DNA of 64,000 bases from Rhodospirillales bacterium (lineage in GTDB: Bacteria > Pseudomonadota > Alphaproteobacteria > Rhodospirillales > WMHbin7). Below the pieces are notes generated by a model that worked only from the letters and a program-made list of their open reading frames with translations, had not been told where the DNA came from and did not search any database. Made by a program: the position numbers and the translations under genes. Positions within the stretch are counted from its first letter, which is position 1. Each line of letters starts with the position of its first letter. This document shows, piece by piece, positions 1-64,000 of this stretch. The stretch is taken from positions 1 through 64,000 of the forward strand of contig JACRPC010000023.1 of assembly GCA_016214125.1 (NCBI GenBank), read 5' to 3'.

Positions 1-50
1 ATAAGGTTTGGCGACCAAACCCTACCGGAGTTTCACGATGACCACCGCCG

Positions 51-110
51 TGGATAACTGGCCCGCCGCCGCCAGACTCTTACGGTCGCGGCCGACGGGC
101 CAGTTACCCA
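51..110. repeat. imperfect inverted repeat (stem-loop)
   Basis: The arms TGGATAACTGGCCCG (51-65) and CGGGCCAGTTACCCA (96-110) pair with one mismatch, around a GC-rich 30-nt loop. The structure lies just outside the direct repeats at 145-215. It could be a terminator or a structured part of a mobile-element end. No gene is visible in 1-269 apart from this and the repeats. Confidence 0.6.
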
Positions 111-144
111 CCGCTCCTACACCACTCGGGGGGACGTGACCTTA

Positions 145-215
145 ATGTCACCGAATTAAACATGTCACCGAATTAAACGTATGATGTCACCGAATTGAAA
201 TGTCGCCGCATTAAT
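145..215. repeat. four direct repeats, probable transposon end
   Basis: Two identical copies of ATGTCACCGAATTAAA (145-160, 162-177) are followed by ATGTCACCGAATTGAA (184-199) and a diverged ATGTCGCCGCATTAAT (200-215). Closely spaced TGTC-initial repeats of this kind are characteristic of ends bound by TniA/TnsB-type or IS21-type transposases. No transposase is in the window, so this is either the end of an element lying upstream or a solo relic. The family assignment is inference; the repeats themselves are seen directly. Confidence 0.6.
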
Positions 216-269
216 TGTCGGCGAAGGAACACGCTTGATGTTATACGTATCGTGTAAGAGAGTGGCGCC

Positions 270-548
270 ATGATCAAGACGGCGGCCGACAAGAGAACGG
301 CCCGGTTTCTCGCCGGCGAGAGGGTCAAGGAATTCGCGGCGTATGCCGATCAGGCCAACAAGCGGCTTCGCATTCTCAAGAACGCCCGCAGCGTCGAGGA
401 ATTGCAGGCCTTGCCGTCGGACCGGTTGGAGGCCCTAAGCGGGAATCGCAAGGGGCAATACAGCATCCGCATCAACCGGCAATGGCGGGTGTGTTTCGAG
501 TTCGTGAAGGGAGACGCCTACGATGTCGAAATCGTCGATTACCCTTGA
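270..548 (+). CDS. higB: HigB-type toxin (RelE/ParE superfamily)
   Basis: This 92-residue protein matches the HigB (plasmid maintenance killer) family. It has the usual length, an N-terminal helix pair, a GNRKGQYSIRINRQWRVCF core, and the C-terminal GDAYDVEIVDY strand typical of these ribosome-dependent mRNA interferases. Toxin precedes antitoxin, the order that marks HigBA rather than RelBE. Its 3' end overlaps the start of the downstream XRE antitoxin by 26 nt, so the two are translated as a unit. The gene lies about 55 bp after a set of transposon-end-like repeats, consistent with arrival on a mobile element. A second, diverged copy of this system is at the other end of the window inside the cobalamin cluster. 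The RNase activity is inferred from the family. Confidence 0.88.
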   Translation: MIKTAADKRTARFLAGERVKEFAAYADQANKRLRILKNARSVEELQALPSDRLEALSGNRKGQYSIRINRQWRVCFEFVKGDAYDVEIVDYP

Positions 549-843
549 GCGGATCGGCCTGCCCCCGGTTCATCCGGGCGCCATCTTGGCCGACGAAATG
601 GCCGAGATCGGCTTGCCGGCTAACCGCATGGCCCGGGCCTTGGGCGTGGCGACCAACCGTATCAGCGAAATCGTCGCCGGGCGTCGCGCCGTCAGCGCCG
701 ATACCGCCTTGCGCCTTGGGCGCTATTTCGGCACCAGCGCCCGCTTCTGGCTCGACCTGAAGGCCGATTACGATCTGGACATCGCCCTGGCCCGCAAGGG
801 CAAGGCGATCGACAAGCAGGTGCGTCAACGCCAGGCGGCCTAG
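523..843 (+). CDS. higA: HigA-type antitoxin (XRE helix-turn-helix)
   Basis: This 106-residue protein begins with the HigA signature HPGAILADEM, followed by a helix-turn-helix (about residues 25-60) and RRAVSADTALRLGRYFG. HigA proteins bind and neutralise HigB and repress their own promoter. The ATG start lies inside higB, giving a 26-nt overlap. It is clearly related to, but diverged from, the HigA encoded before cobO: both share SADTALRLGRYF. folE follows convergently after 24 bp. Confidence 0.88.
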   Translation: MSKSSITLERIGLPPVHPGAILADEMAEIGLPANRMARALGVATNRISEIVAGRRAVSADTALRLGRYFGTSARFWLDLKADYDLDIALARKGKAIDKQVRQRQAA

Positions 844-867
844 AACGCGCCCGCCGGCCGATCGCCC

Positions 868-1509
868 TTACATGTTGCTCAGGCTGCCATGCGCGGTGTT
901 GCCGATCATCGCCAGGAATTCGCGCCGCGTGGTGGGGTCGTCGCGGAAGGCGCCCAGCATGCGGCTGGTCACCATGGTGACGCCCGCCTTGCGCACGCCC
1001 CTGGTGGTCATGCACATGTGGGCGGCCTCGATCACCACCGCCACCCCCTTGGGGTGCAGCACGTCGTTTAAGCTGTTGGCGATCTGCGAGGTGAGCTTTT
1101 CCTGGATCTGCAGCCGGCGCGAATAGATCTCGACGATGCGGGCCAGCTTGCTGATCCCCACCACGCGCCGGTCGGGCAGATAGGCGACATGGGCCTTGCC
1201 CAGGATCGGCACCATGTGGTGCTCGCAATGCGATTCGAGGCGGATGTCGCGCAGCACGACCATTTCGTCGTAGCCCTCGGTTTCCTCGAAGGTGCGCCTA
1301 AGGATTTCCACCGGGTCGGCGTCGTAGCCGGCGAAGAATTCCTCATAGGCCTTGGCGACCCGCTCGGGCGTGCCCTTCAGGCCCTCGCGGTCGGGATCGT
1401 CGCCCGCCCAGCGGATGAGCGTGCGGATGGCGGCCTCGGCCTCGGCCCGGCTGGGCTTGACCAAGCTGGCGGAGCCGCTCTTGCGGAGGCTGGGCGTCTG
1501 GGCGGTCAT
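868..1509 (-). CDS. folE: GTP cyclohydrolase I
   Basis: Converts GTP to 7,8-dihydroneopterin triphosphate, the first step of folate (and often queuosine) synthesis, in the cytosol. The zinc ligands of the FolE family are visible: Cys95 and His98 in ESHCEHHM and Cys166 in [10 protein letters not shown], counted from the start chosen here. The core [19 protein letters not shown] is intact. An upstream ATG would add 12 residues, but this start is preceded by GGGGAGA at 6-7 nt and gives a 213-residue protein, close to the usual length. Downstream on the same strand nothing follows, and the gene converges with higA. Confidence 0.97.
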
Positions 1510-1565
1510 CGCAAATCTCCCCTTGGGGCTGTCTTGGGCCATCAAGAGATGGGGTGGAAAAGGGC

Positions 1566-1958
1566 CTAGTTCAACCGCACGGCCTGGTGCGGGCTGTCGA
1601 GCGAAAAGGCGGGAATGCCGATCTCGAAGCGCTCGCCCTGGGCGCTTTCCATCAGATAGGTGCCGACCATGATGCCCGACGGCGTCGGCAAGGGCGTGCC
1701 GCTGGTGTATTCGAAGGTCTGGCCAGGCTCCAGCACCGGCTGCTCGCCCACCACGCCCGGCCCTTCCACTTCCTGCAGCCGGCCCTTGGCGTCGGTGATC
1801 CGCCAGTGGCGGCGCAGAAGCTGGACGGTGTCCTTGCCCAGATTCTCGATCCGCACCCGATAGGCCCAGACGAAATGATTCTCCTCGGGGTTCGATTGAT
1901 CCTCGAGATAGATGGGTTCGACCGTGACGGCGATCTGGCGCGTGGTTTCCGTGTACAT
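1566..1958 (-). CDS. apaG: ApaG family protein
   Basis: This 130-residue single-domain protein starts at [15 protein letters not shown], the usual ApaG N-terminus. It carries the glycine-rich [17 protein letters not shown] segment and the C-terminal IPAFSLDSP of the family. ApaG is a small fibronectin-III-like protein associated with Co2+ and Mg2+ handling and with the ApaH region in enterobacteria; its biochemical role is unsettled. An open reading frame continues 20 residues further upstream, but that extension has no family counterpart. It is followed 56 nt later by folE on the same strand. Confidence 0.93.
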
Positions 1959-2184
1959 GATCGTTATTTTAGGACGAGCTTGGACTTTGTCCAGATGGCC
2001 GCCCGTTCGTTCGCGCAAAAATAAACCGTGATTTGAGAAGGGGGGTGGAACGACTCAAATTATAAAAAATTATGACATTACAAAGTGCAACAAAATATCC
2101 GTAGGAATATTATTGTTTATATCCCTGAAGTTTTATGGTCTGATCCTGTCGGGGTGGTGCGACAACACGAATCTGGGGAACGCC

Positions 2185-2487
2185 ATGGAATACTCGACGA
2201 ACAAGGAAGGCGACAGCACCGCCATCTTTCTCAAAGGGCGGCTCACCTTCGCCGACCACGAAAAATTTCGCAAGCTGCTGGCCGAAATCGGCACTCAGGG
2301 CACCAAGAACCTGGTCATCGATCTCAAAGCGCTCGAAGCCATCGATTCGGTCGGGCTGGGGCTGCTGATGATTGCCAGGGACGACACTGAGGAACGCAAG
2401 GGTCGGTTCGCGCTGCGCAGCCCGCAAGGCGAGGTCAAGCGCATCTTTGCCATCAGCAAAGCGGAAGCGCTGTTCACCATACAATAG
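2185..2487 (+). CDS. STAS domain protein (anti-sigma factor antagonist type)
   Basis: This protein of 100 residues consists of one STAS domain: a beta-strand start ([11 protein letters not shown]), then [23 protein letters not shown], where Ser in DSVGLG sits at the position phosphorylated in SpoIIAA-like proteins. The start at ATG 2185 follows GGGGAACGCC; an in-frame ATG 72 nt upstream lacks a ribosome site and adds non-homologous residues. The gene precedes a chemoreceptor by 100 nt. STAS proteins of this type act in partner-switching cascades, but no anti-sigma kinase or PP2C phosphatase is encoded nearby, so its partner is unknown. Confidence 0.88.
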
Positions 2488-2587
2488 AACGCGTGCGCGC
2501 TCGATAACCGGGGTGGCGGACGCCGGCCAGGCGCCGCCCAAGACTCCAACAAACACAGCCCAAGGTTGCGACAAGGGAGAAACGACG

Positions 2588-4651
2588 ATGATTCTATCGC
2601 TTTCCAACATGCGCATCGGCTGGCGGGTGACGCTGGCCATGGTGCCGCTGGCTCTGGGGCTGGTCTGGGTCTCGGCCCAATCGCTGCAGGAACGCCACAA
2701 GGTGACCCGTCAGGCGGAAAAGCTGATTCAGTTGGGCGGGCTCGCCGTGGCGGCGAGCGGCGCCGTGCACGAGCTTCAGCGCGAGCGCGGCGCCACCGCG
2801 CTCTACCTTGGCTCGAAGGGCACCAAATTCGGGCCGGAGCTGGCCGACCAGCGCAAGGCCACCGACGGCGCGCTGCGCACCTTCGAGACCACCGTCAAGG
2901 GCATCGACAGCAAGGGCCTCGATCCCGAATTCCTGCAAGGGATTACCAAGGCCGGCGAGATGGCCCAACAGGTGGTGGCCGGGCGTGGCGGCGTTGATTC
3001 GCAAGCCACCCAGCCCGGCGCCGCGGTGGCCGCCTACACCCAGACGATCTCCCAATTCATCACCCTGATCGGCCGGCTGGGCTCGTTCGCCGATGATGGC
3101 GGCATGGCCAACACCATCGCCGCCTATTTCACCTTCATCGTCGGCAAGGAGCGGGCCGGGCAGGAGCGCGCGGTGGCCGCCGGCGGCTTTTCCGCCGGCA
3201 AGTTCGAGCCCGCCCAATACCGCCGCCTGGTCGAGGTGGTGGCCGAGCAGAACCTCTCCTTCCTCACCTTCCAGCGCCAGGCCAGCCGCGAGCAGATCGC
3301 CCGCCTCAAGCAGGCGGAAGACAACCCGACCACCAAGGAAGTGGTCGCCATGCGCCAGACCGCCATCGGCAGCCTGGAAAGCGGGACGTTGGGGACGGTG
3401 TCGGTGTCGCCGGAAACCTGGTTCACCACCGCCACCAAGCGCATCGATCTCATGAAGGAGGTCGAGGATTCCATTGCCGGCGACCTCACCACCATCACCC
3501 GCGCGGTCTACACCACCGCCAACCGCGAATTCATCACGCTTTCCGTCATCCTGGCGGTGTTGTTCGGCGTCACCCTGGTCGTCGTCGTGGTCATGGTGCG
3601 CAGCATCACCAGCCCGGTCGGTCGGCTGGTGGGCGTCATGGGCCGGCTGGCCAACGGCGATGTCGGCGTCGAGATCGAGGGCACGACCCGCAAGGACGAG
3701 GTGGGCGACATGGCGCGCGCCACCCAGATCTTCAAGGAAAACGCGCTGGAAAAGATCCGCCTTGAGAACGCCCAGGCGGAAGCCAAGCGCCAAGCCGAGG
3801 AAGAGCGCCGCAAGGCGATGCTGGAACTGGCCGACAGCTTCGAATCGAGCGTGGCCGCGGCGGTCGAAACCGTCGCCGGCGCGGTCGACAAGATCCGCGC
3901 CATTTCGCTCAACACCGCCAAGCGCTCGGAAGCCAGCGGCGGCAGTTCGCTCCAGGTGGGCGAGGCGGCGCTTTCGACCACCGAGCGGGTCGAGGCGGTG
4001 TCCGCCGCCACCCAGGAGATGTCGGCCTCGGTCAACGAGATCGCCCAGCAGGTGCAGCGTTCGACCGCGGTGGCCCAGCAGGCGGTGACCGCCATCGCGT
4101 CGACCGATCAGCAGATGCGCGATCTTTCGGAAGCCGCCAAGCAGATCGGCACCGTCGTGCAGCTCATCACCGACATCGCCTCGCAGACCAACCTTCTGGC
4201 GCTCAACGCCACCATCGAGGCCGCAAGGGCCGGCGAGGCCGGCAAGGGCTTCGCGGTGGTCGCCAACGAGGTCAAGCATCTGGCCAACCAGACCGCCAAG
4301 GCCACCGAGGAAATCGGCCGCCAGGTGGGGTCGGTGCAGACGGCGACCGAACAGGCGGTGGGCCAGATCGGCGCGGTGGGCAAGGTGATCAGCGAGATCG
4401 ACACCATCGCCGCCTCGATCGCCAGCGCCATCCAGGAGCAGGAAGCCACCACCCGCGAGATCGCCCGCAACATCCAGGAAGTGGCCAACGACGCCACCCG
4501 GGTTTCGGACGGCGTGGCCAACGTCACCCAATCCTCGGCCTCGGCCTGCTCGGGTTCGGTGCGGGTGATCTGGAGCGCCGAAACCCTGGCCGAAACCGTG
4601 GGTGGCCTGAAAGGCGAGGTCGCCTGCTTCCTCGAGCGCGTGCGGGCCTAG
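2588..4651 (+). CDS. methyl-accepting chemotaxis protein with NIT sensor domain
   Basis: This 687-residue transmembrane chemoreceptor has TM1 near residues 13-30, a long periplasmic helical region, TM2 near 317-338, HAMP, then the cytoplasmic signalling helices. The sensor region contains [15 protein letters not shown] and a second [15 protein letters not shown]-like segment, the hallmarks of the nitrate/nitrite-sensing (NIT) domain. The CheA/CheW-binding tip is intact ([25 protein letters not shown]). The start is set by AAGGGAGA upstream of ATG 2588. Nitrate or nitrite as the ligand is inferred from the domain only. No CheB/CheR-binding pentapeptide is seen at the C-terminus. Confidence 0.93.
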
Positions 4652-4700
4652 TTTGGAGATCATCGAAACTCTGGCATCCGGGTTCTGAATCGGGCATTCT

Positions 4701-4727
4701 CCGGCCTTCCAGGAAAAGGAAGGCCGG
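4701..4727 (+). promoter_or_regulatory. perfect hairpin 7 nt before the cimA start codon
   Basis: CCGGCCTTCC (4701-4710) pairs without mismatch with GGAAGGCCGG (4718-4727) around a 7-nt loop. There is no T-run on either side, so it is not a standard intrinsic terminator. Its right arm contains the purine-rich stretch expected to serve as the cimA ribosome site, so the hairpin could limit translation. That function is inference. Confidence 0.55.
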
Positions 4728-4734
4728 GGACGGC

Positions 4735-6339
4735 ATGAGCGACAAGCGCGTCTATCTCTACGACAGCACCCTGCGCGACGGCGCGCAGACCCAGGGCGTC
4801 GATTTCTCGCCCGCCGACAAGGTGGCGATCGCCACCGAGCTTGATCGGCTGGGCATCGATTACGTCGAAGGCGGCTGGCCGGGCGCCAACCCCACCGACG
4901 ACGCCTTCTTCGCCCAGTTGCCGCGCCTGACGCGCGCCCGCTTCGCCGCCTTCGGCATGACCAGGCGCCAGGGCCGCTCGGCCGCCAACGATCCCGGCAT
5001 CCAGGCCGTGCTGGCGCCCAAGACTCCGGTGGTCACCTTGGTCGGCAAGAGCTGGGATTTCCAGGTCGAGGTGGCGCTGGGCGTCGATTGCGACGAAAAT
5101 CTGCGCATGATCTCGGAATCGATCGCCTACGCCCGCACCCGCGCCGACGAGGTCGTGTTCGACGCCGAGCACTTCTTCGACGGCTTTCGGGCCAATCCCA
5201 CCTACGCCGTGGCCTGCGCCAAGGCCGCCTACGAGGCCGGCGCCCGCTGGGTGGTGCTCTGCGACACCAATGGCGGCATGCTGCCCCAGGATATCGACCA
5301 GGCGGTGGGCGCGGTGTCGAAGGCGGTGCCGGGGTCGCATCTGGGCATTCACTGCCACAACGACAGCGACGCGGCGGTCGCCAATTCTCTGGCCGCCGTG
5401 CGGGCCGGGGTGCGCCAGGTGCAGGGCACGCTCAACGGCCTGGGCGAGCGCTGCGGCAACGCCAATCTGATCTCGATCATTCCCAACCTGATGCTGAAGA
5501 TGGGCTTCGAGACCGGCATCGCCGCCGCCGATCTGGCCAAGCTCACCCATGTCTCGCGGGTGCTGGACGAGCGCTTGAACCGGGCGCCCAGCCGCAACGC
5601 GCCCTATGTCGGCGAAAGCGCCTTTGCCCACAAGGGCGGCCTGCACGTCTCGGCGGTCGAGAAGGACCCCAAATGCTACGAGCACATCGCCCCCGAGCGG
5701 GTCGGCAATCGGCGCCATGTCGTGGTCTCGAACCAGGCCGGGCGCTCGAACATCCTGGCCACCCTGCGCGATCTGGGCGTCGCGGTCGAGGGCGACGATC
5801 CCAAGGTGGTCCGCCTCTTGGAAGAGGTGAAGCGGCGCGAATATGACGGCTACGCCTATGACGGCGCCGAGGCCAGCCTCGATCTCTTGGCTAGGCGCGC
5901 CTTCGGCCAGGTGCCGGCCTTCGTCGAGATGCGGAGCTTTCGGGTGATCACCAGGCGGCGCTGGGCCGCCGACGGTTCGCTCGATCTGGTGAGCGAGGCG
6001 ATCGTCAAGGGCCGGGTCAAGGGCCAGGAGCGCATGGAGGTGGCCGAGGGCAACGGTCCGGTCAACGCGCTCGACGCCGCGTTGCGCAAGCTGCTGGTCG
6101 AGTATGCCGCCCAGCTCGAGGATCTGCGCCTGGTCGATTACAAGGTGCGCATCTTCACGCCGGGCGCCACCTCGGGCGACGGCACCGACGCGGTCACCCG
6201 CGTCATGATCGAAAGCGCCGACAGGCACGGCCAGCGCTGGTCGACGGTGGGGGTTTCCGCCAACGTCGTCGACGCCTCGTTCGACGCCCTGGCCGATAGC
6301 TTCACCTACAAGCTCTTGCGCGACGGCGCGCAAGCCTGA
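4735..6339 (+). CDS. cimA: (R)-citramalate synthase
   Basis: Condenses pyruvate with acetyl-CoA to citramalate, giving a threonine-independent route to 2-oxobutyrate and isoleucine. The 534-residue protein has an HMGL-like TIM barrel with the N-terminal STLRDGAQTQG motif, metal ligands in GIHCHND and the GLGERCGN loop, followed by a LeuA-type allosteric dimer domain from about residue 400. The overall sequence (DSTLRDGAQTQGVDFSPADK; GKSWDFQVEVALG) fits the long CimA class rather than LeuA (isopropylmalate synthase). Substrate choice cannot be proved by eye. trmJ begins 2 nt after the stop. Confidence 0.9.
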   Translation: MSDKRVYLYDSTLRDGAQTQGVDFSPADKVAIATELDRLGIDYVEGGWPGANPTDDAFFAQLPRLTRARFAAFGMTRRQGRSAANDPGIQAVLAPKTPVVTLVGKSWDFQVEVALGVDCDENLRMISESIAYARTRADEVVFDAEHFFDGFRANPTYAVACAKAAYEAGARWVVLCDTNGGMLPQDIDQAVGAVSKAVPGSHLGIHCHNDSDAAVANSLAAVRAGVRQVQGTLNGLGERCGNANLISIIPNLMLKMGFETGIAAADLAKLTHVSRVLDERLNRAPSRNAPYVGESAFAHKGGLHVSAVEKDPKCYEHIAPERVGNRRHVVVSNQAGRSNILATLRDLGVAVEGDDPKVVRLLEEVKRREYDGYAYDGAEASLDLLARRAFGQVPAFVEMRSFRVITRRRWAADGSLDLVSEAIVKGRVKGQERMEVAEGNGPVNALDAALRKLLVEYAAQLEDLRLVDYKVRIFTPGATSGDGTDAVTRVMIESADRHGQRWSTVGVSANVVDASFDALADSFTYKLLRDGAQA

Positions 6340-6341
6340 TC

Positions 6342-7115
6342 GTGGCCGACCGCCCGCCCAGCCCGGCCGCCCCGCCCGAGCCGCCGGCGCCGGCGGTGAT
6401 CCTGATCGAGCCGCAGCTTGCCATGAACATCGGCACCACGGCCCGCGCCATGCTGAATTGCGGCCTGGCCGATCTGCGCCTGGTGCGCCCGAAGCCGAAA
6501 TGGCCGAACGAGATGGCCAAGCGCGCCAGTTCGGGCGCCGAGGCGGTGCTCGAGGCGGCCAGCCTGTTCGACAGCGCCGAGGCGGCGATCGCCGATCTCA
6601 ACCGCGTCTTCGCCACCTCGGGCCGCCATCGCAAGATGGTCAAGCGCATCTTCACGCCCCGGGAAGCGGCGCAGACTTTGCGCGCCGAGGCCGCTGCCGG
6701 CATCCGCGCCGGCATTCTGTTCGGTCCCGAGCGCACCGGGCTTGAGAACGACGAGATGGCCCTGGCCGACGCGGCCATTCATGTGCCGCTCAATCCCCAC
6801 TTCGCCTCGCTCAATCTGGCGCAGGCCGTGCTGCTGATCGGCTATGAGTGGTTCCAGGCCGGCGTCGACGCCAAGCCCTTGCGCCTCGAGCATGGCGACA
6901 GCCCCCTGGCCAGCAAGGACGATCTGGTGAATTTCTTCACCCATCTCGAACGCGAACTGGACGAATGCGGCTTTTTGCGCCTGCCCGACAAGCGCCCGGG
7001 CATGGTGCGCAACATCCGCAACATCTTTCAACGGGCCGATCTCACACGGCAGGAAGTGCGCACGCTCCACGGCATCGTCACCGAGCTGGTGACCAAGCGG
7101 AAAATCAGGCAATAA
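6342..7115 (+). CDS. trmJ: tRNA (cytidine/uridine-2'-O-)-methyltransferase TrmJ
   Basis: This SPOUT-family RNA 2'-O-methyltransferase of 257 residues acts on the wobble-adjacent position 32 of tRNAs. Motifs seen are PQLAMNIGTTARAMLNCG near the N-terminus, the FGPERTGLENDE SAM-knot segment, and HVPLNPHFASLNLAQAVLL. The start is GTG immediately after the cimA stop. A C-terminal extension of about 80 residues (ERELDECGFLRLPDKRP) is typical of TrmJ and separates it from TrmL. The 3' end overlaps the convergent CoA-transferase gene by 11 bp. Confidence 0.93.
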   Translation: MADRPPSPAAPPEPPAPAVILIEPQLAMNIGTTARAMLNCGLADLRLVRPKPKWPNEMAKRASSGAEAVLEAASLFDSAEAAIADLNRVFATSGRHRKMVKRIFTPREAAQTLRAEAAAGIRAGILFGPERTGLENDEMALADAAIHVPLNPHFASLNLAQAVLLIGYEWFQAGVDAKPLRLEHGDSPLASKDDLVNFFTHLERELDECGFLRLPDKRPGMVRNIRNIFQRADLTRQEVRTLHGIVTELVTKRKIRQ

Positions 7116-8322
7116 CGCCCTTGGCGCGCAGGGCGGCGATCTCGGGCGGGCCCAACCCGGCCTCGGCCAGGATGGCGTCGGTGTGCTGGCCAAGCGTGGG
7201 CGGCGGATGGCGCAGGCTGGGCGGCGTCGCGCTCATCTTGATCGGGTTGGCGATCAAGGGGATCGGCGCCTGGGCGAGGGGATGGACGATTTCGTTCACC
7301 ATCTGGCGGTGCATCACCTGCGGATCAGCGAAGACCTGATCGATGCTGTTGACGGGCCCCGCCGGCACCCCGGCCGCCTCGAGATCCTTAAGCCATTGGG
7401 CGGTGCCACGCCTCTTGACGATCGTCTGCATCGCCGGAATGAGGGTGTCGCGATTCTCGATCCGGGCCCGGTTGCTGGCGTAGCGGGGATCGGCGGCCAT
7501 CTTGGGCACGCCCGCCAGATCGCAGAATTTCTTGAACTGGCCGTCATTGCCGATCGCCAGGATGAAATGACCGTCGGCCGAGGGAAAGACCTCGTAGGGC
7601 ACCACGTTGGGATGGGCGTTGCCGAGCCTGGGCGGGCAGGCGCCCGAGGTGAGGTAATGCTGGGCCAGATAGGAGAGCCAGGCCACCTGGCAATCGAGCA
7701 AGGCCAGATCAAGGCGCTGGCCTTGGCCGGTGCGGTCGCGGTGGCGAAGCGCCGCCAAAATAGCGACGCCGGCATACATGCCGGTCATCAGATCGGCGAT
7801 GCCGACCGGCACCTTCATCGGAAAGCCCTGGGCCTCGCCGGTCAGGCTCATGATGCCGCCCATGCCCTGGGCCAGATAATCATAGCCCGGCCGCTGGGCG
7901 TAGGGCCCATCCTGGCCGAAGCCGGTGATCGAGGCGTAGACGAGCTTCGGATAGCGCGATTTCAGGCTGTCCCAGTCAAGCCCGTGGCGGGCCAGATCGC
8001 CCACCTTGTAGTTCTCGACCAGCACATCGGCCCGCCCGAGCAGGCGATGGATGAGCGCCTGGCCCTCGGGGCGGGCGATGTCGATGGCGATCGAGCGCTT
8101 GTTGCGGTTGGCCGACAGGTAATAGGCGCTTTCGCCGCTGTCGGCGCCGTCGGCGGTCTTCAGCCAAGGCGGTCCCCATTTGCGGGTGTCGTCGCCATGG
8201 CCCGGCCGCTCGACCTTAAGGATGGTCGCCCCCAGATCGCCCAGCATCTGGGTGCAGGAGGGCCCGGCCAGCACCCGGGAAAGATCGAGAATAACAATGC
8301 CGTCGAGCGCGCCCTGGGTCAT
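7105..8322 (-). CDS. class III CoA-transferase (CaiB/BaiF family)
   Basis: This 405-residue CoA-transferase moves CoA between carboxylic acids. It has the family N-terminus (DGIVILDLSRVLAGPSCTQM), the EPGHGDDTR-like loop as VERPGHGDDTRKWGPP, and PVGIADLMTGMYAG carrying the Asp that forms the acyl-anhydride intermediate in formyl-CoA transferase. The open frame extends far upstream but that part is antisense-like noise over the AEC gene; ATG 8322 is the homologous start. It lies 8 nt downstream of the AEC carrier gene and the two are surely one operon. Substrates are unknown; a dicarboxylate or hydroxy acid is plausible. Confidence 0.93.
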   Translation of the reverse strand: MTQGALDGIVILDLSRVLAGPSCTQMLGDLGATILKVERPGHGDDTRKWGPPWLKTADGADSGESAYYLSANRNKRSIAIDIARPEGQALIHRLLGRADVLVENYKVGDLARHGLDWDSLKSRYPKLVYASITGFGQDGPYAQRPGYDYLAQGMGGIMSLTGEAQGFPMKVPVGIADLMTGMYAGVAILAALRHRDRTGQGQRLDLALLDCQVAWLSYLAQHYLTSGACPPRLGNAHPNVVPYEVFPSADGHFILAIGNDGQFKKFCDLAGVPKMAADPRYASNRARIENRDTLIPAMQTIVKRRGTAQWLKDLEAAGVPAGPVNSIDQVFADPQVMHRQMVNEIVHPLAQAPIPLIANPIKMSATPPSLRHPPPTLGQHTDAILAEAGLGPPEIAALRAKGVIA

Positions 8323-8330
8323 GAGACATC

Positions 8331-9245
8331 CTAAAGCAAAAGGGTGAGCAGGGCGGGCAGGATAGCCGCCGCCAAAACGGTTTGCACGCTGATGATGTTG
8401 GCCATCAGGGGCGCGTCGCCGCCCATCTGGCGGGCCAGCACGTAGGACGAGGCCGAGCAGGGCAGCGCCGTGTAAAGCAGCAGCACGCCCAAGGGGGCGG
8501 CCTCGAGCCCGAACAGCCGGCCCAAGGCCAGCGCCATCAGGGGCAGGGCGATCAGCTTCAGGCCCGAGGCGGCCAGCACCGGGCGTCCGGTGCGGGCCAG
8601 CGCCGACAGATCGAGCCCGGCCCCCACCGCCAGAAGCCCCACCGGCAGCGCGGCGCCGCCCAGAATGTCCAAGAGGCCGCTTAAGCCCCAGGGCACGCCG
8701 AGGCCGGCCAGATTGAGTGCGATGCCGACGAGGCAGGCGCCGATCAGCGGGTTGGCGAGCGTCGGTTTGACCAGCGCCGCCCAGCCCGGCCGGGTTGGAT
8801 GGGCGAAGCGCAGCATTGCCATCACCGAAAGCAGATTGACCAGCGGCACCACGGCGGCCACGCAAATTGCCGCCAGCGCCACGCCCGGCTTGCCGAACAG
8901 CGCCAAGGCGCCGGCCAGCCCGATATAGGTGTTGGGGCGGATGGCGCCCTGGACGACCGAGGAAAAGGACGGCCCATCGACGCCAAGGCCGCGCCTGACG
9001 AGCAGCACCAGCGCCGCCGATCCGAGCGTCGCCAAGGCCGCCGCGCCGGCCAAGGCCAGCGCCTCGCTGCCCTGCAAGGGCGCCTTGGCGGTGCTGGACA
9101 AAAGAAGCGCCGGAAAGAACAGGTAATAGGTGAGGCTCTCGGCCGGCGGCCAGAAGCCATCGGGCACCAGGCGGAAGCGCCGCAGCAGATGCCCCAGCAC
9201 GATCAAGAGAAACACCGGCACCAGGGCGGCGAGAATGGCAAGCAT
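8331..9245 (-). CDS. AEC family (auxin efflux carrier-like) transporter
   Basis: This 304-residue hydrophobic protein has about ten predicted membrane helices in two halves, each with a proline-containing crossover, as in AEC/PIN-fold carriers. Visible motifs are NTYIGLAGALALFG, TLANPLIGACLVGIALNL and LPCSASSYVLARQMGG. Bacterial members transport malate, malonate or other carboxylates. Operon context with a CoA-transferase suggests that it carries the acid that the transferase activates. The promoter must lie in the 340-bp gap shared with the divergent tungsten oxidoreductase operon. Confidence 0.9.
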   Translation of the reverse strand: MLAILAALVPVFLLIVLGHLLRRFRLVPDGFWPPAESLTYYLFFPALLLSSTAKAPLQGSEALALAGAAALATLGSAALVLLVRRGLGVDGPSFSSVVQGAIRPNTYIGLAGALALFGKPGVALAAICVAAVVPLVNLLSVMAMLRFAHPTRPGWAALVKPTLANPLIGACLVGIALNLAGLGVPWGLSGLLDILGGAALPVGLLAVGAGLDLSALARTGRPVLAASGLKLIALPLMALALGRLFGLEAAPLGVLLLYTALPCSASSYVLARQMGGDAPLMANIISVQTVLAAAILPALLTLLL

Positions 9246-9585
9246 CGGGCGAGGTTAGCCGCTGGGGCGGGCCGGGGGAATGGGGGAGTGGGGGGCGTTT
9301 GTCCTGTGCCGAGGACGCCGCACGCGCCGACCGAAGCGAAAGTCGCGCAGCCTCGACGGTTTGCGGACCCCCCAAGCCCCCACCCGGACCGTCATTCTTA
9401 TCCTTTTTTCTGCAAATTTTACGAGACATGGCCGGCATCGGTAGCCCGGCGCAGGCTGGCGCAAAAATACAGACAATTCAACAGCTTGGGCGACCGTGTT
9501 AGCATCGCTTCAATTAATCGTTTGGCTCGGGCGGGGGGAACCACCTCGCACCGGGCTTGGCCGCAAGAAGCAAGGGAGGAGTGGC
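9246..9585. other. divergent intergenic region, AEC/CoA-transferase vs AOR operon
   Basis: This 340-bp gap holds no credible gene. It must carry the promoters of both flanking operons. I could not identify a convincing sigma-54, FNR or sigma-70 element by eye. The stretch from about 9400 to 9530 is less GC-rich than its surroundings and is the likeliest promoter site. A strong ribosome site (AAGGGAGGAGTGGC) ends the region. Confidence 0.5.
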
Positions 9586-10053
9586 ATGCAGCGCTCGCTG
9601 ATGATCGAGCCCGTCAAATGCACCGGCTGCAAGCAGTGCGAGATGGCCTGCTCGATGACCCATGAGGGCGTCTTCAATCCGGCGCGCTCGCGCATCCGGG
9701 TCTTCGAGTTCCACGCCGAGGCGCGCTTCGTGCCCTACACCTGCACTCAATGCGCCCAGGCCTGGTGCCAACAGGCCTGTCCGGTCGAGGCGATCTCGGT
9801 CGATGCCGCCACCGGCGCCAAGGTGGTGAAGGAAGCGCGCTGCGTGGGCTGCAAGGTCTGCACCATCGCCTGCCCCTTCGGCACCGTCAATTACGTGCGC
9901 GCCACCGGCAAGGTGGCGAAGTGCGATCTGTGCGGCGGCGATCCCGCCTGCGCCAAGGCCTGTCCGACCCAGGCCATCACCTATGTCGATTCCGACTGGA
10001 CCGGGCTCGAGCGCATGCGCGCCTGGGCCGCCAAAGCGACCGCAACGGCTTAA
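9586..10053 (+). CDS. aorA: four-cluster ferredoxin subunit of aldehyde oxidoreductase (AorA-like)
   Basis: This 155-residue soluble iron-sulfur protein has four cysteine groups: CTGCKQCEMAC near residue 12, CTQCAQAWCQQAC, CVGCKVCTIAC, and CDLCGGDPACAKAC. These would bind up to four [4Fe-4S] clusters, the DmsB/HycB pattern. It starts at ATG 9586 behind AGGGAGGAG. The next gene is a tungsten aldehyde oxidoreductase, then a FAD protein, the same order as AorABC of Aromatoleum, where AorA relays electrons and polymerises into a filament. The electron-relay role here is inferred from gene order and clusters. Confidence 0.9.
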   Translation: MQRSLMIEPVKCTGCKQCEMACSMTHEGVFNPARSRIRVFEFHAEARFVPYTCTQCAQAWCQQACPVEAISVDAATGAKVVKEARCVGCKVCTIACPFGTVNYVRATGKVAKCDLCGGDPACAKACPTQAITYVDSDWTGLERMRAWAAKATATA

Positions 10054-10067
10054 GGGGGGAGGCGATC

Positions 10068-11915
10068 ATGGGATGGGCTGGCAAGATTCTCCGCGTCGAC
10101 CTCGCCAAGGGTAGCTGCACGCCGGAACCGCTCAACGCCAAATGGGCAGCCGAGTATCTGGGCCAGCGCGGCCTGGCCTCGAAATATCTGGCGACCGAGA
10201 TCGACCCCAAGGTCGATCCGCTGTCGCCCGCCAACAAGCTGATCTTCGCCACCGGGCCCTTGACCGGCACCGCGGCCTCGACCGGCGGGCGCTATTCGGT
10301 CATCACCAAGGGGCCGCTCACCGGCGCCATCGCCTGCTCGAATTCGGGCGGCTATTGGGGGCCCGAGCTTAAGAACGCCGGCTGGGACATGATCATCTTC
10401 GAGGGCAAGGCCAAGAAGCCGGTCTATCTGTTCTTGGAAGACGACCGGGCCGAGCTGGTGCCGGCCGGCGATCTGTGGGGCCAGACGGTGTGGGCGACCG
10501 AGGCCGCCATCCGCGCCAAGCATCAGGACCCGCAAATCCGCGTCTCCGCCATCGGCAAAGCGGGCGAGATGGGGGTGATGTTCGCCTGCATCGTCAACGA
10601 CCAACACCGGGCGGCGGGCCGCTCGGGCGTCGGCGCCGTCATGGGGTCGAAGAATTTGAAGGCGGTGGCGGTGCGCGGCTCGCAGGGCGTACGGGTGCGC
10701 GACGCCAAGGCCTTCTTCGAGGCCACCACCAAAGGCAAGGCCACCTTGGCCGCCAATCCGGTCACCGGCCAGGGCCTCACCACCTACGGCACCAACATCT
10801 TGATGAACGTCATCAACGAGGTCGGCGCCCTGCCGACCCGCAACCACCGCGACGTTCAGTTTGAAGGCGCGCGCAAGATCTCGGCCGAGGCGATGCACGA
10901 AAAGCGCCCGACCGACGGCAAAGCCAATTTGGTTCACAACCAGGCCTGCTTCGGCTGCACCATCGCCTGCGGGCGGATGTCGCAGCTCGACAAGGGCCAC
11001 TTCACCGTGGTCAACCGGCCGCAATATTGGGGCGCCTCGGGCGGGCTGGAATACGAAAACGCCTGGAGCCTGGGCGCGGCGGCCGGCATCGACGATCTGG
11101 AAGCGCTCACCTTCGCCAATTTCCTGTGCAACGAGCACGGCATCGATCCGATCTCGTTCGGCGCCACCTTGGGCGCGGCGATGGAGCTTTACGACATGGG
11201 GGTGATCACCACCAAGGAGACCGGCGGCATCGAGCTGAAATTCGGCTCCGCCCAGGCACTCGCCACCTTGGTCGAACTCACCGGCAAGGCCGAGGGCTTC
11301 GGCAAGGAGTTGGGACTGGGCTCGAAGCGGCTTTGCGCCAAATACGGCCATCCGGAACTGTCGATGTCGGTCAAGGGCCAGGAATTCCCGGCCTATGATT
11401 CGCGCGGCATCCAGGGCATGGGGCTCACCTACGCCACCTCGAACCGCGGCGCCTGCCATCTGCGCAGCTACACCGTGGCCTCGGAAGTGCTGGGCACCCC
11501 GGTGAAGACCGATCCCCTGGCCACCGAGGGCAAGGCGGCGCTCGTCAAGGCCTTCCAGGACGCCACGGCGGCGGTGGATTCCTCAGGCCTTTGCGTCTTC
11601 ACCACCTTCGGCTGGACCCTGGACGACATCGCGCCCCAAATCGATGCGGCGCTGCCCGGCGGCTGGACCACCCAGCGCCTCTTGGATGTCGGCGAGCGGG
11701 TGTGGAATCTCGAACGCCAGTTCAATCTGGCTGCCGGCCTCACCGCCAAGGACGACACCCTGCCCAAGCGCCTGTTGACCGAGCCGGCCAAGACCGGTCC
11801 GGCCAAGGGCAAGGTCAACGAGCTGGGCAAGATGCTGCCCGAATATTACGAGCTGAGGGGCTGGTCGAAGGACGGCGTGCCCAACAAGGACACGCTGAAA
11901 CGCCTCGGCCTTTAA
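10068..11915 (+). CDS. aorB: tungsten-dependent aldehyde ferredoxin oxidoreductase (catalytic subunit)
   Basis: This 615-residue AOR-family enzyme binds W-bis-pyranopterin plus one [4Fe-4S] cluster and oxidises aldehydes to acids or runs in reverse. The N-terminal domain starts GWAGKILRVDLAKG. Cofactor-binding segments such as STGGRYSVITKGPLTGA and NSGGYWGPELKNAGWD are present. Cluster ligands appear as Cys294, Cys297, Cys301 (CFGCTIAC) and Cys509 (GLCVF). ATG 10068 follows AGGGGGGAGG. It is followed after 1 nt by a flavoprotein and by cofactor genes moaD-like and mobB. Related families (benzoyl-CoA reductase BamB, hydroxycarboxylate-viologen reductase) are alternatives, but the operon matches AOR. 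Confidence 0.93.
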   Translation: MGWAGKILRVDLAKGSCTPEPLNAKWAAEYLGQRGLASKYLATEIDPKVDPLSPANKLIFATGPLTGTAASTGGRYSVITKGPLTGAIACSNSGGYWGPELKNAGWDMIIFEGKAKKPVYLFLEDDRAELVPAGDLWGQTVWATEAAIRAKHQDPQIRVSAIGKAGEMGVMFACIVNDQHRAAGRSGVGAVMGSKNLKAVAVRGSQGVRVRDAKAFFEATTKGKATLAANPVTGQGLTTYGTNILMNVINEVGALPTRNHRDVQFEGARKISAEAMHEKRPTDGKANLVHNQACFGCTIACGRMSQLDKGHFTVVNRPQYWGASGGLEYENAWSLGAAAGIDDLEALTFANFLCNEHGIDPISFGATLGAAMELYDMGVITTKETGGIELKFGSAQALATLVELTGKAEGFGKELGLGSKRLCAKYGHPELSMSVKGQEFPAYDSRGIQGMGLTYATSNRGACHLRSYTVASEVLGTPVKTDPLATEGKAALVKAFQDATAAVDSSGLCVFTTFGWTLDDIAPQIDAALPGGWTTQRLLDVGERVWNLERQFNLAAGLTAKDDTLPKRLLTEPAKTGPAKGKVNELGKMLPEYYELRGWSKDGVPNKDTLKRLGL

Positions 11916-11916
11916 G

Positions 11917-13161
11917 ATGAAGGCGGTCATCCTGGGCGCTGGCCCGGCCGGCGTCACCGCCGCCGAAACGATCCGCGCCCATAATCCCAAGGCGCGGATC
12001 ACCCTGGTGGGCGACGAGCCGCACCCGCCCTATGGGCGGATGGCCATTCCCTATCTGCTCTCGGGGCGGATCGACGAGGCCGGCACCCATTTGCGCGCCG
12101 ATCCCGATCATTACCGCAATCTCGGCATCACGCTGAAGACGGGCCGGGCGCTGGGGCTCGACGCTAAGGCGCGCACGCTGGCGCTGGAAAAAGGCGAACT
12201 GGCCTATGACGCGCTCTTGATCGCCACCGGCGCCAAGCCGGTCAAGCCGAAGATCAAGGGGCTCAATCTGCCGGGCGTCCATCACTGCTGGACCTTGGCC
12301 GATGCCCGCGCCATCGCCGCCCTGGCCCGCAAGGGCGAGCCGGTGGTGCTGATGGGGGCGGGCTTCATCGGCACCATCATCCTGGAAGCCCTGGCGCTGC
12401 GGGGCGTTTCCCTCACCGTGGTCGAGCAGGCCGATCGCATGGTGCCAAGGATGATGGACGCCAAGGCCGGCGCGCTCCTCAAGCGCTGGTGTCAGGCGCA
12501 AGGGGTGAAGGTGCTGACCGGCACCAGCATCGCCGGCGTCGAGAAGGGACCCAAGGGGCTGGCGGTGACACTGTCGACCGGCAAGACCATTCCGGCCGCG
12601 CTTCTGGTGGTGGCGGCCGGCGTGGCGCCCAACATCGGTTTCCTTAAAGGTTCGGGCGTCAAGGCCAAGCAGGGCCTGCTGGTCGATGCCCATCTGGAAA
12701 CCAGCCTGCCCGGTATCTTTGCCGCCGGCGACGTGGCTCAGGGGCTCGATTTCACCACTGGCGCGTTGGCGGTCAACGCCATCCAGCCGGGCGCGGTGGC
12801 GCAAGGAAGGCTGGCCGGGCTCAACATGGCGGGCGAGCGGGTGGCCGATCGCGGCCAGTTGGCGATGAACGTCTTGGACACGCTGGGGCTGGTCTCGGCC
12901 TCCTTTGGCGCCTGGGACGGCGTCGATGGCGGCTGGCGGTCGGCGGCCTTGGACCGCGACAATTTCCGCTATACGCGGCTCGAGTTCCTGGGCGACCGGC
13001 TGGTGGGCGCCAATCTGGTCGGCATTGGGCCGCATGTCGGCATGGTGCGCGGCCTGATCGAGACCGGCACCCGCCTGGGCGCCTGGGCGAAAACCTTGAA
13101 GCGCGATCCCAACCGCCTGCCCGAGGCCTATGTCGCCACCCTGGCCGGGCGGCGCGACTGA
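11917..13161 (+). CDS. aorC: FAD-dependent NAD(P)H-linked oxidoreductase subunit (AorC-like)
   Basis: This 414-residue protein has two Rossmann dinucleotide folds: FAD site GAGPAGVTAAETI at residue 7, NAD(P) site VVLMGAGFIGTIILEAL near residue 145, and GIFAAGDVAQG near residue 268. It belongs to the NADH-rubredoxin/nitrite-reductase-like flavoprotein group. There is no redox disulfide CxxxxC. Directly coupled to the AOR gene, it most likely passes electrons between the iron-sulfur subunit and NAD(H), as AorC does in Aromatoleum. That would free the enzyme from needing ferredoxin. Confidence 0.88.
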   Translation: MKAVILGAGPAGVTAAETIRAHNPKARITLVGDEPHPPYGRMAIPYLLSGRIDEAGTHLRADPDHYRNLGITLKTGRALGLDAKARTLALEKGELAYDALLIATGAKPVKPKIKGLNLPGVHHCWTLADARAIAALARKGEPVVLMGAGFIGTIILEALALRGVSLTVVEQADRMVPRMMDAKAGALLKRWCQAQGVKVLTGTSIAGVEKGPKGLAVTLSTGKTIPAALLVVAAGVAPNIGFLKGSGVKAKQGLLVDAHLETSLPGIFAAGDVAQGLDFTTGALAVNAIQPGAVAQGRLAGLNMAGERVADRGQLAMNVLDTLGLVSASFGAWDGVDGGWRSAALDRDNFRYTRLEFLGDRLVGANLVGIGPHVGMVRGLIETGTRLGAWAKTLKRDPNRLPEAYVATLAGRRD

Positions 13162-13206
13162 CGGCCCGGGGTTGGCGGATCGGCTTGGCCGCCCCATAAT
13201 CCTGGT

Positions 13207-13473
13207 ATGAAAATCACGCTCAAGCTTTACGCCCGGCTGGCCCAATATCTTCCGGCCGGCGCGGCCGAGAACCAGGCCCGCATCGAACTGGCCGAGGGCG
13301 CCAGCGTCAACCAGGTGCTCGAGCAGTTTGGCCTGCCGCCGGCCCATTGCCATCTGGTGCTGGTCAACGGCGTCTATGTGGCGCCCAGCGAACGCCCGCA
13401 AACCGCGCTGCGCCCCGACGACGTGCTGGCCGTCTGGCCGCAGGTGGCGGGCGGCGGCTGGCCGGGCGGCTAG
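13207..13473 (+). CDS. MoaD/ThiS-family sulfur carrier
   Basis: This 88-residue beta-grasp protein ends in WPGG; the terminal Gly-Gly is where MoaD-type proteins are adenylated and thiocarboxylated. MoaD donates sulfur for the dithiolene of molybdopterin or tungstopterin. Copies of this gene inside AOR operons are common and are thought to serve the tungsten cofactor. It follows aorC by 45 nt and precedes mobB by 5 nt. No MoaE partner is visible in the window. Confidence 0.85.
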   Translation: MKITLKLYARLAQYLPAGAAENQARIELAEGASVNQVLEQFGLPPAHCHLVLVNGVYVAPSERPQTALRPDDVLAVWPQVAGGGWPGG

Positions 13474-13478
13474 CCGGC

Positions 13479-13979
13479 ATGAAGGTGTTCGGCATCGTCG
13501 GCTACAGCGGCTCGGGCAAAACCACCCTTTTGCGGCGGCTCATTCCGGAACTGGTGGGGCGCGGCCTTAGCATCGCCACCGTCAAGCACACCCATCACCG
13601 GGTGACGGTCGATGCTCCGGGCGATCCCGGTTTCGAGGCCCGCGCCCGGGGCGCGATCGCCTCGCTGGTGGCGGGCCCCGAGCGCTGGTATCAGGTGAAC
13701 GCGGTTGATCCCGAGCGCGCAATCGATCTGGCTCAGGTGGTGGCGCCCTTGGCGCCCGCCGATCTGGTGCTGATCGAAGGCTTCAAGCGCTACCCGCATG
13801 CCAAGCTGGAAGTCCATCGCGCCCAGACCGGCAAGCCGCTTTGGCGCGCCAGCGATCCCCAGGTGGTGGCGGTGGCGAGCGACCATCCGCTGCCCGATCT
13901 CGATTGCCCGTGGCTGGCGCTGGACGACGTCAAGGCGATCGCCGATTTCATCTTGGCCCATCCCGGCAGCCGCCCATGA
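13479..13979 (+). CDS. mobB: molybdopterin-guanine dinucleotide biosynthesis adaptor MobB
   Basis: This 166-residue P-loop GTPase has Walker A GYSGSGKTTLLRRL, then TVKHTHH, and a Walker B-like LVLIEGFKRYP, all diagnostic of MobB. MobB assists MobA in making guanine dinucleotide forms of the pterin cofactor. AOR enzymes normally hold bis-pyranopterin without nucleotide, so its presence in a tungsten operon suggests a dedicated cofactor step or tungstate handling; this is inference. Its stop overlaps the next start by ATGA. Confidence 0.9.
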   Translation: MKVFGIVGYSGSGKTTLLRRLIPELVGRGLSIATVKHTHHRVTVDAPGDPGFEARARGAIASLVAGPERWYQVNAVDPERAIDLAQVVAPLAPADLVLIEGFKRYPHAKLEVHRAQTGKPLWRASDPQVVAVASDHPLPDLDCPWLALDDVKAIADFILAHPGSRP

Positions 13980-15469
13980 GGCGGGCCTATGCCCACCTGG
14001 CCCGACGCTTCGCCAAGCTGGCGGCGATCGAGGATTCCTTGGCGGTCTTGGGCTGGGACACCGCCGCCATGATGCCCGAGGGTGGTGCCCCGGCACGCGC
14101 CCATCAGGTGGCGGTCTTGAAGGGCATCGCGCACGCCACCCTGACGGCGCGCGGCACCGAGGCGCTGTTGGACAAGGCGGCCAGCGAAGCGCTGGGGCCT
14201 TGGGAGAAGGCCAATCTTGCCCTGATGCGCCGGCGCTGGGCGCATGCCGCCGCCGTTCCGGCTCGGCTGGTCGAGGCCTTCTCCAAGGCCTGCTCGGAAT
14301 CGGAAATCGTTTGGCGCCGGGCGCGGGCCAAGGACGATTTCGCCATGGCCAGGCCGCATCTGGAACGGGTGCTCGATCTCACCCACCGGATCGCCGACGC
14401 CAAGGCCAAGGGGCTGGGGCTTTCGCCCTACGAGGCCCTGATGGATTCCTTCGAGCCCGGCTTGACGCAGGCCACCTTGGATCGCCTGTTCGGCCAACTT
14501 GAGCCGGCCTTGAAGGCCTTGCTGCCGCGCGTGCTCGAGGCGCAGGGGCCGGAGCCCTTGCCCTTGCCTGGCCCCTTTCCGATCGCCGGCCAGGCGGCGC
14601 TGGGCTTGCGGGCGATGCGGCTGTTGGGCTTCGATTTCGAGCATGGACGGCTCGACGTTTCGGCCCATCCCTTCTGCGGCGGCGTGCCCGAGGATGTCCG
14701 CATCACGACGCGCTACGACGAGGCGGATTTCTTCCGCTCGCTCTTGAGCGTGCTCCACGAAACCGGCCATGCGCTCTACGAGCAGGGCCTGCCCAAGGAA
14801 TGGCGCGACCAGCCGGTCGGTCAGGCGCTGGGCATGGCGCTGCACGAAAGCCAATCGCTGATCGTCGAAATGCAGGCCGGACGCAGCCCGGCTTTCCTGG
14901 CCTTTCTGGCGCCCCTGGTGGCCGAGGAGCTGGGGGTTTCCGGCCCGGCCTTTGGCGGCGCCAATCTCGTGCGTCTGGCAACGCGGGTTCGCCGCAGCCT
15001 GATCCGGGTCGATGCCGACGAAGTCACCTATCCCCTGCATGTCATCTTGCGCTACCGGCTGGAGACGGCGCTGATCGCGGGCGCCCTGGCGGTCAAGGAT
15101 CTGCCCCAGGCCTGGAACGACGGGATGCGCGAGCTGGTGGGTGTGGTTCCAGCCAACGACCGCGAGGGCTGTTTGCAGGATATTCACTGGTATGACGGCG
15201 CCTTCGGCTATTTCCCCAGCTACACGCTGGGCGCCATTCTGGCGGCGCAGTTCTTCCAGGCGGCGGTGGCGGCGGTGCCCGTCATTCCCACCGCGCTGGG
15301 GCAAGGCGAGTTCGCGCCGCTGCTCGCGTGGCTGCGGGCCAATGTTCACCGCCGGGGCGCCCAGGTTTCCGCCGAGGCGCTGGTGGCGCAGGCGACCGGG
15401 CGGGCGTTGTCGCCCGAACCGTTCCTGGCCCATCTCGAGCGGCGCTATCTGGGTTCCGCCACGCTGTAG
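13976..15469 (+). CDS. M32 family metallocarboxypeptidase (Taq type)
   Basis: This 497-residue cytosolic zinc carboxypeptidase has the M32 catalytic HETGH at residues 261-265 and the downstream helix GMALHESQSLIVEMQ, where Glu is the third zinc ligand. The N-terminal AAIEDSLAVLGWDTAAMMPEGG and C-terminal IHWYDGAFGYFPSYTLG are family hallmarks. Length is standard. The start overlaps the mobB stop (ATGA), so it is co-translated with the tungsten operon although no functional link is known. It overlaps the convergent hydrolase by 25 bp. Confidence 0.94.
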   Translation: MRRAYAHLARRFAKLAAIEDSLAVLGWDTAAMMPEGGAPARAHQVAVLKGIAHATLTARGTEALLDKAASEALGPWEKANLALMRRRWAHAAAVPARLVEAFSKACSESEIVWRRARAKDDFAMARPHLERVLDLTHRIADAKAKGLGLSPYEALMDSFEPGLTQATLDRLFGQLEPALKALLPRVLEAQGPEPLPLPGPFPIAGQAALGLRAMRLLGFDFEHGRLDVSAHPFCGGVPEDVRITTRYDEADFFRSLLSVLHETGHALYEQGLPKEWRDQPVGQALGMALHESQSLIVEMQAGRSPAFLAFLAPLVAEELGVSGPAFGGANLVRLATRVRRSLIRVDADEVTYPLHVILRYRLETALIAGALAVKDLPQAWNDGMRELVGVVPANDREGCLQDIHWYDGAFGYFPSYTLGAILAAQFFQAAVAAVPVIPTALGQGEFAPLLAWLRANVHRRGAQVSAEALVAQATGRALSPEPFLAHLERRYLGSATL

Positions 15470-16272
15470 CGCAGCGCCGTCGCCAGCACGCGGCCATCGC
15501 CGATCACGTTGTAATGATCGAGCCCTTCGAGAAGGATCAGCTCGGTGGCGACGCCGCGCTTGGCGAGATCGGCGGCGTAGGTCTTGGACAAGGCCGGCGG
15601 GGTGACGGTGTCGCCGGCTCCGACGATGACGCCGACCCGCGTGCCGTCGGGAATGCGCGCCACATAGCGGTCGGGCGATTCGCTCGTCCAAGCGGCCTCC
15701 TTGCGGCCGCGCCCGGCCCGCCAGACGGGCACGTCGCAGGGGCAGCCGACCAGCACCGCCGCGTCGGCTAGACCGGGATGGCGGCCCAGAATCACGCCGG
15801 CCGTTGCCGCGCCGCCGGAATGGCCGATCAGCACCACCCGTTGGGGGTGGTAATGCGCTTTCAGGCGGGCGATGGCGTCGGCGACGATGTCGATATTTTG
15901 GGCGGTGAAATTGTCGCCCCGGTCATGGATGGCGCCGCTCGAGCGCTGGCCGGTCTCGTCGTCATAGCCGGGCCGGATCATCGCCACCGCGACGGCGTCG
16001 GGCGCCTGGCGCGCCAAGCGGCCGGCGAAACGCACCATCGAAATGGCCGGCGAGCCGTCGGAGTGATTGCCGTGCAGAAAAACGATCAGACGGTTGGCGG
16101 GGCTGGCTTCCGCCGGGCCAAAGCTTTTGACGATCAGGCATTCGTCAAGGCCGGTGACGCGCGCGGTTAGGTCGGGCTGGGCGCAGGGCGCGGCCCAAGC
16201 CGGGGCGGGAAGGGCGAGAAGCAGAGCAAGCGGGACGAAGCTTAACCGGCGCATCGACATGGCGGCCAGCAT
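15445..16272 (-). CDS. secreted alpha/beta hydrolase
   Basis: This 275-residue protein has an N-terminal signal peptide (RRLSFVPLALLLALPAPAWA, cleaved after Ala) and an alpha/beta-hydrolase core: oxyanion strand IVFLHGNHSDG, nucleophile elbow VLIGHSGGAA, acid in GVIVGAGDTVTP and a late His in GLDHYNVIGDG. It probably works in the periplasm as an esterase or peptidase-like hydrolase; substrate unknown. Three ATG codons lie within the first seven residues, so the start may be a few residues downstream of the one given. It is convergent with the M32 gene. Confidence 0.8.
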   Translation of the reverse strand: MLAAMSMRRLSFVPLALLLALPAPAWAAPCAQPDLTARVTGLDECLIVKSFGPAEASPANRLIVFLHGNHSDGSPAISMVRFAGRLARQAPDAVAVAMIRPGYDDETGQRSSGAIHDRGDNFTAQNIDIVADAIARLKAHYHPQRVVLIGHSGGAATAGVILGRHPGLADAAVLVGCPCDVPVWRAGRGRKEAAWTSESPDRYVARIPDGTRVGVIVGAGDTVTPPALSKTYAADLAKRGVATELILLEGLDHYNVIGDGRVLATALRYSVAEPR

Positions 16273-16299
16273 AGCGCCTTGGCGCCGCCGGCCGAAGAC

Positions 16300-18213
16300 C
16301 TATTCGACGAGGCCCAGGGACGGAAGCAAGGTGGCGGCGCACAGCTTGTCGGGCGAGGCTTTGGCGTTCTTCTTCATCTGGGCGATCAGGGTGCCGATGT
16401 CCTCGATCGGCACTGGGTGGCTGGCCGCCGGCACTTCCAACACCGCCGCCGAAACCGCCAGCAGGGGAAAGGTGCGGTGGTTGCCTTCGCGGTCGCAGCC
16501 GGCCAGGCCGCGCCGCTGGCGGTCGTCGTCGTCGTAGAAGCTTTCGACATCGTGGGCAAAGAGGGCGATCGTCTTGAGGACCATGGCCTCGACGATTGGC
16601 GTCAAGGGATCGCGGAAGCAGACGAAGAAATCGTCGCCGCCGATATGGCCGATCCGGCACCCCAGGGGCGCCAGGCATTTCGAAAGAATTTCGGCGAACA
16701 GCAAAATCGCCCGGTCGCCGCGGCGAAAGCCGTAGGCGTCGTTGAATGGCTTGAAATGGTCGAAATCGAAATAGACGAAAACATGCGATGCCACGGTCTG
16801 CTGGAGGGCTTCGGCGATCCAGCCCATGATGATGGCGTTGCCGGGCAGTTTGGTCAGCGGGTTTTGGTCGCGCGCCTCGGTCAGGTTCTTTTCGTTGATG
16901 ACCTTCAAGAGCGATTGGGCGGACAGGAAGCCCGCGTACCGCATGTCCTCGACCACCAGCACCCCTTCGCTGCCGCCGTCGGCGGCCGAGAACATTTCGA
17001 GGATTCGTTCGGCCGGAGTGTGAATGTCGGCAATCGGACAGCGCTGGAGGAAATGCGCCGGCCGATAGCCGAAGGTCTTGTTGCGGATGATGTCCTTGCC
17101 GTAGGCGGAATAGACGAATTCCTTCAATTCGCGTTCGCGGATGATGCCCAAGGGCGCGCCGGCGGAATCGATCAAGGGCAGGATCATCAGGGTCTTGTCG
17201 TCGCGGAAGCGGTGAAAGACCTCGACCATATCGGAATCGATCGGCATCGGCGGGATGGATTCGATGCGCTCGACGATGATGCGCTGATCGGTGTCGCGGG
17301 CGCGGCGCTCGCGCCGGCTCAGGCCTTCGACGATCACCGAATGGGGGCTAAGGGCGCCGAGGTCGGTGGTCGGCTTTTGGATCAGGTAGCCCTGGACCAG
17401 ATCGCAACCGATTTCCTTGCACATGAAGAATTCGTGCTCGGTCTCCACGCCCTCGGCGATCACTTCGATGCCCAGCACATGCGCGACGTTGACGATGTGG
17501 GCCAGGAACAGCTTCTTTTTCGAATCGGTGGCGATGTCGGTGATGAAGAAGCGGTCGATCTTGAGAAAATCGGGCTCGGCGACATAGAGCATCTTCAGAC
17601 CCGAGAAGCCGGCGCCGAAATCGTCGAGCGCGATCTTGAACGTCTCCCGCTTCAAGGCGCGGATCGCGGCGGTGGGGTCGCTGGCGGAGGGGAACGGGTG
17701 ACTCTCGGAAATTTCCAAGACGATCGCGGTGGGCGGCAGGCCGAGCAGCGCCGCCGTGGCCTGCAAGCGGTCGAGCGCCCCCACCGTCTCGGCGAACACC
17801 CGGTTGTCGACATTGAAAAACAGGCGTTGACGGGCCGAATCGGGCAGGCGGGCGAATTTCATCATCGCCTTCTTGCGCAATTGGGTCTCGACCTCGGCCA
17901 GGCGGTTGCGGTCGTGGAAGTGATCGAGAAAGGCGGCGATGGTGGCGAAGCCCACGCCTTCGACCCCGCGCAGCAGAACCTCGTAGCCGGCGCAACAGCC
18001 GGTGTGGATGTTGACGATCGGCTGGAAGGCGAAGTCGAGGCGTTCCAGCAGGGCCACCAAGTCGTCCAGCGCTTCGCCGGGCGAAGACGGTCGGCCCAGG
18101 GACGCGCCGCGCTCCAGGCTTTGACGCGGCGTCGGCAAAGGGGGATGGGGAAAGGCGACGAAGGGCGGTCGCATGGTCCGGCTTAGGGATTCGTGGATCA
18201 ATATGGGCGTCAT
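16300..18213 (-). CDS. EAL - CBS pair - GGDEF cyclic-di-GMP protein
   Basis: This cytosolic protein of about 637 residues has an EAL phosphodiesterase domain first (about residues 40-290), then two CBS motifs (about 310-450), then a GGDEF domain. EAL catalytic residues all look present: EVLLRG, FFNVDN, LEISE, ALDDFGAG, LKID, AEGVET, VQGYLI. The GGDEF signature reads GGDDF, a departure from GG(D/E)EF that may impair cyclase activity and favour a regulatory role. CBS domains usually sense adenine nucleotides. The start follows GAGGAGCGC; an ATG 39 nt upstream is possible. No membrane segments are seen. Confidence 0.92.
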   Translation of the reverse strand: MTPILIHESLSRTMRPPFVAFPHPPLPTPRQSLERGASLGRPSSPGEALDDLVALLERLDFAFQPIVNIHTGCCAGYEVLLRGVEGVGFATIAAFLDHFHDRNRLAEVETQLRKKAMMKFARLPDSARQRLFFNVDNRVFAETVGALDRLQATAALLGLPPTAIVLEISESHPFPSASDPTAAIRALKRETFKIALDDFGAGFSGLKMLYVAEPDFLKIDRFFITDIATDSKKKLFLAHIVNVAHVLGIEVIAEGVETEHEFFMCKEIGCDLVQGYLIQKPTTDLGALSPHSVIVEGLSRRERRARDTDQRIIVERIESIPPMPIDSDMVEVFHRFRDDKTLMILPLIDSAGAPLGIIRERELKEFVYSAYGKDIIRNKTFGYRPAHFLQRCPIADIHTPAERILEMFSAADGGSEGVLVVEDMRYAGFLSAQSLLKVINEKNLTEARDQNPLTKLPGNAIIMGWIAEALQQTVASHVFVYFDFDHFKPFNDAYGFRRGDRAILLFAEILSKCLAPLGCRIGHIGGDDFFVCFRDPLTPIVEAMVLKTIALFAHDVESFYDDDDRQRRGLAGCDREGNHRTFPLLAVSAAVLEVPAASHPVPIEDIGTLIAQMKKNAKASPDKLCAATLLPSLGLVE

Positions 18214-18528
18214 GCGCTCCTCGGGGGACGGGTTTGTGTGGGGAATGATCATGCCGCCAGTGTCGGTCCTGACCGGGTGAAGTCAACGCCAAGCCCGCCG
18301 CTGCAACGAAAACTTGATCGTGCCGTAACACAAGCGTCACGGCGGCGAGCGGGGTGGCCGAAGACGGGCCGCCCGCCCATTGCCGATCCAGTTATAAAGA
18401 AATTGACAGCATGAAATTTAATCTATAGTTCTGTAAGAAAGTAATAACGCACACAGCCTAAATATTACATAAATGTTGCAAGTGTTTCGCTTTGTAATAA
18501 TCAAGCCGACCAACAAACGGGGCAGGCC
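18214..18528. other. AT-rich divergent intergenic region
   Basis: This 315-bp gap between the EAL-GGDEF gene and the chemoreceptor contains no gene. The part from about 18380 to 18510 is strikingly AT-rich compared with its surroundings and probably carries the promoters. I see no unambiguous operator in it. Confidence 0.5.
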
Positions 18529-20514
18529 ATGAACACACGGGACAACACATCGCGATCCTTCTTGGGCGGGCTGTCGATCGGGGTTCGCATCGGCGGGCTA
18601 ACCGGCTTGGGCGGCTTGGCAATTCTGGCCGTCCTTGGCCTCTCCCTTTGGGGCAACAAGGCCCTGGAATCGGCCGACCATCTGGCCAAGTCGTTCGAGG
18701 CGTTGAGCGACCTCAACGCGCAACTGAGCATCGCGGCCCTGGAACTGCGCCGGCATGAAAAGGATTTCCTGTTGCGTCGCGCCGTCCAGTACGCCGAGCG
18801 CAATGCCAAGACCTTGGAGGCGATGACCGGTCAGTTGGCCAAGCTGGCCGGCCTCGAGGCGGCCGCGCCAATCCGGCCCCGGATCGACGACATCACCGCC
18901 GGCCTCGGGCGCTACAAGAGCCAGTTCGGCCTTGTGGTGTCCGGCTCGGTCGCCATGGGCCTCACCGACGAACTGGGCAAACGGGGCGAGTTGCGCAAGG
19001 CCGTGCACCAGGTCGAGGAGATCGTGAAGGCCGCGCAACAAGAGGCCTTCCTGATTCCGATGCTGACCATGCGCCGCTACGAGAAGGACTTTCTGCTGCG
19101 TGGCGATCCCGCCTATGTCGAGCGGCTGAAGGCGGTGCACAACGAGATGCGGGTAGGGGTGGCCACCGCCAATCTGCCTTCCGAGCGCAAGACCGAGATC
19201 GGCCGCCTGCTCGGCGATTATGCGCGGGCGATGGACGAGGTGGCGACCCAGGACAAAGTGGTGCGCGACGCCACCAAGGCGATGAGCGATGCCTACGCCG
19301 CCATCGAGCCGTCCTTCAAGAAGATCGAGGACTTCGCGGCCGAGCGGCAAAAGGCGGTCGAGGCGGAAATCGAAGCGATCCGCGCCCGCGTCGCCCGCCT
19401 GGGCATGCTGATCGGCTTGGCCGTCTTGGCGCTGTTCGGGGTGGGCGCCGTCTTGATCAGCCGCAGCGTCACCCGGCCGGTGCAGGCCATCACCGGGATC
19501 ATGCGCAAGCTCGCCGAGGGCGAGCGGGCGCTCGACGTGCCCTTTACCGCCAACGCCGACGAGGTGGGCGCCATGGCGCGCGCCGTCGAGGTCTTCAAGG
19601 AAAACATGATCAAGGCCGAGCGCCTGGACGCCGAGGCCAAGGCCGCCCAGCAGCACGACATCCGCCGCGCCGAGAAGCGCCAGGCCCTGACCGAGGCCTT
19701 CGACAAGATCGTCGTCGCCGCCCTGACCAAGGTCAACGAGACCGTGAAGGCGGTTCACACCACCTCGGACGGTCTGCACGCCGCCGCCGACCAGACCAGC
19801 AAGCAAAGCGCCACGGTGGCCGCGGCCTCGCAGCAGGCCTCGGCCAACGTGCAGACGGTGGCCACGGCCACCGACGAGCTGGGAGCGTCGACGCGCGAGA
19901 TCGGCCAGCGGGTCTCGGAAACCACTCGCATTTCCCGCGAGGCGGTGAGCGGCGTCGAGAAAGCCGGCTCGCTGATGCAAGGGCTGGCCTCGGCCGCCGA
20001 CCAGATCGGCGCCGTGGTCAAGCTGATCAACGACATCGCCTCGCAAACCAACCTCTTGGCCTTGAACGCCACCATCGAGGCGGCCCGTGCCGGCGACGCC
20101 GGCAAGGGCTTTGCCGTGGTGGCCAACGAGGTGAAGAATCTGGCCACCCAGACCACCAAGGCGACCGATGAAATCGCCGGCCAGGTGGGCGGCGTGCAGA
20201 ACGCCACCCGCGAGGCCGAGGAGGCGATTCGCGCCGTCGTCGAGCAGATCCGCAAGGTCGACGAGGTGGTGGGCGCCATCGCGGCGGCGGTCGAGGAGCA
20301 GGGCGCCGCCACCCAGGAGATCGCCCGCAACGCCCAGGAGGCGGCCAACGGCAACGAGGCGGTCAACCAGACCATCGTCCAGGTCTCGCAAGCGGCCCAG
20401 GATACCGGCTCGATGGCGGCCAAGATGTTCGGGGTGGCGAACGATCTGCAGACCGAGGCCGATGGTTTGAAAACCGAGGTCGAGCGTTTCCTCGACGGCA
20501 TGCGCGCCGTCTAG
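18529..20514 (+). CDS. methyl-accepting chemotaxis protein with HBM-type sensor
   Basis: This 661-residue chemoreceptor has TM1 near residues 20-42, a periplasmic sensor and TM2 near 290-312, then HAMP and signalling helices with [25 protein letters not shown] at the tip. The sensor has two copies of an RRxEKDFLLR motif (ELRRHEKDFLLRR and MRRYEKDFLLRG), one in each half, which marks the helical bimodular (HBM) fold known from McpS-type receptors for TCA-cycle acids. Ligand identity is only suggested by the family. A strong terminator follows. Confidence 0.93.
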   Translation: MNTRDNTSRSFLGGLSIGVRIGGLTGLGGLAILAVLGLSLWGNKALESADHLAKSFEALSDLNAQLSIAALELRRHEKDFLLRRAVQYAERNAKTLEAMTGQLAKLAGLEAAAPIRPRIDDITAGLGRYKSQFGLVVSGSVAMGLTDELGKRGELRKAVHQVEEIVKAAQQEAFLIPMLTMRRYEKDFLLRGDPAYVERLKAVHNEMRVGVATANLPSERKTEIGRLLGDYARAMDEVATQDKVVRDATKAMSDAYAAIEPSFKKIEDFAAERQKAVEAEIEAIRARVARLGMLIGLAVLALFGVGAVLISRSVTRPVQAITGIMRKLAEGERALDVPFTANADEVGAMARAVEVFKENMIKAERLDAEAKAAQQHDIRRAEKRQALTEAFDKIVVAALTKVNETVKAVHTTSDGLHAAADQTSKQSATVAAASQQASANVQTVATATDELGASTREIGQRVSETTRISREAVSGVEKAGSLMQGLASAADQIGAVVKLINDIASQTNLLALNATIEAARAGDAGKGFAVVANEVKNLATQTTKATDEIAGQVGGVQNATREAEEAIRAVVEQIRKVDEVVGAIAAAVEEQGAATQEIARNAQEAANGNEAVNQTIVQVSQAAQDTGSMAAKMFGVANDLQTEADGLKTEVERFLDGMRAV

Positions 20515-20534
20515 GAAAGCTTGATCGCGAATAA

Positions 20535-20568
20535 GAAGGCCGGGGTGGCGGTTGCCAGCCCGGCCTTC
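20535..20568 (+). terminator. hairpin terminator after the HBM chemoreceptor
   Basis: GAAGGCCGGG (20535-20544) pairs perfectly with CCCGGCCTTC (20559-20568) around a 14-nt loop, 20 nt after the chemoreceptor stop. There is only a weak T content after it. Position and stability fit a transcription terminator. Confidence 0.7.
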
Positions 20569-20734
20569 GGCTTCTATGCTCCGCTTCCGTCGAGGAGGGA
20601 TGCGTGGACGCCGCGTCCGGTTGGCTCTGGCGGCGCTTGGCGTTCTCGCCTACGCTTGGTCCGGTCGGGTATCGCGGTCCGATCCCGGCGGCGCCTTCCT
20701 CTGACGCAAGGCGACTTAGGCATAAGGAATCGGC

Positions 20735-21388
20735 ATGGCTTCGAAATCGACGAAATCGCCCAAATCGCCCAAATCGCCGAAATCGACCGGCGGCGCCTTC
20801 GCCATCCTGGGCGCGCTCCTGGTGGCGTTGGGCCTAGGGCTGGGCATCCGCTACGCCTTCCTCGACAAGGGCCCGATCGAACCCCTGAAGATCGAGGTCA
20901 AGATCGGCGGCCCCTTCGATCTCGTCGATCACAACGGAAGAACCGTTACCGACGAAACCTATCGCGGCCGCTACCTGCTGGTCTATTTCGGCTACATCTA
21001 TTGTCCCGATGTCTGCCCGACCGGGCTGCAGACCATCACCGAGGCCTTGAACAAGCTGGGCGACAAGGCCCAGGCCGTGCAGCCGATCTTCGTTTCGGTC
21101 GATCCCGAGCGCGACACGGTGGCGCAGATGGCGGCCTATGTGAAATCCTTCCATCCCAGCCTGATCGGCCTTACCGGGGCTCCCGAGCAGGTGATGGCGA
21201 CGGCCAGGGCCTATCGCGTCTATTACGCCAAGGTGAAGAAGGAGGGCGCGGCGCCCAACGAATATCTGGTCGATCACTCGGCGGTGATCTATCTGATGGG
21301 GCCGGACGGGCGCTACATCCAGCATTTCTCGCACAGCGTCGAGGCCGAGGAGATGGCCCGGGCGCTTGAGCGCCACATCGACAAGTGA
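20735..21388 (+). CDS. SCO1/SenC family copper chaperone
   Basis: This 217-residue protein has a lysine/serine-rich cytosolic tail, one membrane anchor (about residues 20-42) and a periplasmic thioredoxin-like domain. Copper ligands are the CPDVC pair in YCPDVCPTGL and His in VDHSAVIYL. Sco proteins deliver copper to the CuA site of cytochrome oxidase subunit II. This copy is not next to an oxidase; another Sco gene sits inside the cox operon of this window. The N-terminus is built from a 9-bp microsatellite. The cobyrinate synthase gene starts 7 nt downstream. Confidence 0.92.
   Translation: MASKSTKSPKSPKSPKSTGGAFAILGALLVALGLGLGIRYAFLDKGPIEPLKIEVKIGGPFDLVDHNGRTVTDETYRGRYLLVYFGYIYCPDVCPTGLQTITEALNKLGDKAQAVQPIFVSVDPERDTVAQMAAYVKSFHPSLIGLTGAPEQVMATARAYRVYYAKVKKEGAAPNEYLVDHSAVIYLMGPDGRYIQHFSHSVEAEEMARALERHIDK
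20744..20788 (+). repeat. 9-bp tandem repeat inside the Sco coding region
   Basis: Five consecutive copies of AAATCGNCN encode Lys-Ser-Pro/Thr units in the cytosolic tail. Two adjacent copies are identical (AAATCGCCC). The unit is a multiple of three, so length changes would keep the reading frame. Confidence 0.85.
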
Positions 21389-21395
21389 CCGACGG

Positions 21396-22718
21396 GTGAG
21401 CGCGCCCGGCCTCATTCTCGCCGCGCCCTCGACCGGCAGCGGCAAGACCACGGTCACGCTGGGCCTGCTGGCGGCCCTGCGTCGCCAGGGCATGCGGGTG
21501 GCGTCGGCCAAGGTCGGCCCCGATTACATCGATCCGGCCTTTCACGCCCGGGCCTCGGGCCGGCCTTGCCTCAATCTCGACGGCTGGGCGATGCGCCCGG
21601 CGACGCTGGCCGGCTTGGCGGGCGAAGCGGCCGCCCAGGCCGATCTGCTGATCGTCGAGGGCGTCATGGGCCTGTTCGACGGCGCCCGGGTGACCGAAGG
21701 ACCCGACGGCTCCACCGCCGATCTGGCCGGTCGGCTGAGCTGGCCGGTGGTGTTGGTGATCGATGCCGGCGGCTTGGCCGGCTCGGCGGCGGCGATCCTC
21801 AAGGGCTTTGCCGGCTTCGAGGCCAAGGTGCGGGTGGTGGGCGTGATCTTCAATCGCGTGGGCGGGGCCGAGCACACGGCGATCTTGGCCGACGCCTGCC
21901 GGCGCGCCTGTCCCGACATCGCCATCCTGGGCGGCTTGCCGCGCCAGGCCGATCTGGAACTGCCCAGCCGCCATCTCGGGCTGGTGCAGGCGGTCGAGCA
22001 TGCCGATCTCGAACGGATGCTGGCCAGGGCGGCCGATTGGATCGCCGCCCATCTCGATCTTGAGCGGCTGGTGGGACTGGCCAAGCCGGGACCGACCAGG
22101 GCGTCGTCGTCGATCGTGGCGATCCCGCCCCTGGGCCAACGGATCGCCCTGGCGCGCGACGAGGCCTTCGCCTTCGCCTATCCGGCCTTGCTGGAAGGCT
22201 GGCGGCGGGCCGGCGCGGAAATCCATCCCTTTTCGCCCCTGGCCGACCAGGCGCCCGACGCCGGCGCCGACGCCGTCTATCTGCCCGGCGGCTACCCGGA
22301 ATTGCAGGCGGCAAGGTTGGCCGGCAACCGGCGATTTTTGGATGGGCTGCGCGAGCGGGTGCAAGCCGGGGCGGCGATCCTGGGCGAGTGCGGCGGCTAC
22401 ATGGTGCTGGGCCAAAGCCTGATCGACGCCGAAGGCCAGGCCCAACCGATGGCCGGGCTTCTGCCGCTGGTCGCCAGCTTCGCCCAACGCAAATTGCATC
22501 TGGGCTATCGCCAGGCCGTTCTGGCAACCGACACGCCCCTGGGGGCCAGGGGCATGGGATTTCGCGGCCACGAATTCCACTACGCCACCATCCTTGAGGA
22601 AGGGGCGGGGACGCCGCTGTTCGCCGCCAGCGACGCCGCCGGCCGGCCGAAGGGCGATGCCGGGCGGATGATGGGCCGGGTGATGGGCTCTTTCATCCAT
22701 CTCATCGACCGGGAATGA
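21396..22718 (+). CDS. cobB: cobyrinate a,c-diamide synthase
   Basis: ATP-dependent glutamine amidotransferase that amidates side chains a and c of (hydrogeno)cobyrinic acid. Of about 440 residues: an N-terminal DTBS-like ATP domain with LAAPSTGSGKTTVTLG, VGPDYIDPAFH and LIVEGVMGLFDG, then a triad-type GATase with ILGECGGYMVLG (nucleophile Cys) and MGFRGHEFHYAT (His). GTG 21396 is preferred; a TTG 30 nt upstream inside the Sco gene is possible. It is called CbiA in cobalt-early pathways. It is separated by 21 kb from the main cobalamin cluster of the window. Confidence 0.94.
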   Translation: MSAPGLILAAPSTGSGKTTVTLGLLAALRRQGMRVASAKVGPDYIDPAFHARASGRPCLNLDGWAMRPATLAGLAGEAAAQADLLIVEGVMGLFDGARVTEGPDGSTADLAGRLSWPVVLVIDAGGLAGSAAAILKGFAGFEAKVRVVGVIFNRVGGAEHTAILADACRRACPDIAILGGLPRQADLELPSRHLGLVQAVEHADLERMLARAADWIAAHLDLERLVGLAKPGPTRASSSIVAIPPLGQRIALARDEAFAFAYPALLEGWRRAGAEIHPFSPLADQAPDAGADAVYLPGGYPELQAARLAGNRRFLDGLRERVQAGAAILGECGGYMVLGQSLIDAEGQAQPMAGLLPLVASFAQRKLHLGYRQAVLATDTPLGARGMGFRGHEFHYATILEEGAGTPLFAASDAAGRPKGDAGRMMGRVMGSFIHLIDRE

Positions 22719-22793
22719 GCGGTCATTCGGTTTTTCCTTGCCGCAAGGCCGAATCGCGCTAACCTGTTCCGAACGGCCCCTGATTCGAAACAA

Positions 22794-24017
22794 ATGCTTT
22801 ATTTTCTTAGGGAAATGCAGTTGGCGGCGCTGGCCCCGATGGGGGCGGCGGCGGGCGCTTTGGGCCAGGCCTTGCGCCAGCCCTGGCATCCGCTGGCCTA
22901 TCTGCCGCATGGCGCCGCCCTGGCCGAAGGCCTGGCCTTTTTCGAGAATTTTGCCACCCGCCCGGTCAAGCCGGTCTTCGGGCTCGACCAGGTCACGGTC
23001 AAGGGCAAGCGCGTTCCTGTGACGGAAGAGGTCGTGGTCGAAACCGCTTTCTGCCGGGTGGTCCGCTTTCGCCGTCCGGACGTGAAGGCGGGCGATCCTC
23101 GGGTTCTGGTGCTGGCGCCGTTGTCGGGCCATCACGCCACCCTTCTGCGCGACACGGTGGCGGCGCTTCTGCCGGCGCACGAGGTCATGATCACCGATTG
23201 GATCGACGCCCGCCACATTCCCGTTTCGGCCGGCGTCTTCGGGCTCGACGATTACATCGCCTTCCTGCTCGATCTGGTGCGCCGCTTCGGGCCCGATCTG
23301 CATGTGATGGCGGTCTGCCAGCCCTCGGTGCCCGCCTTGGCGGCGCTGGCGCTCTTGGCCGAGGCCGACGATCCGGCGCAGCCGAAATCGCTCATCCTGA
23401 TGGGCGGGCCGATCGACACCCGCATCAACCCGACCAAGCCCAACCGGGCGGCGCTGCGCCACGACCGGGCCGACATCGAGCGCCGCTTCATCCAGACGGT
23501 GCCCTTTGGGCATGAAGGGGCGGGGCGGCGCGTCTTTCCCGGCTTCTTGCAGCTTTCGGGTTTCGTGGCGATGAATCTCGATCGCCATCTGGGCGCCCAG
23601 ATCGAGCTGTTCAAGCATCTGGTGCGGGGCGACGGCGACGGCGCCGCCCGGCACCGCCAATTCTACCAGGACTATCTGGCGGTGATGGATCTGCCGGCCG
23701 AGTATTATCTGGAGACCATTGAAACGGTCTTTCGAAATCACGATCTTCCCATGGGCCGGATGGTCTGGCGGGGTCGTCCGGTCCGCCCCCAGGCGATCCG
23801 CAAGACCGCGCTCTTGACCGTCGAGGGCGAAAAGGACGACATTTCGGCGCCCGGCCAGACCCGGGCGGCCCATGATCTGTGCGCGCGGCTGTCGCCGGGG
23901 CGTCGCGCCCACCACCTGCAACCCCGGGTCGGCCATTTCGGCCTCTTCAACGGCCGCCGCTGGCGCGAGGAGATCCTGCCCGTTGTCGCCCAGTTCATCC
24001 GCACCCACCAAGGCTAA
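22794..24017 (+). CDS. phaZ: intracellular polyhydroxyalkanoate depolymerase
   Basis: This 407-residue alpha/beta-hydrolase-like enzyme mobilises PHB granules in the cytosol. The N-terminal MLYFLREMQLAALAP and the segment LAPLSGHHATLLRDTV match PhaZ. The lipase-box position reads MAVCQPSVP, with Cys as nucleophile in place of Ser, as in PhaZa1 of Cupriavidus. The C-terminal GEKDDISAPGQT and HFGLFNGRRWR supply Asp and His. There is no signal peptide. It is the first gene of a tightly coupled run that continues with an unrelated UPF0260 gene. Confidence 0.94.
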   Translation: MLYFLREMQLAALAPMGAAAGALGQALRQPWHPLAYLPHGAALAEGLAFFENFATRPVKPVFGLDQVTVKGKRVPVTEEVVVETAFCRVVRFRRPDVKAGDPRVLVLAPLSGHHATLLRDTVAALLPAHEVMITDWIDARHIPVSAGVFGLDDYIAFLLDLVRRFGPDLHVMAVCQPSVPALAALALLAEADDPAQPKSLILMGGPIDTRINPTKPNRAALRHDRADIERRFIQTVPFGHEGAGRRVFPGFLQLSGFVAMNLDRHLGAQIELFKHLVRGDGDGAARHRQFYQDYLAVMDLPAEYYLETIETVFRNHDLPMGRMVWRGRPVRPQAIRKTALLTVEGEKDDISAPGQTRAAHDLCARLSPGRRAHHLQPRVGHFGLFNGRRWREEILPVVAQFIRTHQG

Positions 24018-24477
24018 ATCGGCCTTCTGGCGCACGAAGCCGCTTTCCCGGCTTTCGGCGGCCGAGTGGGAATCGCTGTGCGACGGCTGCGGCCTTTGTT
24101 GTCTGTTCAAGCTGGAAAGCGAGGACACCGGCGCCATCTGGATGACCGAGGTGGCGTGCAAGCTGCTCGATCTCGAATCCTGCCGCTGCATGGACTATCC
24201 CGACCGCGCCCGCCAGGTCAGCGATTGCGTGAGCCTCACCCCCAAGGCGGCCAAGACCATCCCCTGGCTGCCGGAGAGCTGCGCCTATCGCCGCCTGGCC
24301 CGGGGGGCCGATCTGCCCGCCTGGCATCCGCTGGTGTCCGGCGATCCCGAGCGCGTCCATGCCGAGGGGATTTCGGTGCGCGGCCGGGCGATTTCCGAGC
24401 ACGAAGCCGGCCCGCTCAACCAGCATGTGGTCGAGTGGCCGGCGGCCAAACCGAAGACGAAGGCGCGACAACGATGA
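23983..24477 (+). CDS. UPF0260 family protein (YcgN-like, cysteine cluster)
   Basis: This protein of about 164 residues carries the conserved CDGCGLCC near its N-terminus and further cysteines (LESCRCMDYPDR, VSDCVSL, ESCAYR). These eight-cysteine proteins are likely zinc- or iron-binding; function unknown. No ATG exists in a sensible place. TTG 23983, 35 nt before the phaZ stop and behind GAGGAG, is the best start, but it is uncertain. The stop overlaps the next ATG (ATGA). Confidence 0.82.
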   Translation: MSPSSSAPTKAKSAFWRTKPLSRLSAAEWESLCDGCGLCCLFKLESEDTGAIWMTEVACKLLDLESCRCMDYPDRARQVSDCVSLTPKAAKTIPWLPESCAYRRLARGADLPAWHPLVSGDPERVHAEGISVRGRAISEHEAGPLNQHVVEWPAAKPKTKARQR

Positions 24478-25388
24478 GCGAACCCGCCAAGGGAATCCTG
24501 GCCGCGGCGCTGACGCCGCTTGACGCCGATCTGGCGCCCGACCATGCCGGGCTGGCCGCCCATTGCCGCTGGCTGCTGGCCCATGGCTGCGACGGGCTGG
24601 CGGTCTTGGGCACCACCGGCGAGGCCAATTCCTTCACGGTGGCCGAGCGGCTGGAGATTCTCGAACGCCTGGTGGCGGCGAAGATTCCGCCGCGAACCCT
24701 GCTGCCCGGCACCGGCTGCTGCGCGCTTCCCGACAGCATCGCGCTTACCCGCAAGGTGGTGGAACTGGGCCTGCGCGGCGCTCTGGTGCTGCCGCCCTTT
24801 TACTACAAGAACGTTAGCGACGACGGGCTCTACGCCGCCTTCGCCCGCATCATCGAAGGGGTGGGCGACGCAAGGCTGCGCCTGTATCTCTACCACTTTC
24901 CGCAATTGGCGATGGTGCCGATCACCCGGCCGGTGATCGAGCGCCTGCTCCGCGATTTTCCCAACATCGTGGTGGGGATGAAGGACAGCTCCGGCGACGC
25001 CGCCCATATGTGCGCGATCGCCAGGGACTATCCCGGCTTCGCCGTGCTGGCCGGGGCCGACGATTGCCTCTATCCGCTGTTGAAGGCGGGCGGGGCCGGC
25101 TGCATCACCGCGGTCGCCAATCTGGCGGCACCGCTGGCGGCCGAGCTGTACCGGGTTTGGAACGATGCCGATCGGGCGGCGCCCATCAATGTCCGCCTGT
25201 GCGGCGTGCGCGCCGTCTTTTCCAAATATCCGCTGCAAAGCGCCTTGAAGGAGATCATGGCGCGGCACAGCGGCCAGGCGGGTTGGCGGCGCTTGCGGCC
25301 GCCGCTGATGCCGTTGGCGCCCGACCGCGCCCAGGCGCTCGCCGGCGAGTTGGCGGCGATCGGGTTCGCGCCGCCGCCTCTGGCATGA
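24474..25388 (+). CDS. DapA-like aldolase (dihydrodipicolinate synthase / NAL family)
   Basis: This 304-residue TIM-barrel lyase forms a Schiff base through Lys in VGMKDSSGD, and the family Tyr is in LYLYHFPQ. GTTGEANSFT near residue 45 is the usual pyruvate-binding GTTGE motif. Its neighbours are not lysine genes, and features such as PLDADLAPDHAGLAAHCRWLL are closer to the broad DapA/NAL group than to the housekeeping DapA. The substrate is therefore open: dihydrodipicolinate, sialic acid or a 2-keto-3-deoxy acid. It is coupled to the genes on both sides by ATGA overlaps. Confidence 0.85.
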   Translation: MSEPAKGILAAALTPLDADLAPDHAGLAAHCRWLLAHGCDGLAVLGTTGEANSFTVAERLEILERLVAAKIPPRTLLPGTGCCALPDSIALTRKVVELGLRGALVLPPFYYKNVSDDGLYAAFARIIEGVGDARLRLYLYHFPQLAMVPITRPVIERLLRDFPNIVVGMKDSSGDAAHMCAIARDYPGFAVLAGADDCLYPLLKAGGAGCITAVANLAAPLAAELYRVWNDADRAAPINVRLCGVRAVFSKYPLQSALKEIMARHSGQAGWRRLRPPLMPLAPDRAQALAGELAAIGFAPPPLA

Positions 25389-26092
25389 CCCCGCCCAAGG
25401 AAGCCTCGCATCGCATCGGCGGGCGGCTGTTGCCGCTCTTCATCCGCCGTCGTCCGGGCGCGGTGCGGATGACGCTTCGGCTCGACACCCGGGCCGAGGC
25501 CCTGCATCTCACCTTGCCCAAGGGCATCAGCACCGCCGAGGGGCTGGCCTTTCTCAACAGCCGCGAGGGCTGGATCGAGGCCAAGCTCAAGGCTCTGCCG
25601 CCGCGCGTGCCGTTCCAAGACGGGGCGGTGGTGCCGATCTTGGGCCGCGATCACCTCATTCGCTATCGGCCTCTTGATCGGCGCGGCACCTGGGTCGAGG
25701 AAGGCGTGATCCACGTTTCCGGCCATCCCGAGCATCTGCCCAGGCGGCTGCAGGATTGGCTCAAGGAGCGCGCCAAGGCGGAAATCGCCAAGCGCGTCCA
25801 CGCCAAGGCCCAGGCGGTGCGCCGTCGGGTGCGACGCGTTTCCATCCGCGATCCCAAGGCGCGTTGGGGAAGTTGCACCCAGGCCGGCCATCTTGCCTTC
25901 TCCTGGCGTCTGGTGCTGGCGCCCGTTGCTGTGCTCGACTACGTCATCTCGCATGAGGTGGCGCATCTGGTCGAACTCAATCACGGCGTCCGCTTCTGGC
26001 GCCTCGTTCATCAATTGGCGCCCGGGGCGGCCCAGGCGCGCGCCTGGCTGGTTCGCCACGGCAACAGCCTGCATCGGTACGGTTCCGTTTGA
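25385..26092 (+). CDS. YgjP-like (M48-type) metallopeptidase domain protein
   Basis: This 235-residue cytosolic protein of the YgjP/DUF45 family has a zinc motif HEVAH (in VISHEVAHLVELNH) followed by RFWRLVHQL, with RWGSCTQAGHLAFSWRL before it. These are conserved WLM/gluzincin-like proteins of unknown substrate, sometimes next to restriction genes. It starts by ATGA overlap with the DapA-like gene and its own stop overlaps a TTG start of the next gene. Confidence 0.9.
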   Translation: MTPPKEASHRIGGRLLPLFIRRRPGAVRMTLRLDTRAEALHLTLPKGISTAEGLAFLNSREGWIEAKLKALPPRVPFQDGAVVPILGRDHLIRYRPLDRRGTWVEEGVIHVSGHPEHLPRRLQDWLKERAKAEIAKRVHAKAQAVRRRVRRVSIRDPKARWGSCTQAGHLAFSWRLVLAPVAVLDYVISHEVAHLVELNHGVRFWRLVHQLAPGAAQARAWLVRHGNSLHRYGSV

Positions 26093-27297
26093 CGTCTCCT
26101 GCCAAAACCGATCCCATCGGGATGGTGCTGCTCTTGGGCCTGCTGCTTGGCATGGGCTCGCTCGCCGTCGACATGGTGACGCCGGTCCTGCCGGCGATCG
26201 CCGCCGAGTTCGGCAACGACATGGCCGGCGCCCAGCAGGCCTTCGGCGCCTTCTTTCTCGGCTTCGCCACCATGCAGCTCGTCTATGGCCCGTTTTCCGA
26301 CCGCTACGGCCGCCGTCCGGTGCTGCTGGTCGGGCTGGGCCTGTTCGCGGTTGCCAGTCTGGCCGGCCTTCTCGTCACCAGCCTGGGCGGGTTGATCGTC
26401 ATCCGCATTCTGCAAGGCATCGGTGCCTGTTCGGGGCCGGTGCTGGCGCGCGCCGTGGTGCGCGACCGCCATCCGGCCCAGGAATCGGCGCGCGTGCTGT
26501 CGCGTCTGCTGACGGTGATGGGGCTCATTCCCACCGTGGCGCCCTTGATCGGCGGTGTGCTGCACGACAACTTCGGTTGGCGCGCGACCTTCGCCGTTCA
26601 GGCGGCGATCGGCGCCGCCTGCTTTCTCTACATTCTTTTCCGCCTGGACGAGAGCAACCGCCATCTCGATCCCCGGGCGATCCACATCCGTCACATGCTG
26701 GGCAATTTCGCCACCCTGATCCGCAGCCCGATCTATCTCGGCTACGTGCTGGTGCTGTTTTTCGTCTTTCTCACCTTGTTCGTCTATCTGGCGGCGGGGC
26801 CCTTCGTCTTCATGGTTTATCTCGGCCACAGCGCCACCGAATTCGGCCTTTTGTTTCTGATCTCGATGTTCGGCTTCATCTTGGGATCCTATCTGTCGGG
26901 TCGGATGTCGGGCCGCTATACCCCGGCGGCGCTGGTGACCGGCGGCAGCGTGGTGGTGATCGGCGGCACGCTGGTGCTGATTGGGCTGGCTTTGCTGGGC
27001 GTCGCCCATTGGGCGGCGGTGCAATTCCCGGTCATGGTGATCTTCATCGCCCTCAGCTTCATCATTCCCAACGCGATCGCCGGGGCGATCAATCCCTATC
27101 CGCGCATCGCCGGCACCGCCTCGTCGGGCGCCGGCTTCATGCAGATGGTGAGCGGCCTCTTGGCGGCGCTTCTGGTCGGCCATTACCATGACGGCACCCC
27201 CTTGGGCATGGCGCTGTTGATGCTGGTGGGCGCGCTGGCGATGCTCGTTGCCCACGTCTTCTTGTCGCGGCGACCGGCCGCGCCGGCCGGGGATTAG
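26089..27297 (+). CDS. Bcr/CflA family MFS exporter, copy 1
   Basis: This 402-residue, 12-helix major facilitator is of the Bcr/CflA drug-efflux subfamily. Signatures are DMVTPVLPAIAAEFG in helix 1, the loop 2-3 motif YGPFSDRYGRRPVLL and motif C-like RILQGIGACSGPVLARAVVRD. The likely start is TTG 26089, overlapping the previous stop (TTGA); ATG 26122 is an alternative. It is followed after 6 nt by a second member of the same subfamily. Export of small drugs, cysteine or sulfonamide-like compounds is typical; the substrate here is unknown. Confidence 0.92.
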   Translation: MTSPAKTDPIGMVLLLGLLLGMGSLAVDMVTPVLPAIAAEFGNDMAGAQQAFGAFFLGFATMQLVYGPFSDRYGRRPVLLVGLGLFAVASLAGLLVTSLGGLIVIRILQGIGACSGPVLARAVVRDRHPAQESARVLSRLLTVMGLIPTVAPLIGGVLHDNFGWRATFAVQAAIGAACFLYILFRLDESNRHLDPRAIHIRHMLGNFATLIRSPIYLGYVLVLFFVFLTLFVYLAAGPFVFMVYLGHSATEFGLLFLISMFGFILGSYLSGRMSGRYTPAALVTGGSVVVIGGTLVLIGLALLGVAHWAAVQFPVMVIFIALSFIIPNAIAGAINPYPRIAGTASSGAGFMQMVSGLLAALLVGHYHDGTPLGMALLMLVGALAMLVAHVFLSRRPAAPAGD

Positions 27298-27303
27298 CGC
27301 GCG

Positions 27304-28488
27304 ATGCCCTCGCCCCGCTCGCGGTGGATCGCCGCGCTGCTCATCATTCTCATGGCCTTGTCGTCGCTCACCAACGATCTGACGACGCCGGCCCTGCCGG
27401 CACTCGGCCAGGCCTTCCACGCCCCTCTGGCCGAAACCCAATGGGTGTTCAGCGGCTTTCTGGTTGGCTTTTCCATCATGCTCTTGGTGAACGGGCCGCT
27501 CTCCGACCGTTTCGGCCGCCGCCCGGTTCTGCTGGCCGGGCTGGCTCTTTATGCCCTGGGCGGTTTGGTCTGCTGGCTGGGCGCCAGCCTGCCTTTGGTG
27601 GTGGCGGGGCGGGTGATCCAGGGCTTGGGCGCCTGCACCGGCTCGGTCCTGGCGCGCGCGGTGGTCCGCGACGTCTATGACGAGGCGGAATCGGCGCGCG
27701 TGCTGGGTAAGCTTTTCACCGTCATGGCGTTGTTTCCGATGCTCGGCAATCTGGCGGGCGGCGGCTTGATGGACCTTTTCGGCGCCCGGGCCTCGTTCGC
27801 GGTCCAAGCGGCGATCGGCCTGGTCAGCCTGATCGCCGTCTTCGCCCTTCTGGCCGAGACCAACGCCCAGCCCGATCTCCAGGCGGCCCGCTTGGGCCGG
27901 GTCCTTGCCGCCTATTGGCAGCTTCTGGGCAACCGCACCTATCGCGGCCATGTCGCGGCGCTGTTCTTCATCTACGGCGCCCTGTTCGCCTTCGTGGTCG
28001 CCGGCCCGTTCTATTTCATCCGCGATCGCGGCATCTCGCCCACTCTCTATGGCGCCTACTTTCTGATCGTCATGACCGGCTACATGGCCGGGTCCTATCT
28101 GAGCGGTCGCCTGGTGGCCAGGCTGGGCATCCCCAACGCCATGGCGGCCTGCGTCGTCTTGGCGATGACCGGCTCGGTCGTGGGCCTCGCCTTGGCCCTG
28201 GCGGGAATCGCCAGCGCGCCGGCGGTGTTGGCCCCCACCTTCCTGATCTGCGCCGCCACCGGGCTGGTGATGCCGGTGGCCTTCGCCGGGGCGATCGGAC
28301 CCTTTCCCGAGAAGGCGGGCACCGCCTCGTCGGGGGCGGGCTTCGCCCAGGTCGCCAGCGGCGTCGTCATTTCCGTTCTGGTCGGCAAGCTGCATGACGG
28401 CACGGCGCTGCCGATGATGGCGATGATGCTGGGTTGCGCCCTCTTGGCGGCGCTCACCTGGGCGCTGTGGGTGCGCCCCCGGCGATGA
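27304..28488 (+). CDS. Bcr/CflA family MFS exporter, copy 2
   Basis: This 394-residue, 12-helix transporter has the same domain plan and motifs as its upstream neighbour (NGPLSDRFGRRPVLLAGLAL; RVIQGLGACTGSVLARAVVRD; GTASSGAGFAQV against GTASSGAGFMQM), so the pair arose by tandem duplication and then diverged. ATG 27304 follows the previous stop by 6 nt without a clear ribosome site, suggesting translational coupling. The 3' end overlaps the convergent PBP gene by 35 bp. Confidence 0.92.
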   Translation: MPSPRSRWIAALLIILMALSSLTNDLTTPALPALGQAFHAPLAETQWVFSGFLVGFSIMLLVNGPLSDRFGRRPVLLAGLALYALGGLVCWLGASLPLVVAGRVIQGLGACTGSVLARAVVRDVYDEAESARVLGKLFTVMALFPMLGNLAGGGLMDLFGARASFAVQAAIGLVSLIAVFALLAETNAQPDLQAARLGRVLAAYWQLLGNRTYRGHVAALFFIYGALFAFVVAGPFYFIRDRGISPTLYGAYFLIVMTGYMAGSYLSGRLVARLGIPNAMAACVVLAMTGSVVGLALALAGIASAPAVLAPTFLICAATGLVMPVAFAGAIGPFPEKAGTASSGAGFAQVASGVVISVLVGKLHDGTALPMMAMMLGCALLAALTWALWVRPRR

Positions 28489-30292
28489 GGGCGCGCCAAA
28501 GCTGGGCCGGCAGGCCGCCGCCGGTGACGCCCTTCATCGGTTTGCCGTCGTCGTTGCCGAGCCAGACCCCGGCGACGAGCTGATCCGTGTAGCCCAGGAA
28601 CCAGGCGTCGCGGTGATCCTGGGTGGTGCCGGTCTTGCCGGCGACCGCCAGACCCTCGATCCGGGCCGTCTGGCCGGTGCCCTCGGCCACCGCCTTCTTC
28701 AGCATGGCGTCGAGCGCCCGCGCCTGCGGAGGTGCGATCACCGGGCCCGGCCCGCCGCCCGAACGGCGATAGAGGACGCGGCCCTGGACATCGCGGATTT
28801 CCCGGATGGCGTGCGGCCAGACTCCGCGTCCGCCGGTGGCGAAGGCGGCGTAGACGCCGGCCAATTCGAGCAGCGTCACCTCGCTGGTGCCGAGCGCGAT
28901 CGAGGCGTCGGCGCGCAAGGGGGTGGTGAGGCCCAGACGCTCGGCCAGCGTCACCACCTTGGCGGCGCCGGTCCGCTCGACCAGGCGCACCGCCACCGTG
29001 TTGAGCGACTGGGCCAGCGCCTGATCGAGCGCCACCGGGCCCCGGTAGCGGCCATCGAAATTCTCCGGCCGCCAGCCCTTGAGGTCGATCGGCGCATCGT
29101 CGATCAGGCTGGTGGGCAAAAGGCCGGCCTCCAGCGCCGCCAAGAAGACGATCGGCTTGAAGGCCGAACCGGGCTGGCGGCGGGCGTCGGTGGCGCGGTT
29201 GAAGGCGCTTTCCGACCAGTCGCGCCCGCCCACCAGCGCCCGGACGGCGCCGTCGAGGCCCAGCACCACCACCGCCCCCTCGCCCGCCTGGGCTTGGCGG
29301 CCCGGACCGTCGAGCAGCTCGACCAACGCCTGTTCGGCCCGCCGTTGCAAGGAGCGCTCGAGGCTGGTCACCACCACCAGATCGCGTTCGATCGGCCCGA
29401 CATGGTCGTCGACCTGCTCAAGGACCCAGTCGGCGAAATGCCGCGCGAAGCCGCCGGTCTGGGCGCGCGCCAATCCGGGCGCCTGGGCCAGCGCGGCTCG
29501 TTCCTCGGCGGCATTGATGCGGCCCTGATCGCGCATCGCCGCCAGCACCTGGCGAGCGCGGGCCAGCGCCGCCTGGGGATCGCGGGCCGGGTTGAGGCGC
29601 GACGGCGCCTTGGGCAGCCCGGCCAGGACGGCGGCCTGCAAGAGCGTCACCTTCTCGGCCGGCACGCCGAAATAGCGCCGGGCGGCGGCATCGACCCCGT
29701 AAGTGCCGGCGCCCAGATAGACCCGGTCGAGATAGAGTTCGAGGATGCGCTCCTTGCCGAACTTGCGTTCCAGCCACAGCGCCAGCAACAGCTCTTGGAT
29801 CTTGCGCGCCGCCGTGCGCTCGGCGGTGAGGAACAGGTTCTTCGCCACCTGCTGGCTGATGGTGCTGCCGCCTTGCACCACGCGGCCGGCGCGAAGATTG
29901 ACCCAAAAGGCGCGGGCTAGCCCGATCGGGTCCAGCCCAAAATGGCTTGGGAAGCGGCGGTCCTCGATGGCGATCACCGCCTGGGGCAGAAAGGGCGGCA
30001 GATCGGCCAGACGGACCGGACGGCCATAGAGATCGCCGAAGGCGGCGATCGGCTGGCCGTCGGCGGCGACCAGGGTGATGCCCGGCCGGCGGGGCGCGTT
30101 GGCTGCCTTGTCGATGTCGGGAAGCGTGGCGGCGAACCAGGCCAGAACGGCCAGCCCCGCCACCAGAATCCAGACCAGGCCGATCAACAGGGCGCTTGAC
30201 AGAGTTTTCCACAGAGGCCTTTGCCGCCCCTTCGCCTTGGGAGCCGGCGACTCGGAACTTTTTTTCTTTCCCCTACGATATTTAGTAGCCAT
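28454..30292 (-). CDS. class A penicillin-binding protein (PBP1-type)
   Basis: This 612-residue bifunctional peptidoglycan synthase is anchored by one helix (about residues 29-53). The GT51 domain has EDRRFPSHFG, GGSTISQQVAKNL and RKIQELLLALWLERKF. The transpeptidase has GSAFKPI (catalytic Ser), SLNT and KTGTT. The basic N-terminus MATKYRRGKKK at ATG 30292 is the natural start; the frame stays open 93 nt upstream through the tandem repeats of the divergent promoter region. It is shorter than full PBP1a and resembles the compact PBP1 forms of alphaproteobacteria. Confidence 0.93.
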   Translation of the reverse strand: MATKYRRGKKKSSESPAPKAKGRQRPLWKTLSSALLIGLVWILVAGLAVLAWFAATLPDIDKAANAPRRPGITLVAADGQPIAAFGDLYGRPVRLADLPPFLPQAVIAIEDRRFPSHFGLDPIGLARAFWVNLRAGRVVQGGSTISQQVAKNLFLTAERTAARKIQELLLALWLERKFGKERILELYLDRVYLGAGTYGVDAAARRYFGVPAEKVTLLQAAVLAGLPKAPSRLNPARDPQAALARARQVLAAMRDQGRINAAEERAALAQAPGLARAQTGGFARHFADWVLEQVDDHVGPIERDLVVVTSLERSLQRRAEQALVELLDGPGRQAQAGEGAVVVLGLDGAVRALVGGRDWSESAFNRATDARRQPGSAFKPIVFLAALEAGLLPTSLIDDAPIDLKGWRPENFDGRYRGPVALDQALAQSLNTVAVRLVERTGAAKVVTLAERLGLTTPLRADASIALGTSEVTLLELAGVYAAFATGGRGVWPHAIREIRDVQGRVLYRRSGGGPGPVIAPPQARALDAMLKKAVAEGTGQTARIEGLAVAGKTGTTQDHRDAWFLGYTDQLVAGVWLGNDDGKPMKGVTGGGLPAQLWRALIAGGAPTAPR

Positions 30293-30346
30293 GACAGGCG
30301 ATAATAATGTATATGTTGATTCCGTCAAAGGGACCGAATCGGGTTG

Positions 30347-30382
30347 CGACTCGGGAAACGACTCGGGAAACGACTCGAAAAA
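30347..30382. repeat. three tandem 12-bp repeats upstream of the RHH gene
   Basis: CGACTCGGGAAA occurs twice in a row (30347-30358, 30359-30370), followed by a variant CGACTCGAAAAA (30371-30382). The array ends 20 nt before the ATG of a ribbon-helix-helix protein and about 55 nt from the divergent PBP start. Arrays of short direct repeats are typical operators of RHH proteins, so this may be an autoregulatory site. The repeats are seen; the operator role is inferred. Confidence 0.7.
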
Positions 30383-30402
30383 CAAGGGGGAGACGGCTTC
30401 GA

Positions 30403-30597
30403 ATGCGTAATCTTTCGGTAACGATCAGCCCGGAAATCGAGGCGCGCTTGGCCAGCCTGGCCGGACAGACCGGCAACAGCCTTGATGGCTGCGTGCAGCA
30501 GGCGATCATGGAATTCCTGGACGGTTGGGAAGATTATCTGAAGATGGTTTCCCTGCTCCAGCACGGCGAGGCCCGGCCCCAGCTCTCGGTGCGTTGA
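30403..30597 (+). CDS. ribbon-helix-helix (CopG/MetJ-like) protein
   Basis: This 64-residue protein has an RHH N-terminus: beta-strand LSVTISPEIEARL, helix A LASLAGQ, helix B SLDGCVQQAIMEFLDG. The start at ATG 30403 follows AAGGGGGAGA. RHH proteins of this size are DNA-binding regulators or antitoxins; no toxin gene adjoins it (the next gene is a 173-residue conserved protein). Tandem repeats directly upstream could be its binding site. A run of eight T follows the stop and may mark its terminator. Confidence 0.8.
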   Translation: MRNLSVTISPEIEARLASLAGQTGNSLDGCVQQAIMEFLDGWEDYLKMVSLLQHGEARPQLSVR

Positions 30598-30641
30598 TCG
30601 GGCGCTTTTTTTTGGTCGGCCCTTTGGGTTAGGATGCCCCG

Positions 30642-31163
30642 ATGGTCGACGATCCCACCCTGGACGACATTCCCGAGGACGAACGGGAACGCTTCCTCGC
30701 CTTCCGCGCCAAGGTGGACGGCGCCAACATCAATCCCCAAACCCTTCTCGCCACCGACTATCTCAATCACTTCAACGAAATCGTCATGATGATCGAGATG
30801 CTGCCCGACGCACCGGACTGCATCGAGGACGTCAACGCCTGGCAGCCCAAGACCTACGCCGAGCATTTCCGCGATTCCGGCTTCAAGGACAAGGATCTCG
30901 CCATCGAGGCCTATGGCGCGGTGCCGACCAAGTTCCGCGAACCCTTCGAAAAGGTGGTCGAGCAGATGAACCGCATCGTTAGGCTTACCGCCACCCGCTT
31001 TGGCGAGGCCTTGGCGGCGGGCGAGGACGCGGAAAGCCAGCGCGATTCGGTCGCCCAGTCGGTCGATCTGCTGCACCGGCTGGGCGAGATCGCCAGCTCA
31101 ATCATTCACGGCAGCACCAAGACCCTCGATCAGGACGAGATCGACGGCATCGTCGGCCGGTAG
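30642..31163 (+). CDS. conserved protein of unknown function
   Basis: This 173-residue acidic, soluble, mostly helical protein has a distinctive segment LATDYLNHFNEIVMMIEMLPD followed by WQPKTYAEHFRDSGF. I do not recognise a characterised family; similar proteins are, as far as I recall, limited to Rhodospirillales-like genomes. There is no signal peptide, membrane helix or metal motif. It starts 44 nt after the RHH gene, in the same direction, and converges with the DUF2892 gene. The helical amphipathic C-terminal half (SVDLLHRLGEIASSIIHG) could be an interaction surface. Confidence 0.8.
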   Translation: MVDDPTLDDIPEDERERFLAFRAKVDGANINPQTLLATDYLNHFNEIVMMIEMLPDAPDCIEDVNAWQPKTYAEHFRDSGFKDKDLAIEAYGAVPTKFREPFEKVVEQMNRIVRLTATRFGEALAAGEDAESQRDSVAQSVDLLHRLGEIASSIIHGSTKTLDQDEIDGIVGR

Positions 31164-31170
31164 ATCAGAA

Positions 31171-31371
31171 TCAGGCGTTCTTGCTTTCGCTTTTGCAGGT
31201 CTTGATGCCGAAGGGCAGATAGGCCGGGCAGAAGCCGATGGCGGCGGTCAGAAGCGGCACCAGCCCGATCCAGCCCCAAGGCGTCTTGGGTCCGACGAAG
31301 GCCAGCGACAGGATGCCAAGCCCGACGATGACGCGCAGGATGCGGTCGATGCCGCCCACATTCTTGATCAT
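31171..31371 (-). CDS. DUF2892 inner-membrane protein (YgaP-like)
   Basis: This 66-residue protein with two membrane helices starts MIKNVGGIDRILRVIVGLGI and contains GLVPLLTAAIGFCPAYLPFG. This is the DUF2892 domain, which is often fused to or found near rhodaneses. It is the second gene of a pair with a Crp/Fnr regulator 69 nt upstream, a common pairing linked to sulfide or thiol stress. Two cysteines (FCPAY and TCKSE) are conserved features of the domain. Confidence 0.88.
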   Translation of the reverse strand: MIKNVGGIDRILRVIVGLGILSLAFVGPKTPWGWIGLVPLLTAAIGFCPAYLPFGIKTCKSESKNA

Positions 31372-31440
31372 GACATTCTCCTCACGAAAAGGGTGCGGCC
31401 CTCGATATGCCGCGTTGCGGCCGGAGCGTCTGTAACCTTG

Positions 31441-32124
31441 TCACCGAGCCGAATCCTTGCTTTCGGCCAACCCGGCCAAGGCTCGCGGCTGGACCAGATC
31501 GAGCCGGCCCCGGGCCAGGCGCACCCAGCCCTGGCGCTCGAATTCCTTGAGCTGGCGGCTCACCACTTCGCGCGCCGTGCCCAGTTCGACGGCCAGCTCC
31601 TGATGGGTGGCGGCGATGCGCCCGGCGCCGTCTTGACGGGCGAGCAGGCATTGGGCGAGGCGGGCATCGATGCGGCCGAACGCCACCTCCTCGATCAAGA
31701 GCAGAAGATCGGAAACGCGGCTGGCGTAGCTTTGGAAGACGAAGCGGCGGAAGGCGGCCGATCCGGCCATCAGCGATTCGAAGGCCGGCACCGGCAGGGC
31801 CAAGGCGCGGATGTCGGTTTCGGCGATGCCCTCGGCGTCGTAATCGCGCCGGCCCAACAGGCAGGCGGTGGTGAGCACGCAGGTTTGGCCGGCTTCGACC
31901 CGGTAAAGGACGATCTCGCGCCCCGAGGCGGCGGTCTTTTGCACGCGGACCACGCCTTCCTCGACCACCAGATAGGCCTGGCAGGGACCGCCGGCGCGAA
32001 ACAGAACCTGACCGGCCGACGCACTCACCGGTCGGGCCTGGCTTTCGGCCAGACGCCGTGCCTCGGGCTCCAACGCTTCAAAGCCTTCGAGGATGGCGAT
32101 CCCGGATGGGGCGGTGTCGGTCAT
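31441..32124 (-). CDS. Crp/Fnr family transcription regulator
   Basis: This 227-residue regulator has a cyclic-nucleotide-type beta-barrel (about residues 20-130), a dimer helix and a winged helix-turn-helix (HQELAVELGTAREVVSRQLKEFE). It lacks the N-terminal cysteine cluster of FNR, so it is not an oxygen-sensing FNR. Two cysteines in GQTCVLTTACLLG within the sensor barrel could form a redox pair, as in the regulators usually found with DUF2892 genes; that is inference. The frame is open further upstream, but ATG 32124 gives the family N-terminus. Confidence 0.9.
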   Translation of the reverse strand: MTDTAPSGIAILEGFEALEPEARRLAESQARPVSASAGQVLFRAGGPCQAYLVVEEGVVRVQKTAASGREIVLYRVEAGQTCVLTTACLLGRRDYDAEGIAETDIRALALPVPAFESLMAGSAAFRRFVFQSYASRVSDLLLLIEEVAFGRIDARLAQCLLARQDGAGRIAATHQELAVELGTAREVVSRQLKEFERQGWVRLARGRLDLVQPRALAGLAESKDSAR

Positions 32125-32384
32125 CGGGAAAGGATAGCCTTCCCCCCCTGCGCATGAAACCCCGTTCGGGCCGAGCCGGCCGCCGTCGGCTTTCTTAACG
32201 ACGCGCGAAGGGGCCCGTTCATCGCCGTTCACGCCGGCGCAAGGAATCTCCCATTCAAGCTTGTTTGCGCCTCGGGCCGATCCGAGGAGAATGCCAAGGC
32301 ATGAATTGAAAAAAAGCTATCTATTTTCCGTTGGTTATAGGAAGCTTGGGTGCGGTCGAAGCGCGCCGGTTGCTTGCGTCGCAA

Positions 32385-32429
32385 AAGCGGGCATTCGAAA
32401 ATTTTTTTGATTTGCATCAATGCCCGCTT
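32385..32429. repeat. 11-bp inverted repeat around the FNR-type site
   Basis: AAGCGGGCATT (32385-32395) and AATGCCCGCTT (32419-32429) are perfect inverted copies separated by 23 AT-rich nt that include most of the FNR-type palindrome. It lies in the 411-bp gap between the Crp/Fnr gene and coxIII, which holds no gene. It could be a second regulator site or a cruciform; no T-run follows it. Confidence 0.6.
32407..32420. promoter_or_regulatory. FNR/ANR-type binding site
   Basis: TTGATTTGCATCAA is an exact match to the FNR consensus TTGAT-N4-ATCAA. Its centre is about 122 bp upstream of the coxIII start. A site at -41.5 would put the transcript start near 32455 and a -10 near GATAAC at 32439-32444. 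This suggests oxygen-dependent control of the oxidase operon by an FNR/FixK-type protein; the divergent Crp/Fnr gene is 283 bp away on the other side. The match is direct; the regulation is inferred. Confidence 0.75.
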
Positions 32430-32535
32430 CCGTTTGTTCGATAACTTCTTTTCAGGGATCGCCTTTCGGGATGAAAGAGGCGATCAATATTATAGTTTTG
32501 TAATATGAATGGCGATTAACGAGAGGGAGACCAGC

Positions 32536-33309
32536 ATGGCCAATCATTCGGCATCCCACGCCGGGGGGGCGCACGCCCATCATTGGGAAATCTCGACCTA
32601 TCCGGCGATCGTGGCGGTGGGGGTCTTGTTCCTGGTGCCGATGGCGTTCTCGGCCTGGTTCGTCTATCACTCCTTGCTGCTGACCGTGCTGTTCGCCGGC
32701 ATCGGCACGCCGCTGGTGCTGTGGGGCGTCTCGGGTTGGATCGGCGAGGGGATGAGCCACAAGGCGCTGCTGCCCGGAGTGGCGGTGGCCGGTCTTCCGG
32801 TCTTCATCATCTCGGAAGTCTTCATCTTCCTTTCGATCTTCGCCAGCTATTGGATGATGCGCCTGATGGCCGACGTCTGGCCGCCCGAGGGCACGCCCGC
32901 CATGCCCTTCGGCCTGCCGATCTTCATGACCGTGGTGTTGGTGACGTCGAGCGTCACCATCCACATCGCCGAGGAGAAGCAGGAGAAGGGCGATCTGGCC
33001 GGCTTCCGGTCGATGCTGATGCTGACCATTGCCCTGGGCCTCGTCTTCCTGGCCTGCACGATCTACGAATACAGCCACCTGCTCGGCATCGGGTTCGTTC
33101 CGGGCACCAACGCCTTCTCGACGGTCTTCTACTCGCTCACCGGCTTCCACGCCTCGCACGTGCTGGTGGGCGCGGCGGTGTTCGTGGCGGTGCTGATCCC
33201 GGCCTTTTCCGGCAAGACCAACCTCACCTTCACCAAATGCGCCGGGATCTACTGGCATTTCGTCGATCTGGTGTGGTTCTTCGTCGTCTCCCAGGTCTAT
33301 TTCTGGTGA
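32536..33309 (+). CDS. coxC: cytochrome c oxidase subunit III
   Basis: This 257-residue protein has seven predicted membrane helices. It carries the subunit III signatures FIISEVFIFLSIFASYWMM (conserved Glu), GFHASHVLVGA and YWHFVDLVWFFVVSQVYFW at the C-terminus. The His-rich N-terminus HASHAGGAHAHHWE is unusual. ATG 32536 is preceded by GAGAGGGAGA. It is the first gene of the operon, in contrast to the usual coxII-coxI-ctaB-coxIII order, and lies downstream of the FNR-type site. Confidence 0.93.
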   Translation: MANHSASHAGGAHAHHWEISTYPAIVAVGVLFLVPMAFSAWFVYHSLLLTVLFAGIGTPLVLWGVSGWIGEGMSHKALLPGVAVAGLPVFIISEVFIFLSIFASYWMMRLMADVWPPEGTPAMPFGLPIFMTVVLVTSSVTIHIAEEKQEKGDLAGFRSMLMLTIALGLVFLACTIYEYSHLLGIGFVPGTNAFSTVFYSLTGFHASHVLVGAAVFVAVLIPAFSGKTNLTFTKCAGIYWHFVDLVWFFVVSQVYFW

Positions 33310-33328
33310 GCCGGAACGGAGCGATCGC

Positions 33329-34159
33329 ATGATGCCGATGCGGCTGGCAGGGCTGGTTCTGGCGTTTGGGCTGTTCGCGGGAACGGCCCAAGCGGTGACC
33401 AACGCCACCCGGCCGGTGGAATCGGTGATCGATCCCACCATCTTCCGCATCGACGAGAAGGCGTTCCTGGGCGTCAAGCTGGACGGCGCCACCCGCTTTC
33501 AAGACACCGAAGGCCGGGAGTTCCGTCTGGCCGACAAGCTGGGCAAGCCTCTGATCCTGGTGCTGGCCTATTACCAGTGCGACGGCACCTGCTCGGTGGT
33601 CAACGACGACCTGAAAAGCCGGCTCGTCAAGGCCAGCCGCATCAAGGCCGGCCGCGATTTCGAGGTGCTGACGGCGAGCTTCGACAAGAACGACACCCCG
33701 GCCACCCTAGCCGCCTTCGCCAAGGAGCTGGCGCTGCCCACCGAGATGGCCAAGGGCTGGACGCTGGCCACCTTTGCCGATCCCCAGGCGATCAAGCCCT
33801 TCGCCGACACGCTGGGCTTCAAGTTCTTCTGGTCGGCGCGCGACCGCATCTTCTTCCATCCCGGCGTCTACGCGGTGCTGACCGCCGAGGGACGGGTGGC
33901 CCGCTTCCTTTACGCGCTCACCGCCGACGCCAAGGACATCGAACTGGCCGTCACCGAGGCCGAAGGCAACAAGATTTCGGTGGCCCGGGCCTTCGATTAC
34001 GCCATCGGCCTTTGCTACAGCTACAATTTCCAGGATGGTCGCTACACCATCAACCTGCCTGTGATCATCGCCGGCGCCTCGCTGCTGCTCGGCATTATGT
34101 CTTTCGCGGTCTCGGCGTTCATCTATCGGCGCCGGCATTTGAGAGAGGGAACGACATGA
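33329..34159 (+). CDS. SCO1/SenC family protein with C-terminal membrane anchor
   Basis: This 276-residue protein has a signal peptide (LAGLVLAFGLFAGTAQA), a thioredoxin-like Sco domain with CDGTC as the copper-binding pair and FHPGVYAVL supplying the His, and a C-terminal membrane helix (about residues 243-263) where ordinary Sco proteins have an N-terminal anchor. It probably loads CuA of the subunit II encoded next. Its stop overlaps the coxII start (ATGA). The sequence is clearly different from the Sco protein encoded before cobB. Confidence 0.9.
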   Translation: MMPMRLAGLVLAFGLFAGTAQAVTNATRPVESVIDPTIFRIDEKAFLGVKLDGATRFQDTEGREFRLADKLGKPLILVLAYYQCDGTCSVVNDDLKSRLVKASRIKAGRDFEVLTASFDKNDTPATLAAFAKELALPTEMAKGWTLATFADPQAIKPFADTLGFKFFWSARDRIFFHPGVYAVLTAEGRVARFLYALTADAKDIELAVTEAEGNKISVARAFDYAIGLCYSYNFQDGRYTINLPVIIAGASLLLGIMSFAVSAFIYRRRHLREGTT

Positions 34160-34905
34160 CGAAGACGTTGAAGAACGCGCTGCTCGGCTTCGTGCTGGCC
34201 GGCCTTCCCGGCCTGGCCTGGGCGGCCCCGGCCGCGACGAAGAAGAACGATTACGCCATCGATCCGGCGGTCGGCTGGGATCACCTGTGGAACGAGCTTT
34301 TGATCGACATCATGGTGATCGGCGTCGTCTTCGGCATCGCCGCCATCTACATGCTGATCAAGTATCGGGCCACCAGCCCCGACCAGGTGGGCAGCGGTCC
34401 GAAATTCTCCAACGCCCAGGCCTGGGCCTGGGCCTTGATCCCGGCGGCGATCTTCATGGCCGACGACTTCTTCCTCTCCGCCAAGGGCTGGACGCTGTGG
34501 AACGTCTACCGCCGGGTGCCCGACAACGCGCTCGAGGTCAAGCTGATGGCCCGCCAATGGCAGTGGGAGTTCGATTACGGCCAGGGCGTGGTCACCAACG
34601 AGCTGACGGTTCCGGTCGGCCGGCCGGTGGTTCTGCGCATGACCGCCGAGGACGTCATCCACTCCTTCTTCATGCCCGGCTACCGGGTGAAGGAAGACGT
34701 GATGCCCGGTCGCGTCACCTACATCTGGTTCCTGCCCAACAAGCCGGGCAAGGTGGTGGCGCTGTGCACCGAGTTCTGTGGCACCGCGCACGCCGACATG
34801 TTCACCGACGTCATCGCGGTGCCCGAGGCCGAGTTCAATGCCTGGTTGGCCTCGAAGGCCAAGAAGGCCGACGCTTCGCCCGTCCCCGCCAACCGGAATT
34901 CGTAA
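34156..34905 (+). CDS. coxB: cytochrome c oxidase subunit II
   Basis: This 249-residue protein has a signal sequence, two membrane helices (about residues 45-70 and 88-108) and a periplasmic cupredoxin domain. The CuA motif CTEFCGTAHADM is complete (two Cys, Glu carbonyl, His, Met), so it accepts electrons from a c-type cytochrome and is not a quinol oxidase. The aromatic patch RQWQWEFDY is the cytochrome c docking and electron-entry segment. There is no fused cytochrome c domain. coxI follows 13 nt later. Confidence 0.95.
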   Translation: MTKTLKNALLGFVLAGLPGLAWAAPAATKKNDYAIDPAVGWDHLWNELLIDIMVIGVVFGIAAIYMLIKYRATSPDQVGSGPKFSNAQAWAWALIPAAIFMADDFFLSAKGWTLWNVYRRVPDNALEVKLMARQWQWEFDYGQGVVTNELTVPVGRPVVLRMTAEDVIHSFFMPGYRVKEDVMPGRVTYIWFLPNKPGKVVALCTEFCGTAHADMFTDVIAVPEAEFNAWLASKAKKADASPVPANRNS

Positions 34906-34918
34906 GGGAGTGACGACA

Positions 34919-36502
34919 ATGGGCGCCCTGCTTAAGGAATGGGTTTTCACCACCGACCACAAGCGGGTCGGCATCCTCTATCTCATCGGTTCGATCGCCG
35001 CCTTCCTGGTGGCCGGGCTGATGGCCATGCTGATGCGGCTCGAGCAATCGACCGTCGGCCTCAACATCGCCACCTCGCCCGACGACTACAACGTCTGGCT
35101 CTATTTCCACGGCGCGGCGATGATCCTGGGCTTCCTCATTCCCGGCCTGACCGGCTTCTTCGCCAACTTCCTCATCCCGCTGCAGATCGGGGCCCGCGAC
35201 GTCGCCTTCCCCAGGCTCAACTCCTTCTCGGTCTGGCTGTTCTGGGCCGGCATCGTGGTGGCGCTCCTCACCTTCGTCATCCCCGACAAGCCCGACGTGA
35301 TGTGGACCGGCTATCCGCCCTATTCGGTCAAGACCCTGGGCAACACCGCCTTCTACGTCTTCACCGTGCATCTGATCGGCTTCTCGTCGATCTTGGCCTC
35401 GATCAACTTCATCGTCACCATCATCTACATGCGGGCGCCGGGCATGGGCTGGAACCAGATGAACATGTTCGTCTGGTGCACCTTCGGCGCCTTCATCATC
35501 CAGCTCGTCTTCGTCCCCGTGCTGGCCGCCGCCGTCACCATGCTGCTGTTCGACAAGTATCTGGGCACCAACTTCTTCAATCCGGCTCAGGGCGGCGACG
35601 TGCTCCTTTATCAGAACCTGTTCTGGTTCTACTCGCACCCGGCGGTGTACGTGATCTTCCTGCCCGCCGTCGGCATCCTCTTCGACGTCATCGCCGCCAT
35701 GGGCAAGAACCGGGTATTCAACTACAAGGCCGCCGTCTATGGCGGCGTCTTCGGCATCGTGCTGATCACCGGCGAGGTCTGGGTGCACCATCTCTACGTT
35801 GCCGGCATGCCCGATTGGCTGCGCATCGGCCAGATGGTGACGACGCTCCTGATCTCGGTGCCGGTGGGCCTGTTGGTGATCTCGCTCTGGGGCTCGCTCT
35901 ATCGGGCGGCGATCACCTTCAACACGGCGATGATGTACGCCGCGGCCTGTCTGTTCCTGTTGTTGGTGGGCGGCCTGACCGGCATTCCGCTGGCGATGAC
36001 GGTGCTCACCGTCAATCTCTCGGAAACCGCCTTCGTCCACGCCCACTTCCACTTCGTCATGGCGCTGTTCGCCGCCTTCGCCATGTTCGCCGGCGTCTAT
36101 TTCTGGTTCCCCAAGATGACCGGACGGCTGGCCGACGGTCCCCTGGCGACCATCACCTTCTGGATGAACCTGATCGGGGTCAACATCACCTTCTGGCCCC
36201 TGTTCATCATCGGCTTTCGGGGCATGCCGCGCCGCTATTACGACTACGCGATGTTCCCCGAATTCCAGCCCTACCACCAAGTGGCGACCGTGGGCGCGCT
36301 CATCACCGGCACGGCGATGGCGCTGATGGTCATCAACTGGATCTGGGCGGCCGCCAAGGGCAAGAAGGCCGAGAACGGCAATCCCTGGCGGGCGAAGTCC
36401 TTGGAATGGACGCACGCCGATTGTCCGGCCGGACCGGGCAACTTCCCCGGCCCCGATCCCAAGCTCGACGCCGACTGGACGCCTTACAACTACGCGAAAT
36501 AG
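34919..36502 (+). CDS. coxA: cytochrome c oxidase subunit I
   Basis: This 527-residue catalytic subunit has 12 helices and binds heme a, heme a3/o3 and CuB. Ligands are seen: HGAAMI (low-spin heme His), SHPAVYV (CuB His and cross-linked Tyr), HHLYVAG (two CuB His) and HAHFHFVMA (both heme His). At the end of the D-channel the sequence is FYSHPAVYV, i.e. the YS motif with no Glu, which places it among A2-type heme-copper oxidases. Proton pumping at normal stoichiometry is expected for A2 enzymes. Confidence 0.97.
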   Translation: MGALLKEWVFTTDHKRVGILYLIGSIAAFLVAGLMAMLMRLEQSTVGLNIATSPDDYNVWLYFHGAAMILGFLIPGLTGFFANFLIPLQIGARDVAFPRLNSFSVWLFWAGIVVALLTFVIPDKPDVMWTGYPPYSVKTLGNTAFYVFTVHLIGFSSILASINFIVTIIYMRAPGMGWNQMNMFVWCTFGAFIIQLVFVPVLAAAVTMLLFDKYLGTNFFNPAQGGDVLLYQNLFWFYSHPAVYVIFLPAVGILFDVIAAMGKNRVFNYKAAVYGGVFGIVLITGEVWVHHLYVAGMPDWLRIGQMVTTLLISVPVGLLVISLWGSLYRAAITFNTAMMYAAACLFLLLVGGLTGIPLAMTVLTVNLSETAFVHAHFHFVMALFAAFAMFAGVYFWFPKMTGRLADGPLATITFWMNLIGVNITFWPLFIIGFRGMPRRYYDYAMFPEFQPYHQVATVGALITGTAMALMVINWIWAAAKGKKAENGNPWRAKSLEWTHADCPAGPGNFPGPDPKLDADWTPYNYAK

Positions 36503-36586
36503 AGTGGTTCCAGGGGGCGGGAGGCAACTCTCGCCCCTTCGGCCACTTGACCAAAGTAAAGGCATTGCCAAGGAGCCGCCGGCAGG

Positions 36587-36685
36587 ATGAAACTGAGCAA
36601 ATGGGTCCTGGCCGTTGTTCTGCTGATCTTTGCGGTGGCGATGTTCGCCAGCATCATGGTGAAAGTGGCCCGGCACGGACCATGA
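36587..36685 (+). CDS. 32-residue single-helix membrane peptide in the cox operon
   Basis: An ATG behind AAGGAG opens a 33-codon frame whose product begins MKLSKWVLAVVLLIFAVAMF and ends in VARHGP, a single hydrophobic helix with a basic N-terminus. It lies between coxI and ctaB on the same strand. Small one-helix peptides in this position occur as oxidase subunit IV or assembly peptides. The size, the ribosome site and the composition support a real gene; its role is inferred. Confidence 0.65.
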   Translation: MKLSKWVLAVVLLIFAVAMFASIMVKVARHGP

Positions 36686-36719
36686 AGCCGATAACGGCCC
36701 GAAGGCCGAGGGGGCGACG

Positions 36720-37577
36720 ATGACATTCTTGAATTATCTCGAACTGCTCAAGCTGCGCATCGGGGTTGTGATCGCGCTTACCGCCGTGGTCGGCTATCTG
36801 GCGGTGGCCGAACGGGTGAGCGCCGTTCAAATCGTCCTTTTGGTGCTGGCCATGCTGATGGGCTCGGCCGCCTCGTCGGTCTTCAATCACTATTACGACC
36901 GCGACATCGATCGCAAGATGCATCGCACCGCCAACCGGCCGATGGCGCGCGACCTGCTCGTTCACCCCACCCGCGTGCTGTGGATGGCGGCGGCGCTTCT
37001 GGTGCTGGGCCTTTCGCTGGCCCTGTTCGCCTTCAACAGCGCGGTGGCGCTGCATCTGTTCCTGGGCTCCTTCTTCTACGGCATCGTCTACACGGTCTGG
37101 CTCAAGCGCCGCACCTGGCTCAACATCGTCATCGGCGGCGCCGCCGGCAGCTTCGCCGTGCTGGCCGGGGCGGCGGCGGTCAATCCGCAAAGCTGGTTCC
37201 TGCCGATGCTGCTGGCGATCGTGCTTTTCCTGTGGACGCCGTCGCACTTCTGGAGCCTCGCCATTCTTCTGAAGGACGATTACGCCAAGGCCGGGGTGCC
37301 GATGCTGCCGGTGCTGGTGGGCGAGAAACGCACCGCCCAGAGCATCTTGTTCAATAGCCTGTTGCTGGTCGGCGCCTCGCTTCTGCCCTGGGGGCTGGGC
37401 CTTTTGGGTCCCACGTACGGCGCCCTGGCGGCGCTGTCGGGCGCCGCCTTCCTGTGGGCCAATCTCAAGCTTCTGCAGACGCCCCACGACCGGCGCTGGG
37501 CGCGCATCAACTTCTTCGGCTCGATGCAGCATCTGCTGGCGATCTTTATCGCCATCATCTTGGACGTGCATCTTTAG
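36720..37577 (+). CDS. ctaB: protoheme IX farnesyltransferase (heme O synthase)
   Basis: This 285-residue UbiA-type prenyltransferase with about nine membrane helices converts heme B to heme O for the oxidase. The first aspartate-rich motif is NHYYDRDIDRKM and the second is the LKDDYAKAGVPMLPV loop; RTANRPMARD is also typical. Its start is set by GAGGGGGCGACG. It closes the cox operon and is followed by a hairpin. A heme A synthase (CtaA) is not in the window. Confidence 0.95.
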   Translation: MTFLNYLELLKLRIGVVIALTAVVGYLAVAERVSAVQIVLLVLAMLMGSAASSVFNHYYDRDIDRKMHRTANRPMARDLLVHPTRVLWMAAALLVLGLSLALFAFNSAVALHLFLGSFFYGIVYTVWLKRRTWLNIVIGGAAGSFAVLAGAAAVNPQSWFLPMLLAIVLFLWTPSHFWSLAILLKDDYAKAGVPMLPVLVGEKRTAQSILFNSLLLVGASLLPWGLGLLGPTYGALAALSGAAFLWANLKLLQTPHDRRWARINFFGSMQHLLAIFIAIILDVHL

Positions 37578-37592
37578 GACGAGTTATTCGCC

Positions 37593-37620
37593 CCGGCGCT
37601 CTTGTCAAGCGAGGCGCCGG
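37593..37620 (+). terminator. hairpin after ctaB
   Basis: CCGGCGC (37593-37599) pairs with GCGCCGG (37614-37620) around a 14-nt loop, 16 nt after the ctaB stop, followed by AGCTTAATCTT. It probably ends the cox operon transcript. Confidence 0.6.
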
Positions 37621-37636
37621 AGCTTAATCTTAGAGC

Positions 37637-37879
37637 GTGAAACCGGCGGACAATCTTGTCTTGGAGCCTCTGCGCGCCATCCGTGCCGATGTGACGGAGA
37701 TGCGTGATCTTCAACGCGATCATTGCTTGCGCCTGACACGGATCGAAACGGAGGTGGTTGGCCTTCGGCGCGATCAGGTGAGCGACGCCGAGACGGTCGT
37801 TCATTTCGAGACCCGTCTTGATCGGCCCCGCGACGACGTCGAGCGCATCAAGCGCCGGCTCGATATTCAGGACGCCTGA
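37637..37879 (+). CDS. small coiled-coil hypothetical protein
   Basis: This charged protein of 80 residues has a heptad-like pattern (RAIRADVTEMRDLQRDHCLRLTRIETEV) predicting a coiled coil. The start is GTG, without a strong ribosome site. Small alphaproteobacterial proteins of this pattern are common and uncharacterised. It sits between the ctaB terminator and a convergent Sel1 gene, 9 bp from the latter's stop. Confidence 0.55.
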   Translation: MKPADNLVLEPLRAIRADVTEMRDLQRDHCLRLTRIETEVVGLRRDQVSDAETVVHFETRLDRPRDDVERIKRRLDIQDA

Positions 37880-37888
37880 ACCGACCTT

Positions 37889-38980
37889 TCACTTCCCTTC
37901 GACCAATTGGCAGGCGACCTTGCGGGCGGCGAGCGACGCGCACAGCCGCTCGGCAACGTCACGGCCCTCGAAGGGGCCAAGCCGGGCCTGATAGCTCTTG
38001 TCGGGCTGGCGCAGCACCGCCAGGCGCTGGGCGCGCAGAAGATCGGCGTTGTCGTTGCGGATCTGGCCGGCTTGGCGGGCCACGTCCTGCTGGCTGGCGC
38101 CCTGGGCGATGCGGACATGCCAGGAGGCGGTGGGGGCGGCGGGCAGCGGCGGCGGGGCGACCGCGACCGGCGGCGGCAGGGGTGGTTGAGCGGCGGGCGC
38201 GCCAATCGTCGGCAGGGCGGCCAGGGACGGAGGCAACGGCGCCGTTTGCGGGGCCGCTGCGACGGGTGGCGCGGAGGCCACGGCCTGGGGCGGCACCGCC
38301 TCGTCGCCCGGCTTCCAGTTCTGGAACAGCGCTTGCGCGGCCTTGAGTTGGTCGGGGCCTAGGGTGCGGGCGATCTCGTCCCGCGCCGTGGCCGATTCCC
38401 GATCGCCCTTGGCGGCGGCCAGATTGAAATAGAGATGGGCGCGCACCGGATCGATCGGCACGCCCGAGCCGTTCTGATAGGCCAGCGCCAGATTGTACTG
38501 GGCATTGACGTCGCCGGCCTGGGCACCCTTGCGGAACCAGGCGGCGGCCTGGACCGGATCGCGCTCGACACCGGTGCCGCTGGCGTAGGCGAAGCCTAGA
38601 TTGTTGATGGCGTGGACATGGCCCTGGTTGGCGGCGCGGCGGAACCAGACCAGCGCCTCGTCGAGATCCATCGGGACGCCCTTGCCCTGGGCCAGAATGT
38701 CGCCCAGGGCGAACTGGGCGGCCGGATTGTTCTGCAGCGCGGCGCGTTGATACCATTTGCGCGCCTCGCCCAGATCGTTCGGCACCCCTTTGCCCTGGCT
38801 GTACATGGTGCCCAGCAGAAGCTGGGCGTTGGCGTCGCCTTGCTCGGCCAAAGGCAGAAATTCGTAGAAGGCCGCTTCGTATTCGCCCTTCTTCAATTTC
38901 TCGACCCCGCCGGCCAGATCGGCCAGGGCCGATCCGGCGGCGAGCAGGAACGCCAGCAAAAGGCCGGCGGCGGCCTTCAT
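37889..38980 (-). CDS. secreted Sel1-repeat protein with C-terminal SPOR domain
   Basis: This 363-residue protein has a signal peptide (KAAAGLLLAFLLAAGSALA), at least four Sel1-like repeats of about 36 residues (for example AQLLLGTMYSQGKGVPNDLG and AINNLGFAYASGTGVERD), an Ala/Pro-rich linker (about 230-285) and a C-terminal SPOR domain (WHVRIAQG to the end) that binds denuded peptidoglycan. Such proteins work at the envelope or division site. Its ATG overlaps the stop of the upstream GST gene (ATGA). Confidence 0.9.
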   Translation of the reverse strand: MKAAAGLLLAFLLAAGSALADLAGGVEKLKKGEYEAAFYEFLPLAEQGDANAQLLLGTMYSQGKGVPNDLGEARKWYQRAALQNNPAAQFALGDILAQGKGVPMDLDEALVWFRRAANQGHVHAINNLGFAYASGTGVERDPVQAAAWFRKGAQAGDVNAQYNLALAYQNGSGVPIDPVRAHLYFNLAAAKGDRESATARDEIARTLGPDQLKAAQALFQNWKPGDEAVPPQAVASAPPVAAAPQTAPLPPSLAALPTIGAPAAQPPLPPPVAVAPPPLPAAPTASWHVRIAQGASQQDVARQAGQIRNDNADLLRAQRLAVLRQPDKSYQARLGPFEGRDVAERLCASLAARKVACQLVEGK

Positions 38981-39588
38981 GCGGGCGGGTGGGTTTCGGC
39001 GAAAGCGGGCAGGGCCTCGGCCCGGGCCAGGGCGGCCTCGATCTTGGGCAGGGCGAGGCCGTCCAGCGTCTCGGGGGCAACGATCTTCATGAAGCTGATG
39101 CCGGCGGCCAGGGTGACGTCGGCCTGCGAAAGCCTGTCGCCGGCCAGCCAGGGCGATCCCGCCAGCGTCTCGAGCGCCACCAGGCCGTCGCGCGCCTGGG
39201 CACGGCACTGCTCGAAAATCGGCGGGTGGAAGGCTTCCGGCGGACGGCGGGTCTTTTCGGTGTAAAGGGCGATGGTCTTTTCCATCACCCCCAAGCCCAG
39301 CGCCACCAGGCGCAGCACCTGACGCCGGGCCGCGCCCTTGGCCGGCACCAGCGCCCGCTCGGGCCCGACGATCTCGTCCAGGTAATCGAGGATGAAGCCG
39401 CTTTCGATCAGAGTCTCGGAATCATCGACCACCAGCGCCGGCACCCGGCCCAGGGGGTTGTGGGCGGTGACGCCCGGCCGGTCGTTGATGGTCGAGATCG
39501 ACTTGTTCTCGAAAGGGATGCCCAGCAGCTTGAGCGAAATCGCCACCCGGCGCACGAAGGGCGATTGATAGCGGCCAACCAGAATCAT
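38977..39588 (-). CDS. glutathione S-transferase family protein
   Basis: This 203-residue cytosolic protein has an N-terminal thioredoxin-like domain (MILVGRYQSPFVRRVAISLKL, with Ser in the YQSPFVRR active-site segment, then NPLGRVPAL and the ESGFILDYLDE glutathione-binding segment) and a C-terminal helical domain (WLAGDRLSQADVTLA). It is likely a glutathione-dependent transferase or lyase; substrate unknown. AGGAGTCCGTCG precedes the ATG. It lies downstream of the Nudix gene and upstream of the Sel1 gene on the same strand. Confidence 0.92.
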   Translation of the reverse strand: MILVGRYQSPFVRRVAISLKLLGIPFENKSISTINDRPGVTAHNPLGRVPALVVDDSETLIESGFILDYLDEIVGPERALVPAKGAARRQVLRLVALGLGVMEKTIALYTEKTRRPPEAFHPPIFEQCRAQARDGLVALETLAGSPWLAGDRLSQADVTLAAGISFMKIVAPETLDGLALPKIEAALARAEALPAFAETHPPA

Positions 39589-39602
39589 CGACGGACTCCT
39601 TT

Positions 39603-40142
39603 CTAGAGCGGTCCGGTGTAATCGGCGGGAACGCCGAAGGGGGTGAAGCCGGCCTTGCCTTCGACCACCTTCCAGTGGCGCAGCGCCCAGCCGACATTGG
39701 GATAGGCCAGATCGTTCCAGGGAATGTCGTCCCAGCGCAGCAGCGCCGTCTCCAGGCTTTCCGGGCCGGGCGCGTGACCGGGTTCGGTCAGGCGGGCGCG
39801 GTAGATCATGTGGACCTGGCCGATGCGCGGCACATTGTAGAGCGCCAGCAGATCGTCGAGGACAATCTTGGCGCGGGCCTCTTCCCAGCTTTCGCGGATG
39901 GCACCCTGCTCGGTCGTCTCGCCCATTTCCAGGTAACCGGCCGGCATCGTCCAATAGCCGCGTCGGGGCGGAATGGCGCGCCGGCACAGCAGGAACCGGT
40001 CGTCCAGGGTGCAGACGGCGCCGACGATAATGCGGGGGTTTTCGTAATCGATGAAGCCGCAACTATCGCAAACCCGGCGCGGGCGATCATCGCCCTCCGG
40101 AATTTTTTGCGAAAAGCTCTTTTCGCGGCCCATCTCGTTCAT
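39603..40142 (-). CDS. Nudix hydrolase
   Basis: This protein of 179 residues has a short zinc-ribbon-like start (RRVCDSCGFIDYENPR) and a full Nudix box, G-x5-E-x7-REXXEE, in the segment GYLEMGETTEQGAIRESWEE. It resembles the NADH-pyrophosphatase/ADP-ribose group; the exact nucleotide substrate is not evident. The start could be either ATG of MNEMGREK. The GST gene follows after 14 nt. Confidence 0.92.
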   Translation of the reverse strand: MNEMGREKSFSQKIPEGDDRPRRVCDSCGFIDYENPRIIVGAVCTLDDRFLLCRRAIPPRRGYWTMPAGYLEMGETTEQGAIRESWEEARAKIVLDDLLALYNVPRIGQVHMIYRARLTEPGHAPGPESLETALLRWDDIPWNDLAYPNVGWALRHWKVVEGKAGFTPFGVPADYTGPL

Positions 40143-40242
40143 AACGCCAGTGTGGCGGCGAAGCCGGCTTCGGGCAAGACGGAAACGCGCCCCGCAAGGG
40201 GCGCGCTTTCAACGAATCGCCAAGGAAAAGAACCGGGCCGAT

Positions 40243-40482
40243 CTAGGCGCGGATGTCGACGTATTGGCCACGGCTGTTGTTGGCGGCGGCCTGACGCTGC
40301 GTTTCGGCGGTGCGTTCGGCCGAGGCCTGACGGGCATCGTCGGCCTGCTGCTGGCGGGTCTTGGCGACCTGCTCGGCGCGATCGGTGCGCCGCGCCTGGG
40401 TGTCGTTGTCGGCGATGCGGCGCTCGTATTGGAGCGCGTCGGTCGGACGACTGGCGGTGCCGCTAACGGTCGGATCGGCCAT
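40243..40482 (-). CDS. small Gln/Ala/Arg-rich protein, C-terminus GQYVDIRA
   Basis: This protein of 79 residues is hydrophilic and helical (ADNDTQARRTDRAEQVAKTR, ARQASAERTAETQRQA), with no cysteine and no membrane segment. The C-terminal GQYVDIRA resembles the last residues of YjfB-like motility proteins and the end of flagellar rod/hook proteins, and the gene directly follows a YjfB-like gene. I do not recognise a named family; a role at the flagellum is only a guess from context. Confidence 0.65.
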   Translation of the reverse strand: MADPTVSGTASRPTDALQYERRIADNDTQARRTDRAEQVAKTRQQQADDARQASAERTAETQRQAAANNSRGQYVDIRA

Positions 40483-40508
40483 CTTAACCCTCCATCTTCC
40501 CGTCCCGG

Positions 40509-40709
40509 CTAGGCCAGGACGTTAACCTTGGTCCCGCGCGAACCTTCGGACACCGGCTGGTTCTGCCCTCGAAGATTGTCAGTTGCCTGCTGCACCAAAG
40601 CGACCATCTGTTCTTCGGTCTGTTTGGCTTGCTTCAACACCTTGAGGCTTACGTGGTCCTTACCCAGGGCCGAACTGACGCCCGCAGCCGCGTTGATCAT
40701 ATCATCCAT
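40509..40709 (-). CDS. YjfB-like putative motility protein
   Basis: This 66-residue protein has the layout of the YjfB family: N-terminal helix, HVSLKVLKQAKQTEEQMVALVQ helix, and an extended tail ending in GTKVNVLA. Family members are associated with flagellar operons, function unknown. It precedes the small GQYVDIRA protein by 26 nt. No flagellar structural genes are present nearby. Confidence 0.7.
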   Translation of the reverse strand: MDDMINAAAGVSSALGKDHVSLKVLKQAKQTEEQMVALVQQATDNLRGQNQPVSEGSRGTKVNVLA

Positions 40710-40807
40710 GTTCTATGGCTCCTTGGTTTCTCCAAGACTGCTCATAATACGCCCGAAGCGCTTGATTGGCAAGGAAATTGCCAGCCGATAAAGAAAACCA
40801 AGCCGAA

Positions 40808-41719
40808 TCAAGGCTCCCAATAGGGGCGGGGACCGAAGCGGGCGGCCAGATAATCGATGAAAACCCGCACTTTGGCCAACAAATGGCGCCCATGCGGATA
40901 GACGGCGTAGATGCCGCTGCCGGAAACCTCGTAGCCGGGCAGGGCCAATTCCAGCCGCCCGGCCCGCAAATCGTCGCCGACCAGGAAGGAGGGCATCGGC
41001 GCGATCCCCAGCCCGGCCAGCATGGCCTCGCGCAGGATGTCGCCGTTGTTGGCGCGCAGGCTGCCGGCTACCCGCACCGTCTCCACGCCCTCAGGGCCGG
41101 TGAAGCGCCAATCCTCGGCCGGGGCGGTGTAGGAATAGATCAGGCAATTATGATCCTTGAGCTGGGCGGGCCTGCTGGGCTTGCCCCTTTTACGGAAATA
41201 ATCGGGCGCGCCGCAAAGCAGGCGGCGGCTGTCGGCCAGCTTGCGCGCCACCAAGCTGGAATCGGGCATCTTGGTGATGCGGATCGCCAGATCGAAGCCC
41301 TCGTCAACCAGATCGACGACGCGGTCGTTAAGCGCCAGATCGATCGACACTTCCGGATGCTGGGCCAAAAAGTCGGGCAGAGCCGGGCCCAAATGGCGCA
41401 CGCCGAAACTCATCGGCGCGTTGACGCGCAAAAGGCCGCGCGGTGCCTCGACCAAGGCGCTCATCGCCCGGTCGGCCTCGGCCGCCTCGGCCAGGATGCG
41501 AGCCGCCCGTTCGTAATAGGCGGCGCCGGCGTCGGTCAGGCTGAGGCGCCGGGTGGTGCGGTTGAGAAGCCGTACGCCCAGACGATCCTCAAGCTTGGCC
41601 AATTGCTTGCTGATCGCCGATTTGGAAAGGCCCAAGGCGCTGGCGGCGGCCGAGAATCCCTTTTCCTCGACCACGCGGGCGAAGATCGCCATGCCGCTCA
41701 AATTGCCGAGATTCTCCAT
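40808..41719 (-). CDS. LysR-type transcription regulator
   Basis: This 303-residue regulator has an N-terminal winged helix (FARVVEEKGFSAAASALGLSKSAISKQLAKLEDRLG) and a periplasmic-binding-protein-like effector domain. It belongs to the CrgA/DsdC-like branch (GLLRVNAPMSFG). ATG 41719 follows GGGGGCGAC; nine more codons are open upstream. It diverges from a pirin gene with 103 bp between the starts, so it very probably controls that gene, as LysR-pirin pairs usually do. Confidence 0.93.
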   Translation of the reverse strand: MENLGNLSGMAIFARVVEEKGFSAAASALGLSKSAISKQLAKLEDRLGVRLLNRTTRRLSLTDAGAAYYERAARILAEAAEADRAMSALVEAPRGLLRVNAPMSFGVRHLGPALPDFLAQHPEVSIDLALNDRVVDLVDEGFDLAIRITKMPDSSLVARKLADSRRLLCGAPDYFRKRGKPSRPAQLKDHNCLIYSYTAPAEDWRFTGPEGVETVRVAGSLRANNGDILREAMLAGLGIAPMPSFLVGDDLRAGRLELALPGYEVSGSGIYAVYPHGRHLLAKVRVFIDYLAARFGPRPYWEP

Positions 41720-41822
41720 GTCGCCCCCGTTTCCGTACAAAAACAATCATATTCCTAATGGCGGGATTGTCCACCGGAAGACAGGGACGATGTATGATCC
41801 AGCAATCGCCAAGGAGGCGGCC

Positions 41823-42521
41823 ATGATCGACATACGCCCATTTGCCCGGCTGGGCTTCTTCAAGAACGAGTGGCTAGAGGCGCACCATCATTTCAGCTTC
41901 GCCGATTATTTCGATCCGGCGCGGATGGGGCATGGCGCGCTGCGGGTGTGGAACGACGACCGCATCCGCCCCGACACCGGCTTTCCGCCGCATGGCCATC
42001 GCGACATGGAGATCGTCACCTTCATCCGCGAGGGTGCCATCACCCACGAGGACGGGCTTGGCAACAAGGGCCGCACCCAAGCGGGCGACGTGCAGGTGAT
42101 GAGCGCCGGCAAGGGCATCATCCACGCCGAATACAATCGCGAGGCCGAAGACACCCTTCTGTTTCAGATCTGGATCGAAACGGCGCGCCGCTCGGCCGAA
42201 CCGCGCTGGGAAACCCGCGAATTCCCTCATGCCGAGCGCCAGGGAAAGCTTTTGGCGCTGGCCTCGGGCCGCAAGGGCGATGCCGATGCGCTTCTCATCC
42301 ATCAAGACGCCGCCGTTCTGGGCGCCAGCCTCACCGCCGGCCAGTCGCTCGCCCACGGGTTGGGAAGCCGCCTGGCCTATCTGGTTTCGACCCGGGCGCC
42401 GATCACCGTGAACGGCGCTTTGGCCCAGCCGCGGGACGGCGTCGCCGTCTCGGGCGAGGAAGCGATCGCCATCGAGGCCATGGGATCGACCGAGATCGTG
42501 CTGGTCGACGTCGCCGGCTAG
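41823..42521 (+). CDS. pirin family protein (YhaK-like bicupin)
   Basis: This 232-residue bicupin has metal ligands in FPPHGHRDMEIVTF (His, His, Glu) and a second set in GKGIIHAEYN. The C-terminal cupin lacks the metal ligands, as in YhaK and other pirins. Pirins include quercetinases and redox-sensing proteins; the function here is unknown. AAGGAGGCGGCC precedes the ATG. It is divergent from its probable LysR regulator. Confidence 0.93.
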   Translation: MIDIRPFARLGFFKNEWLEAHHHFSFADYFDPARMGHGALRVWNDDRIRPDTGFPPHGHRDMEIVTFIREGAITHEDGLGNKGRTQAGDVQVMSAGKGIIHAEYNREAEDTLLFQIWIETARRSAEPRWETREFPHAERQGKLLALASGRKGDADALLIHQDAAVLGASLTAGQSLAHGLGSRLAYLVSTRAPITVNGALAQPRDGVAVSGEEAIAIEAMGSTEIVLVDVAG

Positions 42522-42543
42522 AAGGAATTCCAATTTCGATGTC

Positions 42544-42578
42544 ATGCGCGGATTTGATCCGCGCATCCACGCCTTAAT
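42544..42578. repeat. REP-like palindrome, copy 1
   Basis: ATGCGCGGAT and ATCCGCGCAT (42544-42553, 42557-42566) form a perfect 10-bp stem with a 3-nt loop, followed by CCACGCCTT. A related pair of copies lies at 58211-58303. Another small palindrome (CCAATT-GAG-AATTGG) follows at 42588-42602. Together they look like intergenic REP-type elements, possibly acting as the pirin transcript terminator. Confidence 0.65.
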
Positions 42579-42666
42579 TCCGCAACCCCAATTGAGAATT
42601 GGCGGGGCCACGCTGGGCCATGACGACGAAATGAGGGTGGCAAGCGCACCTGAACAAGCGCCCGGC

Positions 42667-43167
42667 CTAGGGGCAGATCTTGTAATCCATGATCACGTCG
42701 GGCTTGGCCTTGGCGGCGATGGCCTGGAAGGTCTTGAAACCTTTCTTGTCGATCTGCTCGAGCTGGTTCTTGGCCTCGACGCAGGCGCGCTTGCTTAGGT
42801 AGAGATGGCGGTAATGAAGGACGATGCGGCCGTTCCAGACTTCGAGATCGGTCTTCCAGCTCTCGGGGAATTCGCGCTGAAAGGCCTTTTCCCGGGTCTC
42901 GGTGACCTTGGCGAAGTCCTTGCCGAACTTCTTGTCGATGCCCGTCCACAGCTCGAGGGTCTTCGCCGAGTAGGGCGTTTCCTCGCAGCGCCAGCCATAT
43001 TCGCGCAGGCGGATGCCCTGGCGCACCTGCTGCTCGGCGGCGTGCTCGGGTTTGGTGAAGCAGCCGCGCGCCTGGTTCTTGCCTTTGGCCTTGGCCTGCG
43101 CCCAGGCCGGCGCCGATGCCAGGACAAACGCCGCCAAGATCAGGGATGCGATCAGACGGGGGCCCAT
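42667..43167 (-). CDS. secreted protein of unknown function
   Basis: This 166-residue protein has a clear signal peptide (RLIASLILAAFVLASAPAWA) and a basic mature part with four cysteines (RGCFTKP, WRCEET, RACVEAK, YKICP at the C-terminus) that could form two disulfides. I do not recognise a family. It is translated from within the end of cobA (16-nt overlap), hence co-expressed with the cobalamin gene although nothing else links it to that pathway. Confidence 0.75.
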   Translation of the reverse strand: MGPRLIASLILAAFVLASAPAWAQAKAKGKNQARGCFTKPEHAAEQQVRQGIRLREYGWRCEETPYSAKTLELWTGIDKKFGKDFAKVTETREKAFQREFPESWKTDLEVWNGRIVLHYRHLYLSKRACVEAKNQLEQIDKKGFKTFQAIAAKAKPDVIMDYKICP

Positions 43168-43937
43168 GTCGATCCCATCGGTCGGCGCCCGATCACCATC
43201 AGGGCGGGGGTGGGTGGCAGCTCGGCCTCGGTCAGACCGCCCAATTGGCCCAGCGTGGTCACCACCACCACCTGTTCGGGCGTGGCGGCGCGTCCGACCA
43301 GCGACACCGGCTCGTCCGCCGGCCTTCCGGCCTTCATAAGCTGGCGGGCGATCTCGGCTCTTTGGCGCAGCCCCATATAGATCACCAGCACCGAGGCGCT
43401 TTGCGCCAGCGCCCGCCAATCGAAATCGGTGGGCGCCTCGCCGTCAGGGCCGTGGCCGGTGACCAGCGCCACCGCCACGCCCTCGCGGGTGGTGAGCGGC
43501 AGGCCGGCCCAGGCCAACCCGCCCAGCCCGGCACTGATGCCGGGCACCACGCGCACCACAATGCCGGCTTGCTCGAGGGCGACGGCCTCTTCCGGGCCGC
43601 GGCCGAACACGAACGGATCGCCGCCCTTCAAGCGCACCACCTTCTTGCCTTGGCGGGCCAAGGCGATCAGGCGGGCGGTGATGGAATCCTGGCGGGGCGA
43701 TTCGCGCCCGGCCCGCTTGCCGACATCGACGCGTTCGACCGCTGCGGGGATAAGATCGAAAATGCGGGCGTCGATCAGCGCGTCATGCACCACCACCTCG
43801 GCCTGTTCGAGCGCGTGGCAGGCCAGAAGGGTGAGCAGGCCGGGATCGCCCGGCCCGGCGCCGACCAGCCACACTTCGCCCGCCTTGAGGGGCGGGAAAT
43901 CCAAGCCACGAACCTTGGGCATGACGCCTTGCATCAT
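43152..43937 (-). CDS. cobA: uroporphyrinogen-III C-methyltransferase (SUMT)
   Basis: Methylates uroporphyrinogen III at C2 and C7 to give precorrin-2, the branch point to cobalamin and siroheme. The 261-residue tetrapyrrole methylase has the P-loop-like VGAGPGDPGLLTL, then VRLKGGDPFVFGRG, VPGISAG and the PLTTRE segment. It is a single domain without the CysG dehydrogenase/chelatase half, so precorrin-2 oxidation must come from another gene. The first of three close ATGs is used; GGAGAG precedes it. Confidence 0.95.
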   Translation of the reverse strand: MMQGVMPKVRGLDFPPLKAGEVWLVGAGPGDPGLLTLLACHALEQAEVVVHDALIDARIFDLIPAAVERVDVGKRAGRESPRQDSITARLIALARQGKKVVRLKGGDPFVFGRGPEEAVALEQAGIVVRVVPGISAGLGGLAWAGLPLTTREGVAVALVTGHGPDGEAPTDFDWRALAQSASVLVIYMGLRQRAEIARQLMKAGRPADEPVSLVGRAATPEQVVVVTTLGQLGGLTEAELPPTPALMVIGRRPMGSTWAPV

Positions 43938-44006
43938 CTCTCCGTTTGCCGGGCGGTCGTGAAAACCTCAATATAGGGAAACCGAAGGATATGCCAGGGG
44001 GCGGCG

Positions 44007-45056
44007 TTGGCCGAACCGCGCAAGGGATGGACCACCGGCGCTTGCGCCGCCGCTGCCGCCAAGGCGGCGGCGACGGCGCTTGTGCGCGGCCGCTTTCCCA
44101 AGCGGGTGACCATCGCCCTGCCCAAGGGCCTGACGCCGTCCTTCGCCCCGACAAAGACGCGGCTGGGCAAGGGCTGGGCCGAGGCGGGCGTGATCAAGGA
44201 TGCCGGCGACGATCCCGACGTCACCCACGGCGCGCTCATCCTGGTCCGGGTTCGCAAGGCCCAGCCCGGATCGGGGCTGGTGTGGAAGGCGGGCCAGGGG
44301 GTGGGAACCGTTACCCTGCCCGGCCTGCCGATCGCGGTCGGCGAGCCCGCCATCACGCCCGGCCCCCGGGCTCAGATCGCCCGCAATCTGCAAGGGCTGG
44401 GCGAGGATTGGGAGATCACGCTGTCGATTCCCGGCGGCGCCGAATTGGCCAAGACGACGCTCAACGGCCGGCTGGGCATCAAGGGCGGGCTGTCGATCCT
44501 GGGCACCACCGGCGTCGTCATGCCCTATTCCAACGCGGCCTGGATTCACTCCATTCATCGCGCCATCGATGTGGCGCGGGCCGGCGATCTTGCCCACATC
44601 GCGGCTTGTACCGGCGATGCCTCGGAACGGGGCGTGGCCCGGCTGCATCGCCTGCCGGCGCGGGCCCTGATCGATGTCGGCGGCTTCATGGGTCCGCTGT
44701 TCAAATATCTGTCCAGCCGCCAAGGCCGGATCGCCCGGCTGACCCTTGCCGGCGGTTTCGCCAAGATGAGCAAGCTGGCCCAGGGCGCGCTCGATCTTCA
44801 TTCCTCGAAGGCGGCCATCGATGCCGAATTCCTGGCCGATTGCCTGGCAAGGCTGGGCGCGGCCAAGGCGGTGGTCGCCAAGGCTCGGGCCTCGGAAAGC
44901 GCGGCGCGCATCCTGGTTCTGGCCGGGCGCCATCCCCTGGCGCTGGCGATCGCCAAGCAGGCCAAGGCGGTGGCGAAGGCGTATCTGCCGCCCACGACCA
45001 AGGTCGATGTGGCGCTGTTCGACCGCGCCGGACAGCTTCTCGCCCATGCCGATTAG
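44007..45056 (+). CDS. cbiD: cobalt-precorrin-5B C1-methyltransferase
   Basis: This 349-residue protein carries the CbiD N-terminal signature GWTTGACAAAA and NGRLGIKGGLSILGTTG. CbiD methylates C1 of cobalt-precorrin-5B and is specific to the oxygen-independent, cobalt-early route, replacing CobF. The start is TTG 44007 behind AGGGGG; an ATG 16 nt upstream is in another frame. It overlaps cobK by 11 nt and is divergent from cobA with a 69-bp gap that must hold both promoters. Confidence 0.95.
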   Translation: MAEPRKGWTTGACAAAAAKAAATALVRGRFPKRVTIALPKGLTPSFAPTKTRLGKGWAEAGVIKDAGDDPDVTHGALILVRVRKAQPGSGLVWKAGQGVGTVTLPGLPIAVGEPAITPGPRAQIARNLQGLGEDWEITLSIPGGAELAKTTLNGRLGIKGGLSILGTTGVVMPYSNAAWIHSIHRAIDVARAGDLAHIAACTGDASERGVARLHRLPARALIDVGGFMGPLFKYLSSRQGRIARLTLAGGFAKMSKLAQGALDLHSSKAAIDAEFLADCLARLGAAKAVVAKARASESAARILVLAGRHPLALAIAKQAKAVAKAYLPPTTKVDVALFDRAGQLLAHAD

Positions 45057-45804
45057 GGTGCTTCTGCTTGGCGGCACCGCCGAGGCGGCCGAACTGGCCG
45101 CCCGATCGGTGCGCGAGTTCGGCGCGGCGCTCGATCTCGTCACCTCCTGGGCCGGGCGGACGCAAGCGGCGCCCGATCTTCCCGGACGGCTGCGCATCGG
45201 CGGCTTCGGCGGCGCCCGCGGTTTGGCCACCTATCTTGCGGGCGAGCGGATCGCGGCGGTCATCGACGCCACCCATCCCTTCGCGGCGCGCATCTCGGCC
45301 CAGGCGCGTCAGGCCTGCGAAAGCGCGGGCGTACCGCTTCTGGCGCTCGAGCGCCCGCCCTGGCCCAAGGAGCCCGGCGATCGCTGGATCGAGGCGGATT
45401 CGCTGGCCGAGGCGGCGCGCCTCCTGCCGAATTTGGGCCGGCGCGCTTTTCTGACCGTGGGGGCGGGGGGCGTGCCGGCCTTCGCCGATGTCCAAGATGT
45501 CTGGTTTTTGGTGCGGCTGCTGGCGATGCCGGACCGGCCTTTGGCGCTGGGGCCGCACGTCGTCGTCATCGGGCGCGGCCCCTTCACGGCGGAAGCCGAG
45601 CGGACGCTGATGGCGGAGCACCGCATCGACATTCTGGTAAGCAAAGCCAGTGGCGGCGCCCCCACCCAGGCCAAGATCGCGGCGGCAAGGGATTTGGGAA
45701 TTCCGGTGCTGCTGATCCGGCGTCCGGCCGAATCCGCCTTGCGCCTCACCGGCGATCAGGTGATGGCGAAACTCAAACCGCTTTTTCCCGAAACTCGTGG
45801 CTGA
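45046..45804 (+). CDS. cobK: precorrin-6A / cobalt-precorrin-6A reductase
   Basis: This NADPH-dependent reductase of 252 residues has the CobK/CbiJ start [15 protein letters not shown], the [10 protein letters not shown] motif and [12 protein letters not shown], and late VSKASGG. It reduces the macrocycle after ring contraction. It is co-transcribed with cbiD (11-nt overlap) and overlaps the convergent cobM by 32 bp. Confidence 0.94.
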
Positions 45805-46534
45805 AATCGCCCGCGTAGAGCCGGCTTTCGGCGAAGGCGCCGGGATCGAGCACTTGGCCCACCAGGATCAGCGCCGTCTTGGTGATGCCGGCCGCCTTGG
45901 CCTTCTCCTGGATGTCCGACAGGGTGCCGGTGACGATGCGCTGATCGGGCCAGCTCGCACGCTCGACGATCGCCACCGGGCCGCCCAGGCCGTAATGCGG
46001 CACCAGCGCCTTCACCACATTGGCGAGATTGGCGGCGGAAAGATGAATGGCCAGCGTCGCCTTGGAGCGCGCCAGCGCTTCGAGCGATTCGCCCTCGGGC
46101 ATCGCTGAGGAGCGGGTGGCGGTGCGGGTGAGGATCACCGTCTGGGCAAGGCCGGGCAAGGTGAGTTCGGTTTCCAGCGCGGCGGCGGCGGCGGCGAAGC
46201 TGGGCACGCCGGGCGTGACGTCGTAGGGGATGCCCAAGGCCTTCAGGCGGCGCATCTGCTCGCCGATGGCGCCGTAAAGCGAGGGATCGCCCGAATGGAC
46301 GCGCGCCACATCGTGCCCCTTGGCGTGGGCATCGTGCATCTCGGCCACGATCTGATCGAGCGTGAGCGGCGCCGTGTCGAGAACGCGGGCGCCTTGGGGC
46401 GCCTCGGCCACCACGGCGGCGGGCACCAGCGAGCCGGCGTACAGCACCACCTGGCAGGCGCGGATCAAATTGAGCCCGCGCACGGTGATCAGATCGGCCG
46501 CTCCCGGCCCGGCGCCGATGAAATGAATGGTCAT
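45773..46534 (-). CDS. cobM: precorrin-4 C11-methyltransferase
   Basis: This 253-residue SAM-dependent tetrapyrrole methylase (CobM/CbiF) adds the C11 methyl. It has [18 protein letters not shown] at the N-terminus, [31 protein letters not shown] and a family segment EGESLEALA. It is the last gene of the minus-strand methylase group, but it is cut off from that group by a GxxExxY cassette and a secreted-protein gene. Confidence 0.95.
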
Positions 46535-46561
46535 GTTTCGCGCCTTAAGGAGAAAGGATTG

Positions 46562-46591
46562 AAACGCAAAGACCGCAAAGAAGGCGCAAAG
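46562..46591. repeat. left inverted repeat of the GxxExxY cassette
   Basis: The 30-nt sequence starting AAACGCAAAGACCGCAAAGA has an inverted partner at 47004-47031 that differs by one substitution and a 2-nt gap. It is itself made of CGCAAAG-type iterations. The adjacent AGGATTG is also mirrored beside the other copy. Confidence 0.75.
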
Positions 46592-46609
46592 ATCGCTGTC
46601 ATCGGCCTC

Positions 46610-46996
46610 TCAGCCTTCCAGCCCCGAAACCACGCGCTTGATGCCATCCTTCATGCGGAGGCAATGGAAGTTCAACACGAAGCCCAATTTGTATCCCCCA
46701 AGACGCAGATAGGTCAAAAGTTGAGTCAGATGCACGGGGTGAATTTTCTCAACCGCCTTAACCTCTAGGACAACTTTATCCTCGATAAGAAGATCAACCC
46801 GAAAGCCCGCCTCGATTTGAATGCTTTCGTAGAGAAGAGGTAGGACGACTTGGCGTTTTACGCCGAGGCCTGCCCTGTCCAATTCGAAAGCGAGGCAAGC
46901 CTCATACGCACTTTCCAGCAATCCCGGCCCGAGCGCCGAATGAACTTTGATCGCACGATCGACGACGATGCGGCTGATGTCGTTTTCGCCCGCCAT
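46610..46996 (-). CDS. GxxExxY family protein (PD-(D/E)XK-like fold)
   Basis: This 128-residue protein has the eponymous G-x-x-E-x-x-Y in GPGLLESAYEACL, then GFRVDLLIEDKVVLEVKAVEKI, a nuclease-like D-x(n)-E-x-K arrangement, and HLTQLLTYLRLGGYKLGFVLNF. Function is unknown; such genes are often solitary and scattered among unrelated bacteria. Here it is bounded by inverted repeats within the cobalamin cluster. It is less GC-rich than neighbouring genes, in keeping with transfer. Confidence 0.9.
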   Translation of the reverse strand: MAGENDISRIVVDRAIKVHSALGPGLLESAYEACLAFELDRAGLGVKRQVVLPLLYESIQIEAGFRVDLLIEDKVVLEVKAVEKIHPVHLTQLLTYLRLGGYKLGFVLNFHCLRMKDGIKRVVSGLEG

Positions 46997-47003
46997 GGCG
47001 CTC

Positions 47004-47031
47004 CTTTGCGCTCTTTGCGGTCTTGGCGTTT
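47004..47031. repeat. right inverted repeat of the GxxExxY cassette
   Basis: Read on the minus strand this begins AAACGCCAAGACCGCAAAGA and mirrors the copy at 46562-46591. It ends 8 nt upstream of the GxxExxY start codon, so it would also be the gene's leader. Confidence 0.75.
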
Positions 47032-47042
47032 ATCCTATCAAT

Positions 47043-47603
47043 TTACTTCCGCGCCGCGCCCTTCAAGATGTCGAGGATCACGCCGGTCGTCTTTTCGATC
47101 AGCACCACGTCGTCGCCGACCACGGCGCGCTCGCGGTCGGCGGCCGGCTTGGCCAGCTTGCCTTCGAGATCGCCGGGCAGGGCCTGCTTGGCCAGTCCGG
47201 GCGGCAGGGTCTGGCGCTTGGCCAGTCCGGGCGGCAATTGCTCCTTTTTCGCCAGGCCGGGTGGCAGGCCGTCGCGGCCATGCTTGCCCGGATGCTTCTG
47301 GTTCGAGCGGTCGTCGTCTTGGGCGCGCTCGCGCCGGCGCTCGGCCTCGCGTTCGGCGCCAGCCTGGTCGCGGCGCGACGCGTCCTGGCCGTCCTTGTGC
47401 TTGGTGTTATCGCGGTCCTCGCCGCGCAGGCGGCGGTAATAGTCGCCGATCGCCTTTTTCTCGGCCGGGGTGAAGACAGCGTCGACGGCCGCCTGGCCTG
47501 CCTTTTTGGCGGCATCCTGGGCGGTGGTCTGGGCCAAGGCGGGCTGGGCCAAGGCGGGCTGGGCCAGAAGCAAACCAAACGCAAGGGCATAAGCAAGACG
47601 CAT
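47043..47603 (-). CDS. secreted repeat protein with LPPGLAK motifs
   Basis: This 186-residue protein has a signal peptide followed by a QPALAQPALAQ duplication (from a 15-bp DNA repeat near 47535-47570). The mature part is very hydrophilic, rich in Arg, Asp and Lys. Three LPPGLAK units recur at roughly ten-residue spacing plus a degenerate LPGDLEG. The C-terminal VVGDDVVLIEKTTGVILDILKG resembles a small RcnB/anti-sigma-like periplasmic domain. Function unknown. AAGGAG precedes the ATG. Confidence 0.78.
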   Translation of the reverse strand: MRLAYALAFGLLLAQPALAQPALAQTTAQDAAKKAGQAAVDAVFTPAEKKAIGDYYRRLRGEDRDNTKHKDGQDASRRDQAGAEREAERRRERAQDDDRSNQKHPGKHGRDGLPPGLAKKEQLPPGLAKRQTLPPGLAKQALPGDLEGKLAKPAADRERAVVGDDVVLIEKTTGVILDILKGAARK

Positions 47604-47644
47604 GGCACACTCCTTCGCTGGGGAGGACGGAAGTCTAACCAAGA

Positions 47645-49450
47645 TCAGCCGTCCTGCCTATGCTTGCCGGCGTAGCCGCGCGGCGTGAAGGTCCAGACGC
47701 GGCCACCCTGCGCCACCCGTTTGGTTTCGCTGTTGCCGATCAGCACCAGGGTCAGCATGTCGGCCTTGTCGGCGTCGAGCTGGGCCAGATCGATCACCGT
47801 CACCGTCTCCTCGGGCCGGCCGAGATTGCGCGCCAGCACCACCGGCGTCGTGGCTGGGCGTTTGGCAAGCAGGACGTCGCGGGCCTCGTTCAACAGCGTG
47901 CGCCGGGTTTTGGAAACCGGATTGTAGAGCGCCAGCGCGAAATCGCCCTCGGCGGCGGCCTTAAGCCGCGCGCGGATCATCGCCACCGGGGTGAGCAGGT
48001 CGGAAAGCGAGATCACCGCGAAATCGTGACCCAAGGGCGCGCCGGCCCGCGCCGCGGCGGCCAGGAGCGCCGAAAGGCCGGGCAGCACGGCGATGTCAAG
48101 CCGCCGCCATTCCGGCCGGGCCTCGCGCTCGATCAGTTCGAAGGCCAGGGTGGCGAGCGCGAAGATGCCGGCATCGCCCGAACAGACCAGGCAGACCGAA
48201 CGCCCCTGGCCCGCCAGATCGAGCGCCTGGCGAACCCGTTCTTCCTCATGGCCCATTTTGCCGTCGAAGCGCTTGCCCTGGGCAAGATCGCCCAGAAGAT
48301 CGAGATAAAGCCCATAGCCGACCAGGGCATCGGCCTCGATCACCGCCCTGGTCACTTCCGGGGTGCGCCAATCCTCGCGGCCGGGCCCGATGCCGATGAT
48401 CCGAAGTTTGCCCTGTGGCGTGCCTTGCAAGGCGGCGTCGATCGGGAGGGCGGCCTTGGCGATGGCGACGGTGGCGCGTTTCGATTTGGTCTTGGCGACG
48501 ATCAGGCGGGCCTCGGGGCCGGCGGCGGCGAGCGCCGCGCCTTCCGATACGCCGTGGCAGCCGATTTCACGAAAGACGATGGCCGACGGGTTGGCCAGCC
48601 GGGGCGCTTCCGATTCCAGCCGGGCCGGCGTGAAAAAGCGCAGCGGAACGCCGAAATGGCGGGCCGCCTCGTGCATCGCCGGCTCGTCGGCCTTGCGATC
48701 GACCGAGAACAGCCCGGCTAGGGCGCCCGCCGCCAGGCCATGACGATCCAACGTGTCTTGGATGAGGCCGATCATCTCGTCGGCCGAAGCGCCGCGCTCG
48801 CAGCCGATGCCCACCGCCAGCACCGGCGGGTGAAGCACCAATTCGTCGGGGCCGGGCGGCGCGGATTGGTCGGTGACGCGCACCGCATAGCGCCCGGCTT
48901 GGCCGAAGCGGGCGGGATCGAGCCAATCGGCCGAACCGGCCTCGACGATCCGGCGCACCAATTCGCCGGCCAACAGGGCGGCGGCGATCGGCTTTGCCAT
49001 TTGGGCGTTGGCGATTCGCCAGCCGGGCGGCGGATCGTCGAGCCCGAAGCCCAGCCGGGTGTCGCCCGAACCGGTGATGGCGGCCCGCCCGCCCAGCCCC
49101 CGGGCAATCGTGCGCGCCAGATCGTTGGCGCCGTGATGGCCGCCCAACAGCGGCACGGCGATCACGCCCTGGTCGTCTTCGGCCACCGCCAGCACCGGCG
49201 GCTCGGCCTGCTTGTCGGCCAGGTGGGGCGCCAAGGCGCGCATCAGGATGCCGCTGGCGCAAAAGCCAAGGATGGCGGTGCCCGACTGGAACAGCCGGCC
49301 CAGATGGGCGGCGGTCTCCGAGAAATGCTCGTCGGCGCCATCGACCCGGCCCTTGAGGCCGTGCAGTCGGGCTTGGGGAAGGAGCGCCTTCACCCGTTGG
49401 GCCAGCTTGGCGCCGTGCGCGTCCAGAGCAATCAAGGCGATCGCGGTCAT
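47645..49450 (-). CDS. cbiG-cobJ: fused cobalt-precorrin-5A hydrolase / precorrin-3B C17-methyltransferase
   Basis: This 601-residue fusion has residues about 1-345 as CbiG (IALIALDAHGAKLA; LGFCASGILMRALAP; LLGGHHGANDLA; VGIGCERGAS), which opens the lactone and releases acetaldehyde. Residues about 348-601 are CobJ/CbiH (LRIIGIGPGREDWRTPEV; VCSGDAGIFALA; VLPGLSALLAAAARAGAPLGHDFA), which contracts the ring and methylates C17. Two consecutive steps of the cobalt-early route are thus on one chain. It begins by ATGA overlap with cobI. Confidence 0.95.
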   Translation of the reverse strand: MTAIALIALDAHGAKLAQRVKALLPQARLHGLKGRVDGADEHFSETAAHLGRLFQSGTAILGFCASGILMRALAPHLADKQAEPPVLAVAEDDQGVIAVPLLGGHHGANDLARTIARGLGGRAAITGSGDTRLGFGLDDPPPGWRIANAQMAKPIAAALLAGELVRRIVEAGSADWLDPARFGQAGRYAVRVTDQSAPPGPDELVLHPPVLAVGIGCERGASADEMIGLIQDTLDRHGLAAGALAGLFSVDRKADEPAMHEAARHFGVPLRFFTPARLESEAPRLANPSAIVFREIGCHGVSEGAALAAAGPEARLIVAKTKSKRATVAIAKAALPIDAALQGTPQGKLRIIGIGPGREDWRTPEVTRAVIEADALVGYGLYLDLLGDLAQGKRFDGKMGHEEERVRQALDLAGQGRSVCLVCSGDAGIFALATLAFELIEREARPEWRRLDIAVLPGLSALLAAAARAGAPLGHDFAVISLSDLLTPVAMIRARLKAAAEGDFALALYNPVSKTRRTLLNEARDVLLAKRPATTPVVLARNLGRPEETVTVIDLAQLDADKADMLTLVLIGNSETKRVAQGGRVWTFTPRGYAGKHRQDG

Positions 49451-50139
49451 CGGGCGGATTTCCGGGCCAGGACCATGGCGAAATAGATGCCGCCCCGGGC
49501 CCGGGCCTCGGCCAAGGGCAGGATGGTTTCGCCCGCCTGGCCGGCGCGGGCGACATAGACGGCGCCTTCGGCCATGCCCAGCCGTTCGAGCACCCGAGCG
49601 ACGGTGTCGAGATGGCGGCCGACCTTGAACAGCACCGCCGAATCGGCGTGCGCCAAGCGGCGCTCCAATTCCGCTTCGGGAAGCGAGGCGGGCGCCAGCG
49701 CCACCGATCCGTCCTGGGTCGCCAGGGGAAAGCGGGCAAGCGCCGCGCAGGCCATCATCGAGGAGACGCCGGGCACGATGGTCGCCGGATGGCGATCGCC
49801 CAGCCGCTCCAAGAGATAGACGAACGAGCCATAGAGCAGCGGATCGCCCTCGCAGAGCACGCCCACCTTGCGCCCGGCCTTGAGATGGGCGTCGATCTCC
49901 TGGGCCGCCCGGTCATAGGCGTCGAAGGCCGGGGTGTGGGCCGGGCTCATCGGCATGCGGATGGGAATCTCGATCGCGCCCGCCGGGATATGTGCCGCGG
50001 CAATCCGCCTAGCCAGGCTCTCGCCCTCCAAAGGCGCCGGATAGGCCAGCACCGGAAGCTGGGCGATCAGCCGCGCCGCCTTGAGCGTGATCAGCTCCGG
50101 ATCGCCTGGGCCGACGCCAATGCCGTAAAACTCAGTCAC
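49447..50139 (-). CDS. cobI: precorrin-2 C20-methyltransferase
   Basis: This tetrapyrrole methylase of about 230 residues (CobI/CbiL) begins VTEFYGIGVGPGDPELITLKA and contains LCEGDPLLYGSF and VPGVSSMMACAAL. The start GTG 50139 is favoured by GGGGAG just upstream and by overlap with the cobL stop (GTGACTGA); an ATG 15 nt earlier is possible. It acts on (cobalt-)precorrin-2 to make the trimethylated intermediate. Confidence 0.94.
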   Translation of the reverse strand: MTEFYGIGVGPGDPELITLKAARLIAQLPVLAYPAPLEGESLARRIAAAHIPAGAIEIPIRMPMSPAHTPAFDAYDRAAQEIDAHLKAGRKVGVLCEGDPLLYGSFVYLLERLGDRHPATIVPGVSSMMACAALARFPLATQDGSVALAPASLPEAELERRLAHADSAVLFKVGRHLDTVARVLERLGMAEGAVYVARAGQAGETILPLAEARARGGIYFAMVLARKSAR

Positions 50140-51340
50140 GCTTCTCCCCGACATACTGGGTGACCGGAGCCAGCGGCTTCCAGGCGTGGAAGCCGCCCAC
50201 CGGCTCCAGGCGGGATACGGCCAAGCGGACAAGCTGTCCACCCTTTTCCGCCCGCCAGGCGAGAAGGCGGGCCTCGGCCTCGATGGTGACGGCGTTGGCG
50301 ACCAGACGTCCGCCCGCCGACAACGCCGCCCAGGCGGCTTCGATGACGCCCGGCACCGAGGCGGCGCCGCCCAAAAAGGCCGCGTCGGGCCGCTCGGGGC
50401 GAGCCTTCAGCGCCATCGGCACCTCGCCGATCACCGTTTCCAGCCCCGGCACGCCCAAAGTGAGCGCGTTGCGGGCGATCAGATTGGCGCGGGTCGAGTT
50501 TTTTTCGAAGGCGGTGGCGCGGGCGCCGTTGGCGGCGCGCATCCATTCGACGGCGATCGAGCCGCAACCGGCGCCGACATCCCACAGAAGCTGGCCGGGC
50601 AGCGGACACAGCGCGGCCAGGGTGGCGGCGCGGATTTCTCGCTTGGTGAGCTGGCCGTCATGCTGGAAGGCGTCGTCGGGAAGGCCGGGAACGCCGGCCA
50701 GCGGCCGGGCGCCGGGATCGAGCCTAGCCTCGATGGCGATGGTGTCGAAACCCTGGCCGGGGGCGCTCCAATCGCGGGCGCCGCCCTCGATCCGCGCTTC
50801 GTTGGCCGCCCCCAGATGCGACAGCACCACGATCCGGCTATTGCCGTAGCCGCGTTCGGCCAACAGCGCCGCCAGCCGGTTGGGCGTGTGTTCGTCATCG
50901 CCCAGCACCAGCAAGCGGGCGCCCGGCGCCAGATGGCGCATCACCGCTTCCAAGGGTCGGCCATGCGCGGTGAGGCAGAGCGCGTCTTGCAACGGCCAGC
51001 CCAGCCGCGCCGCCGCCAGGCTGAAGGCGCCGGCCACCGGCACCACCTCGATCGGCCGGTCGCCAAGGCGGCGGCAAAGGGTGGCGCCGAAGCCGAACCA
51101 CATCGGATCGCCGCTGGCCAGCACGACGACGCGCTTGCCGGCGCGGGCCTGGATGGCGGCAACGGTCTCGTCCAGGCCCGACCATTCGACCCGCTCGGCC
51201 GGGCCTTCGGGCATCAGCGCCAGATGGCGCGCCCCGCCGACGATGGTTTCGGCGGCGGCGATCAGGGTTCGCGCGGCGGGCGTCAGGCTTTCCCAGCCTT
51301 CGGCGCCCAGCCCGATGATGGCGAGCGATCCCGGCTTCAT
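50132..51340 (-). CDS. cobL: precorrin-6Y C5,15-methyltransferase (CbiE-CbiT fusion)
   Basis: This 402-residue bifunctional enzyme has an N-terminal CbiE tetrapyrrole methylase (LAIIGLGAEGWESLTP; LASGDPMWFGFGATL) and a C-terminal CbiT class I methyltransferase/decarboxylase from about residue 215 (LTKREIRAATLAAL; LLWDVGAGCGSIAVEWMRA). It methylates C5 and C15 and removes the C12 acetate carboxyl. It overlaps cobH (ATGA) upstream and cobI downstream. Confidence 0.96.
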   Translation of the reverse strand: MKPGSLAIIGLGAEGWESLTPAARTLIAAAETIVGGARHLALMPEGPAERVEWSGLDETVAAIQARAGKRVVVLASGDPMWFGFGATLCRRLGDRPIEVVPVAGAFSLAAARLGWPLQDALCLTAHGRPLEAVMRHLAPGARLLVLGDDEHTPNRLAALLAERGYGNSRIVVLSHLGAANEARIEGGARDWSAPGQGFDTIAIEARLDPGARPLAGVPGLPDDAFQHDGQLTKREIRAATLAALCPLPGQLLWDVGAGCGSIAVEWMRAANGARATAFEKNSTRANLIARNALTLGVPGLETVIGEVPMALKARPERPDAAFLGGAASVPGVIEAAWAALSAGGRLVANAVTIEAEARLLAWRAEKGGQLVRLAVSRLEPVGGFHAWKPLAPVTQYVGEKRD

Positions 51341-51957
51341 GGCGCCGGTCCCGAGAGGGCGTTGATCGCGGCGGCCGCCATCGGGCTTCCGCCCCGCCGG
51401 CCCTTGAGCGTCACATAGGGCACCGATCCGGCGCGTTCGATCAGCGCCTGTTTCGATTCGGCGGCGCCGACGAATCCCACCGGAAAGCCTAGGATCAGAG
51501 CCGGCTTGGGCACGCCCTGGTCGAGAAGTTCGAGCAGGCGGAAAAGCGCGGTCGGCGCGTTGCCGATGGTCACCACGGCGCCCGCCAGATGGGCGAGCCA
51601 GCGATCGACGGCGGCGGCCGAGCGGGTGGTGCCCAAGGCCTTGGCCTCGGCGGCGATGCCGTCTTCGTGGAGCGTGCAAAGCACCCGGTTGCCGGCCAGG
51701 CGCTGGCGGATGATGCCCGCCGCCGCCATCTGGCAATCGGCCAGGATCGTTGCGCCCTTGGCCAGCGCTTGGCGTCCGGCTTGGCCGGCGCCCTCGGAAA
51801 AGGCCAGATCGGCGACGACCTGGGGATCGGCGGTGGTGTGCACCAGCCGGAGCGCCAGATCGTGCAGATCGGCCGGGATGGCGGAAAGGTCGGTCGCCGC
51901 CCGGACCCGTTCGAAGGACAGGCGGTAGATGGCGGCGGGGTCCTTGAGATAGTCCAT
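51337..51957 (-). CDS. cobH: precorrin-8X methylmutase
   Basis: This 206-residue CobH/CbiC moves the methyl group from C11 to C12, forming (cobalt-)hydrogenobyrinate. It has RLVHTTADPQVVADLAF (catalytic His in VHTTAD), ILADCQMAAAGI, TRSAAAVD and the C-terminal GFPVGFVGAAESKQAL, all typical. It follows cbiX by 4 nt and overlaps cobL. Confidence 0.96.
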   Translation of the reverse strand: MDYLKDPAAIYRLSFERVRAATDLSAIPADLHDLALRLVHTTADPQVVADLAFSEGAGQAGRQALAKGATILADCQMAAAGIIRQRLAGNRVLCTLHEDGIAAEAKALGTTRSAAAVDRWLAHLAGAVVTIGNAPTALFRLLELLDQGVPKPALILGFPVGFVGAAESKQALIERAGSVPYVTLKGRRGGSPMAAAAINALSGPAP

Positions 51958-51961
51958 GATC

Positions 51962-52909
51962 TCAGCCGTGGCGGTGATGGGGATGACCGTGACCATGATG
52001 ATGATCGTGATCATGGTCGTGATCGTGGTGATCGTGAACGTGGTCGGCGTCGGTGCCGATGCCGCGCACATGATGATGGTGCCCAGTCTGCACCGCGCCT
52101 TGCGCCGCTTCGTAGCCCAAGATCTGTTCGCGGTATTTGCAAAGCTGGCAGTTCATCACCCCGCTGCCCTCGATCGCCTGGTCGATGCGCTCGACCAGGG
52201 TGTCGATCACCAAAGGATGGTCGTTCAGGTAATCGGCCTTGAGGAATTGGATGGCCGGATGCTTGGCCGCCGCCTGATCGGTCCAGGCGTAGATGCGCTT
52301 GACCAGAATCCCGGTGAACAGGAAATAGGGAAAGACGACGATGCGGGCAAAGCCGAGCTTGGCGGCGCGCTCGAGGCCGGCATCGACCAAAGGATAAGCG
52401 ACGCCGGAATAGCTGGTTTCCGCCCAGCCGAAGTCCAGGCCTTCCCACAGCATCCGCGTCACCTTGGCGACGTTTGAATTGGCGTCGGGATCGTTGGTGC
52501 CGCGCCCGACCACCATCAGAAGCGCATCCTTGCGATCGCCCTTGGCGACGGCCTCGATGCGCTCGCCGGCGGCCTGGATCAGCCGGGGCGAAATCGCCAG
52601 TTCGGTGCCCATGCGCACGTCGAGTTCGGGATGATCCTTGGCGAAGCTGTTCACTTCCCAGGGCAGGTCGTTTTTGACATGGCCGGCGGCGAACAGCATG
52701 CCGGGCAGGGCGGCGATGCGCGTGCAGCCCTGGGCCTTCAGGGCTTCGAGCCCGTCGCGGATCACCGGCTTGGCGAATTCGAGAAAGCCGCGCTCGATCG
52801 GTTGGCCGGGCAGACGGGCGCGCAGCCTGGCGACCATGGCGTCGAACTGGGCGATCGCGTCGGTGTCGCGGCTGCCATGACCGCAGATCATCACGCCGGT
52901 CTTGGTCAT
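51962..52909 (-). CDS. cbiX: sirohydrochlorin cobaltochelatase with His-rich tail
   Basis: This 315-residue CbiX of the long class inserts Co2+ into sirohydrochlorin. There are two chelatase half-domains: VMICGHGSRD (catalytic His) plus LPGMLFAAGHVKNDLP, and a second LMVVGRGTNDPDAN plus FPYFLFTGILVKRI. After about residue 250 comes a small Cys segment (NCQLCKYREQ) and a tail with roughly 18 histidines (HDHHDHDHDHDHHH), presumably a cobalt or nickel buffer. ATG 52909 follows AGAGGA; a GTG 18 nt earlier is possible. Confidence 0.95.
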   Translation of the reverse strand: MTKTGVMICGHGSRDTDAIAQFDAMVARLRARLPGQPIERGFLEFAKPVIRDGLEALKAQGCTRIAALPGMLFAAGHVKNDLPWEVNSFAKDHPELDVRMGTELAISPRLIQAAGERIEAVAKGDRKDALLMVVGRGTNDPDANSNVAKVTRMLWEGLDFGWAETSYSGVAYPLVDAGLERAAKLGFARIVVFPYFLFTGILVKRIYAWTDQAAAKHPAIQFLKADYLNDHPLVIDTLVERIDQAIEGSGVMNCQLCKYREQILGYEAAQGAVQTGHHHHVRGIGTDADHVHDHHDHDHDHDHHHGHGHPHHRHG

Positions 52910-52965
52910 GAAAAACGATCCTCTCACGCTTGACGGACCTGGGGGGCGCGGCCCATCCTCGCCCC

Positions 52966-53967
52966 ATGTTGCCCATCACCTACGCCGGCCCTCAGCCGAT
53001 CGATCCGTTCCTGCTGCTCTTGGCCGCCCTGGCCCTGGAAGCGCTGATCGGCGAGCCGCCGCTTGTGTTCCGCATTCTACCCCATCCCGTCAAGCTTCTT
53101 GGCGCCATCATCGGCTGGATCGAGAAGAAGCTCAACCGTCCCCAGCGCAGCCAAATGGATCGGGCCTTTCGGGGCCTTCTCCTGTTGTTGGTCATGCTGG
53201 GGCTGGCGGGGCTGGCCTCTTGGGGGGTGGTCGAGGTGAAAAGGGCGTTCCGCTATGGCTGGGTTCTTGAATTGCTGCTGGCCTGGACGCTTTTGGCCCA
53301 GCGCGGCCTGTTCGACGCCGTCGAGGCGGTGGGGCGCGCCTTGCGCGACCAGGGGCTTTCGGCCGGACGGGTGGCGGTGGGGCGGATCGTCGGGCGCGAT
53401 GTCGAGCGGCTGGACGAACACGGAGTCGCCCGGGCGGCCATCGAATCCTGCGCCGAGAATTTTTCCGACGCCGTGGTGGCGCCGGTGTTCTGGTATGTGC
53501 TGCTGGGTTTTCCGGGCCTTCTGGCCTACAAGACGGTCAACACGCTGGACAGCATGGTCGGCCACAAGAGCGAACGCTACAAGGCCTTCGGCGTTACTTC
53601 GGCAAGGCTTGACGACCTGGCCAACCTCATCCCCGCCCGCCTGTCGGGCCTGCTCTTGAGTCTGGCCGCCCTGTTCGTGCCCACCGCCAATCCCTGGCGA
53701 GCGTTCAAGGTGATGCTGCGCGATTCGCACAAGCACCGATCGCCCAACGCCGGCTGGCCCGAGGCGGCGATGGCCGGCGCGCTGGCCCGCGCCCTGTCGG
53801 GGCCACGCGTCTACGCCGAGGGGCCGACGCCCGAGCCCTGGCTGGGCGAGGAATTTTCGGCCCGCGCCACCGCCCAAGACGTCAAGCGCGCCCTTTACAT
53901 GCTGGGCGTCGCCTGCCTGCTCAATGGCGGCGTGGTGGCCGGCCTTTACGCGCTTAAGACGCTTTAA
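52966..53967 (+). CDS. cbiB: adenosylcobinamide-phosphate synthase
   Basis: This membrane protein of about 333 residues (CbiB/CobD) attaches aminopropanol phosphate to adenosylcobyric acid. It has ALEALIGEPPLVFRILPHPVKLLG at the N-terminus, RAAIESCAENFSDAVVAPVFW, YKTVNTLDSMVGHKSERY and SPNAGWPEAAMAGAL. It is divergent from cbiX with 56 bp between the starts. TTG 52930 is an alternative start. A long tandem repeat follows the stop. Confidence 0.95.
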   Translation: MLPITYAGPQPIDPFLLLLAALALEALIGEPPLVFRILPHPVKLLGAIIGWIEKKLNRPQRSQMDRAFRGLLLLLVMLGLAGLASWGVVEVKRAFRYGWVLELLLAWTLLAQRGLFDAVEAVGRALRDQGLSAGRVAVGRIVGRDVERLDEHGVARAAIESCAENFSDAVVAPVFWYVLLGFPGLLAYKTVNTLDSMVGHKSERYKAFGVTSARLDDLANLIPARLSGLLLSLAALFVPTANPWRAFKVMLRDSHKHRSPNAGWPEAAMAGALARALSGPRVYAEGPTPEPWLGEEFSARATAQDVKRALYMLGVACLLNGGVVAGLYALKTL

Positions 53968-53987
53968 TATTGTCCCTCAGTCGCCGG

Positions 53988-54172
53988 GCGCTCGCCTCCG
54001 GCTCGCTTGGCTCCCGCGCCACAAGGCGCGCGGCGGCCTTGCCGCCGTGGCTTATTTAGCCCCTCAATCGGCCCAAGCGCTCGCCTCCGGCTCGCTTGGC
54101 TTTCGCGCCCGCCGGCTTCGCCGGCAATCCGATAGTCTGGGCGCGCGGCGGCCTTGCCGCCGTGGCTTATTT
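53988..54172. repeat. tandem intergenic repeat with internal hairpins
   Basis: Two diverged units follow each other. Each starts GCGCTCGCCTCCGGCTCGCT (53988 and 54077) and ends with GGCGGCCTTGCCGCCGTGGC plus TTATTT (54032-54057 and 54147-54172). GGCGGC-CTT-GCCGCC is a hairpin in both; unit 2 also has GCCGGC-TTC-GCCGGC. It fills the gap between convergent cbiB and cobQ, supplies the cobQ stop codon, and may terminate transcription in both directions. Confidence 0.8.
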
Positions 54173-55639
54173 CATGCCCTTGGCGATCCGCAGGAGGCGA
54201 TCGAGATCGAGATGGCGTTCCAGATGTTGGGCCAGCTCGTCGAGTGCCGCTTCGACCGTCGCCTCATAGGCCAAACCGCCGAAGCCCAACAGCGCCCGGC
54301 GATAGCGATCCGAGCCGAACAGCCCGTGCAGATAGGTGCCCATGACGCGGCCATCGGCAGAAACGGCCCCGTCTTGCCCGCTTTCGAGATCGAGCATCGC
54401 GCGGGCGCAATCGGGTCCCGTCGTCTTGCCCATATGCATTTCGTAGCCGCTTACCCCTTGGCCGCTGGCGCGCTCGGTGCCTTGGGCGGCGCGCAGCGTC
54501 TTTTCGCCTTCCAGCACGGTCTCGACGGCGAGCAGCCCCAGCCCCGGCGCCTCGCCGGGCGGGCCTTCGAGACCCAAGGGATCGCGCACCCATTGCCCCA
54601 GCATCTGATAGCCGCCGCACAATCCGATGACGCGCCCGCCGCGCCGCCAATGGGCCTGGATGTCGATGTCCCAGCCCTGCTGGCGTAGGAAGGCCAGATC
54701 GGCCAAGGTCGCCTTGCTGCCGGGAATCACCACCAGATCGGCATCGCCGGGCAAGGCCTGGCCGGGCGGGACGATGGTTAGCCGCACGCCTTCTTCCAGC
54801 GCCAGCGGATCGAGATCGTCGAAATTGGCGATGCGGGCCAGGCGCGGCACCGCGACATGGAAGGGGCCCGCACCGGCGCGGCGGCCGCCCAACGCCATGG
54901 CGTCCTCGGCCGGCAGACGATGGGCGCCGGTCCAAAAGGGAATGAGGCCCAGGGCCGGCCAGCCGGTCCGTTCGGCCATCAGATCCATCGCCGGGAGGAA
55001 CAGGCTGGGATCGCCCCGGAATTTGTTGATCAGGAAGCCTTTGACGCGGGCGCGTTCCTCGGGCGGCAACAGCGCATGGGCGCCGACGATCTGGGCGATG
55101 ACGCCGCCGCGATCGATGTCGCCCGCCAGCAGCACCGGCAGATCGGCCGCCACCGCGAAGCCCATATTGGCGATGTCGGCGTCGCGCAAATTGATCTCGA
55201 CCGCCGAGCCGGCGCCTTCGACCAGCATCAGATCGGCCTCGGCGGCCATCAGGGCGAAGCTCTCCAGCGCCTTGGGCAACAGGGTGGGCTTCAGGGCGTG
55301 GTAATCGCGCGCCGTGGCGTTGCCCTGCACGCGTCCCTGCACCACCACCTGGGCGCCGACATCGGTCTGCGGTTTCAGAAGCACCGGATTCATGTGGCGC
55401 GAGGGGGCAACCCGGGCGGCCCGGGCCTGCAAGGCCTGGGCGCGGCCGATCTCGCCGCCATCCGCCGTCACCGCGGCGTTGTTCGACATGTTCTGCGGCT
55501 TGAAGGGCCGCACCCGCAATCCCCGGCGCACATAGGCACGCGCCAGACCGGCCACCAGGATCGATTTGCCGACATCCGATCCGGTGCCCTGGATCATCAG
55601 GGCGGGGGTGGCGCCGGCCGGGTTATCGTTGGCCGACAA
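54167..55639 (-). CDS. cobQ: cobyric acid synthase
   Basis: This 490-residue ATP- and glutamine-dependent amidotransferase (CobQ/CbiP) amidates side chains b, d, e and g of adenosylcobyrinic acid a,c-diamide. The N-terminal [30 protein letters not shown] and [13 protein letters not shown] are followed by a GATase domain with [12 protein letters not shown] (nucleophile Cys) and GTYLHGLF (His). It overlaps the upstream SYLF gene by 17 nt and ends inside a tandem repeat. Confidence 0.96.
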
Positions 55640-56300
55640 GCACGCGCCTTAGGGGCTCGGATTGCGGATTGGCCACCATGGCCTTGAAGAGAATGTCGTC
55701 GGGGCTGGGCTGGCCGCCGTAATAGTCGGCGTTGAAGGCGTGGCGCGGCTGGATGGTGGTGCCCTCGAAGGCGCCGCCGCCGAACAGACCCACCGCATGG
55801 CCGAAGGCATAGATGTCGGCGCCCAAGGCGGTGGTGGTCGAGGCGCCGCCCGCGGCGCCCAGAAGCCCGACCGCCACCGAAAGCCCGGCGCCGGCGCGGA
55901 AGCGGTTTTCGATCACCGCCTTGATGGCCTTGTCGTTCATCAACAGGAACAGCATCTCCGAGGATTGGGCGCCGATCTGCAGCCCGATCGAGCCGCCGCC
56001 CACCGTGTAGAAAGCGGGCTGGCCGAAATTCTGGTCAGGCCCGCGCACCAGCAACACGCCGTTGCCGTATTCGGCGCCGATGATGAAGCCGCCCTTCAGA
56101 AGCTCAGGGACAATCAGCACCGCCTTGGCCTTTTTCAGATGCGGCTCGACGTTCAAAAGGAAATTGGTGTCGGAACGCAGCCGCTCGATGGCGGCCACGG
56201 CGCGCGAGACGATGGCGGCGCTGTCGCTGGCCCGGGCCGCCGGAGCCGGCGCGACAAGGGCAAGGGCGAAAAGGGCGAGGGATAGGACAAGGCGCTGCAT
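55623..56300 (-). CDS. SYLF/YSC84-domain lipid-binding protein, secreted
   Basis: This 225-residue protein has a signal peptide ([22 protein letters not shown]) and a SYLF (Ysc84) domain: [51 protein letters not shown] and [23 protein letters not shown] domains bind phosphoinositides in eukaryotes; bacterial secreted members are uncharacterised. It sits between cobO and cobQ and its end overlaps cobQ by 17 nt, so it is an integral part of the cobalamin transcript without an obvious role in it. Confidence 0.88.
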
Positions 56301-56320
56301 AGGGCGATACTCCCAAACCA

Positions 56321-56950
56321 TCAGAATTCGATTCCCGGCTGGGCCTTGATGCCCGCCTTCAGGGGATGTTTGACCAGGCTCATTTCGGTGACCAGATCGG
56401 CCGCCGCGATCAGCGCCTCGGGCGCGCCCCGGCCGGTGATCACCACATGCTGAAGGGCGGGCCTAGCGGCCAGGGCCTCCATCACGCTCTCCAAGGGCAA
56501 GGTGGCGTCGCGCAAGACGATGTTGAGCTCGTCGAGCACCACCATAGCATAAGCGGGATCGGCGAGCAGCGCCTGCGCCGACTCCCAGGCACGCCTGGCC
56601 GCCGCAAGGTCGCGTTCGCGGTCTTGGGTTTCCCAGGTGAAGCCCTCGCCCAGGGCCTGGATGGTGACCAGGGGGGCGAAGCGTTCGAGCGCCTGGCGCT
56701 CGGCGCTGTCACGTGCCCCCTTGACGAATTGGATGATGCCCACCCGCATGCCGTGGCCCAAGGCGCGCAGCGCCAGGCCCAAGGCGGCGGTGGTCTTGCC
56801 CTTGCCCGGTCCGGTGTGGACGACGAGCAGGCCCTTGGTGTTCGTCTTGCCGGTCATCATCTTGTCGCGCGCCGCCTTCTTGCGCGCCATGCGGCCGGCG
56901 TGATCGGCCGGGGCCGGGTCGGTGTCGGGGTTGGGGGCGGGCGGGCTCAT
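56321..56950 (-). CDS. cobO: cob(I)yrinic acid a,c-diamide adenosyltransferase
   Basis: This 209-residue protein of the CobA/BtuR/CobO type transfers the adenosyl group to cob(I)alamin precursors. It has a P-loop VVHTGPGKGKTTAALGLALR near residue 44, then FVKGARDSAER, FTWETQDRERD and VVLDELNIVL. Its ATG overlaps the stop of a HigA antitoxin gene (ATGA), so translation is coupled to a toxin-antitoxin module. The SYLF gene follows after 20 nt. Confidence 0.95.
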   Translation of the reverse strand: MSPPAPNPDTDPAPADHAGRMARKKAARDKMMTGKTNTKGLLVVHTGPGKGKTTAALGLALRALGHGMRVGIIQFVKGARDSAERQALERFAPLVTIQALGEGFTWETQDRERDLAAARRAWESAQALLADPAYAMVVLDELNIVLRDATLPLESVMEALAARPALQHVVITGRGAPEALIAAADLVTEMSLVKHPLKAGIKAQPGIEF

Positions 56951-57243
56951 GCGGCGTCGGCCGGGCTGACCTGGCGGGCGATCTGGGCGCCCTTGTCGCG
57001 TACCGCCACCGCCAGATCGTATTGGGCCTGCAACTCCATCCAGAAGCGGGGCGGGTTGGCGAAATAGCGTCCCAGCCGGAGCGCGGTGTCGGCCGAAATG
57101 GCGCGCCGCCCGTTCAAGATGTCGGTGATGCGGCCCGAGGGCACGCCCAAGGCAAGAGCCAGGCGGTTGGCCGACAATTTGCGCGCCGCCAATTCGCGCT
57201 TGAGCAGGCGGCCGGGATGGGCAATCGGGGGCATGTCAGTCAT
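56947..57243 (-). CDS. higA: HigA-type antitoxin, second system
   Basis: This 98-residue protein of the XRE type starts PPIAHPGRLLKREL, contains a helix-turn-helix (SANRLALALGVPSGRITDILNG) and RRAISADTALRLGRYFA. It is paralogous to the HigA at the left end of the window. The start overlaps the toxin stop and its own stop overlaps cobO, so it is wedged into the cobalamin operon with zero spacing on either side. Confidence 0.88.
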   Translation of the reverse strand: MTDMPPIAHPGRLLKRELAARKLSANRLALALGVPSGRITDILNGRRAISADTALRLGRYFANPPRFWMELQAQYDLAVAVRDKGAQIARQVSPADAA

Positions 57244-57527
57244 CCCTTGTGATAATTGACGATCTCGACGTCATAGGCATCGCCGTCTTGGAACCGAAAG
57301 CAAATACGCCAGGGGCCGTTGACGGTCATCGCCCATTGACCCCGGCGGTCGCCCTTGAGTTTGTGCAAGCCGACGCTGCCAAGCGGGCTGATGTCGCCCA
57401 AAGCCGATGCCGCGTTCAAGGCCAGCAAGAGATCAACCGCCGCTTGGCGATCAAGCCCGCGAAACTGGTTGAGGGGAACCTCATCCCAGACCTTGCGGCT
57501 CGCGGCATTGCGCCAGGACCGGACCAT
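57240..57527 (-). CDS. higB: HigB-type toxin, second system
   Basis: This 95-residue RelE-superfamily toxin has LHKLKGDRRGQWAMTVNGPWRICFRF in its core and a C-terminal GDAYDVEIVNY, shared with the first HigB of the window. Toxin-first order supports HigBA. The N-terminus (VRSWRNAASRKVWDEVPLNQF) differs from that of the first copy, so they did not arise by a recent local duplication. It lies 54 nt after a BrnA gene on the same strand. Confidence 0.88.
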   Translation of the reverse strand: MVRSWRNAASRKVWDEVPLNQFRGLDRQAAVDLLLALNAASALGDISPLGSVGLHKLKGDRRGQWAMTVNGPWRICFRFQDGDAYDVEIVNYHKG

Positions 57528-57581
57528 GGCAAAAGCGTACTACGTGACACGGTGAAGCGCAAGGCCGGCGGGTGGGCGGGT

Positions 57582-57845
57582 TCATGCGGCGTCGACCTTT
57601 TCCGCCAGCCACATCTTGATCAGCGACTGATACGGCACATCGCGTTTGTTGGCGGCCATCTTGATTCGGTCGAGAAGACCGACCGGCAGCCGGAGCGAAA
57701 TGGCGGTGGTCGATGGCTTGAGATTGGGAAAGCGCACCCGCTCGGCCTTTTGCCAATCGACGTAGGCCGACGAATCGCGGCTTTCCCAAAAGGCCCGTTC
57801 CTGAGCCTCGCTCGTGAAGCGGGGGACTTTAGCTTTCCGTGTCAT
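57582..57845 (-). CDS. brnA: BrnA/CopG-type antitoxin
   Basis: This 87-residue antitoxin has FTSEAQERAFWESRDSSAYVDW and ERVRFPNLKPST in its linker, and a C-terminal ribbon-helix-helix (ISLRLPVGLLDRIKMAANKRDVPYQSLIKMWL). It pairs with the BrnT-type toxin just upstream. RHH antitoxins of this type repress their own promoter. The start lies 17 nt inside the toxin gene. Confidence 0.87.
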   Translation of the reverse strand: MTRKAKVPRFTSEAQERAFWESRDSSAYVDWQKAERVRFPNLKPSTTAISLRLPVGLLDRIKMAANKRDVPYQSLIKMWLAEKVDAA

Positions 57846-58131
57846 AGAGGTCTCGCTCTTTTCGATGCATGTCGCGGGCGGAAATCACGCGGATTCGGGT
57901 CCGATCGTGGCGCAACGTGAAGGTGACGTGCAAGCGCCGTCCGGCATCGGTTTGACCCAGGGCGTGATAGCGTGGTTCGTCATGGCTGTGGCGCTCATCG
58001 GCAAGAATCAGAAGCGGCTGATTGAGAAAAACCTGCTCGGCCTCGGCCAGGGCGACGTCATGCTTATCGACGCTCTTGCGCCGATTGCCTTCGTCCCAAT
58101 CGAAGCCGGCGATCCGGTCAAAATCGATCAT
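57829..58131 (-). CDS. brnT: BrnT-type toxin
   Basis: This RelE-fold ribonuclease toxin of about 100 residues begins MIDFDRIAGFDWDEGNRRKS, with the family motifs FDWDEGN, HDVALAEAEQVF, RYHALGQTDAGRRLHVTFTLR and RVISARDMHRKER. ATG 58131 gives the homologous start; the frame is open 36 nt further up. Toxin-first order is characteristic of BrnTA. Between it and the cobN end are REP-like repeats, which suggests the place where the two TA modules entered. Confidence 0.87.
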   Translation of the reverse strand: MIDFDRIAGFDWDEGNRRKSVDKHDVALAEAEQVFLNQPLLILADERHSHDEPRYHALGQTDAGRRLHVTFTLRHDRTRIRVISARDMHRKERDLYDTES

Positions 58132-58210
58132 CCGACGTATATTACCATCATATACGACGGCCGCCAAGCGGCTTGAACCGGTCCGGCGCGATTTTTTGGC
58201 CGGAAGACGA

Positions 58211-58303
58211 AGGCGTGGCTGCGTGGATCAAGTCCGCATAGGATGGTTGGAAGTGCATTCGCGTTTCGGTCTGCCCCGGGCTTGACCCAGCGATCCACGC
58301 CTT
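58211..58303. repeat. inverted pair of REP-like elements, copies 2 and 3
   Basis: AGGCGTGGCTGCGTGGATCA and AGTCCGCAT (58211-58239) are mirrored by CGGGCTTGACCCAGCGATCC and ACGCCTT (58277-58303). Both belong to the same family as the palindrome at 42544. The pair lies between cobN and brnT and could terminate cobN transcription. Confidence 0.65.
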
Positions 58304-58328
58304 ATTGTTGGAATGAGGGAAAGGCTCC

Positions 58329-61300
58329 TCACCGCTTTCCCCCGATCCCTCGTAACACCTCGCCAACTGCGTTGCGCCTTGGCTGCCAGAGGCCGCGATC
58401 GATCGCCTCTTGGAAGCGGGCGGCCATTTCGTGCAACGCCGCCGGGTTGGCCTGTTCCAAGAACTGGCGCACCGGCTCGTCTTCGAGATAGGCGGCAAAG
58501 AGCTGGTCGAACTGGTGATCCTTGACCACCTTGGCGGTGGCGGCGAAGCCGAACAGGTAATCGAGCGTCGCCGCCATCTCGAAGGCGCCCTTGTAGCCGT
58601 GGCGCATGGCGCCGGCGATCCATTTCGGATTGGCGGCGCGACCGCGGACGATGCGGGCGATCTCTTCTTCCAGCGTGTGGATGCGCGGGCGCTCGGGCCG
58701 CGAATGGTCGGGGTGATAGAGCGCCGGCTGCTGGCCCGAGAGCACCCGCACCGTGGCGGCCAACCCGCCTTCGAACTGGTAGTAATCGTCCGAGTCCAAG
58801 AGATCGTGCTCGCGGTTGTCCTGGTTCTGGATCACCGCCTCGACCGCCTCAAGGCGCTTGGCGAACAACGCCTTCGCCGCCTGGCCCTCTTGGCCGGCGC
58901 CATAGGCGAAGCCGCCCCAGGCCAGATAGGCCTGGGCCAGATCGGCGTCGCTCTGCCAGCCCTTTTCGTCGATCAGCGCTTGGAGGCCGGCGCCATAGGC
59001 GCCCGGCATCGAGCCGAAAATTCGGGTGGCGGCCTGGCGGCGGGCGTCCGCGGGCGCCGCGCCTTGGGCGATCCGGCTTTGGGTTTCCTGGCGCACCCGG
59101 GCGGCCAGGGGATTGGTCTCTTCGGATTCGTCCAAGGCCGCCACGGCGCGCACCGCGGAATCGAACAGATCGATCAGGCCCGGAAAGGCATCGCGGAAAA
59201 AGCCCGACACCCGAAGCGTCACATCGACGCGCGGCCGATCAAGCACGTCGGGCGGCATGATCTCGAAGCCCGAGAGGCGGCCGGAGCCATCGTCCCAGGT
59301 CGGGCGCACGCCCAAAAGCGCCAGGCCTTGCGCGATGTCGTCGCCGCCGGTGCGCATGCAGCTCGTGCCCCAGGCGGTGAGCGCCACCGCGTGCGGCCAG
59401 ATGCCGTGATCCTGCAGATGGCGCTCGATCAGCGCCATCGCCGATTTCCAACCCAGCGTCCAGGCCGACGGGGTGGGCAGGGCGCGGGTGTCGACCGAAT
59501 AGAAATTGCGCCCGGTGGGCAAGACCTCGGGCCGGCCCCTTGTGGGGGCGCCCGAGGGGCCGGGGGCGACGAAACGGCCGTCCAGCCCCTTCAAGAGCGC
59601 GGCGATCTCGGCGGGGCCCGATTGAATCACCGCCGGGCGGATGGTTTGCGCGATCTCGTCCAGCACCGCCCTTGTGCGCGTCCAGCCCCGATCGGCGGCG
59701 CCAACGCCCTGCACGAGATCGCGGGCCAGATGTTCGAGGCGTTCGACCGTGTCGCCCTGGCTGCGCCAGGGCTCGTCGCCGGCAAGGCTTTTGGGCCGCG
59801 CGCCCCGCCAGGGTTCGGCGGGCTGGCAATCCAGGGGATCGAAATCCAGCCCCAGATCGTGGGCGAGTGCGCGCAAGAGCGACTCCTTGGGGCCGCGCGG
59901 CAGGCGCACCAGCGCCACCAGAAGATCGGCCAGGCGATCGCCCTCGGGCGCATGTCCCAGCACATGCAGCCCGTCGCGGATCTGCAGCTCCTTCAGCTCG
60001 CACAGATGGTTGTCGAGCCGTTTCAGGGATTCGTCCTCGGGCAGATCGGGGCGGATGCCGAGATCGGCATCGAGGCCCAAGGCGCGGGTGTAGGAAAGAA
60101 TGTCGGCGCGCAACGCCGGCAGGCGGCGGGGGTCCATGCCGGCGGCTTGGTAATATTCGTCGACCAGGCGCTCAAGCACCCGCAGATCGCCATAGGTCTC
60201 GGCGCGCGTGAGCGGCGGCGTCAGGTGATCGACGATCACCGCATGGGCGCGCCGCTTGGCCTGAGTGCCCTCGCCCGGATCGTTGACGATGAAGGGATAG
60301 AGATTGGGAAGCGGCCCCAGCGCCGCCTCGGGAAAGCAGGATTGGGAGAGCGCCACCGCCTTGCCCGGCAGCCATTCCAGATTGCCGTGCTTGCCCATAT
60401 GCACCACCGCCTGGGTCTTGAAATGGTGGCGCAGCCAGGCGTGGAAGGCCAGGTAGGAATGGGGGGGCGCGAGATCGGGATCGTGATAGCTTTTCGCCGG
60501 ATCGATGTTGTAGCCGCGCGCCGGCTGGATGGCGATTGCGATGTTGCCGAACCGCCGCACCGGCAAGGCGAAGCCGCCGCAATCGGTTTCGCCGGGGCGA
60601 AAATGAGGGTCGGTTTCCGGCGCGCCCCAGCGTTCGGCGATTTTCGCTTGCACGCTTTCGGGCAGCTCGCCCAGGAAAGCCAGATAATCGGGCAGGCCCA
60701 GGCTTTCGGTCGCCGTGCGGCTAGGATCGAGCGCGTTGGTGGGTCCGGCTTGCATAAGCGCCATCAGCGCGGCGCCGTCCTTGGGCGCCTGCTCCAAACG
60801 ATAGCCGGCACCCGCCAGGGCGTCGAGCACCGCCACGGTCGAGGCCGGGGTGTCGAGCCCAACACCATTGCCCAGCCTGCCGTCGCGGTTGGGGTAATTG
60901 GCCAGCACCAAGGCCACCCGGCGATCCGGGGGCGGCGTTGCGGCCAGACGCACCCAAGACGCCGCCTGGGCGGCGGCAAAGGCGACGCGGTCGGGCAAAG
61001 GCGCGTGGCGGACGCGGTCGATCTCGGTCAAGGGATCGCGCGGCTGCAACTCCTTGAACGAGATCGCCCCGGCCAGAATCCGTCCATCGACTTCGGGCAG
61101 CGCCACGCTCATGGCGAGATCGCGGGGGGATAGGCCGCGCGTGCCCGCCTGCCAGCTTTCCCGATCGCCGCTGGCCAGCACGATTTGCAGCACCGGACAA
61201 TCGGCTCCGGCCAGGGCGGTGCCGGCGGCGCCGTCGGGATCGGCCAAAGCGAAGCTGGTGGCGGAAAGGATCACCTTGGGCGGCCGTTCGGCGAACAGGG

Positions 61301-62051
61301 TTTCCAGGGTGGCGGCGGCCAGCCGGTCCTTGAGGCTGGTGACGAAGATGGGCAGCGAGTTCAGGCCTTCCTTGGCCAGGGCGGCGATCAGGGCGGCGAT
61401 GGGCGCGGTGTCGCCGGCCTGTTCGAGCGCCCGGTAGAAGAGGATCGCCGCCACCGCCTGGCCCGGCCGCCAATGGGTGCCAAGCGATTCGAGATCGGGG
61501 CGGTCGAGGCCGGGCCACCACAGGCCGGCGGGGGGCAGGGGTGCGGGCTCGCGCCACGCGGTCGGGCGGCCGATCAGGCTGGCGGCGAAAAGCAGGAATT
61601 GGCGGGCGTTGGCGGCGCCGCCCTCGACCAGATAGCGCCAAAGCCGCGCCCGCGCCTCGGGCGCCATCGTGGACGCCGAATCAAGATCGGGATCGGGCCT
61701 GGCATCGCCCGGCAGCACGGCCAACAAAATGCCCCGCTCGCGGGCCGTTTGGGCGAGGGCGTCGAGCCCATAAGGCCAATAGGCCCGTCCGCCCAAAAGG
61801 CGCACGACGATCAGTTTGGCCTTGGCAAGAACCGCCTCGACATAAAGATCGACCGAGGCGTTGTGCTTGAGCCGAAGCCAATTGGCGAGACGCAGACTGG
61901 GCGGATCGGTCAAGGCCGCCTGGGCGTCGGCCAACAGCGCCAGTTCGCCGTCGGCGGCGGAAAGTACGACGATGGCACCCGGCGACTGGCCCAGATCGAC
62001 GGCCTGGCCGCCCTCGTCGATCGCCTGGGCCTGGGCGGCAAGAAGATGCAT
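58329..62051 (-). CDS. cobN: cobaltochelatase CobN subunit
   Basis: This 1240-residue large chelatase subunit of the CobN/BchH family inserts Co2+ into hydrogenobyrinic acid a,c-diamide with CobS and CobT in the aerobic pathway. Family segments seen are VLANYPNRDGRLGNGVGLDT, VVHMGKHGNLEWLPGKAVAL, LPTGRNFYSVDTRALPT and the late FEGGLAATVRVLSGQQP with GYKGAFEMAATLDYLFGF. No CobS/CobT (or ChlI/ChlD) genes are in the window. It starts 1 nt after the cobW stop. BchH/ChlH is excluded by the pathway context and family segments. Confidence 0.95.
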   Translation of the reverse strand: MHLLAAQAQAIDEGGQAVDLGQSPGAIVVLSAADGELALLADAQAALTDPPSLRLANWLRLKHNASVDLYVEAVLAKAKLIVVRLLGGRAYWPYGLDALAQTARERGILLAVLPGDARPDPDLDSASTMAPEARARLWRYLVEGGAANARQFLLFAASLIGRPTAWREPAPLPPAGLWWPGLDRPDLESLGTHWRPGQAVAAILFYRALEQAGDTAPIAALIAALAKEGLNSLPIFVTSLKDRLAAATLETLFAERPPKVILSATSFALADPDGAAGTALAGADCPVLQIVLASGDRESWQAGTRGLSPRDLAMSVALPEVDGRILAGAISFKELQPRDPLTEIDRVRHAPLPDRVAFAAAQAASWVRLAATPPPDRRVALVLANYPNRDGRLGNGVGLDTPASTVAVLDALAGAGYRLEQAPKDGAALMALMQAGPTNALDPSRTATESLGLPDYLAFLGELPESVQAKIAERWGAPETDPHFRPGETDCGGFALPVRRFGNIAIAIQPARGYNIDPAKSYHDPDLAPPHSYLAFHAWLRHHFKTQAVVHMGKHGNLEWLPGKAVALSQSCFPEAALGPLPNLYPFIVNDPGEGTQAKRRAHAVIVDHLTPPLTRAETYGDLRVLERLVDEYYQAAGMDPRRLPALRADILSYTRALGLDADLGIRPDLPEDESLKRLDNHLCELKELQIRDGLHVLGHAPEGDRLADLLVALVRLPRGPKESLLRALAHDLGLDFDPLDCQPAEPWRGARPKSLAGDEPWRSQGDTVERLEHLARDLVQGVGAADRGWTRTRAVLDEIAQTIRPAVIQSGPAEIAALLKGLDGRFVAPGPSGAPTRGRPEVLPTGRNFYSVDTRALPTPSAWTLGWKSAMALIERHLQDHGIWPHAVALTAWGTSCMRTGGDDIAQGLALLGVRPTWDDGSGRLSGFEIMPPDVLDRPRVDVTLRVSGFFRDAFPGLIDLFDSAVRAVAALDESEETNPLAARVRQETQSRIAQGAAPADARRQAATRIFGSMPGAYGAGLQALIDEKGWQSDADLAQAYLAWGGFAYGAGQEGQAAKALFAKRLEAVEAVIQNQDNREHDLLDSDDYYQFEGGLAATVRVLSGQQPALYHPDHSRPERPRIHTLEEEIARIVRGRAANPKWIAGAMRHGYKGAFEMAATLDYLFGFAATAKVVKDHQFDQLFAAYLEDEPVRQFLEQANPAALHEMAARFQEAIDRGLWQPRRNAVGEVLRGIGGKR

Positions 62052-62052
62052 G

Positions 62053-63060
62053 TCAGCCGATGAGGCCTTTGGCGATGGCGGCTTGGTCCATCCCCTTCAA
62101 GCCGATGAAGACCAAGCGGCTGGCGCGCAGGGCGCCCTTGGCCCAGGGCTGGTCGAAATAGCGCGAGAAGCGCGGTCCCACGCCCTGCAGGGCCAGGCGC
62201 ATCGGCTTGCCCGGCACGTCCAAAAATCCCTTGATGCGCAAGATGTCGTGGTGGGCCACGAGATCGGCCAGCCTTGCTTCCAGCGCTTCGGGATCGGCGA
62301 CGGGGCCAAGATCGAGCGCGAAGCTTTCGAAATCCTCGTGGTCGTGATCGTCCATGCTGTCGTGCAGCGCCGGACGGGACTCGAGATCGTCCTCGGCCGC
62401 CGCCGCCAGCCCCAGAAGGATCGCCGGCGCCACCTGGCCGTGGCGGGCGCCCACCAGCTTGACGCCGGGGCGCAGGCGTTGGGTCAAATCGGCGGCCAGT
62501 TGGGCGAAGGCCAGGGGGTCCATCAGATCGGCCTTGTTGGCCAGCACCAGATCGGCGCAGGCCAACTGATCGGAAAAGACTTCGTCCAGCGGATTGTCGT
62601 GCTCGGGCTTGCCCATGGTTTCCGGATCGTCGGCGAAGCGCCCGGCCGCCACGGCGGGCGCATCGACCACCGCGATCACCCCATCGACGGTGGCGCGGGC
62701 CTTGACCTCGGGCCAGGCAAAGGCCTTGACCAGCGGCTTGGGCAAAGCCAGGCCGGAGGTTTCGATCAGGATGTGCTCGGGCGGGTTGGGCCGACCCAAG
62801 AGGCTTTCCATGGTGGGCAGGAAATCGTCGGCGACCGTGCAGCACAGGCAGCCATTGGCCAGTTCGATGACGTCCTCTTCGGCGCAGCCTTCGATCGCGC
62901 AGCCCAGCAGCAATTCGCGGTCGACCCCCAGATCGCCGAACTCGTTGACGATGAAGGCCAAGCGACGGCCTTGGCTGTTGGCGAAAAGATGGCGGACCAG
63001 GGTGGTTTTGCCGGCGCCCAAAAAGCCGGTGATGACGGTGACGGGAATCTTGGCCTTCAT
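62053..63060 (-). CDS. cobW: CobW GTPase / metallochaperone
   Basis: This 335-residue G3E-family P-loop GTPase has Walker A in TVITGFLGAGKTTLVRHL, the metal motif GCLCC and ETSGLALP, NKADL as base-recognition motif, and a C-terminal CobW_C domain. A His/Asp-rich insert (SMDDHDHEDFES near residue 235) may add metal binding. CobW is thought to deliver Co2+ to chelatases, here probably CobN, which starts immediately downstream. AAGGAG precedes its ATG; its start overlaps the cobU stop. Confidence 0.95.
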   Translation of the reverse strand: MKAKIPVTVITGFLGAGKTTLVRHLFANSQGRRLAFIVNEFGDLGVDRELLLGCAIEGCAEEDVIELANGCLCCTVADDFLPTMESLLGRPNPPEHILIETSGLALPKPLVKAFAWPEVKARATVDGVIAVVDAPAVAAGRFADDPETMGKPEHDNPLDEVFSDQLACADLVLANKADLMDPLAFAQLAADLTQRLRPGVKLVGARHGQVAPAILLGLAAAAEDDLESRPALHDSMDDHDHEDFESFALDLGPVADPEALEARLADLVAHHDILRIKGFLDVPGKPMRLALQGVGPRFSRYFDQPWAKGALRASRLVFIGLKGMDQAAIAKGLIG

Positions 63061-63563
63061 GCAGTCTCCTTGAAAACGAGCGCCAAGCCGGCGGCGATGA
63101 ACACCACCCGGCCGGCCTTGGCCGCCAGACGTTGGTTGAGCAGGCCGGCCTGGTCGCGAAAGGCCCTGGCCAGCGCGTTGTCGGGCACGATGCCCAGCCC
63201 GACCTCGTTGGCGACCAGCGCCACCGGCCCCGGATGGCGCGACAGCGCCTGTTCGAGATCGAGGGCGGCACGATCGAGATCGCGGTTGGCGAACATCAGG
63301 TTGGACAGCCAAAGGGTGAGGCAATCGACCAGCACGGCGCCCGGATGGGCATCGAGCGCCGGGGCCAGGTCGAGCGGCGCCTCGACGGTGGTCCAGATCG
63401 CGCCCCGGCGCGCCCGATGCTTGGCGATGCGCGCCGCCATTTCCTCATCGCCGATCGCCGCGGTGGCGATGTAGGTGCCGCCCGCGGCAAACAGCGATTC
63501 GGCATGGGCGCTCTTGCCCGAACGGGCGCCGCCCAGCACCAAGGTGACCGATGACCAGCTCAT
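63057..63563 (-). CDS. cobU: adenosylcobinamide kinase / guanylyltransferase
   Basis: This bifunctional enzyme of 168 residues (CobU/CobP) phosphorylates and guanylylates adenosylcobinamide. P-loop LVLGGARSGKSAHAE, HRARRGAIWTTVEAP (His guanylylated in the family), VLVDCLTLWLSNL and VANEVGLGIVPDN are diagnostic. ATG 63563 follows AGGGAAACCGCGC; GTG 63581, overlapping the upstream stop as GTGA, is an alternative. Confidence 0.95.
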   Translation of the reverse strand: MSWSSVTLVLGGARSGKSAHAESLFAAGGTYIATAAIGDEEMAARIAKHRARRGAIWTTVEAPLDLAPALDAHPGAVLVDCLTLWLSNLMFANRDLDRAALDLEQALSRHPGPVALVANEVGLGIVPDNALARAFRDQAGLLNQRLAAKAGRVVFIAAGLALVFKETA

Positions 63564-63577
63564 GCGCGGTTTCCCTA

Positions 63578-64000
63578 TCACGCCCCGGGAAAGAGCGGAA
63601 GGTTGACGCCTTCCACCCGCCAGCCCTGATCGGTGCGGCTAAGGCGGGTGAGCGAAAGATTATCAATCGTCAGGGCCAGGGCCTTGGCGGGCGACAGATC
63701 GAGCGCCAGGGCCAGAGCGGCGCGGATCGAACCCGCATGGGCCAGCACCAGCACGTCGCCCTCGGGAATCTCGGCGCCGTGCCGATGCAGCCCCACCGCC
63801 ACCCGTGCCACCACATCGGCGAAGCTCTCGCCCTCGGGCGGGCGGGCGCGGCCCATATCGGCCCAATACGAATCGGCCTCGCGGCCGATCTCGTCCCAGC
63901 GGCGGCCCTGCCAAAGGCCGAAATCCTGCTCAAGGAAGGCCGGCTCGATGACAGCGGGCTTGCGGCCCAAGGCGGCCAGAGTCTGCTGGGTGCGCTTCAA
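63578..64000 (-). CDS. cobC: alpha-ribazole phosphatase-like histidine phosphatase, 5'-truncated by the window edge
   Basis: This is the C-terminal 140 residues of a phosphoglycerate-mutase-like phosphatase. The segment EQDFGLWQGRRWDEI and the second catalytic His in VLVLAHAGSIRAAL are present; the N-terminal RHG motif lies beyond the window. Position directly before cobU indicates CobC, which removes the phosphate from alpha-ribazole phosphate or adenosylcobalamin phosphate. The apparent start at the edge is not a real start. Confidence 0.85.
   Translation of the reverse strand: MKRTQQTLAALGRKPAVIEPAFLEQDFGLWQGRRWDEIGREADSYWADMGRARPPEGESFADVVARVAVGLHRHGAEIPEGDVLVLAHAGSIRAALALALDLSPAKALALTIDNLSLTRLSRTDQGWRVEGVNLPLFPGA

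Follow-up and report, generated by a model that had tools for sequence, protein, structure and literature searches.

The GxxExxY gene that lies among the cobalamin genes of the window (the whole stretch of DNA analysed, 64,000 nucleotides) and the two inverted arms that flank it are established as one heritable unit. Together with gene-less palindromes dispersed through the genomes, gene and arms may constitute an analogue of the REPIN-RAYT system in which a PD-(D/E)XK nuclease resembling RecB, Cas4 and Hjc takes the place of the Y1 transposase, a reading to which we assign a probability of about 0.6. The locus consists of the following features.

Positions 45773 to 46534, minus strand: cobM (precorrin-4 C11-methyltransferase), the downstream neighbour of the cassette.
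Positions 46562 to 46591, plus strand: the arm 3' of the GxxExxY gene, AAACGCAAAGACCGCAAAGAAGGCGCAAAG, with units at 46565, 46574 and 46585 and spacings of 9 and 11.
Positions 46610 to 46996, minus strand: the GxxExxY gene (TIGR04256 and PF13366), encoding a 128-amino-acid protein of predicted PD-(D/E)XK nuclease fold.
Positions 47004 to 47031, minus strand: the arm 5' of the GxxExxY gene, with three units (CGCCAAG, CGCAAAG and CGCAAAG) and spacings of 9 and 9.
Positions 47043 to 47642, minus strand: a CigR-like gene (199 amino acids), the upstream neighbour of the cassette, between cobJ and cobM.
Positions 47645 to 49450, minus strand: a cbiG-cobJ fusion, a single gene, upstream of the CigR-like gene.

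The original prediction had placed a single GxxExxY gene between inverted repeats, and both parts of that description were borne out. The sole gene between the arms matches the profiles TIGR04256 (131.8 bits, cutoff of 35) and PF13366 (132.3 bits, cutoff of 22), with an E value of 1.4e-38 for both. The arms are real and consist of three 7-nt CGCAAAG-type units on each side in mirror orientation: on the plus strand, the 3' arm has CGCAAAG at 46565-46571, 46574-46580 and 46585-46591, and on the minus strand, the 5' arm has CGCCAAG at 47022-47028 and CGCAAAG at 47013-47019 and 47004-47010. A repeat search returned the outer 20 nt of each (46562-46581 and 47012-47031; 95% complementary, 430 nt apart), and both arms run on inward by a third unit. 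The alignment score of the arms was 46, and none of 2,000 resamples of these flanks under a first-order Markov model scored above 37. Mirrored flanks (AGGAT/ATCCT) are present, as is the predicted distance of 18 nt behind the stop codon; on the other side, the innermost unit lies 7 nt before the start codon, rather than 8 nt as first given. This innermost unit of the 5' arm (CGCAAAGGAG) contains, by eye, AAGGAG ahead of the ATG and so resembles a ribosome-binding site. A 16-nt core, CGCAAAGACCGCAAAG, was found once elsewhere in the same genome, at a place with no GxxExxY gene.

The cobalamin setting is also as described, with cobM on one side and cbiG-cobJ beyond the CigR-like gene on the other. 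The CigR-like gene (47043-47642) matches NF040487 with an E value of 9.1e-12 but at 45.5 bits, under the cutoff of 78, and contains repeated LPPGLAK motifs. Genes lying directly 5' of cobM in five relatives (L230, L237, L238, L246 and L254) have a similar C terminus as judged by eye, and the cassette therefore appears to interrupt a CigR-like/cobM junction.

GxxExxY loci were collected from 100 relatives (18 of the 100 genomes were positive), from 398 genomes of the phylum (65 positive), supplemented by 52 separately fetched stretches, and from a scan of a genome collection, from which the best 80 of at least 587 relatives were taken. The last set was selected with GPGLLES-type patterns, and the GPGLLES-type clade is therefore overrepresented. 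By record title, these best 80 of at least 587 comprise Bacteroidota, Cyanobacteria, Acidobacteriota, Chloroflexota, Planctomycetota, Gemmatimonadota, Desulfobacterota, several proteobacterial classes, SAR324 and one Methanosarcinales MAG. The gene and its arms thus occur in about ten phylum-level groups by record title, with contamination of MAGs, the archaeal one included, being possible. One contig titled Rhizobium sp. MAG (L164) resembles the Flavobacterium set in protein, arms and flanks and may represent binning contamination, so that MAG titles need care.

Of 193 loci, 192 gave 198 hits, and removal of 16 hits that were partial, at a contig edge or duplicated left 182 loci. Start codons needed care, as the reading frame can run through the arm and place the start inside the upstream gene. 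Inverted arms (score of ≥28) were present at 129 of the 182 loci, compared to 8 of 907 pseudo-gene positions taken from these loci as controls; 53 loci were below the threshold. The threshold was also reached by 116 of 1,809 mispaired flanks, and by direct repeats at 44 of the 182 loci, because units recur between loci. As the 182 loci are not independent, they were also counted by site: of 110 site clusters, 81 were positive for half or more of their loci; among singleton sites, 65 of 92 had arms.

At these loci the arms are arrays of 7-nt units, approximately CRCNRAG or CRCNRAT/A, which read inward and lie mostly 8 to 12 nt apart, often with AACC as the outer end of the arm. Inward chains of at least three units were found upstream at 105 and downstream at 107 of the 182 loci, compared to 27 and 20 for outward chains and 8 of 488 control segments. 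There were 60 loci at which both arms had a chain and the units were similar; the two arms had equal spacing patterns at 46 of them (shuffled mean of 7.6, maximum of 19) and identical units at 38 (shuffled mean of 6.5, maximum of 14). Pairing within a locus coexists with difference between loci: the genome that contains the window has a second GxxExxY gene (L003), with 8-nt spacing and arms of the ACCACCAAG type (ACCACCAAGACACAAAGGCACAAAG type). The original prediction envisaged CGCAAAG inverted repeats flanking GxxExxY genes generally and took absence of flanking repeats as evidence against it. The survey supported flanking inverted arms as a common feature of the family but not CGCAAAG as a fixed terminal repeat, a candidate that was rejected because the arms of L003 differ in sequence and because array unit and spacing vary with protein clade.

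Many similar palindromes contain no gene. In the genome of the window, there are 39 matches to AACCRCNRAGN{1,3}CRCNRAG (1 match to the reversed-pattern control) and 24 matches to the 10-nt-type arm (reversed-pattern control, 0). In four genomes, 40 stretches contained 54 arm matches, 37 of which had an inverted partner within 320 nt; the 54 include both arms of a palindrome and four matches in the stretch around a GxxExxY gene. The corresponding control, 39 of 261, is inflated because it was drawn from the same repeat-bearing stretches. The paired gene-less examples are 57 to 172 nt long and typically run from AACC to GGTT, and six palindromes fold as hairpins with z scores of −2.4 to −14. Two 62-nt palindromes of this genome (L379 and L380; G000:C4:103944 and G000:C5:30941) have flanks that are alike beyond their AACC/GGTT ends, from which the repeated element seems to be longer than the palindrome in this genome. 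The 24 matches of the 10-nt type (e.g., L001 1500-1680, L014, L015 and L016-L036) are CACGGAT arrays, some of them nested in 9-nt-type arms in outward orientation. Neither GxxExxY protein of this genome is of the GxGF type that accompanies CACGGAT-type arrays elsewhere, and these arrays are possibly orphans of a lost gene.

Palindromes are more abundant in the presence of the gene. Of the 74 genomes of family f66, the 45 with a GxxExxY gene had a median of 11 copies of the 9-nt type, compared to 2 in the 29 without (P = 1.6e-5); the association was weaker after two matches per gene were subtracted (6 versus 2; P = 0.011). Some genomes are rich in repeats without a GxxExxY gene, e.g., one in family f85 (G255; 94% complete), with 60 copies of the 9-nt-type arm and no GxxExxY match. 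Agreement between dispersed copies and the code of the resident gene is mixed. Among the matches listed, spacing was that of the resident gene in 15 of 16 copies in G112, 7 of 7 in G406 and 9 of the first 10 of 39 matches in the genome of the window, and 28 of 30 copies in G378 had the gene's outer spacing of 8. In G270 and G344, the correspondence in this listing was only partial, and in G195, 15 of 17 dispersed matches differed in spacing from the only GxxExxY gene found there.

The relationship between arm code and protein was examined on a tree of 182 proteins, with 136 loci labelled by spacing class, 39 having no chain and 7 conflicting loci left out. The window locus is among these seven, as its two arms differ in spacing (9-9 versus 9-11). 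Spacing class changed 34 times on the tree, compared to a mean of 83.7 and a minimum of 76 in 200 shuffles of the 136 loci, and with one locus per site (84 sites, five draws) there were 25 changes, compared to 51 to 52 after shuffling (minimum of 44). The residue following GxG went with the end of the unit at all 84 sites (L or M with G at 68, F with A or T at 16), and exceptions numbered 2 of 134 over all loci. This association is strong but consists mostly of deep clade structure, and it is not proof of contact. Host ancestry does not account for the code, since only 5 of 26 pairs of paralogues within a genome had the same spacing class. For instance, in the genome of the window, 8-8 arms accompany a GAGLLESV protein beside the 9-spaced window copy with GPGLLESA, 8-8, CACAAAG arms recur with the GAGLLESV proteins of two distant genomes (G231 and G336), and cyanobacterial records include both 10-12 and 8-8 arm types. 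Counting against a code, the nearest protein from another source group had the same spacing class in 57 of 136 cases (chance agreement of 0.185).

The match between arms and protein could come from plain inheritance of neighbouring DNA without recognition, the arms being operators, RNA hairpins or terminators that accompany the gene without ever being touched by the protein. Linkage alone would maintain a correlation between neighbouring DNA and the protein tree, the innermost unit can also serve as a ribosome-binding site, and palindromes that fold as hairpins occupy operon junctions such as trpD-trpC. Nevertheless, in the best arm alignments (loci with a score of ≥32; agreement at unit positions 1 and 3 was imposed), unit positions 2, 5, 6 and 7 agree between arms in 92 to 97% of cases, compared to 75% for position 4 and 81% for spacers. 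Pure stem pairing does not predict this difference, which favours a recognised unit over a purely base-paired stem. Nor does linkage explain why gene-less copies dispersed through the genomes contain units of this kind and are more numerous in the presence of the gene, or why unit end and spacing are tied to the protein across distant hosts. We consider inheritance without recognition to be unlikely.

Comparison of orthologous junctions indicated alternative occupancy. In the sister genus, cobJ and cobM overlap by 4 nt in two genomes (G001 and G002), are separated by an inverted CACCAAG-type array with no gene in a third (G004) and by other sequence, with no arms within 460 nt before cobM, in a fourth (G003). 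In another family, one genome (G026) has at this junction a different GxxExxY gene with ATGGGGATG-type arms, while its congener (G047) is empty there. The trpD-trpC junction was surveyed in 30 genomes of family f66, 23 of them chosen for lack of the gene. Of the 25 that gave TrpC, 10 had an exact ATGA overlap of 4 nt, 2 had short gaps, 4 had gene-less palindromes, 4 bore a gene and 5 could not be parsed; in one of the gene-bearing loci (L327; G139:C40), the GxxExxY gene is broken and both arms are retained. In genus g147, two gene-less forms match the gene-bearing ones in type, and two others belong to the CACAAAG 8-8 type, with the outer flank towards trpC being similar, indicating that the type of palindrome at one site can change. 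At carA-carB, two loci (L038 and L047) have flanks that are 93.3% identical and cassette proteins that are 58% identical, with sharp edges. This is a single case of a sharp cassette difference, with recombination ending near the edges a possible cause. A second candidate (L082/L085) was rejected as a clean cassette swap, as its flanks near the junction also diverge and ordinary recombination explains it.

The original prediction interpreted the locus as a possible mini mobile cassette. Developed fully, this would be a mini transposon, with GxxExxY as the transposase, the arms as its terminal inverted repeats and the gene-less palindromes as its MITEs. Paired arms at both ends, the empty, gene-less and gene-bearing states of trpD-trpC in different genomes, the parallel series at cobJ-cobM (empty in G001 and G002, gene-less in G004, occupied in the window) and the sharp edges at carA-carB all accord with it, and like MITEs and insertion sequences, the system has terminal inverted repeats, gene-less relatives and sites that are empty in relatives. 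The search for empty sites in relatives, which had been proposed, was thus productive, and the relatives do not all hold the gene without repeats at orthologous positions, a pattern that had been named as contradicting the prediction. Unlike these elements, however, GxxExxY has no match to a transposase family, and its sites are stable, with 306 orthologous-site pairs across genera and largest site clusters of 23, 10 and 7 of the 182 loci. Purifying selection is indicated by dN/dS values of 0.03 to 0.28 in the 15 unsaturated pairs of 20 chosen (dS was >1 in several), and there are only 1 to 5 genes, fragments included, per positive genome. Inspection by eye of the listed intact palindromes revealed no target-site duplication; ATGA flanks both sides of several occupied trpD-trpC loci but is needed by both genes. 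Searches with one query protein found GxxExxY in none of 50,697 phage records and 8 of 72,556 plasmid records, and phage or plasmid cargo was rejected as an explanation on this basis. A putative viral contig (L227; IMGVR_UViG_3300032770_000220) contained the only GxxExxY locus in one viral-collection scan, with 9-nt-spaced arms. The part of the original prediction that survives is that gene and arms behave as one unit with alternative occupancy of a junction; free jumping does not, and a mini transposon is quite unlikely. A domesticated enzyme with dispersed palindromes fits better.

The palindromes might instead be REP or TIR elements moved by a Y1 (HUH) transposase, GxxExxY being a passenger between two of them. 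TIRtrons, tyrosine transposases flanked by TIRs and accompanied by dispersed TIR families, appear in excerpts of PMC3733652, and Y1 genes occur in 59 of the 74 genomes of family f66. TIRtrons are also similar to the present system in that long inverted repeats, some of them members of dispersed families, enclose a small enzyme gene, but they use a Y1 transposase, and those excerpts describe no unit code (PMC3733652). Against a Y1 mover, the genome of the window and two others (G406 and G378) have repeats and GxxExxY but no PF01797 (Y1) match at an E value of 0.001; copy number in f66 follows GxxExxY but not, significantly, Y1 (P = 0.18); the GxxExxY association holds inside Y1-negative genomes (8 versus 7 genomes; P = 0.039); and a match in arm code would be unexpected for a passenger. 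Such a mover is very improbable. Chance or base composition can practically be dismissed because, although purine-rich tandem-like strings are easily found in skewed flanks, the same-locus and reversed-pattern controls and the Markov resampling of the window gave far lower values than those observed.

The nuclease-like fold claimed in the original prediction is supported by the predicted structure (pLDDT of 94.7) and by the E, D, ExK and Q residues. Structural neighbours of the model with Z scores of ≥8 were SSO0001 (Z of 9.8 over 99 residues), which we take to be a Cas4, and a restriction-endonuclease-like protein (Z of 8.2). Lower rows included archaeal Hjc (1gef; Z of 7.4) and, beside it, Wolbachia CidB/CinB chains (Z of 7.6 to 7.9), and VIA rows under a Z of 8 may reflect only a common fold. 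A Foldseek search with the model gave no match at an E value of 0.001 or better, a sequence search of the PDB gave no relative at an E value of 1, and the PADLOC match to Cas4 was weak (E value of 0.0065) and limited to residues 57 to 97. All 12 diverse sequences compared and all 48 closer ones (a set partly picked by the GPGLLES motif) retain E28, D68, E78, K80 and Q92, and from this conservation the active site looks intact. The predicted protein thus resembles RecB, Cas4, lambda exonuclease and Hjc in fold and in the E...D...ExK...Q pattern, but unlike these, it has no helicase, CRISPR or resolvase neighbour among the genes identified in the window.

PMC8934634 and PMC12085832 mention GxxExxY, PMC9756366 mentions PF13366/PDDEXK_3, and the terms PDDEXK, palindromic repeat and intergenic occur together in PMC10910872. 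The open-access literature searched contained no assignment of a role to GxxExxY, although this small protein is widespread, and no description of AACCRCNRAG-type intergenic palindromes or arm strings.

Among known systems, REPIN-RAYT offers the closest parallels. As portrayed in excerpts of PMC8049555, its enzyme gene is vertically inherited and linked to the repeats, which are dispersed hairpins, each with two inverted arms around a variable loop; enzyme genes are few per genome and do not spread on plasmids; and repeats are more numerous where the enzyme is present but also occur in genomes that lack it. GxxExxY genes are likewise few per genome, inherited vertically over long periods, linked to repeats and under selection (L038/L047 being an exception), and genomes with GxxExxY contain many hairpins of the same build, scattered and without a gene. 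The repeats are again commoner with the gene and also present without it, and the gene is rare on plasmids. In contrast to the RAYT, a Y1 HUH transposase, GxxExxY has a predicted PD-(D/E)XK nuclease fold (PF13366). Its arms are arrays of a 7-nt unit with clade-associated spacing, and its framework extends over about ten phylum-level groups by title, with one possibly contaminated archaeal MAG. As the defining Y1 transposase is absent (no PF01797 match in the genome of the window at an E value of 0.001), the GxxExxY system is not a member of REPIN-RAYT.

For an analogous partnership with a nuclease, we propose the following mechanism. The unit of gene and arms would belong to a population, within the same genome, of gene-less palindromes built of similar 7-nt units. 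GxxExxY would most likely be a PD-(D/E)XK nuclease that recognises the array, its units lying about one helical turn apart with clade-specific spacing; judged from the sequence comparisons, recognition of the arms by the protein is likely. The nuclease would probably act on pairs of arms, as extruded or single-stranded hairpins, and such action could lead to palindromes being copied or exchanged between intergenic sites. Spread or exchange driven by the nuclease, which presupposes cutting, is plausible, though we would place it slightly below an even chance. The gene itself would be inherited mostly vertically at fixed operon junctions and kept by selection, as RAYTs are with REPINs.

More tentatively, and with less confidence than in any of these steps, we suggest that this is a new repeat-and-enzyme system of bacteria and perhaps archaea. 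A minimal PD-(D/E)XK nuclease would read a spaced-unit code (unit letters plus spacing of 8 to 12 nt) in inverted arms and cut extruded hairpins there, thereby keeping and exchanging families of palindromes between operon junctions, and the code of each clade would define a private population of palindromes in the same genome. The system is held to be new because it fell outside the known systems with which it was compared and because the searches of open-access literature were empty, although a database note beyond those searches may exist.

If this interpretation is true, it would explain a large class of scattered intergenic palindromes (AACCRCNRAG...) and would provide a second, nonhomologous example of a long-term partnership between enzyme and repeat in the style of REPIN-RAYT. 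Being short and having an array code, such a nuclease might also be of use as a DNA-binding module. For the GxxExxY family itself, it would supply a substrate, namely, the family's own arms, and a specificity code that can be tested.
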